Positions 1 to 64,000 of a DNA stretch of 64,000 bases are shown here, piece by piece (position 1 is the first letter of the stretch; each line of letters opens with the position of its first letter). The position numbers and the translations under genes were made by a program. The notes below the pieces were generated by a model, which was given only the letters and a program-made list of their open reading frames with translations, searched no databases and was not told where the DNA came from. Origin of the DNA: Riptortus pedestris. Lineage: Eukaryota > Arthropoda > Insecta > Hemiptera > Alydidae. The stretch lies in NCBI GenBank assembly GCA_019009955.1, contig CM032228.1, positions 97,794,001 through 97,858,000 on the forward strand. The letters are read 5' to 3'.

Positions 1-179
1 TTCGAGAAAAAAATCAATGTACAGACAGAACAATTATCATTTGTTAATAATAAAATTATTTTTTTATGTAAGACTTCACTGTCCTGCATATTGTCATATT
101 TCCCGTCTCCTATGCATTATGCATATATTTGAATTATTAAGGAGGCAATATTCACATACATTTGAATTAATTTTTTCAG

Positions 180-790
180 GTGAGGTTTAATTCGGTTGAG
201 TCTTTAGTGCCAAATAAAATTGTGGACTCCCGCTATAGTTTTTAGCGTATAACTCATTTATACTTCCGTATACGGCAAAAGTACATATAACAAAAGTTAC
301 TCTAAATAACAAAATAAACAACTTTTGTTATGTGCATATTTGCTGAAAAAGCAATAGGAAACGAAATATCGCTATTTTTAATTTCAGGCCTCCCTTATAA
401 CCCCCACTCCTGCCCGTCCCTAGAAATGTTAGTATGGCTTATAAGGAAATCATTAGTATTAATTCACATAGCGAGTTTGGTTTAGTTCGGTTGAGTCTTT
501 TGTGCCAAATAAAATTGTGGACTCCCGCTATAATTTTTAGCGTATAACTCATTTATACTTCCGTATACGGCAAAAGTACATATAACAAAAGTTACTCTAA
601 TTAACAAAATAAACAACTTTTGTTATGTGCATATTTGCTGAAAAAGCAATAGGAAACGAAATATCGCTATTTTTAATTTCAGGCCTCCCTTATAACCCCC
701 ACTCCTGTTCGTCTCAGAGAATATTAATATAGCCTAAAGTCTAAGTTGGGTTAGTAGTAATATACATACCAAGTTTCATAAAATTTGGTT
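180..790 (+). repeat. Interspersed non-coding repeat with a 297-bp internal duplication
   Basis: The block starting near 185 (ggttgagtcttt, tggactcccgctata, acaacttttgttatg, cctcccttataacccc) recurs at about 482 with near identity. It ends with a gttcagccgttt motif and an AAAC/AAAT-rich tail near 830. Relatives occur at 4236-4460, 6678-7075 and 63325-63644. A short GTACAGACAG tail motif occurs at both 1-30 and 903-931. Likely a LINE-derived or SINE-like non-autonomous element; the class is unsure. Confidence 0.55.
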
Positions 791-938
791 CAGCCGTTTA
801 TGCGTGAAAAGGTAACAAACAAACAAATAAACAAACAGACACGAAAGAAACAAAATGTAGTTATGGTGTCTATGACATGTGAAACGAAAAGTTATCGTGA
901 AATTTCGCGAAAAAAATCAATGTACAGACAGAGGTTAC

Positions 939-943
<5 letters not shown>

Positions 944-989
<46 letters not shown>

Positions 990-1197
990 TTAAATATTCA
1001 ATAGTATTGGTTCTTTGCACTTTTTCAATCCACGCATAATAACGGTGATATCTTGAATTTTCAAAATGACCATCCTTGTACTTGTCCGATTTCAGTCATT
1101 AACGAGCTTGATCTTTTGTTTTGCATACAAAGCTTACATATAGAGTTTGGTCACGATCAAACAAAACTTTTGACCGCTAGACGGTAAGAGGTGTATG

Positions 1198-1260
<63 letters not shown>
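944..1260. repeat. AT and GT microsatellites
   Basis: (TA)n at 944-987 and (AT)n at about 1194-1218, running directly into (GT)21 at 1219-1260. The second tract lies inside a Helentron-like copy, at the position where other copies carry (AT)n. Confidence 0.85.
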
Positions 1261-1262
<2 letters not shown>

Positions 1263-1367
1263 ATATGTAGCTTAATAGATAAATATAATTTTGAACGGAC
1301 CTCATTTTCGACATCTGCTTGGTAGGATCGATTCAACAGCTGATTTCCCTTAAATGAAATCAGCTAA
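1005..1367 (+). mobile_element. Helentron-like non-autonomous element, 3' part
   Basis: Contains the family landmarks (cattaacgagcttgatctt, gaacggacctcattttcg, aggatcgatt) and ends in the hairpin gatttccc-ttaa-tgaaatcag followed by CTAA. The 5' end is missing. Confidence 0.55.
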
Positions 1368-1817
1368 AAATTACTCACCTGATATAACGTATATTTACCC
1401 CAATTAATTGCCTACCTCAAATACTAAAATTTGTAACACACATCTTGAGTTACTTCGCCACTAAGCAATAATACTATTGATAAATAAAATAGATAAAATC
1501 AATAAATATTCAGTATTAATAAACCTAATTGGGAAGATCTAGCATAGAAATTTAGCAAGAGTTAAAATTTAGAAACTTTCATTATCCTCCCTAATCCCCT
1601 CTCTCCCTAAGTCAATTTCGATTATAAGTGGAGGTACACAAAAGACATTACTACGGTCCCAATATATGAACTTTAAACTTCTGAAGCTAGCAGTCTTTGA
1701 GTTATGTGAGATACCTATATACGCACGCCTTAACTAATAAATAATTCCGTAGAAATCTGAAATTTTTGGGATTAAAATACTTCCTTTACTCCGTGCAAGG
1801 CATTGAAAATAGTTATT

Positions 1818-1941
1818 TATTATACAAGTGACGAAAGTAGATCATTTTACAACTCGAGTGAAACGTTTACCCACACGAGCGAAGCGAGTGTGGTATTTTC
1901 ACGAGAGTTGTAAATTCTACTTTCGTCACGAGTGTAATATT
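1818..1941. repeat. Long imperfect hairpin (about 55-bp arms)
   Basis: The left arm with gtgacgaaagtag, tttacaactc and cccacac pairs with the right arm gtgtgg, gagttgtaaa and ctactttcgtcac. The loop is rich in CGAGCGAAGCG. Looks like a fold-back or MITE end; no coding content. Confidence 0.7.
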
Positions 1942-3253
1942 AAATTTTTTCTGTAATCGTGTAATACATGATCAGATCTAACCAGAATATGAACAAAATT
2001 AGGATGTTGTGAAGATTATGGTATGTTGTTGGTAGGTTATAAGCATGGTTGTGAAAGGTTATAAGCATAGTTATAAAACAACTAGTGATGATTGTGAAGT
2101 AGTGCAGTTATAAACAAATGCAGGTTATAAACAAGGAAGGTAATTATTATTATATTTAAATTTTAAAATATATTGATTATTTCCACCAATAATTCATTCA
2201 CATTTCAATTTATTTTGTTAAAATAAATTCTTACAATGTTTAAACATTTAAAAGCATTTAATTTCCAACTTCAAATTATTTTTTAATTTATACTTATTAC
2301 TAATTAAGAAGGCAATTCACTTTCTTCACTCTATTGCAAAATGTTTCACTTTCTTCACTCATTTCAGTTTAGTAATGTTACCATTATTCAACTATTACAG
2401 AAAAAATAATGTATATCGTATTTCATATGACAGGCTTAGATTATAGTAGGATATTCTTAAAAGTCAGGATTTTTAAACGGCTGATTAAACTAACTGACAA
2501 AACAATCGATAGAATAGAATGCCGTTTATTATGATTTTAAGCATTACATAAATTAATAAGAAATATACCATAGAATACACAAAAAATAATTTAATAGACA
2601 ATTTGAGTTCGGAAATACATCATAAAACATGCTGTGGGCTCATAAAAGACAAATGGAAATCTCGGGATTTGACAAGCAGCTGTATTGGCAGCGAAATATA
2701 ATCAGATTTAGAACTATGAAGAAATTACAACTGTAAAAAGCACATAATTTCCTTATATTTTTAATCAAATTCATTACATTATATTGAGGAAATACAGATT
2801 TAATGACACCTGCATGGGTAAGCAGGTAGTTGTGTGTTCGTGTGCTAGTCTGCATCTAGCAACACTCTTGTTGTTGAAATTTTTATTAGATTATTATCAA
2901 ATCCGATAATTAAAAAACTAAGGTTTAAGATGGTAAATGTATAAAATCACGAGGGGGGAGTGGGTTTGTGAGGCGGTAAAATGAAAAATTCTAAATATCT
3001 ACGCAATTATGAGTTGACTTGAAATTGATAAAATGTTACACAACCCATCTTATTAATGATGAAGTTTTACAAAGTATTTATTCTATACATTTTGATATTT
3101 TATTTAAATTTCTATTTATTTATTATTGCGAAGTCTTCGCTGCGAGGCAATATTGCTCATCAATTTCCACACGAAGTATTTTGTTTTCAACATGAAGTAA
3201 AATCTCAGTGCTGCTCTTCTTGCTATAACAATGAGCTCCTATATCATGAAACT
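1942..3253. other. No gene recognised
   Basis: AT-rich sequence with short diverged direct repeats (ggttataagca at about 2034-2066; ttcactttcttcactc at about 2315-2360). No exon or known element seen. Confidence 0.5.
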
Positions 3254-3350
3254 CCTTAAGGGAAATCAGCTATTGAGGTTCTACTCATGAAGCGATTTTC
3301 GAACAATTTCCTCAAATGTCCATCGATCCTACCCAGGAGATGAAAATCAA
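3254..3350 (-). mobile_element. Helentron-like element fragment
   Basis: ccttaagggaaatcagctat followed by the tccatcgatcctacccagga landmark in reverse orientation; truncated after about 95 bp. Confidence 0.5.
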
Positions 3351-3503
3351 AAATTGTTCGTTGCCAAACTCGACGTATGCAAAAAGAATATGCATTAGTA
3401 CAAAAAAGTGGGCGTTATTATATAGCATAATGAATATACATAACCTCATTTCACTTCTGTTAAATAACATTTGTGTTCTTCTTATTCTGGACCCAATGTT
3501 TTT

Positions 3504-3747
3504 ATGTTCTTCATAGTTTCATGGCAAGGGTCACCAATAAAAAAACATTTTTTTCGCGGAAACTTTGTTCATACTGGCCTACAGGTTTCGTGGTTTACAT
3601 TCTACATCATCAGCGGCTTTCCATTTGGATTGGGAATGGATAGCCCCTGAAGAGGTGGTATGTAAACTACGAACCATGTATGAATAAAATTTAACGAAAA
3701 AAAATGTTTTTTATTGGTGACCCTTGTCATGAAACTATGAAGAACAT
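3504..3747. mobile_element. MITE with about 53-bp terminal inverted repeats
   Basis: The left arm (3504-3556), with atgttcttcatagtttcatg, is matched in reverse by the right arm (3697-3747), with catgaaactatgaagaacat. About 140 bp of unique core lies between. No coding capacity. Confidence 0.7.
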
Positions 3748-3754
3748 TTGTGTT

Positions 3755-3941
3755 ATTTATTATTTTGCTATTTTAGCTACTAAGGCTAATTGGGAAACGT
3801 TATCTACATGTTACCATCCTTCCTTTGCCTTTGTAAGTTCGTCACAATTCCTACTACCCACATGGGAATCGAACCCAGGGAACTAGAGGTGCCAAATTCA
3901 CTAATGCCAACCCCTTAACCCACAAGGCTATCCTGAGCCCC
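3755..3941 (-). repeat. tRNA-derived SINE, copy 1
   Basis: Reverse strand starts ggggctcaggatagccttgt, a box A-like region, and has a perfect RNA polymerase III box B, GGTTCGATTCC, at 3865-3875. The body continues to caattagccttagtagct and an AT-rich tail. Confidence 0.65.
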
Positions 3942-4235
3942 TAACATTTATGGAGTCTACAATAATGCCTTCAACAAAACAATGTATATACAAACTATAG
4001 CTATGTACTTAAATTACAAAGAAATTAGTTTTATTGAACTGCTGGTAGTATTCAACGAGCCTAGACTGCTTTTAAATGCTTTAGGAGTACGTGGTTTTCG
4101 GTTGGATTAGTTTAGTTTTGTTAAGTACTTATACACATTTATATTCTTACAAATTCCTCAATACCCACAACATATTTTATGTTTAACCAGACAAACAACA
4201 TCAGAGCTCTTTACAGTAGTGTAAATATCTATACA

Positions 4236-4460
4236 AATGCTAGCGGACCCGACAGACGTTCTGCATGATATTTTAAGCGATTATGATATTAAATTAAATA
4301 ATACTATGTTTAAAACAAAAGCTACTTTTAATAACACAAAAAAAACAACTTTTGTTATGTGCACGTTTGCCTAAAAACAAATAGATAATGAAATATCGCG
4401 ATTTTTTTATCCAGGCCTTCCTTATAACCCTGACTCCCGTTTGAACCTAAAAAATTTAAT
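4236..4460 (+). repeat. Host interspersed repeat, 5' half (interrupted by the ribozyme array)
   Basis: Starts gctagcggacccgacag, then the acaacttttgttatg and ccttataacccc landmarks of the 180-790 family. It continues after the array at 6678. Confidence 0.55.
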
Positions 4461-4472
4461 ATAGCTTATAAT
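4461..4472. repeat. Left flanking 12-bp duplication of the ribozyme array
   Basis: ATAGCTTATAAT, repeated at 6666-6677. The uninterrupted relative of the host repeat near 433-445 has a single related stretch, so this is best read as a target-site duplication. Confidence 0.6.
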
Positions 4473-4921
4473 GATATTTGGTTCAAATGACTGGTCAGAC
4501 TTTTGTCAAATGACTTTTGTCAGATCCATTTGTCGAATGAACTTGGCTCACGCCGTTTCCGAAGAGTGTTTGGAAGACACTTTACAACATGACTTGTGGT
4601 TATGATGTTCTGGACTTGAAATCCAAAACGTTTGTTAACCTTTTGTCAAAAGTTGTTAAAACAACCTGACTTTTGGTATCATTCTGGATTTTCTCAAATC
4701 CAAAACGTTCATCAAACCTTTTGTCAAAATGTTGTAGAATTCCGTTTACTCAACTTTGTCCTAGGATAGCGCTCGGAGCGAAAGCTCACGTTTAGCACAC
4801 GCCTAGCTGAAGAGATCCGAAAGATCGAAACGAAGTAGTCCAAACTTGTATTTGCTGAAAATGGGTTTTGAAACTTTTCGCAATTGAGATTACTAGTTTC
4901 GGTGGATGGGACTTTGGTCTT

Positions 4922-4976
4922 ATCGTTTTCGTACTTACGGTGACTCATCAGCAACGCGAAGAAGCGTTGGAACGAT
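4922..4976 (-). ncRNA. Hammerhead ribozyme, copy 1 (intact)
   Basis: Minus-strand reading: stem III strand ATCGT (4976-4972), U (4971), C17 (4970), cleavage, stem I CAACGC (4969-4964), loop of 6, GCGTTG (4957-4952), core CUGAUGA (4951-4945), stem II segment (4944-4931), GAAA (4930-4927), stem III strand ACGAT (4926-4922). Stem I is 6 bp perfect, stem III 5 bp perfect, and stem II is GU/AC plus AC/GU around one bulged C with a CGTAA loop. All invariant core bases are present. Open at stem III, so type III topology. Confidence 0.88.
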
Positions 4977-5448
4977 TGGAATAAAGGCAAACTGCCTTGT
5001 TTTGATATTTGGTTCAAATGACTGGTCAGACTTTTGTCAAATGACTTTTGTCAGATCCATTTGTCGAATGAACTTGGCTCACGCCGTTTCCGAAGAGTGG
5101 AAGACACTTTACAACATGACTTGTGGTTATGATGTTCTGGACTTGAAATCCAAAACGTTTGTTAACCTTTTGTCAAAAGTTGTTAAAACAACCTGACTTT
5201 TGGTATCATTCTGGATTTTCTCAAATCCAAAACGTTCATCAAACCTTTTGTCAAAATGTTGTAGAATTCCGTTTACTCAACTTTGTCCTAGGATAGCGCT
5301 CGGAGCGAAAGCTCACGTTTAGCACACGCCTAGCTGAAGAGATCCGAAAGATCGAAACGAAGTAGTCCAAACTTGTATTTGCTGAAAATGGGTTTTGAAA
5401 CTTTTCGCAATTGAGATTACTAGTTTCGGTGGATGGGCCTTTGGTCTT

Positions 5449-5503
5449 ATCGTTTTCGTACTTACGGTGACTCATCAGCAACGCGAAGAAGCGTCGTAAC
5501 GAT
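5449..5503 (-). ncRNA. Hammerhead ribozyme, copy 2 (intact, two tolerated changes)
   Basis: Same architecture exactly 527 bp downstream. Two bases differ from copy 1: position 17 is A instead of C (still a valid NUH site), and one stem I A-U pair becomes a G-U wobble. Core and stems II and III are unchanged. Confidence 0.87.
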
Positions 5504-5765
5504 TGGAATAAAGGCAAACTGCCTTGTTTTGATATTTGGTTCAAATGACTGGTCAGACTTTTGTCAAATGACTTTTGTCAGATCCATTTGTCGAATGAAC
5601 TTGGCTCACGCCGTTTCCGAAGAGTGTTTGGAAGACACTTTACAACATGACTTGTGGTTATGATGTTCTGGACTTGAAATCCAAAACGTTTGTTAACCTT
5701 TTGTCAAAAGTTGTTAAAACAACCTGACGTTTGGTCAGTAGATTACTAGTTTCGGTGGATGGGAA

Positions 5766-5794
5766 TGATGAGTCACCGTAAGTACGAAAACGAT
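5766..5794 (+). pseudogene. Truncated hammerhead ribozyme
   Basis: Retains UGAUGA, stem II, GAAA and the ACGAT strand, but the inversion breakpoint at about 5764 removed the cleavage site, stem I and the first core C. It cannot self-cleave alone. Confidence 0.8.
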
Positions 5795-6270
5795 AAGACC
5801 AAAGTCCCATCCACCGAAACTAGTAATCTCAATTGCGAAAAGTTTCAAAACCCATTTTCAGCAAATACAAGTTTGGACTACTTCGTTTCGATCTTTCGGA
5901 TCTCTTCAGCTAGGCGTGTGCTAAACGTGAGCTTTCGCTCCGAGCGCTATCCTAGGACAAAGTTGAGTAAACGGAATTCTACAACATTTTGACAAAAGGT
6001 TTGATGAACGTTTTGGATTTGAGAAAATCCAGAATGATACCAAAAGTCAGGTTGTTTTAACAACTTTTGACAAAAGGTTAACAAACGTTTTGGATTTCAA
6101 GTCCAGAACATCATAACCACAAGTCATGTTGTAAAGTGTCTTCCAAACACTCTTCGGAAACGGCGTGAGCCAAGTTCATTCGACAAATGGATCTGACAAA
6201 AGTCATTTGACAAAAGTCTGACCAGTCATTTGAACCAAATATCAAAACAAGGCAGTTTGCCTTTATTCCA

Positions 6271-6325
6271 ATCGTTCCAACGCTTCTTCGCGTTGCTGAT
6301 GAGTCACCGTAAGTACGAAAACGAT
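6271..6325 (+). ncRNA. Hammerhead ribozyme, inverted copy (intact)
   Basis: Plus strand: ATCGT (6271-6275), U, C17 (6277), cleavage before 6278, CAACGC (6278-6283), loop TTCTTC, GCGTTG (6290-6295), CTGATGA (6296-6302), stem II (6303-6316), GAAA (6317-6320), ACGAT (6321-6325). Identical in sequence to copy 1. Confidence 0.88.
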
Positions 6326-6665
6326 AAGACCAAAGTCCCATCCACCGAAACTAGTAATCTCAATTGCGAAAAGTTTCAAAACCCATTTTCAGCAAATACA
6401 AGTTTGGACTACTTCGTTTCGATCTTTCGGATCTCTTCAGCTAGGCGTGTGCTAAACGTGAGCTTTCGCTCCGAGCGCTATCCTAGGACAAAGTTGAGTA
6501 AACGGAATTCTACAAATTTTGACAAAAGGTTTGATGAACGTTTTGGATTTGAGAAAATCCAGAATGATACCAAAAGTCAGGTTGTTTTAACAACTTTTGA
6601 CAAAAGGTTAACAAACGTTTTGGATTTCAAGTCCAGAACATCATAACCACAAGTCATGTTGTAAA

Positions 6666-6677
6666 ATAGCTTATAAT
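6666..6677. repeat. Right flanking 12-bp duplication of the ribozyme array
   Basis: Second copy of ATAGCTTATAAT, directly after the array; the host repeat then resumes and runs to about 7075. Confidence 0.6.
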
Positions 6678-7075
6678 CATGGAAGAATTAATGCTAACTT
6701 ACATACAGAGTTTTGTTAAGTTCGCTTCAATCGTTAGTGCCCAATAAAATTGTTGGCTCCCACTTTAATCTTTTAGTGTATATATCGTTTATACTTTGTT
6801 ATTCGACAAAAGGGAATATAACAAAAGCTACTCTAAATAACAAAATAAACAACTTTTATTCTTTGCATATTTGCCGAAAAACCAATAAGAAACGCAATAT
6901 AGCTATTTTTAATTTTAGGCCTCCCTTACAACCCTCACTCCTGCTCCATCTGCCGGGCTGATTTGTGAATCTAAACCATGCAGGGCGTCACTCAAACACA
7001 TACAAAAAAATCGTTCGAGCCGTTTAGGAGTAGTTCAGTGACATACACACGTACAGTAGAATTATATATATAAAG
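6678..7075 (+). repeat. Host interspersed repeat, 3' part
   Basis: Resumes with the caataaaattg, ctcccactttaatc and caacttttattc landmarks, then cctcccttacaaccc, gagccgtttaggag and a terminal ATATATATA before 7075. Confidence 0.5.
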
Positions 7076-8246
7076 ATGTTCTATGTCGATTAACTACATC
7101 AACAATTGTATAAACCAAATCATTAAAAATGTTACATATAACAAGTTTAATTCATTATTCAAAATAAATCATTATAATTCAACAACATACGATTTATTTA
7201 AAACGGCATCCATGTCAAGTATAATGCCCATGTATGCGATACTAAGGCTGAACATCGAATCTTTCTTTAGCAATTCAGCTGACTGCGATTTAAAGAATTA
7301 TATGGCCTTATTTACTGAAATAAATTATAATTCACCGTAAATACAGGTTTAAAATTATTAAATATTTTCATGCACAAAGTTCAGACATCAAAAAGAGAGA
7401 TGCTGTAAATAACGTGACGTTAGTTCAACGGAAGGTGGTAAACAGCGAAGTAAAAAAAGAAAGCATAGCATTCCGATCTCAACCTTAGCAATTTTCCAGT
7501 TTAGAGCATCATCCGACCATGATGGTCACCAGCACTACGCTTCTTGAAGATTGGCAAGATTAGCTAACGAGGTAACTAGGTCAAAAAGTTCGGTAAATCT
7601 AATCAGAAAAAACGAAAGTCACCGTGGTAGACTCAATGACTCAATTTCCCTGGTGATAAGTGTGGATAAATCTTTCGGGATTGAAAACATGTATGGGTAA
7701 TATTCTATAATCTTTGTCACAAATATTGTTTTCAACATCTTGATTATTAACCCAGATATTTGCATTTTTTAGCAATCACCCCTCAGTAAACCCCTGCTTT
7801 TAATCATCACAATTTAACAATAAGTGAATATATCATGAACCGTTGTAGTCGAAGCTTGAATAAAAAATATTGTTTTCAAAAAATATTTACAAGATACGAA
7901 TACGTTGCGTGATGTCACCAACTAAGATTTTATTTCATGACTCGAAAAAGGTATTACTAGTGTATCATTGCAACACGTGGGAAGTCTACTCAGTTTATGC
8001 AACCTTTTTTGAGGGACTTTTAAATCTTTTTTATCTACTAGTAAGAACATGTTAATAACAAAATCTTGTGTTTCCTGACCATTTCCTTCAAGTACAAATT
8101 TATTTTTATATATTAGTTTTACCAAACTCGATATTAACTTTTTTTGTGATGATCAAGTTCAGTTATGGCTGAAATCGGACAAGTAGAAGGGGGTATCAGA
8201 GGGGGGATTTCAAAGATACGAAATATCTCCGTTATTAAACTCGGAC

Positions 8247-8293
<47 letters not shown>

Positions 8294-11200
8294 AAATATG
8301 TATAGAGCCAATCTTATTGCAGATTCAATGTTCTGTAAACGTTCTCATATATATGAGTTTTCAGCTTTATGATTCTAAACTGAGATATTTCCCATTTTGT
8401 TTCCCCAGTCTTGAGTAAACCCACACTCCTACTCATGTATAATAAGCAGTTATACCATGAACCGCTTTTTAAGCTCGAAGCTAAAATACCAAATATAGTC
8501 TTTTTTAAACTTTTACTGTTCAAATACTTAGTATGATAAATGCAAATACGTAGTCTGATGACGCCATCATTCTTCGGTCTTGACTCGATAATGATTATTT
8601 CATCTCGCATGGCTAACCTAAGCCCCTTAGATTAATATTTAATAACTTTTAATTCAACTCTAATGTTCTTATTCATTTAGGAGGGTTTAGATGCGGGGGG
8701 TCGAATTTCCAAAATACCTCCTCTATTAGGAGTTGGTTCGAAAAATGTTATATTACCTCTTTAAGCAATTGATGTTCTACAATTGTTATTCTATACATTT
8801 ATTCCTAACTCATATATAGAGTGAATTATTCCTGTTTTCAGCCTTCTTCATTCGCTCGCTTCTACTCTTTAGATTTTTACTTATAAATAGAAAATATTTG
8901 GTAAGATGGGGTTGGATAGTCGTGTGTCCCACCAGCACGTGGCAAATCTGCTTAATTTACACAGCCCCGTCGTGGCCGACATTTCTACGTTCTAGTATTG
9001 CCTCGAAAAGGAAAGTGTTCTGAGAAAATTATTGTAGATTACTCCTATTTACTGAACAATCTAGCGTAATATTAGTTTTCAAGGGTACTTATAAGTCATT
9101 TACTTTAACTAGGGGGAACACTCCTGTTCCTAAATACCTAGCAATTTAGTTTAATATTAGCGAAACTACTGCTTCCTTGGCTGATTATCTTTATTACTCA
9201 TCAACACGACTTAGACAAACCAATGGAGCGTGACAAGGCATCCGACTTCTTTAGTTTATTTTTCTTTAGAAGTGTTAGATATCTTATTAGAATGTTCGAA
9301 TAGTTTTATAGCAAATAATAATGAATAAAATAACAGCAGTATTTCAAACAAAGAGAATTTTGAGTTTTGATAATTTTCCAAGTTATCCATAAAGACGATT
9401 AAACCAATAGTATTTTTTGTAAGCAATTCTAATTCCGGACTCCATCTAGAGTGTTACAAATTAAGTATAAAATAATAAAACTTCAATTTTTGTGGATCTG
9501 ACTCCAAGTGGACTAAAACATACGTAGTTAAGATATACGCTTGTACATACTACTAAACTGAACCTCTTGAAGATATATATGCATATTGAAAATCATAGAA
9601 TCCGTGATTCAAGGTTGAATAAACGTCTACCCATAACAAAGTGCTAAGTAATTGGTACAACATTATTTCCACCTTTTAACAAGGAGGTATCAAATTTCTT
9701 AAATGAGACAGACGGTCGATTTCATTCAGCCTACTTCGACTAGTTCTAGTAGATAGAAAGTAGAAATCAGTCTGGCCTTATATTTGATTAAACGTTTATT
9801 CATAAATGGAAAGAAGATAAATTTTGTAATATTTTAAAACCAGTTCTTCCTACTCATAGCGTTAAACAGATTATATAAAGCGGATAGGACAAAAGAGTTG
9901 AACGACTCATTTTACTAATTTAACACGAGAGACATTTGAAGTTGTGTTACATCACAAAAATTTACTATATATACTTTTCCAAATGTTTTGTTTGTTTTTT
10001 TCTTTAATTAATGAAGTTTTTTTCTTAGCTATATCCCAAGGCTGTGAAGCTTCGAATAAATAAATATTTTTAATCTATATTTCAATAGTTCAGATATTTT
10101 AACAACTGTAACACACTAATCTGGTACCAGAAATTGGTTTGGGCATCAAAAGAAAAGTGATATACTTATAATCATATGTAAGTTGCAACTATTACTTAAG
10201 TGGCGCCAATGTAAGCTCCTCTTAGACTAAACTGTTGCTTGAGCCTCGTCCGATCCTAATTATTGATATACACAAGATATATTTATTTAATATTATTCTA
10301 AAACAATTTAAATAACTTAATCATTATTTGTCTTTAACAATACTGAAACCAAACAAAAGATTTCCTAAATCCAAATATCTTTATACCCATAGTCGTGGAT
10401 ATCTTTACATTGTTATAAACAACGTAATTACTATTTACTTTATACGCTGGTTATGTTTTCGTAACTCTTCATATTTCAGAATTACGCTACTTTTTTACTA
10501 ATTTTGTTTGCAATAACTCTACTTTTTGAGGAATAAATAAGTACATATTTTCCATTGTCTCTCTATATTGAAACTAGTGTTCAACAATTTCTTGTGGATG
10601 AAAGCATAATTTGATCTTCTTTAGTGTGGTGAGTGTGCGTGTGAATTTGAGGGTTTGATTAAGATATATTTTTTTTATAAATGTTTATTACTATCTTTGT
10701 TTCCATATTTACTCCAACCAGTAAAGTATGGTTATTTTGTTGAAAGCTTTTTTCAAATAGGGCTTTTAAGATAACCAGTCAAATTGAAAGTAAAATTATC
10801 GTCTATTGCAGGGACTGCGTCAGAGGACTACAGTAATTATTAAATAAATATCAAAACAAGCGAATATTTGAAGAAACGTGTATATGTTTTTTAAGTAAAT
10901 TGCCGTACCAGATATAGGACCATAAATTATAGTTACATTAGTAAAGAAGTTATGTAGGTAAGCATCCGTTATGGCTAGATGGTGGGGGCTCATCATCCAA
11001 CCATAACAGATATGAATTCAGTTTTCCGATTATTTATTTGAGATGCCGCTACAATGGCGATTTATCTTTTACTATGTTTGAATGCGATTTTACAAAATTA
11101 AATAAATATTACAATTTTTATAAAGCTAAATTTTGAAAATATCCAAATTAAATAGAACCATGGACCTACAATGGCGATTCATCTTTTAAAATGTTAGAGT

Positions 11201-11604
11201 ATAATTTTACAAAATGAAATAACTATTAAAATTTTTACACAGCTAACTTTTACAAATGTACAAACTAAATAAAATGGACAAAACTAAATATAAATTGTTA
11301 GTATATTTACAACATGAGGAAAAAATAAAACAAAAAACTAAAAGAAAAACTATAAATAGTTAAACTGGAAGGAGGCAAAACATATATTCCACGTACAGTA
11401 AGTGAGTACCGAGTATACCAAGTTCTCCGAGAACTTGAGTCAGAACATGGCTTACTATTTCACGTGATAATCACTAAAGACATGGGCTTGCCCTGAAAGC
11501 GCCATATGCAGAAATATATTGTTATAGTGGAGGAATTGGCATTTTATTGAAACCTTTAAGTAGATAAATTTCGAGAATGTTAGATATTATTTTAGAGGAG
11601 GGTG
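7076..11604. other. Non-coding region with degraded hairpin-family copies
   Basis: Degraded pieces of the Helentron-like family at about 7650-8060 and 8118-8985 (including an (AT)n tract at 8250-8290 and an end-like aaatctgcttaatttacac at about 8944). From 9 to 11.6 kb the sequence is AT-rich and shows no exon I can support; a related pair of about 100 bp (caatggcgatttatc / caatggcgattcatc) lies at about 11050 and 11170. Confidence 0.45.
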
Positions 11605-11612
11605 ATATAATG

Positions 11613-12450
11613 CAGGGGTGAGCAACCTTTTTAATCAACGGGCCAATTTAAATTTTAAAATGTTTTGGCGGGCCGCAAATGAAGTAACACTCATTAATAA
11701 TTTACAAAACTTTATTTATAATAAAAATTGGAATAAAAAACTATAAAATTTTAAAAAAAATAACGATACAAGCTGATCAATGTCAGTAAGAATTGATGAA
11801 GTAGGTACATAGACGCAGCTTCCTAATCGTGTATCAATCAGTCTTGATCGTGGTCATTTTTGATTAATTTCATAGTCAAAAATAATTGTTCACAAATGTA
11901 CCTACTTCCGAACAGAGTCATTTATTTACTTTGCACTTTTCGTCATTGCAACTGGAAATTTCTCAGGGCTCTCATACGATTTATAAAATTTTAGGATGTT
12001 TACTGAGAAAAATACATTTTTTAAATCGGTATTATTCTGCATGTCCGTCACTTTTATTTGAAAGTCTTTGGGAGCTGTATCCACCCCGATATTAAATGGC
12101 GAGGAAAATTTTTTCATGGAAAACGCTTTCTTTCAGCTTTGAACATTTGGAATCGTAATTTAAATTCGTTGATTAAAATGTCTGTATATTGTGCGTATTT
12201 TTATGAAGTAGTAACGTTTTCCTTTTTCTAAATGTGGACACATTATTCTGCAAAAGATGCTGTTCCCACAATTTTAATTTCCGCTCAAAGCCCTGAATTT
12301 TATCATAGCAATTGTGAATATACAATCCTTTCGTATAGCATCTTTGAAAAAGTCGCCGACAAGTATCTCGTCACGAAAAATCCCACAGATTTTAGAAATG
12401 CTTGGCTGGCCGCATACACACGGTAACGGGCCGTGAGTTGCTCATCCCTT
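11613..12450 (-). pseudogene. hAT transposon relic with C-terminal transposase fragment
   Basis: Ends CAGGGGTGAGCAAC and, inverted, AAGGGATGAGCAAC, flanked by near-matching 8-bp duplications (ATATAATG / ATGTAATG). The minus strand encodes decayed transposase: VDTAPKDFQIKVTDMQ, NNTDLKN, FYKSYESPEKFP, then MTLFGSRYICEQLFLTMKLI, the hAT dimerisation region as found in GTF2I-repeat-like insect proteins. Stops and frameshifts break it. 838 bp, so most of the transposase gene is deleted. Confidence 0.8.
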
Positions 12451-12585
12451 ATGTAATGTATTAAGAAAATAATATTTTAAGGAGAAATATTTAGATATTA
12501 CACTTAAAATGTAGTTTTCATATCCAATAAAACAATACCTTGAAGGAACTTAGTATAATAATTGAATCTTAATTTCTGCTTTCAG

Positions 12586-12983
12586 TCCTCTCAGCAACCC
12601 TTCCATTGGAGCACAGACACGAGCAGAAGCCGAGCGAAGTGATAGTGCAAAGTGTTCCAGTGCACAGACTTGCCTCTCCGTTCGTTCCAAGCAGCATTCT
12701 CAACAAGCCGATAGTAGTAGCACCACAGCGTGCCATCACCCTGCAGCCCATCATGGTGCCCAACCAAACACCGACAGGTTTCTCCCAACAGCCAATAATC
12801 GTAGCTTCACCTTCTCATCAGACTCAGAGGAATCCCAATACTATTTCATTCCAAAGAGCCCGACCACATAATGATGAAGCTAATAGTGTATATGTGGAAA
12901 GTGTTCCATCTCTCTCAGTGAACCTGGAGGAAAAGCCCCAACTGACTCAGGGACTTGCTGACTACCTTACACCTCCAAGGTAG
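12586..12983 (+). CDS. Terminal coding exon of an unidentified gene
   Basis: A clear acceptor (ctgctttcag) opens 132 codons, after two bases of a split codon, running to a TAG at 12981-12983. GC content rises sharply against the flanks. The product is Pro-, Val-, Gln- and Ser-rich, with repeated short hydrophobic strings (KPIVVAPQ, QPIMVPNQ, QPIIVASP), and ends LADYLTPPR. It has no cysteine and no domain I recognise. A second frame from the same acceptor is open for about 90 codons and ends SPTT; it is shorter and Ser/His-rich, so I prefer the first. Upstream exons were not found; the hAT relic lies just 5' in the intron. Such Pro/Val-rich sequence is common in structural secreted proteins, but that is only a guess. 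Confidence 0.6.
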
Positions 12984-13278
12984 AGTAGTTAATAGTTCAT
13001 TCTCTGTACAAATAATTTTCCTAGTTATTCTAAAACTCAATTGAAATTCGGTGGAGGAACATTTATTTCACATTTCAGGTCACTCTAAGACCAATTTCAT
13101 AAAAATTAAAATATTCCTATGCCTGTCCATTCTTTGTAGTTACTTTATCAATAAGGTTTGCAATACTATATTATATTTGTATTCAACTATTACACGAGAA
13201 GACGAATCTTCAAGCAAGTAGTGAAGATATACACCATATTCAAAATGTGATATATATTCAGTAATGAAAAATTGTTTT

Positions 13279-13284
13279 AATAAA
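13279..13284 (+). terminator. Poly(A) signal after the 12.6-kb exon
   Basis: AATAAA about 300 bp after the stop at 12983. Confidence 0.5.
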
Positions 13285-15163
13285 GGTTTTGATCATTTTA
13301 ATTCCATTTCACTGGTATTACGCATGTTCTCACGGCTCCTAATATACCTCAGCTTTGCATATTTCATTACTCTTTTTTGGTACCTTTCTATATTGTTCGG
13401 CACCTTCCGAAAATAAAATTATCAAAAACTGTGTGGTTGTTGTTACTAATTCCTTTTAGCAGATAGGTTACAGCAAGCCTGTCAAATTATCAACATGAAT
13501 TTTTAGTTACCAGCTGAATTCGAGATAAGCAGCTATAAATAAACCTAGTTAATCATGCATTTACCTATTGCAATAACTTATTTCAGAAAAAGTTCGTTTA
13601 TACATGGTACAAATTTAAACCTTTATTCTATGAGGAAATAACCTGATATTTCGATTGATTATGGTAGGTAAATAAGTCGTATACATTTCATTTAACATGT
13701 GTAATAAATTAATTTCATAAAGGGATTTCAGATTCCAACTAAAAGTCTTTTCAAGAAGGAGTGTAAAATTCAATATTTTTAATACAAATGTTAATTTTAA
13801 ATTCACTAATAAAATTAGTGTTCTTGAAGATATGAATAATCAGAATATATGACAAGTAGTTACAACTAACATATTATAACACGGACAGCATTTAATACTT
13901 CGCCAAAATATTTAGACTTATAAATAAAATTGGTAGTCTGATGATTTGACTGAAATTGAAAAAAAAAAAAAAAACGCTCAATAAGTGTTTAAATATTGTG
14001 AGAAGTAAACATAGTAGGGTCGTAAACATAGCCAACGACTTTTGATACTAGCTATTTTATTTATCTTACAATTTCGTCGAAGCCGAAAGTAAAAGAGATA
14101 CGATTTATTAAAATGTGGAAAGTAAAAGACAAACATGAAAAACAATGACTTTGAGAGCAAATGAAGAAATTACAATCGTCTAAAATAGTAAACCACCACA
14201 GAGAATAATTAAAATAACATAAAAAATGAAAACTACGATTTTGAAAGATTTTTGATAAATGCAACATAATTATGGGGAAAATAAAATAAAATAATTACAT
14301 TATAAAAAGTAGGAGGAAATTTGTAAACGAGACGGGCGAAATAAAAACATTAGGCAAAATATTTATTTTTCCATTTGTGCATGACAATTAGGAATAATAT
14401 CTTTCAGTGCATGTCTTAAAGTACCTTCTGTTAATCCACTCACTTTGCCCAATTACCTTTTTGAAAAAAAAAACCAAAAAAAAACAAACGGTAATCAACC
14501 CATTTACTCAGAAAAATGTTTTATTCTTCGACTTTGATGTGACCTTGAACTTCATGTGTTCACGTTCCATGCATAAGAACGACTGGCTATCTCTAGCTAC
14601 ATCCTGTGAATCTTGAATTCAAATTTATCGAATTATTGTTAAAAAATCAAACGATTCTTTAACATACTTCCAGATTACCACCTCAATTACGTTGACTAAT
14701 CAGTTTCGTAGCCTATTTGCGAAGGTCAATAACGCGTCTTTTTTTCTGGAGAAAAAAGCAAATGTAGTAATCTGTGGCTGGTGTAAATGAATGAATGAGT
14801 CTAGTATTTCATAATAACTGAGACCTTCAACCGCTGTTAGGCGGCAATTATTTACAATTTCTGTAAGACTAAAGTCTTAAAAAGTGAAAAATCTCTCAAA
14901 CTAGCTTATCTTCTTTACAAAAAAAGATTCGCGGGACAAAAAAGGAATGCTCCCTCCATATCCTAATGACTGCTTCAAAAACGTATTATTGTTTGTGCTC
15001 AATGCAAATGTAAGATTAATGAAATACGGTCATTATGGTTGACCTGAAAAATATTCTTAGACAAATTTCAAAACATAATTTAACAAAAATCACTAAAATC
15101 TCTATGCTACAAATGGGAAGAATATTAAAATATAAATTAACAATAAATATTATCACATATTAA

Positions 15164-15210
<47 letters not shown>

Positions 15211-18200
15211 TAGTGAGGAGCCCGAAGTCGGAAATGGTAAATATCCATCTAATTCAAAACCAAACGTCACCGAGTGCAACGTGATATTTTAATATGGATG
15301 TACACATAGGTCTGTTTTCCTCTATAATGCGTTTTATTTAGGCAAAGTGCACTTTCAGAGCAACAGCTCCACCTTCAGTGCCTGATGACATACACAAAAC
15401 CAAATGAAAAATATGTAATCAACATTAATTAAAATATTAAACAAATACAAATGCAGTAACCTAAACAAGAAATAAAACCTAGTTAAAATACAAGTTAACG
15501 GTAGAATAAATAAAACTAAATATATAAATAAAAACCACAGAAAACCAGTCTTCACTTAAAAAAAAGCAAATAAATAATGTTATCTTCTCGAATATTATTA
15601 TCAACAAAAAAAATAATCAACAGCTAGTTATAACTTACTAACAGATAATTTAAAGAAGAAAATTAAATCAATTTGAAACATGCAAACTTCATTGGTTTTG
15701 AAACAAGCTCTTCAGAGTTCACGCTGAGTAGAAATATAACAGGAACTATCAGTATTACTTTCTTTTTTATATGTCATTAAATCAACATTATAAAACTAGA
15801 TAGATGTTTCTTGTGCTTTTCATTTTATTTTTTAAATACCTAATTTACTATGTGTATTTTACATTATATGGAGAACTTCCTTTCGACGATTGGTTTCTAG
15901 TCAGTGTTGAAGGAAATTACACTTGCAGGTGATAAATGAGTCAATTCATCATAACTGGATGCATATCCTGAACATATTTCTTCAGAAGTAAACCATCGGA
16001 ATGGGATTATTAAGCATCAGTTAATCACTGAACATCCTGCAATAGTTACCTAACCAACCATCACTACAAGTTCAATATTCTAATGTAGATTTCCGTTCCT
16101 CAAAATCAGCATCCCCCCATCATCAATCAAGGCTGATTTAACGCCGAAGCATTAGCTTAGTTAATTCAAACCTAACTACCATTAGCATATCAGTGGTCAT
16201 TAGCTGTAGCCTCTTTTTTTTATTTATTATTATGAGAGTTGTTCTTAGAAAACTAGGGCCAAAGGGTGGAGAACTCTCCTCGTCGAGAGCAAATCCTACC
16301 GAAGCATAAATATGCTTTTGGTGTCTTAAATTAATGGAAAATTAAAAATTTGTTCGCAATTCTGGCATTATCAATTTAGACCTTTGCTGTACTTCTTTTA
16401 TTATTGCTATTGACAAGTTTAATTCTTGGTTCCTATAATTTCGTTTTAGGCAGGACTCCGTTTGTACTTTTAGTAATTATGGCACACTTAAACTGGCATT
16501 AAGCTCAATCGCTAGTCTTGGCATATTATTTTTTTTTTGGCATAGGTTTTTTGAATATTCTCAACATAGAGAGTTGCTAAGTCAATAATATCATCTTGTC
16601 AATAATGAGTTTATTCGGTTTGTTATGATGCACAGTGTGTTATCATTGATTCATCTTTATACATTTTACATTGTCGTTTGTAATATAGTTTTGGTACTAT
16701 AGCGATAAGACCTTCCTGTGTACTATACCGATTTTCTTTGCTAGGGCTTGATGGTACACTTTTGTCAGGTTACAGTGCTTTTTAAGTATTTGGACCGAGC
16801 AAGTGAATTCAGCAGTTATTTATTGAATGAATTTCAGGATTGGCTTATCTGCTCAATTTCATTTGTAAGGCCTCATCTGTCAAACTTTATTTTTAATTTC
16901 CTCAAGCTCAAAACTTCTCAGACATACTTGTTCACAAAATGCGTCTAACTTCATCTGAGCGGTTTTTGCAACTTTATGGAATAATGCAAACTGCGCTGGG
17001 TATAACCCGTTTTCTCTGCGTTAGATTATGTGGCCAGGTAGCACGACTAAGGAGGCAACAATATATCTTTTGTCTATTTCATGCGTTTTTTAGTGTTCTT
17101 TGGCCACCGTTTTCTGCAAAGAGGAGAATCATCCTCCCCCATGCTAAAGCCAGAACTTGAAATTTGTCAAATATGTTTAGAACTCTTAGGACAGTAGGAG
17201 CCCGTAAAAGTTAGGTCTACCGCTCGCATTAACCGGTTGATGATGTTCAGAGCTGACATTAAGTTTCCTCGAGCTCATGATTTGACTGTGGCTTTTCTCT
17301 ACTGCCAGGTATATCTATCTCCCAGGGAAGATGACCCAGGGTTGTGTACTATATATTAGGTGTCTTCATAATCAAGTTAGTAACCCCTTACATTAATTTT
17401 TTAAATAATAGAAAAATTATATTTTATAAAATTAATTGTCTAATGATCGTCATTTTATATGTGGTGTAAAATATCTCTGTAGATTTGGTTCAGGATAGAA
17501 CGAAACAAAAAATCCCATGTTAACATCCCGAGTATGCTTTGAGACTCTAAAGGTTCCGACAACCATTGGTAACAATACTGTGAAATTCACAAAATACACT
17601 CTTCCCTGCCAATAACTGTGTCGAAGCTAAATTTAAGCTATTTAGAGGAGAGTATTTGTAAAAATGACAAATGCCAAAATCACGAAGTCAATAAAATAAG
17701 TCCTCAGAAATAATGTATGAACCATACCTCTGGAACCTGATTTTAAGATGACATCCTGGCAAACTTCTACTTTAGTTCATACTATTTTCGAATGCTGAAG
17801 ACAACATGGGTTCCTGGAAGAGGTGACACAAGAAGAGAACTTGGTATTGATCAGTCACTAAATACATTTAATTAAAAAACTAAAACTAAATAAATAAGCT
17901 TACTATCAACCGCTCAAAGGCTAAAATACTTCTATAAAAGGATTCGCCTTCGAAATTGTGATAAGTGATGAGTTGCGTAGGTGTAAGAGGTAAGAGAGCG
18001 CCTAAATTACTGCTACCACACAAATAAATTCAAGACAAAAATGGCTAAAATATGTTGCAGGCTAACGTCAATTGTTAAAAGCATTTGGCGGCTAAATTGC
18101 AGAAGCAGAATAATGTCATAAGGAGTTGGTCAGATTTCGATTGGAAAGGCAAACAAATTGTTTCAGGGCCACGGCCTTCTTAATACCAACAAATATTTTA

Positions 18201-18776
18201 AACTAACGTGGAGAAGAGGATACTGCTCTCCCCATAAACTTTGAAGGCAGAAAACGTTTTATAACAAGATGGTGAGAAATCCAACGTGGATGACCTACTA
18301 ATTTCTCTATAAACACAATAATAACAATAGGAAATTAAAAAGAGTTTAATCTATTTGTTGGTAAAAATAAGAACACTATAAGATAACATAGGATTTTAAT
18401 TGTTTACATCTGACCAAACAGAGGCACCTCTCTTCCAAAACTTCTACCAGGAACATGACGGGGGTGGGGATACTGGCTGGTGAGCTTGAAAGTAATCAAA
18501 CTAATGGAGATCTAGAATTCAGGTTATCCTGAACAAAATTTGGTATGAATAAGAAACACTCTAATCATGGGAGAGTCTAAAGGAAGGAATTAGTGTTAAT
18601 TATGCAAATTTCCAATCAATCAATCGCATTCCATTGTTTAATAATTTCCGTTTTATGAAGTGAACCAGGTCAGATGTGTTCGGTTGTTTACTGTGTTTCA
18701 GGGGTGAACCTATAAAATACTAATAACTTGTTTAATAATATCCCCGATTCTAATAACATATTAGTGAGGATTTCAG
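13285..18776. other. Intergenic or 5' region of the cuticular gene; nothing coding supported
   Basis: AT-rich, with an A run at 13960-13975 and an (AT)n tract at about 15170-15206. The signal-peptide exon of the cuticular protein gene is expected here, but I could not pick it out with a convincing donor. Confidence 0.4.
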
Positions 18777-18936
18777 GTATTCTTCGGTCTATCAAGACGA
18801 ACGTGTTGAACCCAAAGATTCATCCAAAACGACAAATAAGAAGAAAACGAACAAGAAAAAGAAGCCTAAACCTGAAGACACAAAGGAAAATGATGAAGAT
18901 ATTTCCGAACCTAAAAATCATAAATTTAAGTCTCAG
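18777..18936 (+). CDS. Cuticular protein exon, Lys-rich
   Basis: 53 codons after one phase base. Contains TTNKKKTNKKKKPKPEDTKE and an acidic DED segment before a gtaatt donor. The acceptor (gaggatttcag) has a poor pyrimidine tract, so the 5' boundary is the weakest part. The next exon continues in frame. Confidence 0.65.
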
Positions 18937-21900
18937 GTAATTTCATTAGTACCTAATCATTTATAATATGCGCCTTTAACATGAAAATTCATCTTTATGA
19001 AATTGCTTTTTTTTTAAATGCCTATGTAAATAAATGTTGCATAAGCAATTTAATGTTTTAGTTTACTTCTATTAAAACCGCTTAGAAGAGCTTCCTTCAA
19101 AACCATTTAAGCGTAGCTATTCCTTTGCCAAATCTTTCAAACAGTAAAATAAGCAAATTTTTCTGTGTATTCTTATCCTTCTACTTCAGGTAATACATTT
19201 TATAAAGAAACATATACAGCCTTTAGACGAAAACTGACATCCAACAGATTATTTTGGTTTTACTACAACTTTTTTGGTTAAAGTGTATCTTCATCGATAG
19301 AGCACAAAAACTCAATTATATCCATAGAAATAGGGCAAAAATAGTGAAAATAAGTCTGGTTCATAACACTGTAAAATACAAATTGGGGAAAACAAATAAC
19401 TTGACCATGATAAGTTTGACGAATGTCTACGTACTATAGATCACCCTGTTTTTGCTCTATTTTTTTGTTTCATTGTTCAAGGAAGGTATTTTTTATGGAG
19501 CTTGCTTGTCACTGTGCATAAGACGAGAATGTCAAGAAGGAGCGAACAATATAGAAACTGCAGCATCACGTTCTGAATAAAACGTTGAATATTTTCACTT
19601 ACAAGAACAGCATGGGGCCCCTGACAAAGGTGTATCTCTAGTCACTTCTAGCGTGAAGTCTGAGTCGCTCTAGAAATACTTCAACTTTACACCCATAAAA
19701 CCTATTCGTTGACATTTCGTGCAATGGCCCCACGGTTATTATTACAGCTATAAAACCTATTCGTTGACATTTCGTACAATGGCCCCACGGTTATGTCACA
19801 TATGGGTTTAACTGTCATTCTTCATTCAAAAAATGTGACGAAAAAAAATCGTTTTATACTTCAAACAGGAGTTACAATTAGTGGACTAGAAGACACAATT
19901 GAGTAATAATTTATCAAATGGTATTTCATAAATGAAATTTACGTATTTGATTTCGATTTTGGTGGAACTATTTAAAGAAGAAATAATATTTCAGAATAAG
20001 AGTAGAATGTCCATGAGATCCTCATTTAATGGTTCAAAAGGACACAATAAGATTATGCATTCCCTACACAGTTCAAATTCATTGCATTCAAATTAAAAAT
20101 GAATAAAGGCATTAAATATAAATTGAAATAGTCTCTATGTCAGACCATAAATTCAATGGGAACGACATTTAGAGAAAAAGAATGTTCTCGATTGAAATAA
20201 CATCACCGCCTAATGTATTTAATCTAATGCTTTGAAACAGTTCTACTCTCCTAATTGATATAGTAGTAAACCTGCATTGATCTAACAAAGACTTGTGCTC
20301 AAGATTTCAAGTACATGATAAATATACAGAATACTGGAATAATAACCCCTGTCAGATATCGTAGGACTGTTCTATTGCCCAGTCTTGTCCTATTGGACAG
20401 AACAAGACAATGGACTATGGAAAAACAGGGCTACCAGATACACTCGAGATTACTGACCTAACCACTGTCCTGTATCTCATCATATTTATCCAGAATAAAA
20501 TGATATAAGGACGAGATTGAAGAGGAAAGAAAGAATTTCAAATTTCTGTTAAGTTTCAAATCGCCACATAATCAAACGGCTTAAATTATGGAGTTCTTAC
20601 TTTATTAATTCTTCTTTTCATGATTCAAAACACTATATCTCCCTTGAAATATAGAATGGAAATTATTAATATTAATACCGCTAAAGATTTGAGTTAAAAA
20701 TAGTTTTAGAACTTATTTTTTCTATCTCGTTAAAACATATTAAAGCTATGCATATTTTACACTACATCACATATTTTTGGGGTTCACACTTATGTACAAG
20801 AAAGTAAATAAATAATCACAATAACACAAATATCCAAAGAAATATATTTCTAAATAATAAGTTTTTACTAAAAATAAATTACTCCCAGAAATAAAGTTTC
20901 TTAAAAATGTCACTGAGTGTTTGTGTGTGTGTTCAATCATCACATGTAAACCTAAATGAATTTTTCACCTAGTTCAAGCAAATCACCTCTCTGATTTAAA
21001 AGTTGTTATTCGATTATCACAGAACCTACATTAATGTATTTAATTTTCTGTGTACAATACCCTCAAACAGCATGTTTCACGACACAAGATATAAGGTAAC
21101 TAAACTACCTCGGCTCTCTCTGTATCTTTTTAGTCTGTCTTGAGGAGACAGCCATCAGAGAATCATCATTTCTTAAGTAAATAGACCGATTCTCACTTCT
21201 TTCACCTCAGTAATTTCGTGATATTGAACATTTCAATTACTGCTTACATAGATTTACAATTAGTGAGAAATATAGAATAGATGATGAAAGGGGAGGTTTA
21301 ATGAAGGCTGAAAATTAAAAATCAAATATATCTATTAATATGCGAGATAAAGAATAAGTAGAACAAAGTTTATAGAAACATTTGTAACGGAGATATATCG
21401 AATTATCGATTCCCTCTCCCCCCCCCCGTTGGTTCGACATCCTTTTGGAATTGTGCGACTTTCCAGCAACCGATTTCGCCTTGTACATTGTGCAGGCTAC
21501 AAATGTTCCCTTCAACAGGAAATTTTGAATCCTATGGGAAAGGGCAAGAGAGCACACGGGCATGTAGATGATTCCCCAGGTATACTTCATGAACATACCT
21601 AAAAATGTCCATCACGCAGGAGCAGCTCAAACAAACAATACTTATTGTCTATATTTCCCGCAGGAAGATGCCTATGTAAACAGGAATTGAAATGAGACCC
21701 GGACTAGAGATACTAGGGTGAATCAAATATAAACGAGACTTTTCGTCTTTCGGGCACAGTAGTGGTGGGAGAACGTTCCCGCCTTTTTGTTGTTGGGTAG
21801 GTTAGTCAGGATTAGGGGAAGCACGTGGTCTCGCCACCTCGATCGTCTCGTTGTCCACCGTGACGATGTCGGAGGAAGAGGTACCCCCGACGACTGCGCA

Positions 21901-23446
21901 ACGTGTCGTAATTAAGTATCTCGCCGCAAAAGGCGTAAAACCGGCCGAAATCTTGAGGAGATTGACTGCACAGTTCGGGGAAAAGACACTTTCGCGAGCC
22001 AGAACTTGGGTGCACCACTACACCCCAGAGTCTAAACAAGCGAGTATGGAGTGGAGAAAACAAGGAGAACCTGGACCAGTGAAAGCCAAGTCACGATTGT
22101 CAGCAAGCAAGGTTTTGGCTACCGTTTTTTTTGACCAGCGTGGTTTGCTGTACCTCAATTTTTTGCATGAGCGCAGGATAATTAATGCAGCCTACTACTG
22201 CGACATTTTCAGTGACGTCCGACTTGCATATCGCCGCAAAAGACGAGACGTACCGATCAGAGAAGTGGTTCTTCTCCATGACAATACTCGCCCCCATATA
22301 GCAGCCATGACTAGGGAAAAATTGGAGCAACTGGGGTGGGAGACACTGGAACACCCTCCTTACAGTCCAGACCTGTCACCCTGTGACTTTCATGTGTTTG
22401 GCCCTCTCAAGGAAGCTTTAGGAGGCCAAAGATTCGACAGTGATGGTGAGGTTGAAGCCTATTGCGCAATTGGCTGCAGACACGACCTGCATCTTTCTAC
22501 ATGGAAGGAATTGGAAAGCTACATATCCTCTAGGAAAAATGTGTTTCCAAGTCAGGGGATTATGTAGAAAAATAAGCTATATTATTTTTTGCGTTTAAAA
22601 TTAAAATAAATTTTAAAAAAAAAAAGTCTCGTTTATATTTGATTCACCCACGTACTTAGTTTCGTGCTGAGGTATCGTAAAATTGAAAGTGGGGGTTTCA
22701 AGACGCCTGAAAACTTAAAATCAATTTGCAACAAGATTTCTTGATTTCTTGCTCCTCTGATATAAAAACAGTGAAAAATTAAACAAGGACGGTATTATGC
22801 GATACTGTAGATGATTTTCTGGGCATTACAAGTGTATGCCGCTTTTCTATTCCTACTGCCCCCTCTCCTCCGCTAGTACTAATTTTCTGATAGTCCATTA
22901 TCCTTCTCATCATCTATGTTCTAGGCCGATTATGACAGCGCCCTAAGGATGAAGTTCTTGCCTTTAGTTTTGAAGTATTGTAGTTGGTATTTACTGGTCT
23001 TCTTGAACCAGCAGCCTGACTGATCCCTGGCCAATCTTCATTCTCAATACAAGCATGTCTTATCACAATTTATTTTGCTTACATACATTATAAATAAATG
23101 GATAATTGGGATATTTTACACTATTTTCTCAATACTAAATAGCTAAAGCACCTACCTAACTATTTAAACGACGCTACTGTCCCTGAAGGACCATGGTCTC
23201 TGCCTCCACCATTTTTTATTCTTCTCGCCCTTGCAACCAGGCTTCTCCAATTATAGATCTGATATTAAACCTAATTGAGATTATATTGTATCTTCTGATA
23301 TAAACGTTTTTAGAATTGAGCAGATTCATTTACAACTATTACTTCAGGGCAATTGGCTATATTTGCGGAAATAATGATTGTTGTATTTTTGGTACATATA
23401 CATTTTTCAGTATTACAAATACTTGTGTTGTACCTATAGTAGATCT

Positions 23447-23522
<76 letters not shown>

Positions 23523-25790
23523 GATTATTAACTCTCTCTATTAAAAATATAGATTATTAACCCCCTACATATCTGCCAACATGAGAGCAGATATGTGTTA
23601 TATAATGAATCAAAATGCTGTAAAAAGAATGAATGAGAGCAATCATGAAAATATTTTCGTAGATTCAAAACAAAGTAGCTTTGTCTTGGGTCAGCATTCA
23701 TAATTTCTCAATATTATGAAAATATATATGTCATTTACCCTATTCATGAACCTTCCTAATCAATTTTTTTTATATACATTATAAACATGAGTGGCTTTGG
23801 ATTTAATTTATTTCAATTGTATTTTACAGAGCTCCGGTGAAAGAATAGAGTTTCAGTTGCATGGGCAAAATGGTCCAGAGAGCTATAAATTTGGATTTGA
23901 CACAGGTGCTGGGTATGTATTGCCTTATAAACATATGTAAAAAAAATTATGATCAAACTCACTTATAAAAGTAGGCAGTCGTTGAATCGGAGATTTTGAC
24001 GTCTCCAAAAAGATAACAAAACGGACAAAGTGACTATAGTTTCTACCCGAGCTAATATTAGACGACAAAATATGGTTTGCTTTATGCAAAACTTTGTCCA
24101 ACCAATTTTATTTATTTGGTGGTACACGCATTGATGGATTCTGGAGGCTTTATTTGATTTTTTCAACAAGTCCATTTCTTGTTTTCGAAAAGATTGTTCC
24201 ACTTTTGGGGTACTTGTCTCTTATATTCCTCCACCAGATCATTGAGTTGTCTCTGCCAATGCCTACAATTAATTCTTGTTTCGGCAAGTTGTTCCATGCA
24301 AAAATAAATTCTGTACTACCTGTTGATTGTCTTTTTTTTTCTTCAAATTTCCAAATTCGATCATTGAAAATGCTCCAAAGATTGACAGTTTATTCATACG
24401 ATTTCATCATTATTTCAGAACTCTGATATCCTAATTTGATCCTAAACTAATATCCTTCTACACGTCTTTTAAATTCCTTCTACAGGAGCATTTTTAAAAA
24501 AGAACACAAATTAATATTAATTAAAACCCCTATAAATTAATGTCATTTTTTAAAATTTGTTTTTACATATTACCTACATGATTGGTACTATACAGTATTA
24601 GAGAAGGATGGGATTACTTAATAGCCGTTTAGTGGAAAAAAAAGTAAATCACAAAGCTAAATTATATATTTACTTGTTTAATAGGTGTTAGAGAAAATAT
24701 TTCCAAATTAATAAATCACCCATGCGTCAAGATGTAGTACATGCAAAAAAAGTTACAGCTCTATAAGAAAAATGTCATTTTGTCTCATTCAGTATACAAC
24801 GAAGAGCAGAGATTTTCATTGAAAAATAACAATTGCTCTCAGATATAAGATAGAAATTAAACCTTTAATTCATCGCCAGTACAAGACGAAACAAGGGCTT
24901 AATTCATGATGAAGCAACAAGAATAGTGACGAACACTTTCAGAAGAGTACATAACATTCAGAGATACAGGCATTGAGTCATCTAATAAATTGTACTGTAA
25001 AACGGTGTCAGCCTTCTTTAAAAATAGACAAAAAGAAAAACTTTACAACTTTTTAGTTGGCCTAAATACGTCTTCTATTCATTACGTGCACACATTATAT
25101 TTTTACAGCCCTCTTCCTTGGCGTTCCTTTATAGTGCTTTAGGAAACGAATTATGAATTGTAATCACTATGATTTCTATTTTTAACCTGACTTCTAATCG
25201 TAGTTCAATAAGATGCTTGGTCTCTTACGTATTCCAGTCAGTGAGCAGAAAAATTGAGTTGGTTGATGGAAAATTTTCAGTTACTTTAAAAAAAATGTAA
25301 ATTTGATCACCAAATTTAAGCCCATTTTAATCGAAGCTTTCTCGGTACTTTCTGCGGCGCATGTTCCCTTCATATCTATAAATTATGTTCAGTTATATTT
25401 TTCCATCCCATGCATTGGAACGGAGATTTTCAACCAACCATTTTTTTTTTTATTTTGCTTAATATGTGCACATGTGGTGCTCATAACAGATTAATTTTTT
25501 TCTTTATAATTATATGACTTAAGATGAATTATTATTCTTATTACATGATATTTTTCAATGTCATTAAGTGTTGGTAATATGCCCTAAAAACATATCTTAA
25601 AGCTGAGTCATTAAAGCTCATTCACTAAAGAATTAATTTTTCCAGGAAGAATCGACAATTTAGGTACGAAGAAAAAGACGCCAAAGGAAACGTGAAAGGT
25701 CGGTTTGGTTACTACGATACTACAGGGAAACTCCAGATTGTAAACTACAGGGCAGATGAAAATGGCTTTCACGCAGAACAAGTTGATTAG
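18777..25790 (+). CDS. RR-type cuticular protein (chitin_bind_4), 5' incomplete
   Basis: Three joined exons, 18777-18936, 23830-23912 and 25646-25790, all in matching phase. The first is strongly Lys-rich and acidic. The other two make a complete Rebers-Riddiford chitin-binding domain: SYKFGFDTGAG, then RFGYYDTTGKLQIVNYRADE and NGFHAEQVD with a stop shortly after. The aromatic residues of YKFGF and the G-x-Y-x(n)-Y-x-AD-x-NGF-x-A frame match the consensus. Family role: binding chitin fibres in exoskeleton, secreted. The signal-peptide exon must lie upstream; the exon at 18777 starts with one base finishing a codon. I could not identify it between 13.3 and 18.7 kb. The 4.9-kb intron before 23830 contains the mariner relic. 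Confidence 0.85.
18937..21710. other. Intron of the cuticular gene, with a short tandem duplication
   Basis: A 45-bp stretch (attcgttgacatttcgt, caatggccccacggttat) occurs twice, at about 19699-19739 and 19753-19795, with one difference. Otherwise unremarkable intronic sequence. Confidence 0.6.
21713..22652 (+). mobile_element. Mariner element, internally deleted
   Basis: 31-bp terminal inverted repeats (21713-21743 and 22622-22652) containing GGGTGAATCAAATATAAACG, differing at only two bases near the outer end and flanked by TA on both sides, the mariner target duplication. Total length is 940 bp against about 1.3 kb for a full element. It lies in the intron before the RR domain of the cuticular gene. 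High terminal identity argues for a fairly recent insertion. Confidence 0.92.
21866..22567 (+). pseudogene. Mariner transposase, central deletion and 3' frameshift
   Basis: Starts at ATG 21866 (MSEEEVPPTTAQRVVIKYLA). The N-terminal helix-turn-helix begins (GVKPAEILRRLTAQFGEKTL) but jumps near 22003 from LSRAR directly to TWVHHYTPESKQ. About 100 residues are missing, including the first catalytic Asp of the CDETW motif. The second Asp (HDNTRPH, 22280-22282) and third Asp (SPDLSPCDFHVF, 22385-22387) remain with the diagnostic 34-residue spacing. After GEVEA the frame shifts and loses the normal C-terminus. About 233 aa remain against roughly 345 in the family. It cannot be catalytically active. 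Confidence 0.92.
23448..23524. repeat. (TA)n then (GA)n compound microsatellite
   Basis: TA repeat to about 23473, then GA repeats interrupted once by GG. Intronic. The translated YIYI/RERE frames across it are artefacts. Confidence 0.9.
23830..23912 (+). CDS. Cuticular protein exon, start of RR domain
   Basis: Acceptor attttacag, donor gtatgt. Encodes SGERIEFQLHGQNGPESYKF then GFDTGAG; the aromatic Y-K-F-G-F opens the chitin-binding beta sheet. Confidence 0.83.
25646..25790 (+). CDS. Cuticular protein terminal exon, RR core
   Basis: Acceptor ttttccag. Encodes the C-terminal half of the RR domain ending ADENGFHAEQVD, then TAG at 25788-25790. AATAAA motifs follow at 25865 and 25879. Confidence 0.88.
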
Positions 25791-25864
25791 TGTTAAAACT
25801 ATATTTAATTCCAAGTTCCTTCCATTCGACATTTCTTTCATTTATCAACCGTTAGTGTCAAAAT

Positions 25865-25884
25865 AATAAAATTTCCTTAATAAA
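25865..25884 (+). terminator. Two poly(A) signals of the cuticular protein gene
   Basis: Two AATAAA hexamers, 25865-25870 and 25879-25884, 75-90 bp after the stop. Confidence 0.55.
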
Positions 25885-25890
25885 TGAAAG

Positions 25891-28379
25891 ATAATGTTCA
25901 AGAGATACTCGAGATCTCAAGGTAATTCAAGTCCTAACTAGTTCTTTTTCTTTAGGAGACGTTTAATTGCCTCCTTCTTATGACAGTAAAATTCATTTGA
26001 AACATTACAATTATCATTGTTCTAGAATTTTCATAATGATAACAGTTAAGGTATCTGTTGATAAAATAACCATATACGTAAACCGTTATCTTACATCTGA
26101 TTTTAAGGTTAAATGGTATAAGGTGACATTAAACAGGCTTATATTGCATTACAGTTCCTATTGGATCCAAAATGTGATTCACTCATTAAAAGAGTAAATC
26201 AAGCAAATTTATATATACTTTGTTCATTGTAAATAATTTAAGCGAAACACACTTTCAAAAATGTAAAGCATGAACATGTAAACCAACGGTAACATAAATG
26301 AGATAACTCTTGAATAGCATCAGAAATCAGGAATTGATCATGCTTAGACTAGTACTCTTATTACCAAAGACCCCCAAAGAATTACTTTAAATGTAGCTTA
26401 AATTAAAAATAAATTTTATTTTAATTTTGATATCAACTTAAAATAGGGACTATTTGAGGTCCCTCACTCTACAAATTATTCTGTTCATAATGTGCAAACG
26501 TACCTATTTAATAATAAAATATTATTTCATGTTATTCCATTAACATGGAAAATACTAATAAATTAATAATTGTATTTATTTATTAAATTAATTATTAAAA
26601 GGCTAGAATTGTTGTTAAATACTGAGTCGCACGACATGGAGTCATTGTGCGTGCACATAAATTAAGGATACAAAAAAATGACAAATCATAATTTTGGTAG
26701 AGCTCAATCTTAAAATCTGTTTATCATTGAAAAATTAAATGAGTTTTACCAATATTACCAATAACTACGTAAAAAAATGCATTAATGTAATCATCCCAGC
26801 AATGTAATATAACCTTCATGAATGAATATGATTTTTCGAAGAAATTATAAAAACTTTACTAAAAGCTGTTTTGATGTAGTTTAGTGTAACGGTTCGACTC
26901 AGAACTTGTACAATAGATTTGTATTTTTAAGTTTCCTACTCAGGTAATTTTTCAGCAATTTGTGTTAATGATAATTAATGAAGTAGCATCGGCAGTCCAT
27001 TACTTTACTAATTTGAAAATGGCGTTATACTTGATTATTCATTTTATAGTTTTCATTAATTGTCTAGTCAAACTGAACTAAATCATTTTACAATACACTC
27101 ATATTCCCTCCCCTTCAGCTATGGTGAGTAAATATGCACTATAGCCCAAGCCGAAAAAAAAATAATTTGACCCAGACGTTTCCACAATTCAAATTTTAAG
27201 CGTAATTAACTCAAAGTATCATTGACAGTCAGAACTCCTATGTGCTCTGCTAGCAAATAAATTTATATGTTTGAAGCGTAGGTGACAGTCAAATATCAAC
27301 AGCCAGTTTTGATGATAACATGTATTATAAATGCCATACTTTACTTATTTATTTTTTTCATTCATATTAATTTAACTTAAAAAGTAATATTAGTGTAAGA
27401 ATTCCAACACCTTTTAGCAAAAGTGTATCATACATTTTTTATTACACGTTACTTTAATATTGCCCTGTAGTTGCTTAATAATTACAATATGATTTGTGAG
27501 ATAATTAATAAATTTATGAGAAGCATACATATGTTGAACATTATGTATTTATGATTCTTTCATAAGAATACCCATGTTTCCTTTTCTACCTTTTCTTTGT
27601 TAACCTATTTGTAAGCAATGTTTTATAGGCTTATTTGTTTATACATGACTATTTTTTAATTTAAATTAAGTGTATTTTTAGGTGATTGCTAATGTTAATA
27701 GTTCTTATATAAAAATGATTTGAATCTTTTTTTTTTCACATTAGTGCAATAAAAATTGTGGAGTTTCAGCTATATTTTAGTAGAATCTTTACGACGTTTG
27801 TGCCGCATAAAAAGAATATTTCAAAACTTAATAAAAAATTTGGAAAGATTTATTACAATTTTATAATATAATATCTACTTAAATAGTGACTTGCTATTAT
27901 GAAAATTAATGAATTTTTATTTATTATACATACTTTTTATATAAAGTGTAAATATTTTGTATTTTATAAATATAATTTTAAATAAATATATATTTTTATA
28001 AATATAGTAAGATATTTATTGGTATCCCTCTTGTTCCTTTTTATTGGTGTGCACAGCATAGTTAAAATTAACTAAAAAAATCAGTTGAGAGAGTACATAT
28101 TTTAAAGTGAAGAAAATAACTTATTGAAATTTATACACAGAATGTGTGTACAGTACCAAAAATAATTTACATCCAGTTAATACTACTATGACTAATTAAG
28201 AAAAATAGTCTAAAAGGTTACCACTCTATTCTATCTAGGAAGAGATGACTGTATACCAAAAATTTGACAATGACCTTGAAATCAGATTGACAGGATCAAA
28301 ATTAACCAAATATACAGTATAGTACCAACGGATTAACTACCTCACCAGAGCACTTCTAACTTGAAATCCAGTTCAAATT
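25891..28379. other. Intergenic region, nothing supported
   Basis: Very AT-rich sequence with no exon, element end or structured repeat that I could support. Confidence 0.4.
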
Positions 28380-28498
28380 TTAGCAGATTTCCATTAAGGG
28401 AAATCAGCTATTGAGGTCGTACTCATGACGCATTTTCGAAAAATTTCTTCAAATGTCCATCCATCCTACCCAGGAGATGACGAAAATGAGGTCCGTTC

Positions 28499-28576
<78 letters not shown>

Positions 28577-29003
28577 CTGTTAACGCTCTAGCGGTCGCAA
28601 TTTTTGTTTGATCGTAACCAAACTCGATATTAAAACGTTTTATGCAAAAAGACGGATCAAGTTCGTTAATGGCTGAAATCGTACAAGTGGGAGGGGGGGT
28701 TTAGAGGGGGGATTTTCGAAAATTCGAAATATCTCCGTTACCATACGTCGGATCAAACAATTGTATAGAACCAATCTTAAATTTACTATAAATATTGTTC
28801 TATACATTTATTCTCTATCTTGAATATTAACCGAGATATTTGCATTTTTATTAAATGTGGGTGGTATCGCACGAGTGAGTTTCCCGCCAAAAGCTGGGTC
28901 GGCCCCTTCCGTAACTGCTTGGCTCTCGTATGGAGATTTCTCGATTGTATAACTGCACGTGGGAAATCTGCTTAGTTTACGCAGCCCCTGCGTGACGGAC
29001 TTC
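28380..29003 (-). mobile_element. Helentron-like element, near full length
   Basis: In reverse it begins at the conserved 5' end (aagtccgtcacgcaggggct, then AAGCAGATTTCCC and CGTG near 28960-29003) and ends at CTAA (28380-28383) after the hairpin. An internal (AT)n tract of about 70 bp (28504-28571) separates the two conserved halves. No coding content. Confidence 0.6.
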
Positions 29004-29283
29004 TTTTAGGAGTAGTTGAGAGGTCAATGTTACAATGCAAATGATTAATTCGCCATCGACGGGAAAACCTCTAACTTCATTTCTACACTCACACTTTGCT
29101 GAAAAGTCCAATGACAATAGACGTGAATTATTTGTCTTCAGGAAGAGCTCAAGATGCTGGGGTCGCAAATCTCAGCATTTATAAACCAGTGGAATTATTG
29201 GCTAAATGTTCATGGTTAGTTCTTTAGCGGATTTCCCCTTATTCAAGGCGATGATAAAATGAAGTCCGCTCCAAATGATATAT

Positions 29284-29385
29284 GGGGCCTTCGTGGCCGT
29301 GTAGCTTAAGTTGTGGCACATTTACTACATCTCTTAGTAGACTAAATATTAAAAATAGGTGCAGGTTCAACCCCCCCCCCAGGTA
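29284..29385 (+). repeat. Possible second tRNA-derived SINE head
   Basis: gtggccgtgtagcttaag resembles a box A region and ggttcaacccc a box B, about 75 bp apart, followed by a C run. Too diverged to be a tRNA gene. Confidence 0.35.
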
Positions 29386-29459
29386 GAAAATAAGTTCTTT
29401 AGTTCGCATCCAGAGGGCGCTAGTGTCATGGGAGCATAGAGAATACATACTATATTATT

Positions 29460-29690
29460 ATTCTTTATTAACGTCCACTTTTTGCAACTGAGGCTAATTA
29501 GGCCGGGTTATCTACAGGTTACCACCCTTTTCTAGCCAGGGTGGGACTAAGGATTTTATTTAATGAATTCCGTCACTAAATAAATTCCCTTGCCCAGGCG
29601 GGAATCGAACTCGAGAATATATACGTTTGATGCATTACGAATTTGACTCTCTTAAATCCCGTATACACGTGAGCTGACCCTAGGTTTGCT
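29460..29690 (-). repeat. tRNA-derived SINE, copy 2
   Basis: Same family as 3755-3941: box B-like cgagttcgattcc on the reverse strand (about 29601-29613), the body motif ggtaacctgtagataac in reverse, and the tail ttgcaaaaagtggacgtta. Confidence 0.6.
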
Positions 29691-29819
29691 GCCCCCACTG
29701 TACGGCGAGTTGATCACTCTCTACGTAAAATTCTCTTGAATCCCCCACGAGGACGTCTAATGATCTCAACTGTCTACAATGCTAACAGAGAAAAAATAAT
29801 AAAATATATATGTTTGTAG

Positions 29820-29855
29820 TATGTATGTATGTGTATGTACTATATAAATACTAGT

Positions 29856-29922
<67 letters not shown>
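29820..29922. repeat. GT and AT microsatellite
   Basis: Irregular GTAT repeats, then (GT)n, then (AT)n of about 48 bp, next to a gcggtcgcaa-like landmark at about 29940, so probably the core of another degraded Helentron-like copy. Confidence 0.75.
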
Positions 29923-29924
<2 letters not shown>

Positions 29925-31104
29925 TAGTTTGCTTCCACTCTAGTGGTCGCAAATTTTATTTGATCGTTACTACATTTAAGCCGTACAATCGGACCGGAGG
30001 AAGGCAACACGAAAACTTGAAATATCTCTTATATTATGAGACGTCCAAAAAGAGTTAAGAGTGTATAGAAACAATCTATTTCTTCTTCAGAATTCTATCA
30101 GATAAATTTATTTTTCTGACATTTGTTTGCTCTATGTCCAATATTAACCGAGACCTTTTGCTATTCTTTTAATTTTCAACCTCCATTAAATGCCTTCCCG
30201 CCAAAACATTTTGGTGCCGAAACCCAAGAACCCCTCGAACTTTTAATTTCAGTAACTGAGGCACTGAACTTCACATTTCCGCTTATATTTCAATTACTTT
30301 TTACATAGCTTTCATGCGATACCACTTGGAATGGATTAATCACAAGATAAGAGGTTGCCAATTTGTATTTGCCCGGGTGTAAGGGATATTATTTTTTTAA
30401 CGAAATAAAGTAGGCTTATCGTAAAAAAAAATACGTTAAAAAAGTACATAAAAATATTAAAAACAAATATAAAGACTGCGAGAGAGACCTTGACGAATAA
30501 TCGGGCATACTGGACAGATTTTATTTTAAGGCAATGAATCTTTAAAATGGAAAATATTCCAGAAAACTCTAATGTTCTAACAATAGAGATATGCTAGCAA
30601 AAATGGGGAAAACATTCACTGAACAACCATAAATTTTCAACAAAGAAGAATAAAAACACTTCGTTAAATAATTAAGTGTGGCTACTCACCGATGTTGGGT
30701 TGCTGACTACACAGCTAAATTATGAATCACATGACATTAAAAAATAAAATGTAAAAATGTTAATGAAATAAAAAGTAATGACGAACTCATTCAATAACAT
30801 CCTTAATCCCACCCTAAATTCTACTCTCTCCTTCCCGCACATCCTAATCCTTTAGTTGAATCACTCTCGTCTACCCATATTCCAGAAAACCAAAAACGAC
30901 GTCTGAAGTGTAAGTGGCCCAGAGATCTTGTGTAGTCCTCAGTATAACTCTACATAGTACAATCCAATGTTCCCTCCAATGTGGGGATTGTCAATGGACA
31001 ACTTCCCATCTCAAGCCAATAATCAAGCCAATTGTTATTATCATTCATACCATTTGCTTGTAATATTTAATATTGTTGCAAATAAACGAATAAATATATT
31101 TAAA

Positions 31105-31197
31105 ACAAAGTCCCACCCTGGCTAGAAAAGGGTGGCAACCTGTAGATAACCTGTCCCAATTAGCCATAGTAGCATAAAGTGGACGTTAATAAATAAT
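31105..31197 (+). repeat. tRNA-derived SINE, 3' fragment
   Basis: Contains agggtggcaacctgtagata, acctgtcccaattagccata and the agtggacgttaataaataat tail; the promoter half is missing. Confidence 0.5.
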
Positions 31198-31666
31198 GAA
31201 ATAAAAGTAATTAGTTTGCGACAAAAATAAGAATATAAAATAAAAATATAATGAAAAAAATATATATTGTCAATTTATTTATATGTCAATATATTGTCAT
31301 TTTTCATTGAAATCATATATTTTTGCGCACATTAAATCAAAGAATATCTCCATTTTTGGTACAAAAGAGTCTTTGCTTATTTTTAGGTTACAACCTCAGT
31401 ACGAATGTGCTGTGAGTAGACCAATGCTGCATAGATCCGTTATTATTATGAGGAAAAGAAGATATACGCTGAAAAGGTTTTACAAGAGGATAAAACGAAG
31501 GTTTTCATTTCAGAAAGCTTGAAGTAATTACGAACTTCATTCATAATGACAAAGCAGATTGAAAGCAGTCCCAACAGGTGAAGGGGATATCCTGTCAGGC
31601 TGGCTGACATAGCATCCTCCCTTTAAAACATGACTGTAGTTATGCTCCTTCTCATTCCACATAGAA

Positions 31667-31717
31667 ATGGGTTCCACGCTCTATATACTTTTATTAACAA
31701 TTTTCTTTGCAGTCCAG
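31667..31717 (+). CDS. OBP exon 1: start codon and signal peptide
   Basis: Encodes MGSTLYILLLTIFFAVQ, ending in phase 0 at a gtaggc donor. A hydrophobic core after a short N-terminus is typical of a secreted protein. An upstream ATG near 31630 is in another frame and was not chosen. Confidence 0.75.
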
Positions 31718-34700
31718 GTAGGCACTTCAATTTATCCTTTTAATAACGTATAAATCTGAGGATCAATGAATAATATTTTTTTAAATTTGTTTTCCTTTAA
31801 TGTAAAACTAACGCCCTTTTTATGCTAATAAAACTAATAGATACAGACTTTAGAAAGGTTAGCTACCTTTTCTATTCAAGGCAGAACTAAATATTTATCT
31901 ACTAAACATTTCATAGAAATGTTCGTTTCTATGAAGGAATCAAACCAACGATTAGTTATAAAACAGCTCAAAGTCCAAAACGCAGGTCATAGTCAGCACA
32001 TAACATGTCTTTCAATGAACGGATTTCTCAGGAGAACTTGATAATATTTTAATGACTAACGGGACATACAGGCATAAAACAAAGTACTGACATCGACAGA
32101 CAAGCTAAATTAGCAGCCAGGAAAAGAACTGTGGACATCGACAGGCTGACTGCACAAGACATGAAACGTGTAATTAAAACACAAGTACTCAATGACTGGC
32201 TACAAACTGACAACAAACTCCGAGAAATACTAGACAACCCAAACAAAGGAAAATCACTGGAAAATCTTACTAGAGAGATCAATTGGTGTTGTCTAGGCTT
32301 AGAATCGGACATCCACTACTTACACATTCATAGCTAACAAACCGAAAAGATCGACCTACATGCACTCACTGTAACACAGTACTGGCCATTAAACATCTCC
32401 TGACCGACTGCAGACGACGTGAAGATCTTAAATTACCGAACGACTTGTACGAACTATTAACTATTAGAGTAGCCCACAAATAAATACACTCTTAAATCAC
32501 TTGAAGACAATAGTCATTTACAACAAACTTTAAACTACACCTACTCTCTCACTTCTCTACGTTTTTATCTCAAAATATGTTACTAAGTCGTATTCGTGCT
32601 TTTTGTGAACAAGACTGCACAATACATTTTTAAACTTGTGCCTTAGACTTCCATCATCCTCAAGCCAGAACTTCGTTTTATTTTATTCCTTTGTTTTATA
32701 TATACCTATATTTTATACTATGTTTTAATAATTTTGAAAAAAATTTTCTTTATTTCGTTATTTTATCATTTTAATTTAAGGAATTGAAAATAATTGATAC
32801 TGAGCGACATCGCCTAGTTGCGAAGCTCACCAAATAAATAAATAATTTAATGACTAAAAATTACTTCCCATTACTCCGTTTACAAATGAAAAATGACATT
32901 ATGATTTTTCACTTTAAGCTGTCTTGACTTCCAAGGACTTCGCATGGTCAACATACATTTCATTTCTTCTTTACTTAATAAGCTAGTGGCTGTAATTTTC
33001 GTTGGATCGTAACCAAATTTTAAATTTCAAAGGTAACCAAAATTTCCAAAGGCAATAAAAAAGTTGATTCATAACGATTATACCATAATCAATCTCTCTG
33101 GTAACGTAATGAATGACAATTGTTATTCCATACATTTTTCTCAAGCTGAAATTTTAACGTAATTGGTTTTATTTTAGCCTTCAGTAAACCCCCACACTCC
33201 TCACCCCATTTTCATGTAAGACTATAATATCACCAAACATCTCATGCCCAACTTAAATTCTTAGTTGTCTTTACATATGGTTACATAAGGGATTAATGTT
33301 GAATATAATACAAGAAATCTCCTTAATCATAGATTCGGTTCACCAGATAATATATAATTAATATTGAATATTTTGACCGCCTATGGCCAAACCAAAAGTC
33401 ATAATGAAAATGAATACTAAAGTGTGCCCCGACCAGTCAAAATATTTCTTAACTTGTGAATATTTTGGCAGAACACGATAACGGACCACACACAGTGTCT
33501 CGAATAAGATGGCTCTAGTGCTTCTCCTGGGCAAACGGTTAGTCTGATCAAAAATGCCAGAGGAAAACGTTGAGTGATGATGTAATCTAGCTATGTATCA
33601 ATACTTAACATATCTTAAATTCGGATTTCTTTACTTCCAGTAAAGGACGTGTTTCAATCGCGAAAAATTTCGCTTTCATATTTCACAGAAACTATACATA
33701 CATATTGTTCATCCCTGATTACATATTGACTAGCTTAGGGGTGACATTTGAAAAAGAATATAACAGAAGACATTTTTTAGGGTTTGAAATGTAGACTGGA
33801 GCAAGATGAGAGAAGTCAAGAGGAATTTGAAAATATTGTTCGAAGCTGTTTAAAGCAAAGCGATTTTCAACAACAACATAATTACAACAGTAATAAAGGT
33901 GAGTTATAAAATAATTAGCATAAAATTATTATTAATATTAAATATTAAGGTTTAGTGATATAATACTGCGGGACAAACCATAACTGAAGTGTTCCTTGGC
34001 AACTCTAAAATTCAGTGTCGCAAAGCTGCGTAAACTAAATTACCAAAGTGGGAAGATAATACTCTGATTAAGTCATCCCATACTGTATAATTTTCTTCTT
34101 ATCCCGTAATATGAAACATGCTGGGCATGAGTTGTTAATACTGTACTTTTGTTTATTACTGTAAAAAATCAACAATATTAGTTAAATAACATTTTCGAAT
34201 CCAATATTTCAATTTTTTAGTTTATTCCTCCTCTAAAATCCCAATCCTGCTGGATGAATTCCAATTGTTATCTATCATTCATTTACCTTTGCGACAAATA
34301 TACCCATACCACATGATTTACCTTTGCGACAAATATACCCCTACCACATCATTTAACTTTGCGACAAATATACCCCTACCACTTATTGGTTTTAGTTGTG
34401 GGCTTTTTGGATATCATAGAACACCTTGTCAAAAACAAGATATCTGTAGAAAAAGCTGAAATTCTTTCCATGATGGTCTGTGCTCACAAGTAAAATGTAG
34501 TGGGTGCTGTGGAAACAATATTACCACAGAAATACATGCAGTATTCATGAAATGAAATAAAAGCGATGAGGACTGAGAATTCGATTTTCACATCGCCGGA
34601 CATGAGCCACCTCGTAGACTCATGGGTCCCACTGTTTCTCCAGCTAGGAGCAGTCAGTCCAGTACGTCCCTCTGCTAATGGCGATAGCTCGGCACGCTCA

Positions 34701-37700
34701 GCTCTCTCAGTGACTTACCGTGTAACCAGCCTTCCTACATTTGCCCGACACGTCCTGGAAGTCATCTGGTAACGCCGTCTAGGACATTTCATAAGTAGGA
34801 TATATACAATTTGGACATTTTTGCCGGACAAATAACCAGTAGTTACCTCCCAGAAATTAAGTAAGTTGAGTATGCTTCATTTATCTCCAACCAAAAGAAC
34901 ATCTTGACTTACATGAAGTACAGGATTTCCTGAGAGATGTGATTGCTTTACCTATAATAGTATGCATAGTTTCACTCTCCTTTAAGCCATAGTTAAGGAC
35001 AACAATTATAGACACTTTTTGACAACTTAGATTTAATTCTAACTTTCCCATACATTTATACGCACGGACTGGAACACTGACTAATATTGACGTTTCCCTT
35101 TCATCCCCTCCACATACCCTAACTTGCCTTCACATTTCCATAATTTTTCCACTATCATGGAATGACGATCAAGATTTCCAAGGAGGTGATCACATTTCAA
35201 TACAGATACAGATGACGAATGGCAAAATTTCAAAGCACAGATACATCACAAAAAGAAACTAATTGTAACACTTATGAAAACTACATCAATGCAAACTCCA
35301 GTTCCTCGTAATCTCCATAATATAAAAGAATTAGCCCCATTGATATTAAAAGCTGGTTAGATGAGTTCCAAAACAAAATCATGATGAAAAAAATCATCCT
35401 TGGTGTAATAACTATTCTACAATAGAATAGCTGTATGTAATAGAAAAAGAGCTCTAAATTCATTTAGCGAGAATCCACCAGATGGGAACCTCCAAAACTG
35501 CAAATGCCTGAAATCCAAAAGCCAGTTCATCATTAGAAATAGTAGAAAGAAATTTTCGGTAGACTTTTTATCAAGTATTTATAAGTATTCATCAGCACAA
35601 AACGTCTGGATCAAAAATTAGGCAAATAAAACACAAAAAATATGCTTTGCCAATTATAGGACTAAAAGAAAAAAGCATTATTTTAACTGACCAAAAAACA
35701 ATCACCAGCATTTTAGAGAAACATTTCAATCCAGTTCTCAAAACTACAATATGAACATAACTCTTACTGAAGCCATGATGTACCCAATAATAGTATCTAA
35801 CCCACACCCACTGGTGGACCCCTTTACATTAAATGTACTAAAACTGTTATGAACTACTGTGCAGAATACGACTCCAGGGCCAAGCCCCATCACACACAAC
35901 ATGAAACAGACCCTACCAGAAATAGGATTTCCAGTTACTATTGACCTCCTCCTTAAATAAACGTCGTGTACCCACGTACACGGAATGAAGCAATAGTAAC
36001 ACCTACTTAAACCTGGAAAATATAAGAATCTAAACTCATGTTAACGTCTGATATATTGGACTAATTGCCTCAGAAAACTCGAGAAAAAATTAACAATTTT
36101 CGCAGTTCATAGATTAAAATAACCTTTCTCCGTATCAATCTGCGAGACTAAAACACTACCCTTCATCACATTGGGCGGTACTTTACTCGGAAACAAATTA
36201 CTAATACATAGAAGTAATATCTGTCAATCTGGAGAAAGCTCACGGCTGTGTCTGGAGTGTTTTCTCCCACTTAGTCGAATGGAATGTCGAAGGGAACATT
36301 ATAACTTTTCTGGATAACAATTTTTCTGATCGAACGTCCAGGGCGAGAAAAAAATATTTATAATCCCAAGACAGGTGATGTTTGACTCGGGTACACGGTT
36401 TTCAATGATATGCCATTCTTTGTGGAACCGAGAGTGGGCAGAGAACGCTGTTTTAAGTCCCATCGGTGAGGTTAACAAGGGCTACGATAAAATAGGTTGG
36501 AAGTATTAGGAAAGGCGAAGGTAAAGGTAACTCTAAGGGGACGGAGTGAATATTTTCCGGCGGTGGTCCTGGCTAAATAATATATGCCTCTTTATTATCC
36601 CCATGAAGTCTGACCTTTTGGTTAATTCTTTCAAAAGAAGTTACGATCAGGGCAGTTACTGCTGTAGAAAAGGGAGAGTTGAATAAACCATTGTAGAGGT
36701 GGATGACATTTTGAAAGATTTTTCGGATACATTTAAAGACAAATTACGAACAATGAAAGGCAGTAGAGAAATGATTATGATAAAGAAATGTCTATTTTGT
36801 CTTGTGATACGTCTGATTGTGGGAGCCGTACTCCCAGAATTTTGACAAGACTTGGGGGATTCATTGTTCCTGAAGAACTTGGGCACAGGGTATTAAAACA
36901 ACTGCACTAGGCATTGGTGTATAGCTACAATGCAATCGCTGGTTAGGTGATGGCACAATTCTGAAAAAGACGTGGAGCAGATAACTGCGGCAGTATGAGC
37001 TCTGTGAAACTAATTGGGGCGATAAACAAGATGTACCCCTCACCCATAGAATATTCCACAAGAACCATGGGACCGCCTTCATCTGGATCAAGTGGAATCA
37101 TCGACTGGCCCATTTGGTTGGTCTTAATTGATGGGTACTTAAGTAGGCTGAAGTAGAGGAAAGGAAGAAGGTAACCTTGTCTGCTATCATCCATCATCTG
37201 AGCCAGTGTTTCACCAGGTGGCTGTACTGAAAACAGATCATATCCGTTTGGTGAAGTGAAATACCTATGTTTTGGCATTGATAAATATCTCTTTGACCTA
37301 AACAGTTCTTCCCAATAAATTGTGTAGACTGTTTCTCCAATTTAATGGTGCAATAAGTTTATATACTAAAATATTAGAGGATTTACATTCCTCTTTCTCT
37401 GGGCCAGTTACTGGTTTTGAATCTAATAGAGTAAACATAATTATTTATTGTTAGAATTTTCATATGTGAAGGAGAACACCAAATACTTCAGAGCTAAACA
37501 CTATACACACTTTGTCACACAATTTGAGAACAATTAATTAGCAGGCAAGACATGGGCCATTTTCAGGAACAGATACTCAAAAATATAAATAATTATAATA
37601 TTTTAAATTCTATTTTATGTGTTCTAGGTAACAGAGACAGCAGACACGAAGGCAATGATCGCAACAATCACCGGAATAATTACCACCAAACACAAGGAAA

Positions 37701-40700
37701 AAAACCATCTTCTTATGGTAATAAAAAAATAAATAGCATAACTAGATAGGATGCAGTTATATTATACAAAAGCGCTTGATGTATATCACTCTTCTTTTGC
37801 AATGTCTATTTTGCCTTCTCGTAACTTTAGAACTTATGATCTTTACCAATTTATTATATTTATTGAATAACCAACATTTCTTCCATAAAACAGCCATATA
37901 TTTGTCCTTTTTTATTCTTTATTACGTTATTCATCCACTTTTACTCAGTTGGAGTCGGTAAAGAGTTAACGAAATGGCATCCCAAAATATGCTTTCTATT
38001 ATATAATATTGTACTGAGTATTTTTTTTATGAGTAGTAAATATTTTATTTAAAATAATACCATCAAAAAGAAGGGCCCAAGGGAATTTTAAAGAACGGAA
38101 ACCCTGTCATTATTATACCTCGTGTAAAATATGATGAAAAAGTTAGCAAAAGTTCACAAGAAATACAATATAAAACCATTTTCATTATCGACAGGAAAAT
38201 AAGCCAAATGGCCTGCGGTTGAGAACTTCATTGACATATAGTATCCCATGAATGTGTGGAAAAGAATACATTGGACAAACGGGCAGATAGATATGCACAT
38301 GATTTTCTGAGCACAGTTTAAGATATTAGAAAACTAAATACCCAGTGGCAGAATAATTGCTAATCACCAGATAAAATTTGATGGGTAATGTTTGGAGCAA
38401 TCCAGAAAGTGTTATCAGAAAAGCTATTGAAATTATAAACCATACACATATAATATACTAGCTGTTACCCATCGTTGACAGGTGGTTGTGTATAGTAGAC
38501 ATCGTTTCCCGTGGAAATATAAAGGCTTGATTAACTTTGCTCAAAATCATCCCGTTATATGCTTCACATAACACAAATATCCTAACCATGTAACAGTAAA
38601 TTTGCGAAAGGTTCAGTTGCAATATCCGTGAAATAATAAGTATCAATTAAAACCATACATATTTAGAAATGATGAGATTCGTAAATGTTTGAGATCATTG
38701 TTTCCCGTCGAAATATAAATATTACATTAATGTAACCATTAAGGAATCACTTTATTGGAATCAAATTAAAATTTTAGGGTGGTAACCTGTAGATAACACG
38801 TCCCGATTAGCGTAGTAGCATAAATTGGACGTAAATAATAATAAACAAACAAAAAAAAAAAATATTATTATTGTGTTTAATTTGAAGCATGGCTCCAAGA
38901 TTTTAACAAATATAGAAGTGTCGAAGTAAACCCCACTCCTAGTTGAAAATTTGTCTCATATAGCCTATGATGCACCTGTACTAATATAAAAGTCCATATT
39001 AATCTTTTGAGTTTTATTTATGTAGATATGTGTGTGCATTGGCCTTACAGGCATGTGTCCCGCTGTTGAACAATATAATAACACGACATTTAGTAAGGCT
39101 GACAGAGAAATCTTGAAATCATCTTGATTAGGCTCTGCCACATAAGATCGATACAAAACTTGATAAATTCTAATTTATATTGCAATCCTTTCAATATTTT
39201 TCCTTCTCATATATGTATTCACTAAGAATTGCATGTGTCTAATAGATAAAGAAGAAAATGATGAAGACGCAGATTATGACTACAATAGTGAAAATCAAAA
39301 TAGCAATAGGAGAGGAGGCAATGACTGGAAATCACAAAAAGGGCAGTACTCTCAAAACAATGAATACTATGCTAATCAAAATCACGGAAATAGAGAATCA
39401 CATAATCAACCACAAGGAACAGCCAACAATTCAAAGAACATTGGTTCACCATTGGAAGGAGTAGAACCCGTAAAAATTACAGTTTTACATCATTGATAAA
39501 CTATTTAATTTCATAAAACTAACTAAAGCTGTAAGACGAAACGTTCAGTAAAAATTGTACATAAGCCTTCTTAATCAGAAAATCTTTATTCCAAACTGTT
39601 GTATAATTAGTATCGATTTAATATAAAATGGAAATTAAGTTTAATAAGAATTATAGATAATAACATAGTGCCATTAAGATTGAAATGTTGAGTAGAAATC
39701 TTGAATGTCCTTTGTAATAGGAGAATTTAAAATAATTAAAATTCCTTCCTTTTCCAGGAATGTACTAACTTCTTATTCTTCCCTCCATGTAGCAAGCTAA
39801 GGAAATAAATGGATAAAACACGCAATCTGTTGTGAGAGTAGTGGATTTTCGAAAAATCGAAATATATCTGTTGTAATACAACCGATCGGAAAAGTGTATA
39901 GGAGCAATCATATTGGCAATTTATGTTCTGTAAAAGTTGTTTATACGTATTTTCGCACCGTATCAGGATATTAAGCGACATATTTGGATTTATTAGTTTT
40001 CAGCCTTCAGAAAACACCCCTACTACTCAAGTCAAATTTACAAAAAGCTTTCATGTCGTGAACCAAAACATTATAAGCTTTAATACTAAATGTTGCTAAC
40101 ACGTGACCTTTTGTATGCAAGATATATGCAAATTTGTTGTGTGATATCAATTGAGATTTGACTTTCTTGTCCCATTAATGTTTATTTGATCTATACCATA
40201 CTCAATATTTCACCGTTTTTGCCAACACTCAAGATCACACTTGTTATAGCCTGAAATTGGAGCTGGATTAGAGGGGGTTTAGAGAGAGGAGGGGGCTCGG
40301 AAATTCAAAATATTTCCGTTATTATGAGTGTCATCGTAAAATGTTAAAGAACCAATCTTGTTAAATTATTGACGATCTACAATTGTTGTTATATGCATTT
40401 TTTCGTAACTCAAATATTAAGCGTGTTATTCTTTCTTTGTTGTTCTCAGGCTTCCGTGACCCCTGCTGACTTCTACTCATCGGTTGTTATACATAGAAAT
40501 AGGGAATATGTGGTGAGATATGATTACAAGTGTGGTATACCAGCACTTGGGAAATCTGCTGTTTACGCAGCCCCTGCACGACGATCTTTTTGAGATTCTA
40601 TATATTCATAGATTTTGCCAAAGAAATAAACACAATCACAAGACTTTCTGGCACCAGTATCTCAGGGAAACCACACGATATATACAATTAAAATACATTT

Positions 40701-43700
40701 AATTATACTGTGTAAGAGCTAGTTATAGCTAAAAAGGAAGCATGGTCATTTTTTTCTTCCTTGTACGTATTGTAATCATGACAAACTTTGGTTTTCGTAT
40801 TTCGACAGAATAATCAATTTCGCGCCTCCCTTAAATTATTTTAACAAGTTTTGGATGTATGTATCTGACATAATTCAATAATGACTAGCTTTAGAATGTT
40901 GAAATTTAATGGTTTGTCACTTTTTCGATCCAACGTGTAAAAATGGAGATATTTTGCATTTTCAAAATTCTCCGCCACCCTCCCCCAGGTCCGATTTTAG
41001 CCGATAGCGATCTTGATCTTTCTTTTTACATAAAACGCTATATTTCGAGTTTGGTAACGATAAAACAAAAATTTCGCCCACTAGAGCGGTAACAGACAAA
41101 TATTTCAAACATGCATTCTCTATTAATATGTAAAAAGTCCGTCACGCAGGGGCTGCGTAAACTAAGCAGATTTCCCACGTGGTTATACAATAGAGAAATC
41201 TCCATACGAGAGCCGAACAAGCTTTTGGCGAGAAATTCAGTCATCCGTTATCGGCCCACAATTAACAATTATTTACAATAAGATTGGTTCTATACAATTT
41301 TTTGATCCGACGTACGGTAACGAAGATATTTCAAATTTTCGAAAATCCCCCCTCCCACTGGTCCGATTTCAGCCATTAACGAACTGGATCTGTCTTTTTG
41401 AATAAAACGTTTAAATAGCGAGTTTGGTAACGATCAAACAAAAATTGCGACCGCTAGAGCGTTAACAGACAAATATATATATATATATATAATTTTCAAC
41501 GGACCTCATTTTCGTCATCTCCTGGGTAGGATCGATGGACATTTGAAGAAATTTTTCGAAAATCGCGTCATGAGTACGACCTCAATAGCTGATTTCCCTT
41601 AAGAGAAATCTGCTAAAACCCGATGAGTAGAAGAGGTGGGGGAGGGGGGGTTACTTAAGGTAGAATACAAGAAAATAGGAATAACTCGCTTAATACTTGA
41701 GTTAACAAACAATGCATAGGACAACAATTGTAGAAAATCAAAAGTTTAACAAGACTGGTTCTATAAAAGTCCGTCACGCAGGGGCTGCGTAAACTAAGCA
41801 GATTTCCCACGTGAAGGTTTACAATAGAGAAATCTCACGAGAGCCGATCAGTCAAGGAACGGCCGAACTAGTTTTTGGCGGGAAAGTCACTCACGCCCGT
41901 TAGCCGCTCAGATTTAATAAAATTGCCAATATCTCAGTTAATATTCAAGGTAGAGAATGAATGTATATAACAATATTTATAGTAAATTTAATTTGCAATA
42001 AGATTGATTCTATACAATTTTTCGATCCGACGTACAGTAACAGAGATATTTCGAAAATATCTCCCTTAAGGGAAATCTGCTAAAATCTTAAGATCCAACT
42101 CAAAATAAAGAAGATATTTGGATTTTTCTAACCCCCCCCCCAGTGTAAACCTATTCCAGGTCCAATTTCAGCTAATAACAAATATGATCTTTAGTATTGA
42201 TTGAATCGGCTAAATATAGAGTATGGTATAGATCAAATAAACATTTTCCAGTAAAGAACAAAAAATCTTAATTAATGATGTCTTAATATGGCATTTTTGC
42301 ATGTGCCTCAAAAAGTAATCGTTCAATGAAAAGCTTATTTAGTATTTAACCTTGGAGTGAAGTGGTTCATGATATAAGTTTTTAGTAAATATGGCATGCT
42401 TATTTGGTCTAAACCATAATCCATATTTAACCGTTTAATTCAACACTAAAGTTCATAATCATTAATGGTTGAAATCTGGCAAGGAACTGAGGGGTGGGGT
42501 TAGCAGGGGATTTTCGAAAATTCAAAATATCTCCTTTATTATAAGTCCTATCAAAACATGTTATAGAATCAATCTTGTTAATCTAATGATGGTCTAAAAT
42601 TGGTCTCCTGTTCATTTTTTTGTAGAACAAATATTTTTGGAATTTCGAAAAATGTCTTCAAATGTTCATCGCTCCTACCTAGGAGATGATGAAAATGAGG
42701 TTCGTTCAAGATTTTATATATATGTGTATATATAATGGTGATATGAGACCACAAGTGTTATACCAGCACATGGGAAATCTGCTTAGTTTATACAGCACCT
42801 GCTTGACAGAAACGTACTTTTATCTCCTGGTTGAGTCAGTGATGACGGAAATCGTATACAGTTGAATGAGTTAACAATTCAATAAAATATACTTTTCTAG
42901 TTAATTATGAATCTTGGGATCCATTTAAGGATTTCTGACTTAAATTTATATTATTTACTGACATATAAGTAGTACATAAGTAACAGCAGAAAAGGTACTA
43001 TGAAGACATAAAACGTACAGTGTGTTAATATTAATAACATTTTTAAAAATGGAGCTTTTTCATTAAAGACAAATTGAACATTCCATTAGTTTTCTTCATT
43101 CTTCAGTATTTAGTAAATTTACAATAAATATGAGAAATAAAAATTATTATAATCATTTTTTCAATTTCCTGATTTTAGTGTATTATACATTGCATCTTTA
43201 AACAAAAAAAAATGGTAAGTTAAAATAATTATTATTTAAAGTTTTATATTTCAGAACTGGTAAATTAATCAATTTAATCCTATTCATTTTAGCTGAATAA
43301 TCGTAATTATATAGATAAATCTAATACAATACGTGTTCTTACCCATAAAGTGTATAATGCAGAACTTAAAGAATTTATAGAAGATTCAATTAATGAATGT
43401 TTAGACATTTTGCATAATGGTAAGAACATATTTTAACGAATCCAGTAATTCAGTTTTATTATACTTAACAAAACTGATTGACTTTATTTTTTAGGGAATA
43501 GTGACGGAAAATGTGAAGATTCTAAACATTTTGCATTGTGCCTTGAAGAAAAAGGGAAAAAAGTATGTTACCATGATATGCCAGTATTTATTGTTTTTTT
43601 TTTATATTAAATAATCTTTTAACATCCATTTTTTGCAACTATGGCTAATTGGGACCGGTTACCACCCTTTTCCAAGGTGGGACCCATTGCGAAGGTGGAA

Positions 43701-43829
43701 CTAAGGATTTTATTTAATGAATTCCACCACTAAATAAATTCCTTTGCCTAGACGGGAATTGAACTCACCACTCTAGGTTTACAATGTGAGAGTAAGGTCA
43801 ACTCACATGGCTAACCTGAGCCCTAATTT

Positions 43830-43893
<64 letters not shown>

Positions 43894-45563
43894 ACCCTTT
43901 AATTGCGCAAAGCCACTATAGTGGCTTGAAACAGGCTACTATAGTGGATTTGCGCAATTAAAGGGATAATACAAGATATATCAAAATAAAATAGCATAAC
44001 TTAATTGTCATGGTATAGTTTCATACAATATACTTCTTTATATAGCTGTGAGTAGCAGCAGGCTATTTTATTTTTGTCTTTACAGCCGTAAACAATTAAA
44101 AAGAGCTTCCCATATTCAAATGCTTGTTCAAAAGTACTATAAAAATACTTCCCATTCAAAAAAAGGCACAAGATGCCCCAAAACTTCTTTGATTTTCAAC
44201 TTATTTACTTTCAGGTTGATATAATATAGTGTGTGTGTGTGCATGTGTTCATTTTAAGGTTGTATGAGTGCATCTTAAGGTGCTATTATGCGTACATTTT
44301 AACATTGTATGTGTGCATTTTAAAGTGCTATTATGTGTACATTTTAAGGTTGTATGTTTGCATTTTAAGGTTGTATGTTTGCATTTTAAGGTGCTATTAT
44401 GTGTACATTTTAAGGATGTATGTGTACATTTTAAGGTTGTATGTGTTCATTTTAAGGTTGTATGTGTGCATTTTAAGGTGTTATTACTCTCAATTTTTGC
44501 AGAGTATTAAATGAGTCATCTTAAACAGTGGCTAACCTGGAACCCTTATTATTAATTTTAAATAAACAGGCTCACTTTTTATAAGATTCACCAGTGTACT
44601 CTCTCTAGTTTTTATTAAAACTAAACTCTACTAAAGGAAATAATGTCCAGAATCACAAACTCTTGAATTTGAGTAGAAGAAAATGTTGTAGTAAAGAAAT
44701 TCTGTTTATGTTGTTCATACAACTAGAATTTGCTACTTCATTATTTAAGTAACTCTTGAAAGGGCCATGGTTCTTAGGTAGCAAGAGTGATGTGTCATGA
44801 CTAATCACACAACCACAATTACCAGCAATATAAAAGTAACCAACTTATCAGATCAAGAAAGAGGTTCTTTCCGCAGACTGTCATTAGGGAGGAGAAAAGG
44901 CAGCAGAATCTCCATTGAAAGACAAATATCCCTGCACAGTTCTCTATTTTCTAATAATATTTCAATCTAGAGCATTTGTACTTTTAATTATAATATGTTT
45001 CGAAAAACCAATAATTTTTTTGAAACCCAATAACATTTTTAAAAAATTAAATGTACTTTTTGTTTAGAAAACCCAACAAAAAAATATTTTAGTTATAGCA
45101 AATAATTCTTTGCTCGTTTGTTCTAAAATGCCACTGAACATTTTAGCCAACAATTCTTTCTATTTAACTAAAACAATTACTTTTTCAGAACTGTGAAGAC
45201 TGGGACGCAGAAAACCACAGAAATTCAAATAAGAATAGCAATACTAACAAGGTTTACTACATGGGCAATGAAAGACTAGATAGTTACAATGAAAAAAATC
45301 AAAACAGGCCTACAAATGGTGGATCCTATGGCAGCAGAGGAGAGAGAGGTGATCAAAACAAGTATTCCAATGATAGAGAATACTCAGATGATAGAAAAAA
45401 CAATGGCTATAATTATAATCAGAACAACAGAGAATCTCAAAAAGGGAAAATGAAAAATGAGCAAGAAAGAGATGAAAATTCAAGAAACAGAGGCCATATT
45501 AATCAAAATGATGAAAATAACGAACAAAGAAAGCTTCAAAATTATTATCAAAACAGAGGATAA
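31667..45563 (+). CDS. Odorant-binding protein with Asn-rich insertion and tail (eight exons, complete)
   Basis: Exons: 31667-31717, 33781-33898, 37628-37717, 39246-39469, 43179-43214, 43293-43419, 43495-43562, 45189-45563. All joins are GT-AG and keep frame; total 1089 nt, 362 aa. Residues 1-17 are a hydrophobic signal peptide, so the product should be secreted. Cysteines fall at 21, 40, 162, 166, 209, 222, 231 and 240. The set 40/162/166/209/222/231 has the OBP spacing C2-x3-C3, C3-x42-C4, C4-x12-C5, C5-x8-C6; C21 and C240 look like an extra pair. Known for the family: small secreted carriers of hydrophobic ligands, usually 120-150 aa. Odd here: about 121 residues between C1 and C2 and 122 residues after the last Cys, both rich in Asn, Gln, Glu, Arg and Tyr. 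The KCR start, CEDW end and long C1-C2 region recall the insect Obp59a type, an inference from memory. The donor of exon 4 is the weakest join; 39460 is an in-frame alternative. Confidence 0.85.
32060..32845 (+). pseudogene. 5'-truncated LINE, C-terminal end with Cys/His motif
   Basis: Flanked by a perfect 12-bp duplication TTTAATGACTAA (32048-32059 and 32846-32857), with a 3' (AAATA)n-type tail. Coding remnants: TQVLNDWLQTDNKLREIL, then, after a stop and frameshift, PTCTHCNTVLAIKHLLTDC, the C-x2-C-x(n)-H-x4-C motif at the C-terminus of jockey/I-type LINE polymerases. Inactive. Lies in intron 1 of the OBP gene. Confidence 0.8.
33781..33898 (+). CDS. OBP exon 2: mature N-terminus with C1
   Basis: Acceptor ttttttag, donor gtgagt. 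Encodes 39 codons plus one base. It begins GLKCR, carries an acidic helix-like stretch and the motif ENIVRSCLKQ, which fits helix 1 and the first OBP cysteine, and ends in a Gln/Asn-rich run that opens the insertion. Confidence 0.8.
34281..34383 (+). repeat. Three tandem copies of a 35-bp unit
   Basis: tttgcgacaaatataccc recurs at 35-bp spacing (GCGAC at 34291, 34326, 34361) with one or two differences. Intronic in the OBP gene. Confidence 0.85.
35180..36400 (+). pseudogene. Degenerate LINE reverse transcriptase fragment
   Basis: Stop-ridden plus-strand homology: RKKFSVDFLSSIYKYSSAQN, TPGPSPITHNMKQTLPEIGF, then PGKYKNLN and a YRLI-like WTNCLRKLEKKL segment. This order (linker, finger motif, PGK, YRPISLL equivalent) fits a jockey-type LINE between the endonuclease and RT palm. 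Old insertion in the OBP intron. Confidence 0.6.
36943..37278 (-). pseudogene. Unrecognised 111-codon open frame
   Basis: Starts MPKHRYFTSPNGYDLFSVQ and includes PGETLAQMMDD, MGQSMIPLDPDEGGPMVL and a hydrophobic stretch EGYILFIAPISFTELILP. Flanking minus-strand frames (36861-37091, 36656-36886) may continue it across frameshifts. GC content is above the surrounding intron. I do not recognise a domain. It lies antisense in OBP intron 2, so it may be a retrocopy or transposon relic; a chance frame cannot be excluded. Confidence 0.3.
37628..37717 (+). CDS. OBP exon 3: Asn/His/Arg-rich insertion
   Basis: Acceptor ttctag, donor gtaata. The split codons on both sides restore Gly and Asp and keep the frame. 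The exon is entirely hydrophilic, rich in Asn, Arg, His and Gln, with no cysteine. Confidence 0.72.
38080..38440 (+). pseudogene. Penelope-like element fragment, GIY-YIG endonuclease region
   Basis: Decayed frame reads YSIP, a stop where Cys is expected, then CGKEYIGQTGR, the GIY-YIG endonuclease signature typical of Penelope-like elements. Upstream remnants resemble the KKYNIK-type linker and downstream ones the AVAEH region. Several stops and shifts. Located in OBP intron 3. Confidence 0.75.
38773..38850 (+). repeat. tRNA-derived SINE, 3' fragment
   Basis: agggtggtaacctgtagata, then cccgattagcgtagtagcat and a ggacgtaaataataataa tail. Confidence 0.5.
39246..39469 (+). CDS. OBP exon 4: acidic then Asn-rich insertion
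   Basis: Acceptor ctaatag. It starts acidic (DKEENDEDADYDY), then Asn/Gln/Gly-rich, and ends SPLEGVEP before a gtaaaa donor at 39470. Reading through instead reaches a stop at 39494-39496, which would give a truncated product lacking the ligand-binding core. Both in-frame donor choices join to the Cys codon that opens exon 5. Confidence 0.68.
40900..41110 (+). mobile_element. Helentron-like element fragment
   Basis: Carries the ggtccgattttagccgat and gagtttggtaacgat landmarks but no terminal structures; ends at acagacaaatatt beside the next copy. Confidence 0.5.
41132..41616 (+). mobile_element. Helentron-like element, full length (485 bp)
   Basis: 5' end aaaaagtccgtcacgcaggg leads to AAGCAGATTTCCCACGTG; a short (AT)n core is at about 41473-41491; the 3' end is the hairpin gatttcccttaagagaaatc followed by TGCTAA. 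The 12-nt AGCAGATTTCCC near the 5' end is repeated inverted in the 3' hairpin, the subterminal inverted repeat arrangement of Helentron-associated elements. No protein coded. Best reference copy in the window. Confidence 0.62.
41765..42083 (+). mobile_element. Helentron-like element with internal deletion
   Basis: Same 5' end as the neighbour at 41132 and same 3' hairpin and CTAA, but it lacks the (AT)n core and the second half, joining tttcgaaaatatct directly to cccttaagggaaatctg. Confidence 0.62.
42636..42813 (-). mobile_element. Helentron-like element, short copy
   Basis: Reverse copy from the atgttcatcgctcctaccta landmark through a short AT tract to ggaaatctgcttagttta and cacctgcttgaca; large internal deletion. 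Confidence 0.5.
43179..43214 (+). CDS. OBP exon 5: 36-bp microexon with C2-x3-C3
   Basis: Acceptor gattttag, consensus donor gtaagt. Encodes CIIHCIFKQKKM, the diagnostic C-x3-C of OBP helix 3. At 12 codons it is easily missed by gene prediction, which would split the locus in two. Confidence 0.8.
43293..43419 (+). CDS. OBP exon 6: helices 4-5 with C4
   Basis: Acceptor ttttag, donor gtaaga. 42 codons plus one base. Ends in SINECLDILHN, matching the helix that carries the fourth OBP cysteine. Confidence 0.82.
43495..43562 (+). CDS. OBP exon 7: C5-x8-C6
   Basis: Acceptor ttttttag, donor gtatgt. Encodes KCEDSKHFALCLEEKGKK, with the invariant eight-residue spacing between C5 and C6. Confidence 0.85.
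43607..43825 (-). repeat. tRNA-derived SINE, copy 3
   Basis: Reverse head gggctcaggttagccatgtg, box B-like agttcaattcc (43755-43765), body ggtaaccggtcccaattagc and tail ttgcaaaaaatggatgtta. The longest copy. Lies in OBP intron 7. Confidence 0.65.
43834..43889. repeat. (AT)n microsatellite
   Basis: About 56 bp of uninterrupted AT repeat, bordered by the SINE on the left and the mini-piggyBac repeat on the right. Confidence 0.9.
43895..43965. mobile_element. 71-bp piggyBac-like mini-MITE
   Basis: Preceded by TTAA (43891-43894). The left arm CCCTTTAATTGCGCAAA and the right arm TTTGCGCAATTAAAGGG are exact inverses for 17 bp, extended by CCACTATAGTGG on both sides. The right flank is ATAA, one base off TTAA. 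CCC termini and the TTAA target fit the piggyBac superfamily. Confidence 0.68.
44231..44485 (+). repeat. Minisatellite, unit about 22 bp
   Basis: About eleven units of tgtgtgcattttaaggttgta with an alternating variant gtgctattatgtgtacattt. Reading frames across it (VHFKV repeats) are artefacts. Lies in OBP intron 7. Confidence 0.85.
45189..45563 (+). CDS. OBP exon 8: extra Cys and Asn-rich tail
   Basis: Acceptor tttttcag. Starts NCEDWD, with the eighth Cys exactly eight residues after C6, then runs 118 residues of Asn/Arg/Glu/Lys/Tyr-rich hydrophilic sequence to a TAA stop at 45561-45563. Confidence 0.83.
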   Translation, partial: NCEDWDAENHRNSNKNSNTNKVYYMGNERLDSYNEKNQNRPTNGGSYGSRGERGDQNKYSNDREYSDDRKNNGYNYNQNNRESQKGKMKNEQERDENSRNRGHINQNDENNEQRKLQNYYQNRG

Positions 45564-45708
45564 TAAAAGGGCACTCAAAATATTCAGTAAAGAATTTAGT
45601 TTTCCTATAATCCAAGTATAAACTGACATTAAAAATGGTTATCTATATTAGAAAATTATAATCAGTGTAAATGTTCAATAGTGTTCTTTGGCATTGTAAT
45701 GGAAGAAC

Positions 45709-45714
45709 AATAAA
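45709..45714 (+). terminator. Poly(A) signal of the OBP gene
   Basis: AATAAA 146 bp after the OBP stop codon, followed by T-rich sequence. Confidence 0.6.
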
Positions 45715-45749
45715 AAATACATTTTCAATAAGCCTTTTTATTTTTTAAT

Positions 45750-47874
45750 TAAACTTTCTGCATTTTAATTTTTTTTTTCAAATAAATGTTTTTAAATATA
45801 TATTTAAAACATAATATAGGTATATTTCTACCATGAGAGATGATAAATCCTCCCTCCTTCACGTTCCTGTCTCATTTATATTGTATTGTTTCCAATATTC
45901 TTTTTATATCATTATATACAAACGATTTTGACCAAGTTGCAGATCATGATGAATAATTTAAGTTGGTACAGACCCGATGCCCTGCAAGGATTATTATCTA
46001 AATATTAGTTAGTAATTTATGTATATGATTGACATTTTTTAACATTAAAGTTGATCATGAGGTTCTAGAATGGATAGACAGATAGACTTGAAGGAAATTA
46101 AGGAGGAGCAGATAATTGGATAAGATGTTGGGCAGCTTGGTCTTCATCTATGCCAGCAAAGGATAATTTTTGCTTAGAACGAGTCACTTGATATAATCTA
46201 TATAGAATTAGTATTCATAAAGCAATAACTGATGGAGCCTTGAAAAACAACTAAACAATGAGGAGCATATTGACAGTAGAGAGTGCATATAAGGAAGACA
46301 AAACAGATCTTGAACAAAGAATGGAGTCATTTGTGTACTGTGAGAAGGGAAAGGAGCAAATGTTACAGAAATTGAATTCGTCTATCTTTAAAGGAATGGA
46401 ACTGTATAATTGAATTTGTTCAAGCACTCGTAGGTAGGAGTGTATATGGTTATGGGTGTGTGGCAGATGAGTGTATGACTTTAGTGCACCAACATCTATC
46501 AGGAGGTGTTTCTACACATGATTTTCCAAAAAATGACCATATAGTCTCACATTTCTTTATAAACCTTTTCCTTTTACGGTTGTGTTAAAATAAGTAACTT
46601 TTACAGGAAGAATTCTTTGGAGGAGAGATGAGAACCCCAGCAGGTTCAGCTTGACTCCATGTGCTTTTCCACAATATTTTCCCAGTGTTCTGAACAGCTT
46701 CATCATTTTGTGATTGATACGTTCATGTGACCTTTGGCAGCCTTTCACCTGATGAAGCTAATTTAAATCACATAGGAACTATTGTGGAAATCACATGACA
46801 CTGTTCTTGACACTGAAGAGTCAAGCTGAGTTCTAAACCGGTAATGGATATTGAATATATAACACTTTTTCTCTTAGGACATTTTCTTTTAATTTGCAAT
46901 ATAAACAGAAATGGACATAGCCAAAAATCTCTTACTTTTTCAGTAGAGTATACTTTTAATGTACTTATCTTGTGAAAATGTCCTTAACATTTGAAGAGAA
47001 GCATTAGATTATCTAACAAAACAATCTTTATAAACATAATGCAATAGGTACTAAATTAAAATTGATGCCTCCTTTTATTTCCATGCAATAACTTTCCATT
47101 TATTGTGTAATATTCCAATGTTTGGGCAATTTTTACTACCAATGGAGTCACAAATTACTCTTTATATTCATGTATGAATTAAAAATAAGACATTAACTTT
47201 CAAAACATCAACCTCAAGGGAAACCTCCATCGCACTCTAACAAAAGCAATGGTGAAAGTTTGGTGGGATATGACAGGTCTAATTTAACATTTTTTAGACT
47301 AGACTCCACCCTCCCCCCACTCTATGAGAGAATTTTTTATATTAAATAAACGAGTGAAGAAGTCATCCTTAATATAATGGGCAAATTAATTTTTTCTGGT
47401 ATCAGAGTTTGGTCTAAAGACGTCAATAATATCTCTTACATAGTTACGTATTGTATAAGGGAAACTATTCAGAGCATATAAAGGGTAGATAATTTCACCA
47501 TGAATGACCAAAATACTACCTATTATCAGAAGAATAGAAGCTCCTCAGTTTCGATTTAAGTATATTGTAGAAACTAATATAATTTACTACATTTATTTAA
47601 TACAATGAAAAATATTGCAGCTAAGGGTTGAAATAAAAAAATTAAAATCCAATAAATACTTTTAATTATGTTGAAATACTTGATATTTTCACTCTTATCT
47701 AAAAGTAAAAAAATATAATTAGTATTAAAAATATATTTCTCAATATATTTCATGCCAAATACTTTCAATGAAGGGAGATTATTATTTTATAGCAAGGTTT
47801 TTTCTATAATATTTAAAAAAAAAAATGATGGCACTAGAATTGGTAACTTCAAGCAGTTCAAAAAGATGAAGTAT
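45750..47874. other. Region between OBP and DERA 3' ends
   Basis: About 2 kb with no exon or known element recognised. Both genes end here tail-to-tail. Confidence 0.5.
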
Positions 47875-48081
47875 TCAAACTTGTTTAAAAAAAGTAGATG
47901 GGGCAGATACTCCAGTTGCAAGTTTATATAGTCTCTTTTCTAAATCCTGTAAAAGACCTGATGCCCCAATTCTAAAAAGATGTGGTTCAACCCATTCCCT
48001 TCCTAGCTCTTCCTTCACAAGTTCCAGCCAAGGGAATGCATCACTCCAAACTCGAACACCACCAGCTGGCTTTAAACCAAC
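47875..48081 (-). CDS. DERA: DERA terminal exon
   Basis: Acceptor atttcag. Encodes VGLKPAGGVRVWSDAF, LVKEELGREW and LFRIGASGLLQDLEKRLY, then a short tail and a TGA stop at 47875-47877. It contains the second active-site Lys and the phosphate-binding GAS. Confidence 0.95.
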   Translation of the reverse strand, partial: VGLKPAGGVRVWSDAFPWLELVKEELGREWVEPHLFRIGASGLLQDLEKRLYKLATGVSAPSTFFKQV

Positions 48082-51000
48082 CTGAAATAAATGAGATTTC
48101 AAAAGAAATGATTTTTTTTTCTACTTAATATATACAATATCTGAATTAATTGAATAGAACATAAATCAACTGCATTGGATACAGTGCATAACAAAATAAA
48201 AATGTTGGGACAACATTAAACATTGACTAGGCTCACTAACTAAGCTTTGGATCCAACTCTTGATGAAAACCAATGAGGTGAGGAACATTTACGGTTTATT
48301 GAATAAATGATAATGCAAGACAAAAAATTCATTATCAAGTGATATCCAGCCTACAAGAAGTGTAATAATCAATTTAAACATTGATAAGTAGTTTTCTTTT
48401 TTTTCAATTTTCTTGTTTAGAGTTTCAAAATAAAATTCTTGCAAACTTTAAGAAACTATTCAAATAAAGAGTAGCAATCTTTAGTCCTACTGAATTAAAT
48501 AGAGTCTTTTATTTTCCAAACCTAATGTTATAAAATATTAATTTTAAAGGTTCAGTACAAATATTAATTTGCATTATACAAAATACTAGTAAGTATTATG
48601 ATAGTTAAGCTAAAGTAGGTTACCTTAGTATTTGTCTTCCTGTGGAAATCTCTAATTGCACGGCACATAACAAGCCCTGCAGGCAAATTAGCGTTCACAG
48701 ATTCCTTTCCTAAAAAAAAAAATAATAATATTGTTACATATAAATCTTTCACTTTCTTTAGAATAATAAAAAGTCTGCCAACTTGTCCGTTAACTCGCTT
48801 AACATAGGAGATAAGGAAAAAAATGATTTAACAACAGAAATTAAAATTCAACAGCATTTGTTCGTGGAAGGGTGAAGTACACAAAGGATGAAAAAGCCAG
48901 CGTGGGCCAGACGATGAAGTCACCCGCCGGGTAGTATGGGAATAAGAATTCACCCAAGGTAATGACTAACAGAGCTCAAGCAAGGAGTCCAGTGCTGCTG
49001 ATTCTAGTGTAACTGGTGAAGAACTGAGTTCAAAGCTATTCCCAAGCCTGGTTTAAATAGAACGGTTAAGCATGGAGATTGGGCATCATCAACTGTATAC
49101 AAATAGATATTCCATCTAAGAGTAGAAATTAATCTATACATATAACAGATTATACCGAGTACAATGGAGATGATTCAAAAAATAATCCCTAAAAAAAATA
49201 TAGCTCATAAAGTTAAAAATTAGAGATGTAGAAGAATTTTTAAGAATAAGAGACCAGAAGTAATATAACATAGAGAGAATCAATAATAAATCCTCCCCTT
49301 AACCTTGATTTGGAAAATCAGTTAGGAATAAAAAAAATCATGAATACAAAACCTGATGGTACCATATACAGCATACTCACATAGCTAAAAATATTGTGGC
49401 ATTAGCTGGAGTTCTGGAAGATATATTTAGCTCTTGATTAAAACCTACCCCTTCAATGTGAGATCCACATTATTTCATTATGTCACTAAACATTTCTTTT
49501 TTCAGCTAAAGTTTCTTGTTTACAAAGTGTTCATAGAAAGAGAGAAGTAGAGAATAGAATGTGCAAGGACATCATCTGTGCTAATATGACATATTTTATT
49601 CCTGCATGTGGAAAATTTCCTTATTTTTAGCCCCTTATTGGCAGCCTTCGATAAAAAGGCCCCACTCCTACTCAAACTATTTTCATGCTAAGCTATAATA
49701 TCACTAAATGTCTTATGTTCAGCTTAAATTTGAATTTTGGCTTACATGGTTGCTATAGAAAATACTTTTTTATCTAGTTATGAATAAAGATTTTATTTCT
49801 GTAATGTACTAGTGTTCATAATTGTTATTTGATTGGTACTGCTAAAGTTTATATAAGTTGACATATAAAACTTTGTATAAAACTAAAGCTCAAAATCGGA
49901 CTAGAAGAAGTAAGATATCAACATACGTGAAAAGTGAAGTTAAATAATATTATCATAATAATAATTATATAATAATCTTATTATATTATTATAAGTTTAA
50001 CCATATTATCAAGTGGTGCATCCAATCACTCAATTAAGTTATATATTCTTAAATTCTATTCTATAAATTTTGTTGTAACTTGCATTTTTATTTTTTTTAG
50101 CAGATTTCCCTTAGGGGAAATCAGCTATTGAGGTTCTACTCATGATGGAATTTTCAACACATTTCTTCAAATATCCATCGATCCTACCTAGCAGATGACG
50201 AAAATGAGGTCCATTCAAATTATATATATTTGCCTGGCAAATATCAAACTATATTAAAACATTTTATGTGAAAATGAAGATCAAGTTCATTAACAGCTAA
50301 AATCGGAATAGTGGGGGGGGGTTATTGGGGGAATATCAAATATCTGTTATTATGCGTCGGATCGGAAATTTTTATAGAATCAATCATATTGCAAATGTAA
50401 TGTTCTGTAAACATTGTTATGTATGTTTTTGATTATCTTGATTATTAACCTAGATATTTACATTTCTAAATTCCAGCCTGCACCAAGCCCCCACTCCTAC
50501 TCATGTCATATTAGCAATAAGCTGTTATATTATGAAGCACATTATTTGAAGCCTACATACCTTAACTTGAACTTTTACATTTTGAAATAAATACAAATAC
50601 ATGGGAAATCTGCTTAGTTAACACAGTCCTTGCGTGATGGACTTTTTTATTTTCATCAATCAGGAAGCCCCCACTCCTACACATTTCATGTTAACATGAA
50701 CCTATATTATCACTCCATATTCCAAAGCCATCTTAAATCCAAAGTATGTTTTGACTAGGGGATTAAATAAAAATAAATTAGAGAATAGAATATGAGATGA
50801 TGGTCAGATAAAAAAAGTCCGTCACGCAGGGGCTGCGTAAACTAAGCAGATTTCCCTCGTGAAGTTTAGTAATAGATAAATCTATATACTGGTAACACAA
50901 CACCACCGTGAATAAATATAAACGGAAATAAGAAATGGTCCATCCAATTTGAATAACCTGCCGACAGGAAGCGTTAGGTTAGAATTGTAAACAAACGGGT

Positions 51001-54000
51001 CTACCCTCCTCACACCGGAAAGAAAAACTATTACTGAAATATATCAGAATATAACATATTAATTTTATTGAGAACTATTTACTATATCTAGTACTGTAAT
51101 TAATAATGAGTCAGAATAATTGTTATCCCTATCAATCAAATTTTAGTACTCGAAAACCTTAAGACGGGGGGGGGGTCGCCAGGACATATTTGCATGTATC
51201 TCGTATAATAAAGGTCCATTGAATACAATTCTTGGTATTTAAACTTGGAATAATGTGATTTATTATGTAGCAGAGTATTGCTTATGTAACATGAGTAGAA
51301 GTGGCGGTTTCCTGATGCCTGAAAACTGAAAAATGCCAATATCTCGGTTAATATTCAAGATAGTGAATTAATGTATATAACAATATTTATAGTAAATTTA
51401 ATTTACAATAAGATTTGTTCTATACAAGTTTTCGATCCGACCTATAGTAACGGAGATATTTCGAATTTTCGAAAATCCTCCCCTCTAAACCCCCTCCCCC
51501 TGGACCGATTTCAGCCGTTAACGAACTTGATCTTTCTTTTTACATAAAACGACTAAATATCGAGTTTGGTAACGATTAAACAAAAATTGCGACCGCTAGA
51601 GCGGTAACAGACAAATATATAGATAGATAGATAGATAGATATATATATATATACAGTTTTGAACGGACCTCATTTTCGTCATCTCCTGGGTAGGATCGAT
51701 GGACATTTGAAGAAAAATTTCGAAAATCGCGTCATGAGTACAACCTCAATAGCTGATTTCCCTTAAGGGAAATCTGCTAAAAACCTGCTTAGCTTACACA
51801 GCCCCTGTTATGACATTTTTTTTTGTTATGCCATTGGATAATTATCAATTTTTACTTTTCTAATTATTGTTATCAAAGATCCAAAAAACATATTCGGTCT
51901 CATAGCAAATTCAATTTCAAATATTTATTAAACATAATAGTGTTTCAATATTACTACAATAATATAGCAGTAATAAAGATAAGAAAAGGATTTATTACCA
52001 GTTGAGGTCTTTATGAATTCAGATCCAGCCATCATACATGCCATAGCAGCTTTATAAATATTTTCAGGAGATCCACATTCACCAACCGATAAAATTGCTT
52101 TCATATGAGCCTCACCACATGCTTTTTTCATCTTACTAACCTAAATTGTAAAAACCAATATTTACTTAAAATATCTTATTAAAAAAAACTATACCAGACA
52201 CTAAACCTTTATATTCTTAATATATTCAAGGGACCAATGAATTGAATAGAAAGTTTCACTTCAATTATGCTAATTGTACATATCTATATATTATGATGTC
52301 ACATAGTAACAGGACATACAATTAAAGATTGTCTGAAAAAATCTGATGTGGGCACTACATGATTTATTTTTACTCCTGTTAAATTAAGTAAACAAAATGT
52401 TTGATTGCACTTTATTTCAAGTTATTTCATATGAAAATGATGGGGGAGAGAGGAGTCGTTACTACTCCTAAATAATTTTTGATAATGATAAACCACTCTA
52501 CAATAATTAATATTGTAACTAATTATATTCTTGTTGTAATAAAATGGTTTGTAATGTGTAATTCAAGTTTTGTCATGCCTGCAGTGCTACAAGGAATAAC
52601 ATACTTATGAAGTGCAGAATTACCCCATGGGGTGGGAAATTCTAGTAAGATTTTATAAATATATTTTTGTTAAATGTTCTACTTAAAATAAATACATGAA
52701 AAACATACACAACATTAAAAACATACCAATATTGTATTTAAAAATATTTTTGAAGCTTAGAATATGTAAATCAACTTAAAATTCGAGGAAATGGCTTAAG
52801 GGCGCAAATATCACCACTCCAATTCATTGGAGAGAATATTCTAAAGCAAGTCATTTTTTAGTTAGGTGAGATACATACATATTAGTAAGAAGCAGGAATA
52901 AGCTCTGGCTAGGTTTGAGAGGCGGATTCTGAGGAAAATCTTGGGAGGCGTCTGTGAAAATGGGATCTGGAGGCGACGGACTAATGCCGAGGTTATGACA
53001 TTATATGGAGATGCGGATATAATGACATTCATCCGGGTAAGCCGTCTCAGATGGGCTGGACATGTGGTGAGAATGTCAGAAGACGAGATACCCAAGAAGG
53101 TGCTGCAAGAGGTGCTATATGGCACAAGAAGGAGAGGGAGGCCAAGGTTGCGGTGGAGAGATGGCGTGGCCGAAGATGCCAGATCCATGCTGGGGATTCG
53201 GGATTGGAAGATGGCGGCGCAGGACAGAGATGACTGGTGGTCAAAGCTGCAAGAGGCCCTGTCCCCTCGTGGGATGTAGCGCCAGTGATGATGATACATA
53301 CATAGGTATGTAATACATGTGGACAGCATCCCATAACTAGTCAAAATGGGTTCAGGCAAGGTCAAAATGGATAATTCCATTGAAATTCAAAAGCAAAAAT
53401 TTTACTTATTTAATCTTACTAAATAAAAGTAAAAATAAAGAAATTAGGATGAAGTCTTTATTTCAGGGGAGGCGAGTCTCATATTTAATTTTTAAATAAT
53501 TCTAACAACTTCTTATTAGGTAGGTGAGCAAGAGATTGGGGTACATAACATAAAGCAGGTAGCAGACAATAAAAAAAAGTTTTGCATGTTCTTAAATGTG
53601 AGATCAATTGACCTGTGCGAAGTACTCTCTCCAAATTAACCCTAACAATACGGAGAGTGTGCCAGAGTTCTTTAAGATTCTAAATGAGTGTTATGAAACT
53701 GATTGATTCTAAGAGTGCAAGCATCTAGCGTGAACTCACTATCTTAAAGATTTTGATTTTTCCCAATATTTTTGACTATATTTTCATTAATGACACCAGG
53801 CACTATAGTGAGTTTAATAAAATAACTAAGAGATAAATAGCCAAAGAGAGAAAATCCCTGTTAAAATTAGTTTTCTCAAGTCTCTTTGAAATCATTAACA
53901 AATGTACTATACATTCCTAAAAACTTGAAAATAAACATTACCAAAAACATGAAAATACATATTCCTAAAAACTTAAAAGTAACAGAGTTTTGATTTGATT

Positions 54001-57000
54001 TAACTGTAGCTATAGCGTCCTTACTACTAACTAGGGTTAAAGTTACAGAATAGTATATGATACATGTGATGCCAAAACACATATGAATTTGTGAGAAGTT
54101 TTTGCATTTGCCAAGTGGCTTCTAATTAACATCTACCTCCCTAGCACGTATCCCCTCCCACCTCTAATGCCTATTTCACAGTTCGAATTTTTTAAAGGAC
54201 CCCTAAATATTTGATATGATTCTCAATTTTAATTTATTCTTACCAATAAGTTGAAATGATCTCAATCATATGTTTTGAAAAATCACATTAATATTACTAA
54301 GGAATGCGTTTAAAATTTTGGCAACCATGGTTCTATTAGATATCATTAACTATAATTACTATTTTCAGATTTATCTTCTCATTAAAGTTTGCTACATAAT
54401 ATATGAAATTCCTGAGATAAATATATAAACATTTAATTATACATTACACTGAATTAATAGATAGACCATCAAATCTCTAAAAGTGAATTGACAAAAAAGC
54501 ATAGTCCCTAAACTAATATGTATTTATGTAAAAAGGAGGTTTCAGTTAATGCCAAGGAAGTTTTCTGACGAATTATTAAGTCTAGATCAAATGTATAATG
54601 GTAATTACACTTAACCACCAGCTTAAATTTGTTTAACTAAATGAACAGCTATCCACACCATTTTATACCTCTTCATGAAGTTCTTGCCACTTTCCTCCCA
54701 AAACAAGGCTGCGGTCCAAAACAATATCTATTTCAGAAGCACCATTTTCAACACAGAAGGCAATTTCGTCAACTCTCGTTGTTAGTGGATACTGCCCAGT
54801 AGGAAACCCGGTTGCCACTGTAATTCAGGCAGTTTATTACTGGTAGTTAAACAAAAATTACAATGAATTATTTACTAAACACATTTTTTAAACAAATATC
54901 AACACAACCAATTTTAAATAAATAAATAAAAATATATATATATATTCTTTCTTTTTCGCAAATTGGCCAGGAAATCTATTAATTCATTCACATTGAATGA
55001 AATTGAAGATTAAACAAGATTTAAGAAATTAATTAATGAGACACATTTTAGATTACTTACAAACCAGGTACAACATGCATACATTTTGGCCATTATGGAT
55101 TGTTGGCTTTTATTTGGGGTTCCGTCAGGATTCAATACTCACAGATACCCGGCTCTGGAAATCTTACTCCAGGTTATTGAACCAACATTGCCTGATCCTA
55201 CCTCCTCTCCTACATCCTCCTGATATACCATATAGTATCTTCTAGGATAGCCTGAGTGGCGTATCATATCCCCATCTGGGCTTCTCTTACAGGCACGAAA
55301 TATTTTAAGCAGGGCTCTTCTTTCCCAGGCAGCACCCTTCTGTTTCCTTTTATGAACATCCAAGCTTCACTGTCACACTACAATGTGTCTAATCAGCATT
55401 TCATGTATGATTAGGTTCACTAGAGCTTCTTGAATAGAAAAACAATTTGCAGGACAAAGAAGCACTGGTCCCTCGAACCATTCTAACATCAGCCTCTATG
55501 TTATTGCTCGCCATTACCATCCCCTCTTCTAAATGAGATTTAATTAAGGAACATGGACTTCTTTATAACAATAGATTTTTTCAAGATAATCTCTAATACT
55601 TCATTTTATAATACTTGCTGTATGTCCTAAATCGAACACACCTCACACCAATTATTCTACAAACCCTAACCAATGCCATGATGGTTCTAGTCATAATTAA
55701 CACATCTGCAGGATACGCAAAAAGCTGTATGGGCATATTGTTTATAGGACCACCAGGGTTAGTTTAGCATGCCTTAAATTGCCTGAGGTAATAATAGATC
55801 TCCTGGTCTTAGAACCCTATTAACCTGAGAGCTACCTAAGACTTGACTTTCCAGTGCCCTCCTCATCCATGAGATAAGATTGCTAGGCAATCCTGCTGCC
55901 TGCAATTTTATCCAAAGCTTTTATTCTTTTGAGGATCTAACATTCTTTCACCTCCAGTGACCAGTGTATGAATTATTCCATTCTGCTGTGCTGGATGGTG
56001 ATATAAAGCGACATGTAGTTATATATTGGTGTCTGTAAACCTCTTAACCCATGTGTCCATTTAATTTTCTTTCCACCAGAAATTCATTATGAACTCAATG
56101 TTGGGATAAATTGAGTTCAGATGCGGTAAAAATTCATTCATTTTTCCATGAAGCTATATGACAAATGTGTAATTGACATATATGAACCATATTTTTGGTT
56201 TTCAATAAAGTTGTCTTAAGTGCCTTTTTTTTCAAATGGCTTTAAGCAAACCTCAGCTGCCGTAGGACTTAATGGTGATCCCATGCTTGCACCATCAGTT
56301 TGCTGGTAGAACTCACCATTGAAAAGAAAATATCTAAATTATAGGGAGATACTCAAACAGTGAGAAAGTCAAAAGTGAAGAGGAGATATTTTTTACTGGT
56401 TCTGATATCTTTCATTTTCCCTACGTATGTAGAATATGGAATGAAGATCCGGATTATCTACATTCAATTAAATTTACCCACATACAGAATACATTAAAAA
56501 CTTGGTAACACAACCACAATACCGTGCACTAATCTAACCGTCTTTTTAAACATCATTTCTATAGCAATGAGAGAATGTGGTATTTGCTAAGACCTGACAG
56601 TTACGACTAACTGTCAAAGTTGTAAGCTATGTTCGTGAATGATGTGGGGTAAGTACAATGCTTGGTTGCATTATTCTCACTAAATACTATGAGATCCCAT
56701 AGCACGGAAATCCAATTGAGTTAATTATGGGTCTCATGGGAATACCCTGCTTGTATATTTTGGGTAAGCCATGTGGTCAGAGTGGAACTGGGTCTTACTT
56801 CATTCATTGGTTATATTCCTCTTCTTTGTCTATAGAAGTGGCTTTTACTGCTTTGTTTCTCATCAAGTCATAAAAAAGGTGGGGCCTAGACGAGGGAGAA
56901 AACCAAAATTTGAAATATCTGTTACTATGAGACAGATCGTAAAATAATATAAAACTAATATTAATGCAAATTCCTAAAATTGTTACTTTATAGAATTCTT

Positions 57001-60000
57001 CTCTAATTTCAGTATTAATTAAAATATATTATTATTATTTTTTTTAATATTTAGCCTTTAAAATAAGACATATTGTTTTCATCAGGCAAGGAAGAGGGAC
57101 AGTTTAGAGAGGGGATAAGATAAAAAATTCAAAATATCTCTGTTATTATGAGTTGTGTCGAAAATAGTAACAAAAAAATCTTGTTGTAATTTTATTTTCT
57201 AAAATTTATGTTCTTTACATTTTTTTCTCTATTACGAATGTTAACTGAGATCTTTGATTTTTTTAGTTTTCTGTCTTGTGTAAACTCCCACTACTACTAA
57301 TGTGATTTTCACTTGAGCATCTGAGCCACAAACATGTCATAAGAAGCTTAAGTCAAGACCTGTTGAGATAAACTTCCTCAATATCATTGTGATTGGGATA
57401 GGGCATTTGACATCTATCTCATCTATGCATGTAATATTTCTTTGAAGTATCGAACCCACTTAGTCTTGTTTCAATTACTATCTGTCAGAAGATTCACATG
57501 TTAGTGACAGAATTCAATCCACTCAGAGAATTTCAATCGATGACCTTCAATACCCTTCTAAAATTTACAGAACTCTTCAAGTCTGAGTAGTATTTTCCAG
57601 CATTTCCTGAAGTATCTTAGATTCAAAAGTTCTCTTCTTTTACACAGGAACATCCCTGCATTTCTACTGTTTTCGAAACATTTTCAGTCGTGCCTCTTTT
57701 GATTCTTTAATTACCTTCTCATATTCATTATCAAACCAAGGGTCCTTTTCCTTCACTTTCTTTTCCCCCAATACTTGACCACCACCTCTTTTTAGCAGAT
57801 TTCCCTCAAAGGATACCAGCTATTGAGGTTGTACTCATGCCTTGTGATTTTCTAACAATGCTCCACATAACAACTATATACATCTGACAACCCCTTGGGA
57901 TGACTAAAGTCATGATTCTCTCGTCCACAGGCAGGCTGACACAAGGTGAACTGACAACAAAACCTCCAGTTACAATAAGATCTGTCAGTCGAGTTTAATA
58001 ACTCACTACATAATAATCTGATCATAAATCCCTTGTCTCGCTCAAGGGCAGCTAAAGATCTCAAAGGTCTGTAACGCCAACCAAAAATAAAAAATATAAA
58101 TATATGAAACATGTGTAGTAAGAGGAGAACACTTGTGTGCCCTACCAACACGTGGAAAATCTGCTTAGTTTACGCAGCCCCTGCTTGATGGATTTTTTTT
58201 GTTTTTGTATTTTTTAATTTTAGATCTAAGTTTGTTAAACAGAAAAATTCTTTAAAATATTTAATGTGGTAAATACACTGGGAAAATCATGGAGTACAGG
58301 GCTGTCTGCAACAGGGGTAGTTTCTTTATTACAAGAAATGGATGAGAGCAATGAAGAACTCACCAGAAGCAACTGGCATTGATGAGTTTAAGAGTTTCAG
58401 TTGTTTTACTGCATCAGCAACTCTTGCAGGATAAACACAAACAGCGGCAACTTGAATATCATTCAAGAAGCCTAAGTCAATCTTATTTTCAGCAAAAGTT
58501 GATAATATTACATGGGATACAGGATTCACAGCCTAAAAATAAAATAAGTAGCAATAGATACTTAATTAGAGATTAGAATAAAAATCATTTATTTCAGAGA
58601 TGCTGAGTGGTAGAGGAACTAATCTACCTGGATAAACAAATAAGGCCTGTTTCCCTCCATATGTTTCAGCACACATATTATGAAGTAAACCACAATCCAA
58701 AGGCCTTGTTTGTACATTAATATATAAATCTCTATAGTTTATAAACTGCTAGTAGAGCATAAGCTTTAGCCTTTGCATACTATCATCACATGCCTAGGTA
58801 TTATCAAAACAACCTCTCATTTCCTCATGTAGATTAGCAAATCTAGGTTCGGTCCATTTAACATATATTGTAAAATACATTTCTGTTAAAGCCAAATAAA
58901 GAATTTTTGTGCAAGTTTATCAGCTTGGTATTCCAACATAATTTAAGAATATTATTATATGTATACAGCATGAATATGAGAAATGAATAATTTTTGGATG
59001 ACCACCAAGAATATAAATTTAAGTTTCCAGGACATGAATGCTAGGGGGCCTTTCATATACATCAGATTATTAATCTGAGGTTTCTAATAGAAATCCTCAA
59101 GTTTTATGTGTCTTCTGATTCTTCAACCTGCTGCTCTTACCAACCTAAAATGTTGACAATAGGACTCTCATGTTTTTTTAATAAAGAGCTCAAGTTCCAC
59201 TGTTATTCATAACTTTTGGTTTGAGGTAATTTTACTATATTTTCACATATACCTTCCTGGGGTTTTTAAAAATAGAGAGATCACTGCAGGCCATTGAAGT
59301 AATTCGAGCTATTATACCTGCGTAGATGTTATCACTCCCCATTGCTCACTTCTAGATACTTGAACATGCCACAATTAGGAAACATAAACCCCCCAGACAG
59401 GACCTCCAGTCTCTCTGGTTGAAGTCCTCTTAATTGAAATGGTTGTTCACAGAATCTTCAAGGCTGGGAGGAGAACTGTAACAATATAAATTTGCTATCC
59501 TTTTCATGTACATGGGTATTAATAGGCTCTCCCATTCTCTCTTCAGTCAGTAAACCCATTATCACTCGATAAAGCACACTACAGATATTCTCTCCGATAT
59601 ATTTCAGCAGTTCCATAGGAATTTCATCAAGCCCAAGAGACTTTTATCCCTTAATGACAAGATTTGGTTTACATTTATGAAGCGGAGCAGCTTCTTCAAT
59701 GTCTAAATTATTATAATAGTTGATCAGTTGGAGTAATAACTTGTCTGAAAAGTAATGGGCCCGCCTGTATTTGATCCAGTCTCAGTGGGAAAGTTTTCTA
59801 GTGGCCTTAAAAGAAATAAGAAGGCTGACAGATTCGCACTCTTAGGGAATCCACATCCTTATATTTTAAATGTTCCTCCTGCATTTTCACAAACCTAGTA
59901 GCTTCATATAATTTTTTCTTATAAAAAAACGCTCTTTTAGGATTTCTATATGGAGTATGCACTTTATGTACAGTGTTTATCCTCAGATAAATGACTTCCT

Positions 60001-62407
60001 CACATTTTTCAACCCACTAGAAGTTGGTTGAAAAATGTGAGGAAGTAAATGACTTCCTCACATTTGTCATCACACTAGAAGTTGCTTTTCAACCGCAGAG
60101 CTTTATATTCTCCAATTCACTGAACTTTCTTCTGTAAATAGGTCTTCAGAGTTCTATTTATTACAGGCCCTGATCTTAATCTTCCTTACAGTTTCCATAT
60201 CCTATACTAATGTAAAAAATGGCTCCATATGAATAGATTCAAGAAGGTTCTGAAAGATCAGAACACCAGTAGCTCTGTTTGTCAGATATGTAAGAAGAGT
60301 CATTAGTACTCGTTAAAGATCAGGCCTATTTAGTTCCTAAAATGATCACAAAGTCTTAAATCTTCAAGAAAGCCATAAAAGGATGATTTTTATACTTCTT
60401 TAACACACTCTCAAGTGACATCCAAACTGAATAACCTAGTTGTATATGATATAGCATCTGGCCTTTAATATGATTCTTCAGATCCAGATATTAATGCAGC
60501 TGAAAACTAAAACTTTACCTTGAGGATCAAATGCTTGACTCGTTCTACCTAGTAAAACTATTTATCACGACCATTATCCAGATTGTCGAGATTTATTTTG
60601 ATTTCTTTTTTTAGGCCATTGCTTCAGTAGAGCTTCATTATTAAAGTAACAAATTAGGCAAGTCACTATGACCTCTTTCTTCAGCTGAAGCATGTTATTG
60701 AAGGCAACCATAGGCACTGAAAATGTATGATTTTATTTTGAGAATCAACTGATTTAGCAACTAGCTGCAACATTACATATCAACATCACTATGTCTTTAA
60801 CAGTACCACTACATCAACCTTTGATTTATTGATTTTTATTATTATTAACATTATTATTGATCCTTTGCAAACTCTGTAAAAAAATATATTTTTCAAAAAT
60901 TTGCAGAGTTCTATCTTTTCAGCTTCATCCACTCATACTGATAGGTGATAATCAATAAGATCCTAAGACTGTCTTCAATGGTGTGATACATATAAACAAT
61001 TAATAATAAAAGATAATAAATGGATGTGTTAATAAATAGCCAATTAAGTGACACTAAAACTAAATCTTTAAAAACTCATTCTGAAACTACAAACTACACT
61101 GAGGTGTACAAGGCACAACTTGATTATAAAAACTTATACAACAGATAAGCTAGGAAAAATAAGCAAGGATAAGCCATCATCTAGCCATCACTACACAAAC
61201 ACTGTGAAATCTTTGGTTTAGAAAGGCAGAAACAAGAGACACTAAATCCTATTTTATAAGACAAAGATATTAGTCTATAAAAATAATGTTAAAAGAAGGG
61301 TAGAATATGAAAGGACCCAGATTCTGTAGCGCCTATGAAATATGAATATAGAAGATGGATCTTCTAGCAATAAGGTAATGGGTTATCTTAAAATAAGTTT
61401 GTCAAGCAGGGGCTGCATTAACTAAGCAGATTTCCCACATGCAACATGTATTTGTATTTATCTCAAAACGCAAAAGTTCAATAAGAACAATATTTGATAT
61501 AGGCTTCAAATAAAGTGCTTCATAATGTAACAGCTTATTGTTAATATGAAATGAGTAGGAGTGGGGGCTTACTGAAGGCAAAAAACTAAAAAATGCAAAT
61601 ATGTTGGTTAATAATCAAGTTAGTGAAAGAACATACATAACAACATTTATAGAACATTATATATGCAATAAGATTGACTCTATACAATTTTTCAATCCGA
61701 CACCAAATAACGCTTAATAACGGAGATAACGATTAATAAAGGATGAATTTTCAAAATCCCCTCTCCCTCTGGTGCGAATTCTGCCGTTAACAAACTTGAT
61801 CTTTATTTTTACATAAAACATTTATATTTCCAGTTTTATAAAGCAAACAAAAATTACGACAGCTAGAACGTTAACAGGCAGACATATATAGATAAAATTT
61901 TGAAAGGACCTCATTTTTGTCATCTCCTATATAGGATTGATGGACATTGGTGGAAATTTTTTGAAAATCATGTCATGAGTACGACTTGAATTCTAATGAG
62001 CTACAAGAAGAAGAGACTTGTTTCATTTTCAATATCTATCAAGAACACTTATAGCATAAATATCATTATACAAAATTATCTACATGACATTAAATTAGTT
62101 CAATAGACAGAAAGGTAAAAAATAAGCTTAGGTAGGTAAATTAGGCCAAATTGTATTTACTGAATGTAAATGAGTCAAACGAAGAAAAAGAAAATGTAAT
62201 TATACCTAAACCTCACCTTAATACATAATCGGGAAACATTGGAAAATGTATCATCTCCAGCAAGGGTTGTGAGATCTATACATGAGATTGCTTTAAGAAG
62301 CCAAGCTATCTCATAATTTTTATATAGCACAGGAAGACGCAGGGAGCTGATACTTCTATGTAGAGAAGCCTCGTTTATGTGAGTGTTTCCATTACAGAAA
62401 GTAGAAT
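47875..62407 (-). CDS. DERA: Deoxyribose-phosphate aldolase, six exons, first exon missing
   Basis: Reading order: 62407-62217, 58532-58364, 54817-54669, 52140-51999, 48709-48624, 48081-47875. All junctions are GT-AG in matching phase, giving 313 aa; human DERA is 318 aa, so only about the first ten residues are absent. Known activity: reversible retro-aldol cleavage of 2-deoxyribose-5-phosphate to glyceraldehyde-3-phosphate and acetaldehyde, a cytosolic step in deoxynucleoside breakdown. Visible motifs in order: IDLTTLAGDDT, AAVCVYPARV, VATGFPTGQ, ASEIDIV (conserved Asp), KACGEAHMK, EFIKTSTGKESVN (Schiff-base Lys codon 52009-52011), GLKPAGGVR (second active-site Lys, 48070-48072) and LFRIGAS (phosphate binding). 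All catalytic residues are present, so it is likely functional. The gene faces the OBP gene tail-to-tail. The start codon lies upstream of 62407, perhaps outside the window. Confidence 0.93.
48624..48709 (-). CDS. DERA: DERA exon KESVNANLPAGLVM
   Basis: Acceptor after a long T run, donor gtaacc. 28 codons, ending RDFHRKTNTK, joining in phase to the preceding TSTG and following VGLKPAGG motifs. Confidence 0.93.
50097..50648 (-). mobile_element. Helentron-like element, near full length
   Basis: Reverse copy: TTAGCAGATTTCCCTTAGGG at 50097, the tccatcgatcctacctagca landmark, and the 5' end ggaaatctgcttagttaaca near 50620. Lies in a DERA intron. Confidence 0.58.
50812..51780 (+). mobile_element. 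Helentron-like element, possibly composite
   Basis: 5' end aaagtccgtcacgcaggggc at about 50814 and 3' hairpin plus CTAA at 51777-51780. The middle (50885-51290) is not shared with the other copies, so it may be two copies or a host insertion. The core tract here is (GATA)n plus (AT)n at about 51617-51651. Confidence 0.55.
51999..52140 (-). CDS. DERA: DERA exon with Schiff-base lysine
   Basis: Acceptor aatttag, donor gtaata. Encodes KACGEAHMKAILSVGE and AGSEFIKTST; the Lys of FIKTST forms the Schiff base with substrate in this family. Confidence 0.95.
52882..53293 (+). pseudogene. 5'-truncated RTE-type LINE, C-terminal tail
   Basis: Flanked by an 11-bp duplication ATACATACATA (52871-52881 and 53294-53304). 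Encodes ARFERRILRKILGGV, SRLRWAGHVVRMSEDEIPKK, then RRGRPRLRWRDGVAEDARSM and a Trp-rich end, the conserved C-terminal segment of RTE-like non-LTR polymerases. Ends in a TGATGATGAT-type 3' tail. The reading frame is still open over the last 112 codons, so it is fairly young. Lies in a DERA intron. Confidence 0.85.
54669..54817 (-). CDS. DERA: DERA exon with conserved catalytic-network Asp
   Basis: Acceptor attacag, donor gtataa. Encodes ATGFPTGQYPLTTRVDEIAF then ENGASEIDIVLDRSLVL. The Asp of EIDIV (codon 54726-54728) corresponds to the proton-relay Asp of the family. Confidence 0.93.
55150..56870 (-). pseudogene. Penelope-like element reverse transcriptase relic
   Basis: Stop-broken minus-strand homology in the right order: GLPKIYKQGIPMRPIINSIG (about 56690-56780), FNGEFYQQTDGASMGSPLSP (about 56270-56320), and a decayed ICHIASWK segment standing for the YVDDTFVIW active site. 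The GLPKIHK and MGSPLSP motifs are diagnostic of Penelope-like RT. The intact catalytic DD pair is lost. Lies in the DERA intron 54818-58363. Confidence 0.82.
57792..58192 (-). mobile_element. Helentron-like ends around unrelated core
   Basis: TTAGCAGATTTCCC at 57792 and the opposite end aatctgcttagtttacgcag at about 58157-58176 in reverse orientation. The roughly 300 bp between them does not match the usual core and is more GC-rich. Confidence 0.5.
58364..58532 (-). CDS. DERA: DERA exon with AAVCVYPARV
   Basis: Acceptor ttttag, donor gtgagt. Starts AVNPVSHVIL in phase 0 and contains QVAAVCVYPARVADAVKQL, the start of the TIM-barrel core. Confidence 0.92.
59380..59960 (-). pseudogene. RTE-like LINE reverse transcriptase fragment
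   Basis: Minus strand: NPKRAFFYKKKLYEATRFVK (about 59880-59950), then SLGLDEIPMELLKYIGENIC (59581-59640), equivalent to the KSPGPDEIPAELLK motif in the RT finger region, with stops in between. Old insertion in the DERA intron. Confidence 0.65.
59994..60046. repeat. Perfect 21-bp stem hairpin
   Basis: ACTTCCTCACATTTTTCAACC (59994-60014) and its exact inverse (60026-60046) with an 11-base loop. A third diverged direct copy of the left arm and loop follows at about 60052-60094. Confidence 0.85.
61391..61990 (+). mobile_element. Helentron-like element lacking the 3' hairpin
   Basis: 5' end gcaggggctgcattaactaa then AGCAGATTTCCCACATG, and core landmarks up to gtcatgagtacgactt, where the family match stops before the hairpin. 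Confidence 0.55.
62217..62407 (-). CDS. DERA: DERA exon (N-terminal part)
   Basis: Acceptor ctctag, donor gtgagg. Encodes AWLLKAISCIDLTTLAGDDT and SNVSRLCIK. The first two bases finish a codon begun in an unseen upstream exon. The segment before AWLLK is diverged from the vertebrate protein. Confidence 0.85.
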
Positions 62408-63324
62408 CTAGAGTAAAGAAGTGAAGGGGAAATTACAAAAATCAAGACAAATATATTTTAATCTCAACAGTAAAAAGAATTAAGAATGAAAATCTTCTAC
62501 TGTTCTAACTGGTTTTAATAATACAATTAGATGATTTCTTCAAAAAATTTTATTTTAAATTGTATTATTAGGAGTAATTCATTATTTTATCCAAAGTTTA
62601 ATATTATACTATAAATTATTTATTCCTATGCAATAACTAATATAAATTTATTAATTTTGTTCTTGAATTAAGACAAGAATGTCTTCTATTTATCATGACA
62701 ATTAAGCAAAATAAAAGAAGAAAGAGTAATGTACGTTCTCATAATTTACAAGGAAATGAAGGGCATCATTTCAACTCTTAAATAAATGAAAAATACCATA
62801 TTAAAAAAATGGGGCTGATCAGATATGAAGTAATATATGAAGTTCCTGGATCTTACCAAATTCAATGTACATTATTCAGGGTAATTTGGAAGGGGAAAAA
62901 AGGTTATCTAAGAAACCTTAACGCCTAAAAAAATAAAATACTTCAGTTACAGAAATAAAATTGTTATCAATGCTCTTATCACAAGAGAGCTTAACTTATT
63001 AACTTGTTTCGTTATCGTTGAAGACAAAAGTTGATTTACGTATCTCGAATATTAAAAAATATATTCTAAATCTATGTATAAGTTGGCCCAAAAAACTTTG
63101 GAGAAATGTTTATTTGTTCCTTTAAGAACACATATTTCTGTCATTTGACGTAGATTTATCTCAACACTAATCGATCAATGAACAATACATGATTATTTAT
63201 TTTGTATAAATAAATTATTGACTCTTCAAGTTTAATGACTTTAACATCGCTAAAAACATTTTAAATTTTTATTGCCAGATTATATTTACGATCTACCACA
63301 GAGAGACTTGTAAATATAACAAAC

Positions 63325-63644
63325 TAGCTGTACCCGTACCTTGGCTGTACCCAGCACGCGCTGCTACGCCACCAACTAAAATACTAAATTATGATAAAGA
63401 TGTATATAATAAAAGTTATTCTAAATATCAAATTAAACATATTTTGCCACGTGCGCGTTCACCAAAAAAAAAAAAAAAAATAGGAAACGAAATATGACAA
63501 TTTTTCATTTCATGTCTCCTTAACAACCCCCACTCCTGTTCGTTCCTAAAAATGCTAATTGTGCTTATTATCAAAAATACGGAGCTTCGTTGATTTCGAT
63601 TTAGTCTTTCGAGTCCCATAACATTGTTGACCCCTTCTATAGTT
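63325..63644 (+). repeat. Host interspersed repeat interrupted by a Helentron-like insertion
   Basis: Same family as 180-790: start aactagctgtaccc, landmark ccttaacaacccccactcc, and then the match breaks in ctatagttt, where the hairpin family inserts at 63645. The unbroken family reads ctatagtttttagcg. Confidence 0.5.
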
Positions 63645-63764
63645 TTAGCAGATTTCCCTTAAGGGAAATCAGCTATTGAGGTCGTACTCATAATGCGAGT
63701 TTCGAAAAATTTCTTCAAATGTCCATCATTCCTACCCAGGAGATGACGAAAATGAGGTCCGTTC

Positions 63765-63822
<58 letters not shown>

Positions 63823-64000
63823 CTGTTAACGCTCTAGCGGTCGCAATTTTTGTTAGATCTTTAATAAACTCGGAATTTAATCGTTTTATGTAAAAAGGAA
63901 GATCAAGTTCGTTAATGGCTGAAATCCGACCAGTGGGAGGGGGGATTTTTGAAAATTCAAAATATCTCCGTTATTATGCGTCGGATCGAAAAATTGTATA
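63645..64000 (-). mobile_element. Helentron-like element, cut by window end
   Basis: TTAGCAGATTTCCCTTAAGG at its edge, an (AT)n core at about 63771-63819, then gcggtcgcaatttttgtt and ggctgaaatccgaccagtgg. It sits inside the host repeat ctatagttt, which gives a clean insertion point. Confidence 0.62.

Follow-up and report, generated by a model that had tools for sequence, protein, structure and literature searches.

A non-coding insect repeat with a type III hammerhead motif, whose head-to-head insertions suggest priming on both target strands

A dispersed, non-coding repeat of an insect genome carries one hammerhead ribozyme motif per unit, conserved among its copies, and has been inserted between target-site duplications, in many loci as two arrays joined head to head. 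One such insertion lies at positions 4473-6665 of the 64,000-nucleotide stretch of DNA analysed here (the window). The element is probably a non-autonomous, retrozyme-like retroelement that spreads by target-primed reverse transcription on both target strands, starting from two internal sites on one RNA that is itself likely to be circular. It extends the animal retrozymes by a type III hammerhead, a longer unit and insertions recording two-strand priming. Because the copies record priming sites, strand use and passage along the template, the proposal of circle-templated reverse transcription becomes testable by sequence alone.

The insertion is 2193 bp long and is flanked by exact copies of a 12-bp target-site duplication, ATAGCTTATAAT, at 4461-4472 and 6666-6677, which bears out to the base the coordinates given by an earlier reading of the letters alone (the sequence-only reading). 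It consists of two head-to-head arrays of one 531-bp unit, the left arm being antisense and the right arm sense to the ribozyme. The left array, on the minus strand, comprises unit 1 (4473-5003, 531 bp), whose left edge is end B (...GAACCAAATATC in the sense-strand reading), unit 2 (5004-5530, 527 bp), which has a 4-base deletion and three substitutions, two of them common to locus L011, and, at 5531-5764, an inner partial unit (unit positions 1-205) with a 25-base fragment (positions 415-439). The right array, on the plus strand, is made of an inner partial unit (5766-6243, from 478 to 1), which starts inside the ribozyme and so holds a broken hammerhead, and an outer partial unit (6244-6665), whose right edge is end A (...CATGTTGTAAA). 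The spacing of 527 and 531 agrees with the 527-531 bp unit reported earlier; the tandem 527-bp unit of the same reading holds for the left arm, where the predicted minus-strand cleavage sites are 527 nt apart, but the whole is a head-to-head inverted insertion and not a plain tandem. The longest frame over the unit, read stop to stop at 6197-6646, has 149 aa, and the insertion is non-coding; a protein search with a frame from the window returned no homologue. A diverged 102-nt repeat (77%) flanks the insertion on either side, at 4336-4437 and 6840-6941, and the insertion may sit in an older repeat.

The hammerhead, with type III topology and helix III open, is real. Two canonical copies, identical in form, lie at 4922-4976 on the minus strand (predicted cut between 4970 and 4969) and at 6270-6326 on the plus strand (predicted cut between 6277 and 6278). 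Three intact copies had been claimed; the third, at 5448-5504 on the minus strand, is a permissible variant in which A stands in place of C at the predicted cut and stem I contains a G-U pair, and a fourth, at 5766 on the plus strand, is truncated within the motif at the inversion point. In the copies of the window, helix I has 6 bp and a UUCUUC loop, and helix II, closed by a CGUAA loop, is limited to 4 bp with a single bulged base. A type III descriptor (stem I of at least 5 bp, NUH, CUGANGA, GAAA and stem III of at least 4 bp) matched at 6278 (+), 4969 (-) and 5496 (-) and nowhere else in the window. When the unit was shuffled 4000 times with dinucleotides preserved, no match arose; 149,700 bp of sequence not belonging to the element gave a single, poor one, in which 31 nt separate CUGAGGA from GAAA.

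Covariance models recognise the motif below their thresholds. In a search with 96 nt, the type III model RF00008 was the sole match among 4227 Rfam families (E<=10) and was aligned end to end, which answers to the covariance check envisaged by the sequence-only reading; its score, 21.6 bits for the copy at 6270-6326, is under the 48.5-bit gathering cut-off. The whole window gave no Rfam match at gathering cut-offs, and a 2.3-kb search lacked RF00008 and returned only weak HH9, SL2, Histone3 and miRNA models elsewhere, far under their cut-offs. Genome-wide searches with RF00008 and RF00163 gave 0 matches here, but likewise 0 in every control genome, so that these zeros carry no information.

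Self-cleavage is predicted from the motif. A hammerhead that is only a relic, in an element that spreads without RNA cleavage, is distinctly unlikely, and several properties of the motif do fit a relic: the weak, bulged stem II, the score under the Rfam cut-off, and a best single-strand fold that is another one. Folded in isolation, the 55-mer does not adopt the hammerhead at minimum energy (z -0.71, with 42 of 200 shuffles equally good), and in a circular fold of the unit, 61% paired, helix I is the only one of the hammerhead helices to form. The pattern of conservation argues the other way, as the core and the majority of stem positions hardly vary, against a diverging remainder. In 71 diverged segments, at most 93% identical to the unit and drawn from 39 loci picked by whole-unit similarity and not by ribozyme, the ribozyme (unit positions 451-506) is 98.9% identical, against 90.2% for the remainder. 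It is the twelfth best conserved of 475 56-nt windows of the unit, the best ones starting at 303-311. The best conserved stretch of all (~303-366) overlaps a CUAGG...CCUAG hairpin at unit positions ~288-335 (4760-4807 on the minus strand, and its repeats), singled out by conservation and by the circular fold; it is a candidate protein-binding structure that may bind the reverse transcriptase.

A 25-nt core of the motif occurs in 191 places of the genome at up to 3 mismatches, as against 0 for its reversed control. The 110 motif matches aligned comprise 53 distinct rows, of which 16 were discarded as cut off or unrelated, and among the 37 kept CUGAUGA is retained in 35 and GAAA in 35. With 16 pairs scored in each of these 37 rows, pairing is seen in 530 of 592 cells; the outermost pair of helix III, present in only 19 rows, is a further point for a relic. 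When this pair and seven rows that look chimeric or shifted are set aside, 96% of the cells of the remaining 30 rows and 15 pairs are paired, compared with 19-54% when the partners are slid. Stem covariation in this set is not above that of shuffles: there is little variation in the rows, and the one double change, from C-G to U-A at locus L061, is matched by 231 of 500 shuffles. Against a relic, the bulged base of stem II varies freely (18 C and 19 U of 37), while the next most variable site of that stem keeps its pair, U-A (30) alternating with U-G (5). In loci L065, L077 and L059 the inversion point falls within the ribozyme and joins its two strands head to head.

The host assembly (1.08 Gb in 138 contigs, six of those seen being chromosome-sized at 141-260 Mb) contains 110 matches to 7tm_6, with none in 14 control genomes; this is the odorant-receptor family of insects, which is not known outside them, and the earlier assignment to an insect is thereby upheld. 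With the unit as query, at least 119 matches were found genome-wide (40 of 736 first-look candidates scored), and the description as a type III hammerhead in a dispersed repeat is borne out by the descriptor, the Rfam model and these copies together. Subfamilies have units of 531, ~512 and 438 bp. Unit sequences reach 100% identity between copies that have different target duplications, which implies recent activity. A degenerate 36-nt piece of the motif had no exact pattern match in viral and prokaryotic contigs, and there is thus no sign of an infectious relative among them.

Sixty loci were examined for structure, namely the window, 39 picked by the unit and 20 picked by the ribozyme pattern. 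Inverted arrangements were found in 35, all of them head-to-head and none tail-to-tail, and the other 25 have a single arm; since a head-to-head arrangement is unchanged by reverse complementation, the absence of the tail-to-tail form is meaningful. The outer ends, at which the 3' ends of the RNA face outward, are confined to two narrow sites, A (...CATGTTGTAAAGTGT) and B (...GAACCAAATATC), both with subfamily variants, which lie ~104 nt apart in the 531-bp unit. All 27 inverted loci in which both ends could be typed have one A and one B (a chance of ~2e-9 under free choice of ends), one end being untyped in the 8 further inverted loci, and among the single-arm loci 14 end in A and 9 in B, with 2 untyped. 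Typing required a motif no more than 45 nt from the matched boundary, and most were within 9 nt; the loosest among the inverted loci are those of L031 (45 nt) and L039 (21 nt), and TA microsatellites were masked in the reference pieces.

Exact repeats of at least 10 bp between the flanks, with a mode of 12, are present in 34 of 41 loci and in 15 of 1793 mismatched flank pairs, the sample being 43 of the 60 loci with 2 pure-TA cases removed (the repeat of L034 is nearly pure TA); these repeats are 82% A+T. In several copies the duplication overlaps the A or B end by a few bases, which would follow from pairing of the cut end with the RNA at that site. Long inverted arms between target duplications would likewise be left by a fold-back DNA transposon that contains a hammerhead by chance; such an origin is hardly credible for an element whose two ends differ in sequence, whose inner junctions vary from copy to copy, of which 25 of 60 loci have a single arm, and in which the ribozyme is conserved.

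LINE insertion produces target duplications, 5' truncation and inversion. The duplications of 10-17 bp, the truncation and the inversion seen here fit that pattern in general, and a reverse transcriptase of the LINE type could therefore be the mover, with the inversions arising by ordinary L1-like twin priming. We consider this unlikely. No poly-A or simple 3' repeat was seen at A or B ends, and A and B are both fixed positions inside the unit, whereas L1 twin priming leaves one fixed and one scattered end.

The paired arms have inner ends that lie 31 nt or more apart on the unit in 21 of 22 unit-picked inverted loci, and the inner junctions are unique and mostly non-palindromic, one (L045) being palindromic. 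The copies are consequently independent events, and hairpin self-priming, as proposed for Penelope palindromes, is unlikely and was rejected for these 21 junctions. By eye, inner ends seem clustered near the ribozyme (~440-527) and near site A (~60-150), as if copying had stopped at the folded ribozyme or at the other primer. In 24 of 60 loci an arm is longer than 560 nt, up to 1789 nt, and arms longer than the unit mean that the template was copied across the cleavage site.

Whether both arms were copied from one RNA can be judged from their similarity. Between the opposite arms of one insertion the L021-L032 type shows a divergence of 0.40% (8 pairs), and between insertions one of 3.14% (177); the corresponding values in the 438 type are 0.51% (9) and 1.76% (93). 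The contrast is small in the 512 type, with 0.76% (8) against 1.04% (104), and in the young 531 type, with 0.25% (14) against 0.36% (133). Units of the same arm differ by 0.86% (L021-L032), 0.15% (438), 1.49% (512, 8 pairs) and 0.22% (young 531), and the 512 value, which exceeds that between elements, is due mainly to one L015 unit that is 2.3-4.8% off its neighbours. In two of four subfamilies the arms thus clearly resemble each other more than they resemble other copies; where a distinction is possible, both arms derive from one RNA or from almost identical ones. In the window copy, the variants of unit 2 (the two L011-shared substitutions, another substitution and the deletion) are absent from the neighbouring units, so that this copy needs a multimeric or switched template and not one monomer circle.

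The same element could also have been copied from a linear multimeric template, the rule of one A and one B end then reflecting two neighbouring sites held in place by a dimeric reverse transcriptase, and not the presence of a single A and a single B in each circle. This is a real possibility, if a somewhat doubtful one. The divergent unit 2, with two of its variants seen in L011, and the divergent L015 unit speak for it, as does, in the parts of the study that bear on this point, the finding that a Penelope-like enzyme of Anolis inserts without ribozyme cleavage in vitro, unprocessed RNA having been taken as its dominant substrate (PMC11167929). The near-identity of opposite arms in two subfamilies speaks against it, and so strongly conserved a ribozyme suggests that cleavage has a role in spread. 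A circle is the template that we favour, as a preference and not as a proven fact.

With a circular template, the steps would probably be as follows. Multimeric sense RNA would be transcribed and cut by the type III hammerhead into monomers of ~440-530 nt, which a host ligase would close into circles. A reverse transcriptase able to cut both strands, most likely of the Penelope type, would open an AT-rich target with a stagger of ~12 bp, and both 3' ends would prime cDNA on one RNA, at sites A and B, one per strand, as the structure of the copies suggests. As the arm lengths show, a cDNA can pass through the repeat more than once, producing tandem units, and as the junctions show, the two cDNAs are joined at arbitrary inner points, which gives head-to-head insertions with target duplications; a single productive priming end would leave a 5'-truncated, single-arm copy. 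The full version, in which a dimeric Penelope-type enzyme on one ribozyme-made circle primed both strands, at A and at B, and rolling reverse transcription then made two cDNAs that were joined, is put forward tentatively, as a strong possibility that falls just short of being probable. If it is true, the A-plus-B rule documents in vivo that both strands are primed on a circular template, in an animal lineage using the plant-type hammerhead.

Circle-templated reverse transcription has only been proposed for animal retrozymes, with Penelope-like enzymes as strong candidates, in the parts of the account that concern mobility (PMC7229834). The hammerheads of animal retrozymes are mostly of type I and those of plant retrozymes of type III, as the passages compared from two accounts agree (PMC7229834, PMC7761336) and as the sequence-only reading had stated. 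Like the metazoan non-LTR retrozymes, which are described in the compared parts of the first account as tandem arrays of short, AT-rich units, each with a hammerhead, that occur in many copies with target duplications of more than 4 bp (PMC7229834), the element is a dispersed non-coding repeat with a hammerhead per unit and duplications longer than 4 bp. It differs from them in hammerhead type and in size, being of type III with units of 438-531 bp, as opposed to type I with RNAs of ~170-400 nt or units of ~170-400 bp, and a head-to-head inversion with two fixed ends is not described in the parts of that account compared here (PMC7229834). The plant LTR retrozymes, in the sections compared, have a type III hammerhead, a unit of several hundred bp and a proposed circle-mediated spread in common with the element, and differ in their LTRs, primer-binding site, polypurine tract and 4-bp duplications (PMC4918200, PMC7761336); the duplications here are of ~12 bp, and inverted arms are no LTR arrangement.

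The insertions show the pattern of those of Penelope-like elements. In the portions of the Anolis study compared, the purified Penelope-like protein cuts and extends both strands and prefers AT-rich DNA, and reverse transcription starts from two adjacent internal RNA sites, the sequence between which forms a 'tail' in some copies; two findings count against the present reading, in that the authors saw no difference in start site between strands and that the hammerhead was unnecessary for insertion in vitro (PMC11167929). In the corresponding portions on rotifers, Penelope elements have inverted terminal repeats, mostly head-to-head, with an optional 31-bp tail on one repeat; only some copies have target duplications, of 8-10 bp, and for the palindromes the authors favoured self-priming (PMC3846280). 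Head-to-head inverted repeats, a one-sided tail, two adjacent starts, target duplications in many copies and hammerhead motifs are features held in common, as far as these sources go (PMC11167929, PMC3846280), and inverted ends of which one is longer by a fixed tail are what was found in the element (27 of 27 with A and B). The tail is 30-40 bp in Penelope-like elements, in the parts compared, and there are ~104 nt between the sites here; their hammerheads, as characterised in part of another source, are minimal ones of type I (PMC7229834), and that of the element is of type III. Penelope-like elements encode a reverse transcriptase and an endonuclease, whereas the element is non-coding; with a longest frame of 149 aa in 2193 bp it is not a Penelope-like member but at most moved by one. 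By analogy, then, a partner of the Penelope type would supply its mobility. What sets it apart is this insertion pattern without a coding region, together with junctions unexplained by self-priming, and the copies suggest that in Penelope-like elements themselves the head-to-head ends and the one-sided tail may have another origin than self-priming. The genome has at least 36 matches to the GIY-YIG endonuclease (150 of 721 candidates scored), in frames of up to 631 aa, which fits such a partner; against it, judged by eye, none of these 36 places is close to the 62 A-motif or 65 B-motif places found with young-type motifs at no more than one mismatch.

Type III hammerheads are not unheard of in animals, as shown by an atypical motif in mammalian Clec2 genes (PMC6155905) and by variants in HDV-like RNAs of toads and termites (PMC7761336), each as given in the relevant part of the source; a passage of the latter also mentions type III elements in 'bacteria or insects', as work in preparation (PMC7761336). 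The present copies extend this type to an animal retrozyme. Among insects, the pDo500 satellite of Dolichopoda cave crickets is, in the part of its description compared, a repeat of ~500 bp with a hammerhead more conserved than the remainder (PMC2837043), and the hammerheads of Aedes aegypti are, likewise in part, described as interspersed and in many copies (PMC3088659); both are likened here by description only, and pDo500 differs in being a satellite, early invertebrate examples being grouped as type I in the portion compared of PMC7761336. In a literature search largely confined to freely accessible journals, the combination of hammerhead ribozyme, twin priming and retrotransposon was not found, and for type III hammerheads in insects only work on HDV-like RNA was found.

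Other repeats and transposon remains accompany the insertion in the window. A frame at 21806-22567 on the plus strand has a transposase domain of the mariner type (Pfam Transposase_1). An inverted repeat at 3504-3556 and 3695-3747, with 53-nt arms that are 92% complementary and 138 nt apart, looks like a small inverted-repeat transposon, and a tandem array with nested periods of 21, 45 and 66 bp is located at 44237-44479.
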